Positions 1 to 6,099 of a stretch of DNA of 6,099 bases are shown piece after piece. The number at the start of each line of letters is the position of its first letter. The first letter of the stretch is position 1. The stretch is from NCBI GenBank assembly GCA_027063545.1, contig JAMORN010000161.1:1-6099 (forward strand). The letters run 5' to 3'. The translations under genes and the position numbers were made by a program. The notes under the pieces are model-generated. The model did no database searches. It saw nothing but the letters and a program-made list of their open reading frames with translations, and was not told the origin of the DNA. This DNA is from JAMORN01 sp027063545 [NCBI: bacterium]. Its GTDB lineage: Bacteria; JAMORN01.

Positions 1-965
1 TTTCTACTAAAATATATTAAGGAATTATCTAAAAAAACAAAAAATAAATGGGATGATGCAATTTTTGAAACAAAATTTTTAGATTACTCCATTTCTCTTT
101 TCCCATTAGCAGTTTTGTATCAATATTCAAGTGTGTTAGGAGATTATCAAAGATTTTTTCAAAAATCTATTCTTATTGTTTCAACCTTTATACTTTATTT
201 AATTATTAGTAATTTTTTAGATGCTTTATTAAAAATTTATTCTCAATATCCTATTTCTAAGAAAAAACCAATAAAAGGATATATTCAAATAATAAAAATA
301 TTCTTATTTGTAATAATTAGTATAGTTACAATATCTATTCTTTTTAATACATCTCCTTGGAAATTTTTAAGTGGAATAGGAGCACTCACTGCTGTGGTTA
401 TGTTAATATTCAAAGATACTATATTATCATTTATTGCTAGTCTTCAACTTTCATCTCTTGATCTTATGCATGAAGGTGATTGGATTGAAATACCAAAATT
501 TGGAGTTGATGGAGAAGAATAAAAAGATCTATTTATATAGATTTAAATACAGCAAGATTTCTCACAGGTCGAGATATAGAAAAACTAAAAAGAGTAAAAC
601 TTATCAGAGAATATATTGAAAAAAAATTAAAGGAAATAGAAGAGTATAATAAAAATTTAGATACAGAAGTTACAATAAATGGAAGAAGACTTACAAATAT
701 TGGAACATTTAGAAAATATGCAGAATTTTATTTAAGAAACAACCCTAATATAAGAACAGATTTAACTCTTATGGTAAGGCAACTTCAACACACAGATAAA
801 GGTCTTCCATTAGAGGTATATTGTTTTACCAAAACAACTAAATGGACAGAATATGAAGAAATTGCTGCAGATATTTTTGATCATTTATTTGTTGTTGCTA
901 GAGAGTTTGGCTTAAAGATATTTCAACTTTCTAATGTAGGTACAAATAGGGTTATAGATGAATAA
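1..965 (+). pseudogene. ybdG: YbdG-type mechanosensitive ion channel gene, 5'-truncated by the window and broken by an internal deletion
   Basis: Seen: the frame is open from base 1 to a TAA at 520-522 (173 residues), then coding continues in another frame from about 513 to a TAA at 963-965 (150 residues) with no further stop. The first part has hydrophobic segments at about residues 54-73 and 95-116, a pore-type helix at 123-150 (SGIGALTAVVMLIFKD) and GDWIEIPKFGVDG. The second part begins RRIKRSIYIDLN and contains NGRRLTNIGTFRKY, LMVRQLQ, GLPLEVYCFT and ADIFDHL. Known: these match, in order, the E. coli YbdG/MscM-type MscS subfamily, inner-membrane channels that open under membrane tension. 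From my memory of that family, about 43 codons between GxDG and GGRRIKRS are absent; they form most of the cytoplasmic beta domain. Inference: a recent inactivating deletion, since both flanks are otherwise well preserved. The N-terminus lies outside the window. TTG at 115 is not the start, because the frame runs upstream of it. Confidence 0.85.
511..518 (+). other. Deletion junction in the channel gene
   Basis: At GGAGAAGA the codons of the upstream part (GTT GAT GGA, residues VDG) meet those of the downstream part (AGA AGA ATA AAA AGA, residues RRIKR). Homologues have GxDG before the missing segment and GGRRIKR after it, so both sides probably carried GGA or GGAGA-like purine sequence. That would suit a deletion between short direct repeats. 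The downstream frame is offset by one base, so the deletion length must be 3n+1. A single-base indel cannot explain the loss of about 43 codons. The exact breakpoint is ambiguous because of the shared bases. Confidence 0.65.
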
Positions 966-1003
966 TTTGAATTAAAAACTATTTTTTTTCTTTTATTTTT
1001 CTC

Positions 1004-1020
1004 TAAAATAACTTATTTTA
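1004..1020. repeat. Perfect AT-only inverted repeat (8-base arms, 1-base centre)
   Basis: TAAAATAA at 1004-1011 and TTATTTTA at 1013-1020 are exact reverse complements around C1012. The site lies 39 bases after the channel stop and 110 bases before slyD. It could be a protein-binding site or a weak hairpin near the end of the channel transcript. In sequence this AT-rich such a palindrome may also arise by chance, so no function is assigned. Confidence 0.4.
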
Positions 1021-1088
1021 ATTTTATCAATGTTAGTTCCTTAAAAATAAAATTTCAAAACCCCAAAAAATTAAGCCCTTTAACATTT

Positions 1089-1097
1089 TGGTATAAC
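1089..1097 (+). promoter_or_regulatory. Possible extended -10 promoter for slyD
   Basis: TGGTATAAC fits the extended -10 pattern TGnTATAAT with one mismatch in the hexamer. It lies about 32 bases before the slyD ATG, which would give a short leader that still includes the ribosome binding site at 1119-1123. No convincing -35 hexamer is present at the usual spacing, which is tolerated for extended -10 promoters. This is a prediction from pattern only. Confidence 0.4.
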
Positions 1098-1118
1098 AAA
1101 ATTAAAAACTTATTAACT

Positions 1119-1123
1119 AGGAG
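1119..1123 (+). promoter_or_regulatory. Ribosome binding site of slyD
   Basis: AGGAG lies six bases before the ATG at 1130. This strong, well-spaced Shine-Dalgarno site fixes the slyD start. Confidence 0.85.
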
Positions 1124-1129
1124 TATCTT

Positions 1130-1603
1130 ATGCAACAAGTAACAAAAAACAAAGTAGTAACATTTAACTACACTTTAAAAACAAAAGATTCTGAAGAGGT
1201 TGTTGATTCTTCAGAAATGCACGGTCAACCATTAAAGGCTATTTTTGGAATCGGACTTTTAATACCCGGTCTTGAAGCTAGAATGGAGGGTATGACAGTT
1301 GGTGAAAGAAAAATTATAGAAGTTCCAGCCAATGAGGCTTATGGAGAAAGAAAATTAGAACTTATAAGAAAAGAACCAAAAGAATACTTTCAAGGAATTG
1401 AACTTCAAAAAGGAATGACTCTTCAAGGCCAAACTCAAACTGGAGAGATTATAAATTTAATAGTTGTTGATTTTGATGATGAGACCGTAACCGTTGATTT
1501 TAACCATCCTTTAGCAGGAAAAGATTTAGTTTTTGATGTTGAAATTTTAGAGATTAGAGATGCAAGCCCTGAAGAACTAACCCATGGCCATGTTCATAAT
1601 TAA
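1130..1603 (+). CDS. slyD: SlyD-type FKBP peptidyl-prolyl cis-trans isomerase and chaperone
   Basis: Cytoplasmic prolyl isomerase with holdase chaperone activity, 157 residues. Seen: an N-terminal FKBP strand (residues 8-18), the GIGLLIPGLEARMEGM block (40-55), ANEAYG (67-72), then an inserted domain (about 73-124) and return to the FKBP fold at NHPLAGKDLVFDVEILEIR (125-143). Known: this insert-in-flap arrangement, with AYG before and NHxLAG after the insert, defines SlyD; the insert binds unfolded chains. The protein ends in EELTHGHVHN, so it keeps only the start of the His-rich segment and lacks the long Cys/His tail of E. coli SlyD that binds nickel for hydrogenase maturation. Nickel storage is therefore unlikely, although H152, H154 and H156 could still bind one metal ion. 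No signal peptide is visible. It is apparently transcribed alone, between a broken channel gene and a convergent ATPase gene. Confidence 0.95.
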   Translation: MQQVTKNKVVTFNYTLKTKDSEEVVDSSEMHGQPLKAIFGIGLLIPGLEARMEGMTVGERKIIEVPANEAYGERKLELIRKEPKEYFQGIELQKGMTLQGQTQTGEIINLIVVDFDDETVTVDFNHPLAGKDLVFDVEILEIRDASPEELTHGHVHN

Positions 1604-1630
1604 TTCATAATTAAAAAACTAATTTATTCA

Positions 1631-1683
1631 AAGAGGGATTTAAGTCTATTTAGCTTTAAATCTATTTAGGCTTTTTCCCTCTT
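1631..1683. terminator. Long imperfect hairpin between convergent genes, probable bidirectional terminator
   Basis: AAGAGGGA (1631-1638) pairs perfectly with TCCCTCTT (1676-1683). After a small internal loop, AAGTCTA (1642-1648) pairs with TTTAGGCTT bases 1667-1673, including one G-U pair on the plus-strand RNA. A weak TTTA/TAAA closure (1649-1652/1657-1660) may cap it. The hairpin begins 27 bases after the slyD stop and its right arm overlaps the last bases of the opposing ATPase gene. Neither side has a strong U-run directly after the stem, so the terminator call is inferred from position and pairing. Confidence 0.55.
1639..1670. repeat. Two-copy tandem direct repeat of 16 bases
   Basis: TTTAAGTCTATTTAGC (1639-1654) is followed directly by TTTAAATCTATTTAGG (1655-1670), with 14 of 16 bases identical. 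The pair makes up nearly all of the sequence between the GC-richer arms of the convergent hairpin. It may have arisen by local duplication that lengthened the hairpin. Confidence 0.7.
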
Positions 1684-3103
1684 ATATTAAAAGAAAATAT
1701 ATAAGAGGTAAAATTAAGACATTATCTTTCTTTTCTATTTTATTACCCTTAGAATTTAAAAGAATACCATAACGAAATTCTTTACTTCTTAATTGACTTA
1801 AAGTTTTTTTGCTACTTCCAATCTCAATTGCTATTGGTTTGGAATTTGTTCTTACAATAAAATCAGGTGTTTTTTTCTCTTTATCTTTTGTATAAAATGT
1901 TAAATCTCCCACATTCTTTTTTAAGTATAAAGCAACTATATCCTCATATAACTTAGGATGAAACTTTTCTTTATTATTTTCAAAAACTTTTCTTATTATT
2001 GCATACCTTATTGTTGGAGAGATAAAAAATAATTTTTCATATTGATTTATTCTATTTTTTACTCCACTATAAAAAGGAAATTTAACTAAAATCTCAGAAT
2101 TTATTAAAATATCAATAATTCTATTTATTTTTTTCAGTTTTATACCTAGAAAATTTGATATTTTTTCCTGGTTGAAATCATCTGTAAATGGAATATAGTA
2201 AAGAATTTTATTAACTTCATCTTTATCTTCAATGTTATAAAAATCAACAATATCTTCATTTACTATCCTCTTTAACATTTCTAAGATACTATCTAATATA
2301 CTCTTTTTTTCGTCATTTAATAAAATTCTTGGTATATTATGATAAAAAACGTATTGCTCTAGTATATTCTTAAAGAATGAACTTTTTTGTTTAATAGTTG
2401 TTAAATAACTTGATATATCTGGTTCTATTTTTTTTAATCTATCATAAAGTTCTAAAGTGGTATCTGAATAAAAGATAATCTCTTTTAACTTTTCAGAAAG
2501 CCCTTTTTTAGGAAAAATATACTCTCCTTTTTTATAAAAATTTCTTATTAACACAAACTCAGGAAACGATAAGGGATACAAACTCTGAAGTGTCCATCTT
2601 GATGCTAAATCAACATTGTAATTTAATGAAAGTGAAGAAGAACCACTTACAATAATGAATATATCTTTATATTTATCATATAAAATTTTTACTATTAAAT
2701 CCCAATTTTTTAAATATTGAGCCTCATCTAAAAATAATACTACTCTATTTTTTCCTTTTATTTTATCAAAAGATTCTATTAATATTGAAGAAGTAAGATT
2801 ATAGTTATAAGCAATATCTAAACTTAAATAGTATATATCTATGTTTTTATCGTTATTATAAATATAGTCAATAAGCTGCCACATAAGCAGAGTTTTACCA
2901 ACACCTCTTATTCCTGTTATTCCAATTATTCTCGGTTCCACTAAGGTTTGTTTTATAAAATTATTTATATAAGATTTTAATTTTACAAATAAAAATCTTT
3001 TAGGATATTTTAAGTTAATATACGGATGATAAACTTTATCTTTTATTTCTTTATAATCTACCTTAGCGTTTTTAAAAAAATTAACTCCAACATCTATATT
3101 CAT
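1682..3103 (-). CDS. AAA-type ATPase with DUF4143-like C-terminal domain
   Basis: Predicted cytoplasmic ATPase of 473 residues. Seen: Walker A GIRGVGKT (64-71), Walker B VVLFLDEAQ (121-129), a sensor-1-like IIVSGSSSL (150-158), R169, then YPLSFPEF (176-183). A Lys/Ile-rich middle includes a probable winged-helix stretch (about 310-345), and the C-terminal segment has TPDFIV (412-417) and IAIEIG (424-429). Known: this order is typical of AAA_14/DUF4143 or archaeal-type ATPase_2 proteins, whose tail has a restriction-endonuclease-like fold; their cellular role is not established. In the PD-(D/E)xK-like core, P413, D414 and E427 are present but the expected Lys of ExK is Gly429, with S430, S431, K432 and K433 just after, so nuclease activity is doubtful. 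The ATG follows the alaC stop by 8 bases, with GGAAGG before it, which implies co-expression. No membrane segment is evident. Confidence 0.85.
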   Translation of the reverse strand: MNIDVGVNFFKNAKVDYKEIKDKVYHPYINLKYPKRFLFVKLKSYINNFIKQTLVEPRIIGITGIRGVGKTLLMWQLIDYIYNNDKNIDIYYLSLDIAYNYNLTSSILIESFDKIKGKNRVVLFLDEAQYLKNWDLIVKILYDKYKDIFIIVSGSSSLSLNYNVDLASRWTLQSLYPLSFPEFVLIRNFYKKGEYIFPKKGLSEKLKEIIFYSDTTLELYDRLKKIEPDISSYLTTIKQKSSFFKNILEQYVFYHNIPRILLNDEKKSILDSILEMLKRIVNEDIVDFYNIEDKDEVNKILYYIPFTDDFNQEKISNFLGIKLKKINRIIDILINSEILVKFPFYSGVKNRINQYEKLFFISPTIRYAIIRKVFENNKEKFHPKLYEDIVALYLKKNVGDLTFYTKDKEKKTPDFIVRTNSKPIAIEIGSSKKTLSQLRSKEFRYGILLNSKGNKIEKKDNVLILPLIYFLLI

Positions 3104-3111
3104 AACCCTTC

Positions 3112-4311
3112 CTACTTCAAATACCCATATTTTTGAAATAGTCTTCTAATATTTCTTATTGCCTGTTTAATTCTATGCTCATTTTCAACAAGTGCTATTC
3201 TAATAAACCCTTCGCCTTCTGCTCCAAAACCAGATCCAGGAGATACTGCAACATCAGCCTCCTCTAAAAGTAGATTAGCAAACTCCATACTTGACATGTG
3301 GGAAAATTCTTTTGGTAGAGGTGCCCAAACAAACATTCCTCCTTTAGGAACTGGAACCTCCCAACCTAATTTTTTAAGACCCTCAATTAATACATCTCTT
3401 CTTCTTTGATAGGTAAGTCTTGTTTCTTCCACACAATCTTGAGAACCATTTAAAGCTGTAATTGCTGCTACCTGAATAGCAGTAAAAAGACCATAATCGT
3501 AATATCCTTTAATCTTAGCAAGAGCTTCTATTAACTCTGGATTTCCCACAGCAAACCCTACTCTCCAACCTGCCATGTTGTATGACTTACTCATTGTTGT
3601 AAACTCTATAGCAACCTCTTTTGCTCCTTTAACCTGCATAACAGATGGAGCCTTATATCCATCAAATGTAATATCCCAATAAGCAAAATCATGTATTAAT
3701 ATAATATTGTTTGTTCTACAATACTCAACTACATGTTCAAAAAAATCTAAATCAACTACTGCTCCCGTTGGATTATGAGGAAAGTTAAGAATTAAAGCCT
3801 TAGGTTTAGGATAAAAATCTTTTACTATATCATTTAAATCAGGTATAAAATCCTTTTCTCTTTCAAGTTTTATAGGAACGATATTTCCTCCTGCTATCAT
3901 TACAGCATAAATATGTATAGGAAAAGCAGGAGTTGGAACAACTACTACATCACCTTCATTTAAAATTGCTAAAAATAAATGACTAAGTCCTTCTTTTGAA
4001 CCTATTGTTACCAAAACTTCTTTTTCTATATCAAATTCTATCCCAAATTTTCTTTTATACTTATTTACAATTGCTTTTCTTAGATTTGGAATACCTCTTG
4101 AGTTTGAATATCTATGAGTTTTGGGGTCATTAACAACCTCTTTCAGTTTATTTACAATATGCTCAGGAGTTGGTCTATCTGGATTTCCCATACCAAAATC
4201 AATTATATCCCTTCCTAGACGCCTTAGTTCATGTTTTCTTCTATTTAATTCCCCAAACATATAAGGAGGAAGCCTTTTTAATCTATTAGAAAACATATTA
4301 GAATCTAACAT
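3112..4311 (-). CDS. alaC: AlaC-type PLP-dependent aminotransferase (probable glutamate-pyruvate transaminase)
   Basis: Class I/II, fold-type I aminotransferase, 399 residues and full length, predicted cytoplasmic. Seen: LPPYMFGEL (14-22), DFGMGNPD (38-45), THRYSNSRG (65-73), the phosphate-binding GSKEG (104-108), HNPTG (179-183) with N180, D208 and Y211 (HDFAYWD), the PLP Schiff-base lysine K242 in SKSYNMAGWR (241-250), R250, and the substrate-carboxylate arginine R371 in FIRIAL. Known: the whole pattern, including YSNSRGIP and SYNMAGWRVGF, follows E. coli AlaC, which makes alanine from pyruvate and glutamate with 2-oxoglutarate as the other product. Close relatives in the same family transaminate aspartate or LL-diaminopimelate, so the substrate is inferred. 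The ATG at 4311 is supported by AAAAGGAG seven bases upstream; the in-frame Met6 has no such support. The ATPase gene follows after 8 bases, and the WbqC gene lies 72 bases upstream. Confidence 0.9.
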   Translation of the reverse strand: MLDSNMFSNRLKRLPPYMFGELNRRKHELRRLGRDIIDFGMGNPDRPTPEHIVNKLKEVVNDPKTHRYSNSRGIPNLRKAIVNKYKRKFGIEFDIEKEVLVTIGSKEGLSHLFLAILNEGDVVVVPTPAFPIHIYAVMIAGGNIVPIKLEREKDFIPDLNDIVKDFYPKPKALILNFPHNPTGAVVDLDFFEHVVEYCRTNNIILIHDFAYWDITFDGYKAPSVMQVKGAKEVAIEFTTMSKSYNMAGWRVGFAVGNPELIEALAKIKGYYDYGLFTAIQVAAITALNGSQDCVEETRLTYQRRRDVLIEGLKKLGWEVPVPKGGMFVWAPLPKEFSHMSSMEFANLLLEEADVAVSPGSGFGAEGEGFIRIALVENEHRIKQAIRNIRRLFQKYGYLK

Positions 4312-4318
4312 CTTTTAT

Positions 4319-4326
4319 CTCCTTTT
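4319..4326 (-). promoter_or_regulatory. Ribosome binding site of the aminotransferase gene
   Basis: On the minus strand AAAAGGAG ends seven bases before the ATG at 4311. This strong site fixes the start of alaC. The rest of the 72-base gap to the WbqC gene is almost pure A/T. It has a TATATT hexamer (minus strand, 4343-4348) that could be a -10 element, but no matching -35, so a separate promoter here is possible but not shown. Confidence 0.8.
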
Positions 4327-4383
4327 ATTTTTTTTTGTTTACAATATATCTGTTAATTTAAAATAAAAATTTTTATTATTTAA

Positions 4384-5106
4384 TTATATAATTTTCTTAA
4401 TAATTGATTTATCTTCTACAAAAAGAAGATCAATAATAGACATATATGGAAGAAAATCTTTATTTGTTTTAAAAGTAATTTGATTATAAACAGGGTGTGA
4501 ATAGTCATGCCATTTTACTTTTATACCTTCCCTTAAAAATTTTTCTTCTTCTAAATAATCTTTGGCGCTTTTTCCTGAGATATATTCATCTACTTTTATA
4601 TTAAACCTTCTCTCTAAATTTTCAATCACTTTCAACAGTCTATCTGTTTTTTTAAACTTCTTTTCTATTTTAAACTCACTTGCCAGAATAAAATTTGTAT
4701 CTTCTTCTAACCCTATATATTTTGCTAAATCTAATATTAAATTAATATCCAAATCAACAAGAAATTTATAACCTCTATTAATATGATATTCTATTATATC
4801 AAAAACCTCCTTAAAATAAGGGGTTGTTTTATATGAAAATTTTATACTTTTTAAATGTTTTTTTTGCCAATTTTGAATATATGAAATCTTTACTTCATTT
4901 ATCTTATACTCAAAATAAGGTTTTTCAAGGCTAACAGGAACTGATAACCAAATCCAACCATTTGGAGTCTTAATCCTATTTCTTGTTCTCCAATCCCGGA
5001 TTGTAAATTGAACATCATCATAAAAAACAAAAAAATCTGCCTGTTTTATTAAATTAAAGTAGCCTATCCATGGCAAATAAGAAGGCTGAAGAATTACTAT
5101 TTTCAT
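4384..5106 (-). CDS. WbqC-family protein, probable surface-glycan biosynthesis gene
   Basis: 240 residues, about full length for the WbqC-like family. Seen: the N-terminal signature ILQPSYLPWIGYFNLI (5-20), then DFFVFYDDVQF (24-34), WRTRNRIK (39-46) and WLSVPV (53-58). A central SGKSAKDYL (177-185) and the C-terminal YSHPVYNQI (202-210) and FLPYMSIIDLLF (218-229) complete the family pattern. Conserved polar residues such as Q7, D24, D30, D31, R42, N43, K182, D183 and H204 are candidate active-site groups. Known: WbqC-like proteins are often encoded in O-antigen and other polysaccharide or glycolipid clusters; I know of no firmly established reaction for this branch. No signal peptide or membrane helix, so probably cytoplasmic. 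Its ATG overlaps the TGA of the upstream methyltransferase as ATGA, with only a weak GGA-containing ribosome site, so translation is probably coupled. Confidence 0.88.
   Translation of the reverse strand: MKIVILQPSYLPWIGYFNLIKQADFFVFYDDVQFTIRDWRTRNRIKTPNGWIWLSVPVSLEKPYFEYKINEVKISYIQNWQKKHLKSIKFSYKTTPYFKEVFDIIEYHINRGYKFLVDLDINLILDLAKYIGLEEDTNFILASEFKIEKKFKKTDRLLKVIENLERRFNIKVDEYISGKSAKDYLEEEKFLREGIKVKWHDYSHPVYNQITFKTNKDFLPYMSIIDLLFVEDKSIIKKII
5103..5106 (-). other. ATGA stop-start overlap coupling methyltransferase to the WbqC gene
   Basis: On the minus strand the ATG of the WbqC gene (5106-5104) overlaps the TGA of the methyltransferase gene (5105-5103). The sequence before it, ACGGAAA, is a poor ribosome site. 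Terminating ribosomes therefore probably restart here, keeping the two proteins in proportion. Confidence 0.85.
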
Positions 5107-5759
5107 TTTCCGTTATTTTCTCTATTCACTTTATATGTGAGTTCCCACAGTGGATAAGAGGTTATAATAGTTATATCTCTAGATAGTCCTTTATATAAAA
5201 AATCAAAAAATTCCTGAAAATCAGGATAAAAAAGATGGGATTCTTTATAATTAACTGAGGGAGAAAGTGTATTAAATATTATTCCAAATTCAGATATCCT
5301 ATACATTTTTATAATTACTTCTTTTATATATTCATAAAAATCCTTAGTCTCAAGATCAGATTTTACATTAAATATTCCACTTGCTATTACAACATCAAAG
5401 GATCTTTTTTCAAAAGAAAGTTCTAAAAACTCTCCTATAAATAAATTTTCTTTTATATTTGGAAATCTCTCTTGAGCTTTTTTTATCATATTAGCCACTA
5501 AATCAACTCCATAATATTCAAATACTTTAGTAGATACTTTTGTTGAAATAAAATCATAAAATGCTCCGTATCCACATCCTACATCTAAAATTTTTATTTT
5601 TGGTTTTTTATATAAATAATTCTCTAAAAACTTATAAATATACTCAAATCTCATGTATTGACTATATAAATCTGCCCAATCCACTCCTTTGGGAGTATCC
5701 TTATATTGAGAAAATTTTTTAAAGTAATACTCTTTTATAACATTTGGTATCCTTCTCAT
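5103..5759 (-). CDS. Class I SAM-dependent methyltransferase in the glycan operon
   Basis: 218 residues, a single Rossmann-fold methyltransferase domain, predicted cytoplasmic. Seen: motif I ILDVGCGYGAF (57-67) for binding SAM, the acidic end of strand 2 at YGVD (83-86), a post-motif FDVVIASGIFN (121-131), and a C-terminal part with FNTLSPSVN (162-170), YPDFQEFFDFL (178-188) and SYPLWELTYKV (201-211). Known: motif I followed by an acidic residue about 20 residues later is diagnostic of class I SAM methyltransferases. The SGIFNV and late YPLWE-type segments resemble stand-alone methyltransferases found in polysaccharide clusters, by my recollection. The substrate cannot be read from sequence; a sugar or glycan intermediate is inferred from the neighbours. 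It starts one base after the radical SAM gene's stop and overlaps the WbqC start by four bases. The AAAAGG upstream is only a weak ribosome site, so coupling is likely. Confidence 0.87.
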   Translation of the reverse strand: MRRIPNVIKEYYFKKFSQYKDTPKGVDWADLYSQYMRFEYIYKFLENYLYKKPKIKILDVGCGYGAFYDFISTKVSTKVFEYYGVDLVANMIKKAQERFPNIKENLFIGEFLELSFEKRSFDVVIASGIFNVKSDLETKDFYEYIKEVIIKMYRISEFGIIFNTLSPSVNYKESHLFYPDFQEFFDFLYKGLSRDITIITSYPLWELTYKVNRENNGK

Positions 5760-5760
5760 A

Positions 5761-6099
5761 TTATTTTACCTTTTCTTTTATTATATAATCAGCCCTTAAT
5801 GCCTGCCAATCTCTACAATCCCTACATACAGGAGGAAGTTTCTCCCATTCTTTGTTTTTATGATATTCTCTATATATCTTTAGCTTAGAATTCTTCCAAA
5901 CATCCTTTATTGAAGATTCTGATACATCTCCAACTATAACTTTACCATCCCAATCCATTGGACATATTGGAACCTTTCCATCATGAAATATTGTTATTAA
6001 TTTCATAATATAGTAACATGGAAATCTATGTTTATTATCATAAATTAGATGCTTTGCCTCTACAGTATTTGCCCAAGAAGCTTTAGGCCTTATTTTAAT
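5761..6099 (-). CDS. Radical SAM protein, C-terminal SPASM-type domain (5' part outside the window)
   Basis: Only the last 112 residues are present; the frame is open to the window edge, so the Met at 6006 is internal. Seen, numbering the fragment from the edge: FPC (C28), PICPMDWDGKVIVGDV with C46, SIKDVW (63-68), and PPVCRDCRDW with C92 and C95. Known: a Cys, then CPxDWxG...GD/N, an aromatic-containing SIxDVW and a CxxC pair is the C-terminal pattern of SPASM/Twitch-type radical SAM enzymes, where these cysteines hold an extra iron-sulfur cluster. The radical SAM core with CxxxCxxC should lie upstream. This cysteine pattern is common in radical SAM proteins encoded in polysaccharide and cofactor clusters. 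The reaction cannot be assigned here. The TAA stop is one base before the methyltransferase ATG, so it is the visible first gene of a tightly packed operon that begins outside the window. Confidence 0.87.
   Translation of the reverse strand: MKIRPKASWANTVEAKHLIYDNKHRFPCYYIMKLITIFHDGKVPICPMDWDGKVIVGDVSESSIKDVWKNSKLKIYREYHKNKEWEKLPPVCRDCRDWQALRADYIIKEKVK

What the first reader, a model, noticed from the sequence alone, without database searches (positions are those of the whole stretch)
480..560. In-gene deletion removes the beta domain of a YbdG-type mechanosensitive channel
The upstream part ends in GDWIEIPKFGVDG and coding resumes one frame over at RRIKRSIYIDLN. In relatives I remember, these are separated by about 43 residues of the Sm-like beta domain. 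The rest of both halves is intact, which points to a recent loss, probably between short GGAGA-like repeats. The organism may be losing an osmotic or miniconductance channel, or the locus may vary between cells in a population. A shorter product of pore helices alone is also conceivable.
Basis: partly seen in the sequence, partly recalled or inferred. Interest (0 to 1): 0.6.

Follow-up and report, generated by a model that had tools for sequence, protein, structure and literature searches.

The report
Broken YbdG-type mechanosensitive channel gene
A gene for an ordinary pressure-sensing membrane channel has lost a 130-base piece, which breaks it in two; this is probably a recent loss of the gene, or else a flaw in the draft genome, and it points to no new biology.

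Summary
Positions 1-965 hold a YbdG-type MscS channel gene whose 5' end is cut off by the contig edge. The first part reads in frame 1 to GVDG (ending at 513), then meets TAA at 520-522. The second part (RRIKRSIYIDLN...) starts at 513 in another frame. In 52 of 52 full-length homologues aligned, exactly 43 residues separate these points, so 43x3+1 = 130 nt are missing. Most of the beta domain is gone; its first strand (GDWIEIP) remains. The missing part was not found elsewhere in the 83%-complete genome. The second part has no ATG/GTG/TTG before 771, and reading through TAA adds five residues. Best reading: a null allele made by one short deletion, recent because the rest is little decayed. 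An assembly or chimera artefact cannot be excluded: no reads, no sister genome, and the break lies 513 nt from a contig end. Against a generally error-ridden assembly, a strict scan of 61 readable contigs gave 75 coding junctions, 2 without a nearby start: this one and one whose gene proved complete. Another, intact MscS-type gene is present. Ordinary; low interest.

The parts
1..522 (+). Upstream half of a YbdG-type MscS channel gene (5' end beyond the contig edge): membrane helices, pore helix, first beta strand, ending GVDGEE-stop
   Evidence: 30-48% identity to the homologues it matches, 42% over 110 residues to E. coli YbdG; no Pfam match of its own
513..513 (.). Deletion junction; 130 nt missing relative to the homologues aligned
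   Evidence: 43 residues between these points in 52 of 52 homologues; also in L014 and E. coli YbdG
513..965 (+). Downstream half: C-terminal alpha/beta domain, in the frame offset by -1, no ATG/GTG/TTG before 771
   Evidence: Pfam PF21082 E 3e-8; 53% identity over 139 residues to E. coli YbdG

Best explanation
It is a null allele of an ordinary YbdG-type mechanosensitive channel gene. One deletion of 130 nt, probably by slippage or end-joining at a very short overlap, removed most of the beta domain and shifted the frame. Translation stops two residues after GVDG, leaving membrane helices without a cytoplasmic cage, and the C-terminal domain is not translated, apart from perhaps a 64-residue piece from the ATG at 771. 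Shown: missing segment, frame change, stop, lack of a usual start codon. Inferred: that it happened in the organism, that it was one event and recent, and that the product is inactive.
For: 52 of 52 homologues aligned have the segment in one frame. The segment was not found elsewhere in the held genome, and no second copy of the region: besides the window itself, one search gave only three matches of 41 to 53 bases. Readthrough of the TAA adds five residues (KDLFI) before the next stop. The other half has no ATG/GTG/TTG before 771. The remaining halves have no second stop or frame change and keep 16 of 17 and 28 of 31 highly conserved sites. In 61 readable contigs (421,060 nt; 19 further fetched contigs read all N), the strict scan found 75 coding junctions, of which 2 lack a nearby start: this one and L139, where the downstream valyl-tRNA synthetase frame has complete domains and a start just past my 60-nt cutoff. 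So the sampled part of the assembly is not full of frame errors.
Against: There are no reads and no sister genome: this is the only genome of its phylum held. The join is 513 nt from a contig end in a 355-contig draft, where false joins are likely. A looser scan gave 4 of 130 junctions without a start and the loosest, on the first 40 contigs fetched, 8 of 67; by inspection most are nested or very short frames, but one besides this (L104:1803-2620) stays unresolved. Conserved sites are kept slightly below the homologue means, and the terminal branch is the fourth longest of 53.
Confidence: 0.62

Rival explanations
1. Assembly or amplification artefact: the organism has an intact gene, and a chimeric read or a wrong join near a contig end dropped 130 nt.
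For: Draft of 355 contigs, 82.7% complete; the join lies 513 nt from a contig end; any overlap at the join is very short, as in chimeras (recalled); the rest of the gene is little decayed.
Against: Judged from the residues conserved in homologues at the two edges, the edges cannot share a repeat long enough to collapse an assembly graph (inference; the lost letters are unseen). In the strict scan of 61 readable contigs no other junction is a convincing break, and those contigs hold no exact inverted repeats of 25 nt within 3 kb, which amplification chimeras might leave.
Confidence: 0.33
2. A functional variant: a shorter channel made by -1 frameshifting across the join, or a pore-only product from the first half.
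For: A shift of -1 just before the stop would join the halves in frame; a small hairpin lies at 525-544.
Against: No X XXY YYZ heptamer just before the stop (read from the sequence); the hairpin is not unusual (z -1.33, 22 of 200 shuffles as good); 0 of 52 homologues aligned lack the segment; the miniature MscS of Trypanosoma cruzi keeps the beta domain and drops the alpha/beta domain, the reverse of what is left here (passages of PMC12334622).
Confidence: 0.03
3. The population holds both alleles (intact and deleted) and the assembly kept the deleted one.
For: Little-decayed remainder; nothing else speaks for it.
Against: No alternative-allele contig in the held assembly; no tandem tract at the join. 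Repeats that lie partly in the lost stretch cannot be seen.
Confidence: 0.02

Closest known systems
E. coli YbdG (b0577), miniconductance mechanosensitive channel of the MscS superfamily
   Same: 53% identity over 139 residues in the C half and 42% over 110 residues in the N half, collinear
   Different: YbdG residues 218-260 have no counterpart in the window and the reading frame is broken there
TcMscS of Trypanosoma cruzi (miniature MscS)
   Same: A reduced MscS-type channel
   Different: It keeps the beta domain and lacks the alpha/beta domain (passages of PMC12334622); the window still holds the alpha/beta domain sequence and lacks most of the beta domain

Membership tests
YbdG-type MscS channel (as sequence family) | Collinear similarity of both halves to YbdG-type proteins | tested here: met
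YbdG-type MscS channel (as sequence family) | MS_channel_3rd domain (PF21082) | tested here: met
   E 3e-8, 34.4 bits against a cut-off of 21
YbdG-type MscS channel (working) | Beta domain (PF00924) present | tested here: not met
   no match in the window; 43 residues missing; homologue L016 and E. coli YbdG match it
YbdG-type MscS channel (working) | One open frame from start to end | tested here: not met
   the 5' end lies beyond the contig and could not be tested
YbdG-type MscS channel (working) | Tension-gated current | not testable with these tools
   needs patch clamp

The most novel reading that the evidence does not exclude
A natural MscS-type protein that joins the pore helices straight to the C-terminal domain by frameshifting, without most of the beta domain, and still does something in the membrane.
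Probability: 0.02. Interest if true: 0.6.

Novelty: already known. Interest (0 to 1): 0.12.

Why it matters
If real, it is one gene loss in a lineage of which no relative is held here, and which keeps at least one other MscS-type channel; it bears only on how that organism copes with osmotic change. As a case it shows how a short deletion can be sized exactly from homologues, and why reads are needed before calling a loss from a draft genome.

Tried and rejected
Looked for the missing segment elsewhere in the genome with a full homologue: only the two halves in the window matched at E up to 10. Looked for another copy of the region in the own genome: only three matches of 41-53 bases besides itself. 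A DNA search of 58 other genomes gave matches in 8, all from distant kin ('same domain'); most are short stretches, and one (108 nt at 69%, L014) is a true YbdG-type homologue that has the 43 residues. Exact DNA of the left flank in viral contigs: 0 matches. Phase variation: no tandem tract at the join and no direct repeat of 12 nt or more touching it in 1-1100, though repeats inside the lost stretch cannot be seen. Stop-codon readthrough: next stop five residues on. Programmed frameshift: no heptamer, unremarkable hairpin. Loss of every such channel: rejected, C302 has an intact MscS-type gene; no MscL was found, but the genome is incomplete and 4 of 14 control genomes gave no MscL either. 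The tree gave the window the fourth-longest terminal branch and the 11th root-to-tip distance of 53; with no close relative this cannot separate faster decay from isolation. The first script for frame breaks scored no ORF as coding because its background model was poor; it was replaced (the last also drops nested frames). One search (strict, first 40 contigs) gave 25 junctions, 1 without a start: the window's. Solved structures: homologue L016 matched YnaI, MscS and MscM chains; the first half alone gave one weak match, E 0.46. No structure was predicted. Papers: mechanosensitive channel + pseudogene + MscS + frameshift listed one paper, not opened; the listings were seen, and of them PMC12334622 and PMC4440785 as passages only.

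Full report
What is there. The window is one whole contig (C161, 6099 nt) of a draft genome of 1,573,478 bases in 355 contigs, 82.7% complete. It is the only genome of its phylum held, so no sister strain could be compared. Base 1 lies inside a gene that reads in frame 1 to ...GDWIEIPKFGVDGEE and stops at TAA 520-522. From 513, offset by one base, another frame reads RRIKRSIYIDLN... to the stop that ends at 965.

One gene in two pieces. A scan of the species-genome collection with the second half gave 54 loci (a pattern-based search, so not every homologue that exists). In 52 of the 54 both halves match one continuous frame. The other two are L046, which has an in-frame TAG, and L066, where only part of the C half matches. 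In the alignment of the 52 (51 distinct sequences) the Gly at the end of the first half and the Arg at the start of the second are present in all, and exactly 43 residues lie between them in all 52. In the window the two codons overlap by one base, so 130 nt are missing. E. coli YbdG matches both halves collinearly, 42% over 110 residues and 53% over 139, with G217 and R261 at the two edges.

What is lost. Pfam places the beta-domain family (PF00924) at 183-250 of homologue L016, of which 215-250 fall in the lost part, 215-257. The pore helix and first beta strand remain on one side and the C-terminal domain on the other (PF21082, E 3e-8). The window itself has no PF00924 match.

Could a product still be made? 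After TAA the first frame has five codons before the next stop. The second frame has no ATG, GTG or TTG before 771, so at most 64 residues could start there with a usual codon. A -1 shift would join the halves, but no X XXY YYZ heptamer lies just before the stop, and the hairpin at 525-544 is unremarkable (z -1.33). The smallest MscS-type channel that I met in the papers listed, from Trypanosoma cruzi, keeps the beta domain and lacks the alpha/beta domain (passages of PMC12334622), the reverse of this case.

Real or artefact? For a real, recent deletion: the remaining halves show no second stop or frame change and keep 16 of 17 and 28 of 31 highly conserved sites. That is 94% and 90%, slightly under the homologue means of 96% and 95%, with 10 and 8 of 52 homologues lower. 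To see whether the assembly is full of such breaks I fetched 80 contigs, 61 of them readable (421,060 nt). The strict scan found 75 coding junctions, 2 without a nearby start: this one and L139, where the downstream frame is a valyl-tRNA synthetase with complete domains and a start about 64 nt after the upstream stop, just beyond the 60-nt cutoff. At a looser score, 4 of 130 lacked a start, the extra two being short or weak frames by inspection. The loosest scan, of the first 40 fetched contigs, gave 8 of 67. Three of these are short frames inside longer ones, three have partners of under 30 codons, one is the window, and one (L104:1803-2620, no Pfam match) remains open. Against: no reads, and the join lies 513 nt from the contig end. 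I give 0.62 to a real null allele and 0.33 to an artefact; these are judgements, not computed.

How it arose. The join GATGGAGAAGAATAAAAAG is purine-rich. No overlap can be strictly shown, because the lost letters are unknown. If the lost stretch began with Asp or Glu, as in 28 of 52 homologues, three to five bases would be common to both edges. This fits slippage or end-joining at a short overlap, and fits a chimeric read as well.

Consequence. The genome keeps another, intact MscS-type gene with all three Pfam MscS domains on contig C302. MscL was not found. Loss of the YbdG-type gene would therefore not leave the cell without any mechanosensitive channel.

Verdict. It is an ordinary broken gene or a draft flaw, with no sign of a new system.

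Noticed in passing
L046:3986-3988: A second broken YbdG-type gene: a Clostridiales metagenome-assembled genome has an in-frame TAG five codons before the RRIKR motif, with the rest in the same frame; a real nonsense change or an error.
   Followed up: partly
L104:1803-2620: Two coding-like frames in G000 contig C178 that may be another frame break; no Pfam family matches either.
   Followed up: partly
   Followed up: no
window 1130-1603: FKBP-type peptidyl-prolyl isomerase gene (PF00254) directly downstream, one open frame; SlyD-like by recall.
   Followed up: no
window 4384-6099: WbqC-like protein, methyltransferase and SPASM-domain protein genes in a row on the minus strand, perhaps a surface-sugar or modification cluster (the last words are a guess).
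   Followed up: no
window 1682-3103: AAA_14 ATPase gene of 473 residues, without a match in NCBIfam.
   Followed up: no
window 1593-1614 and 1639-1674: Two short tandem repeats at the end of and just after the FKBP gene.
   Followed up: no
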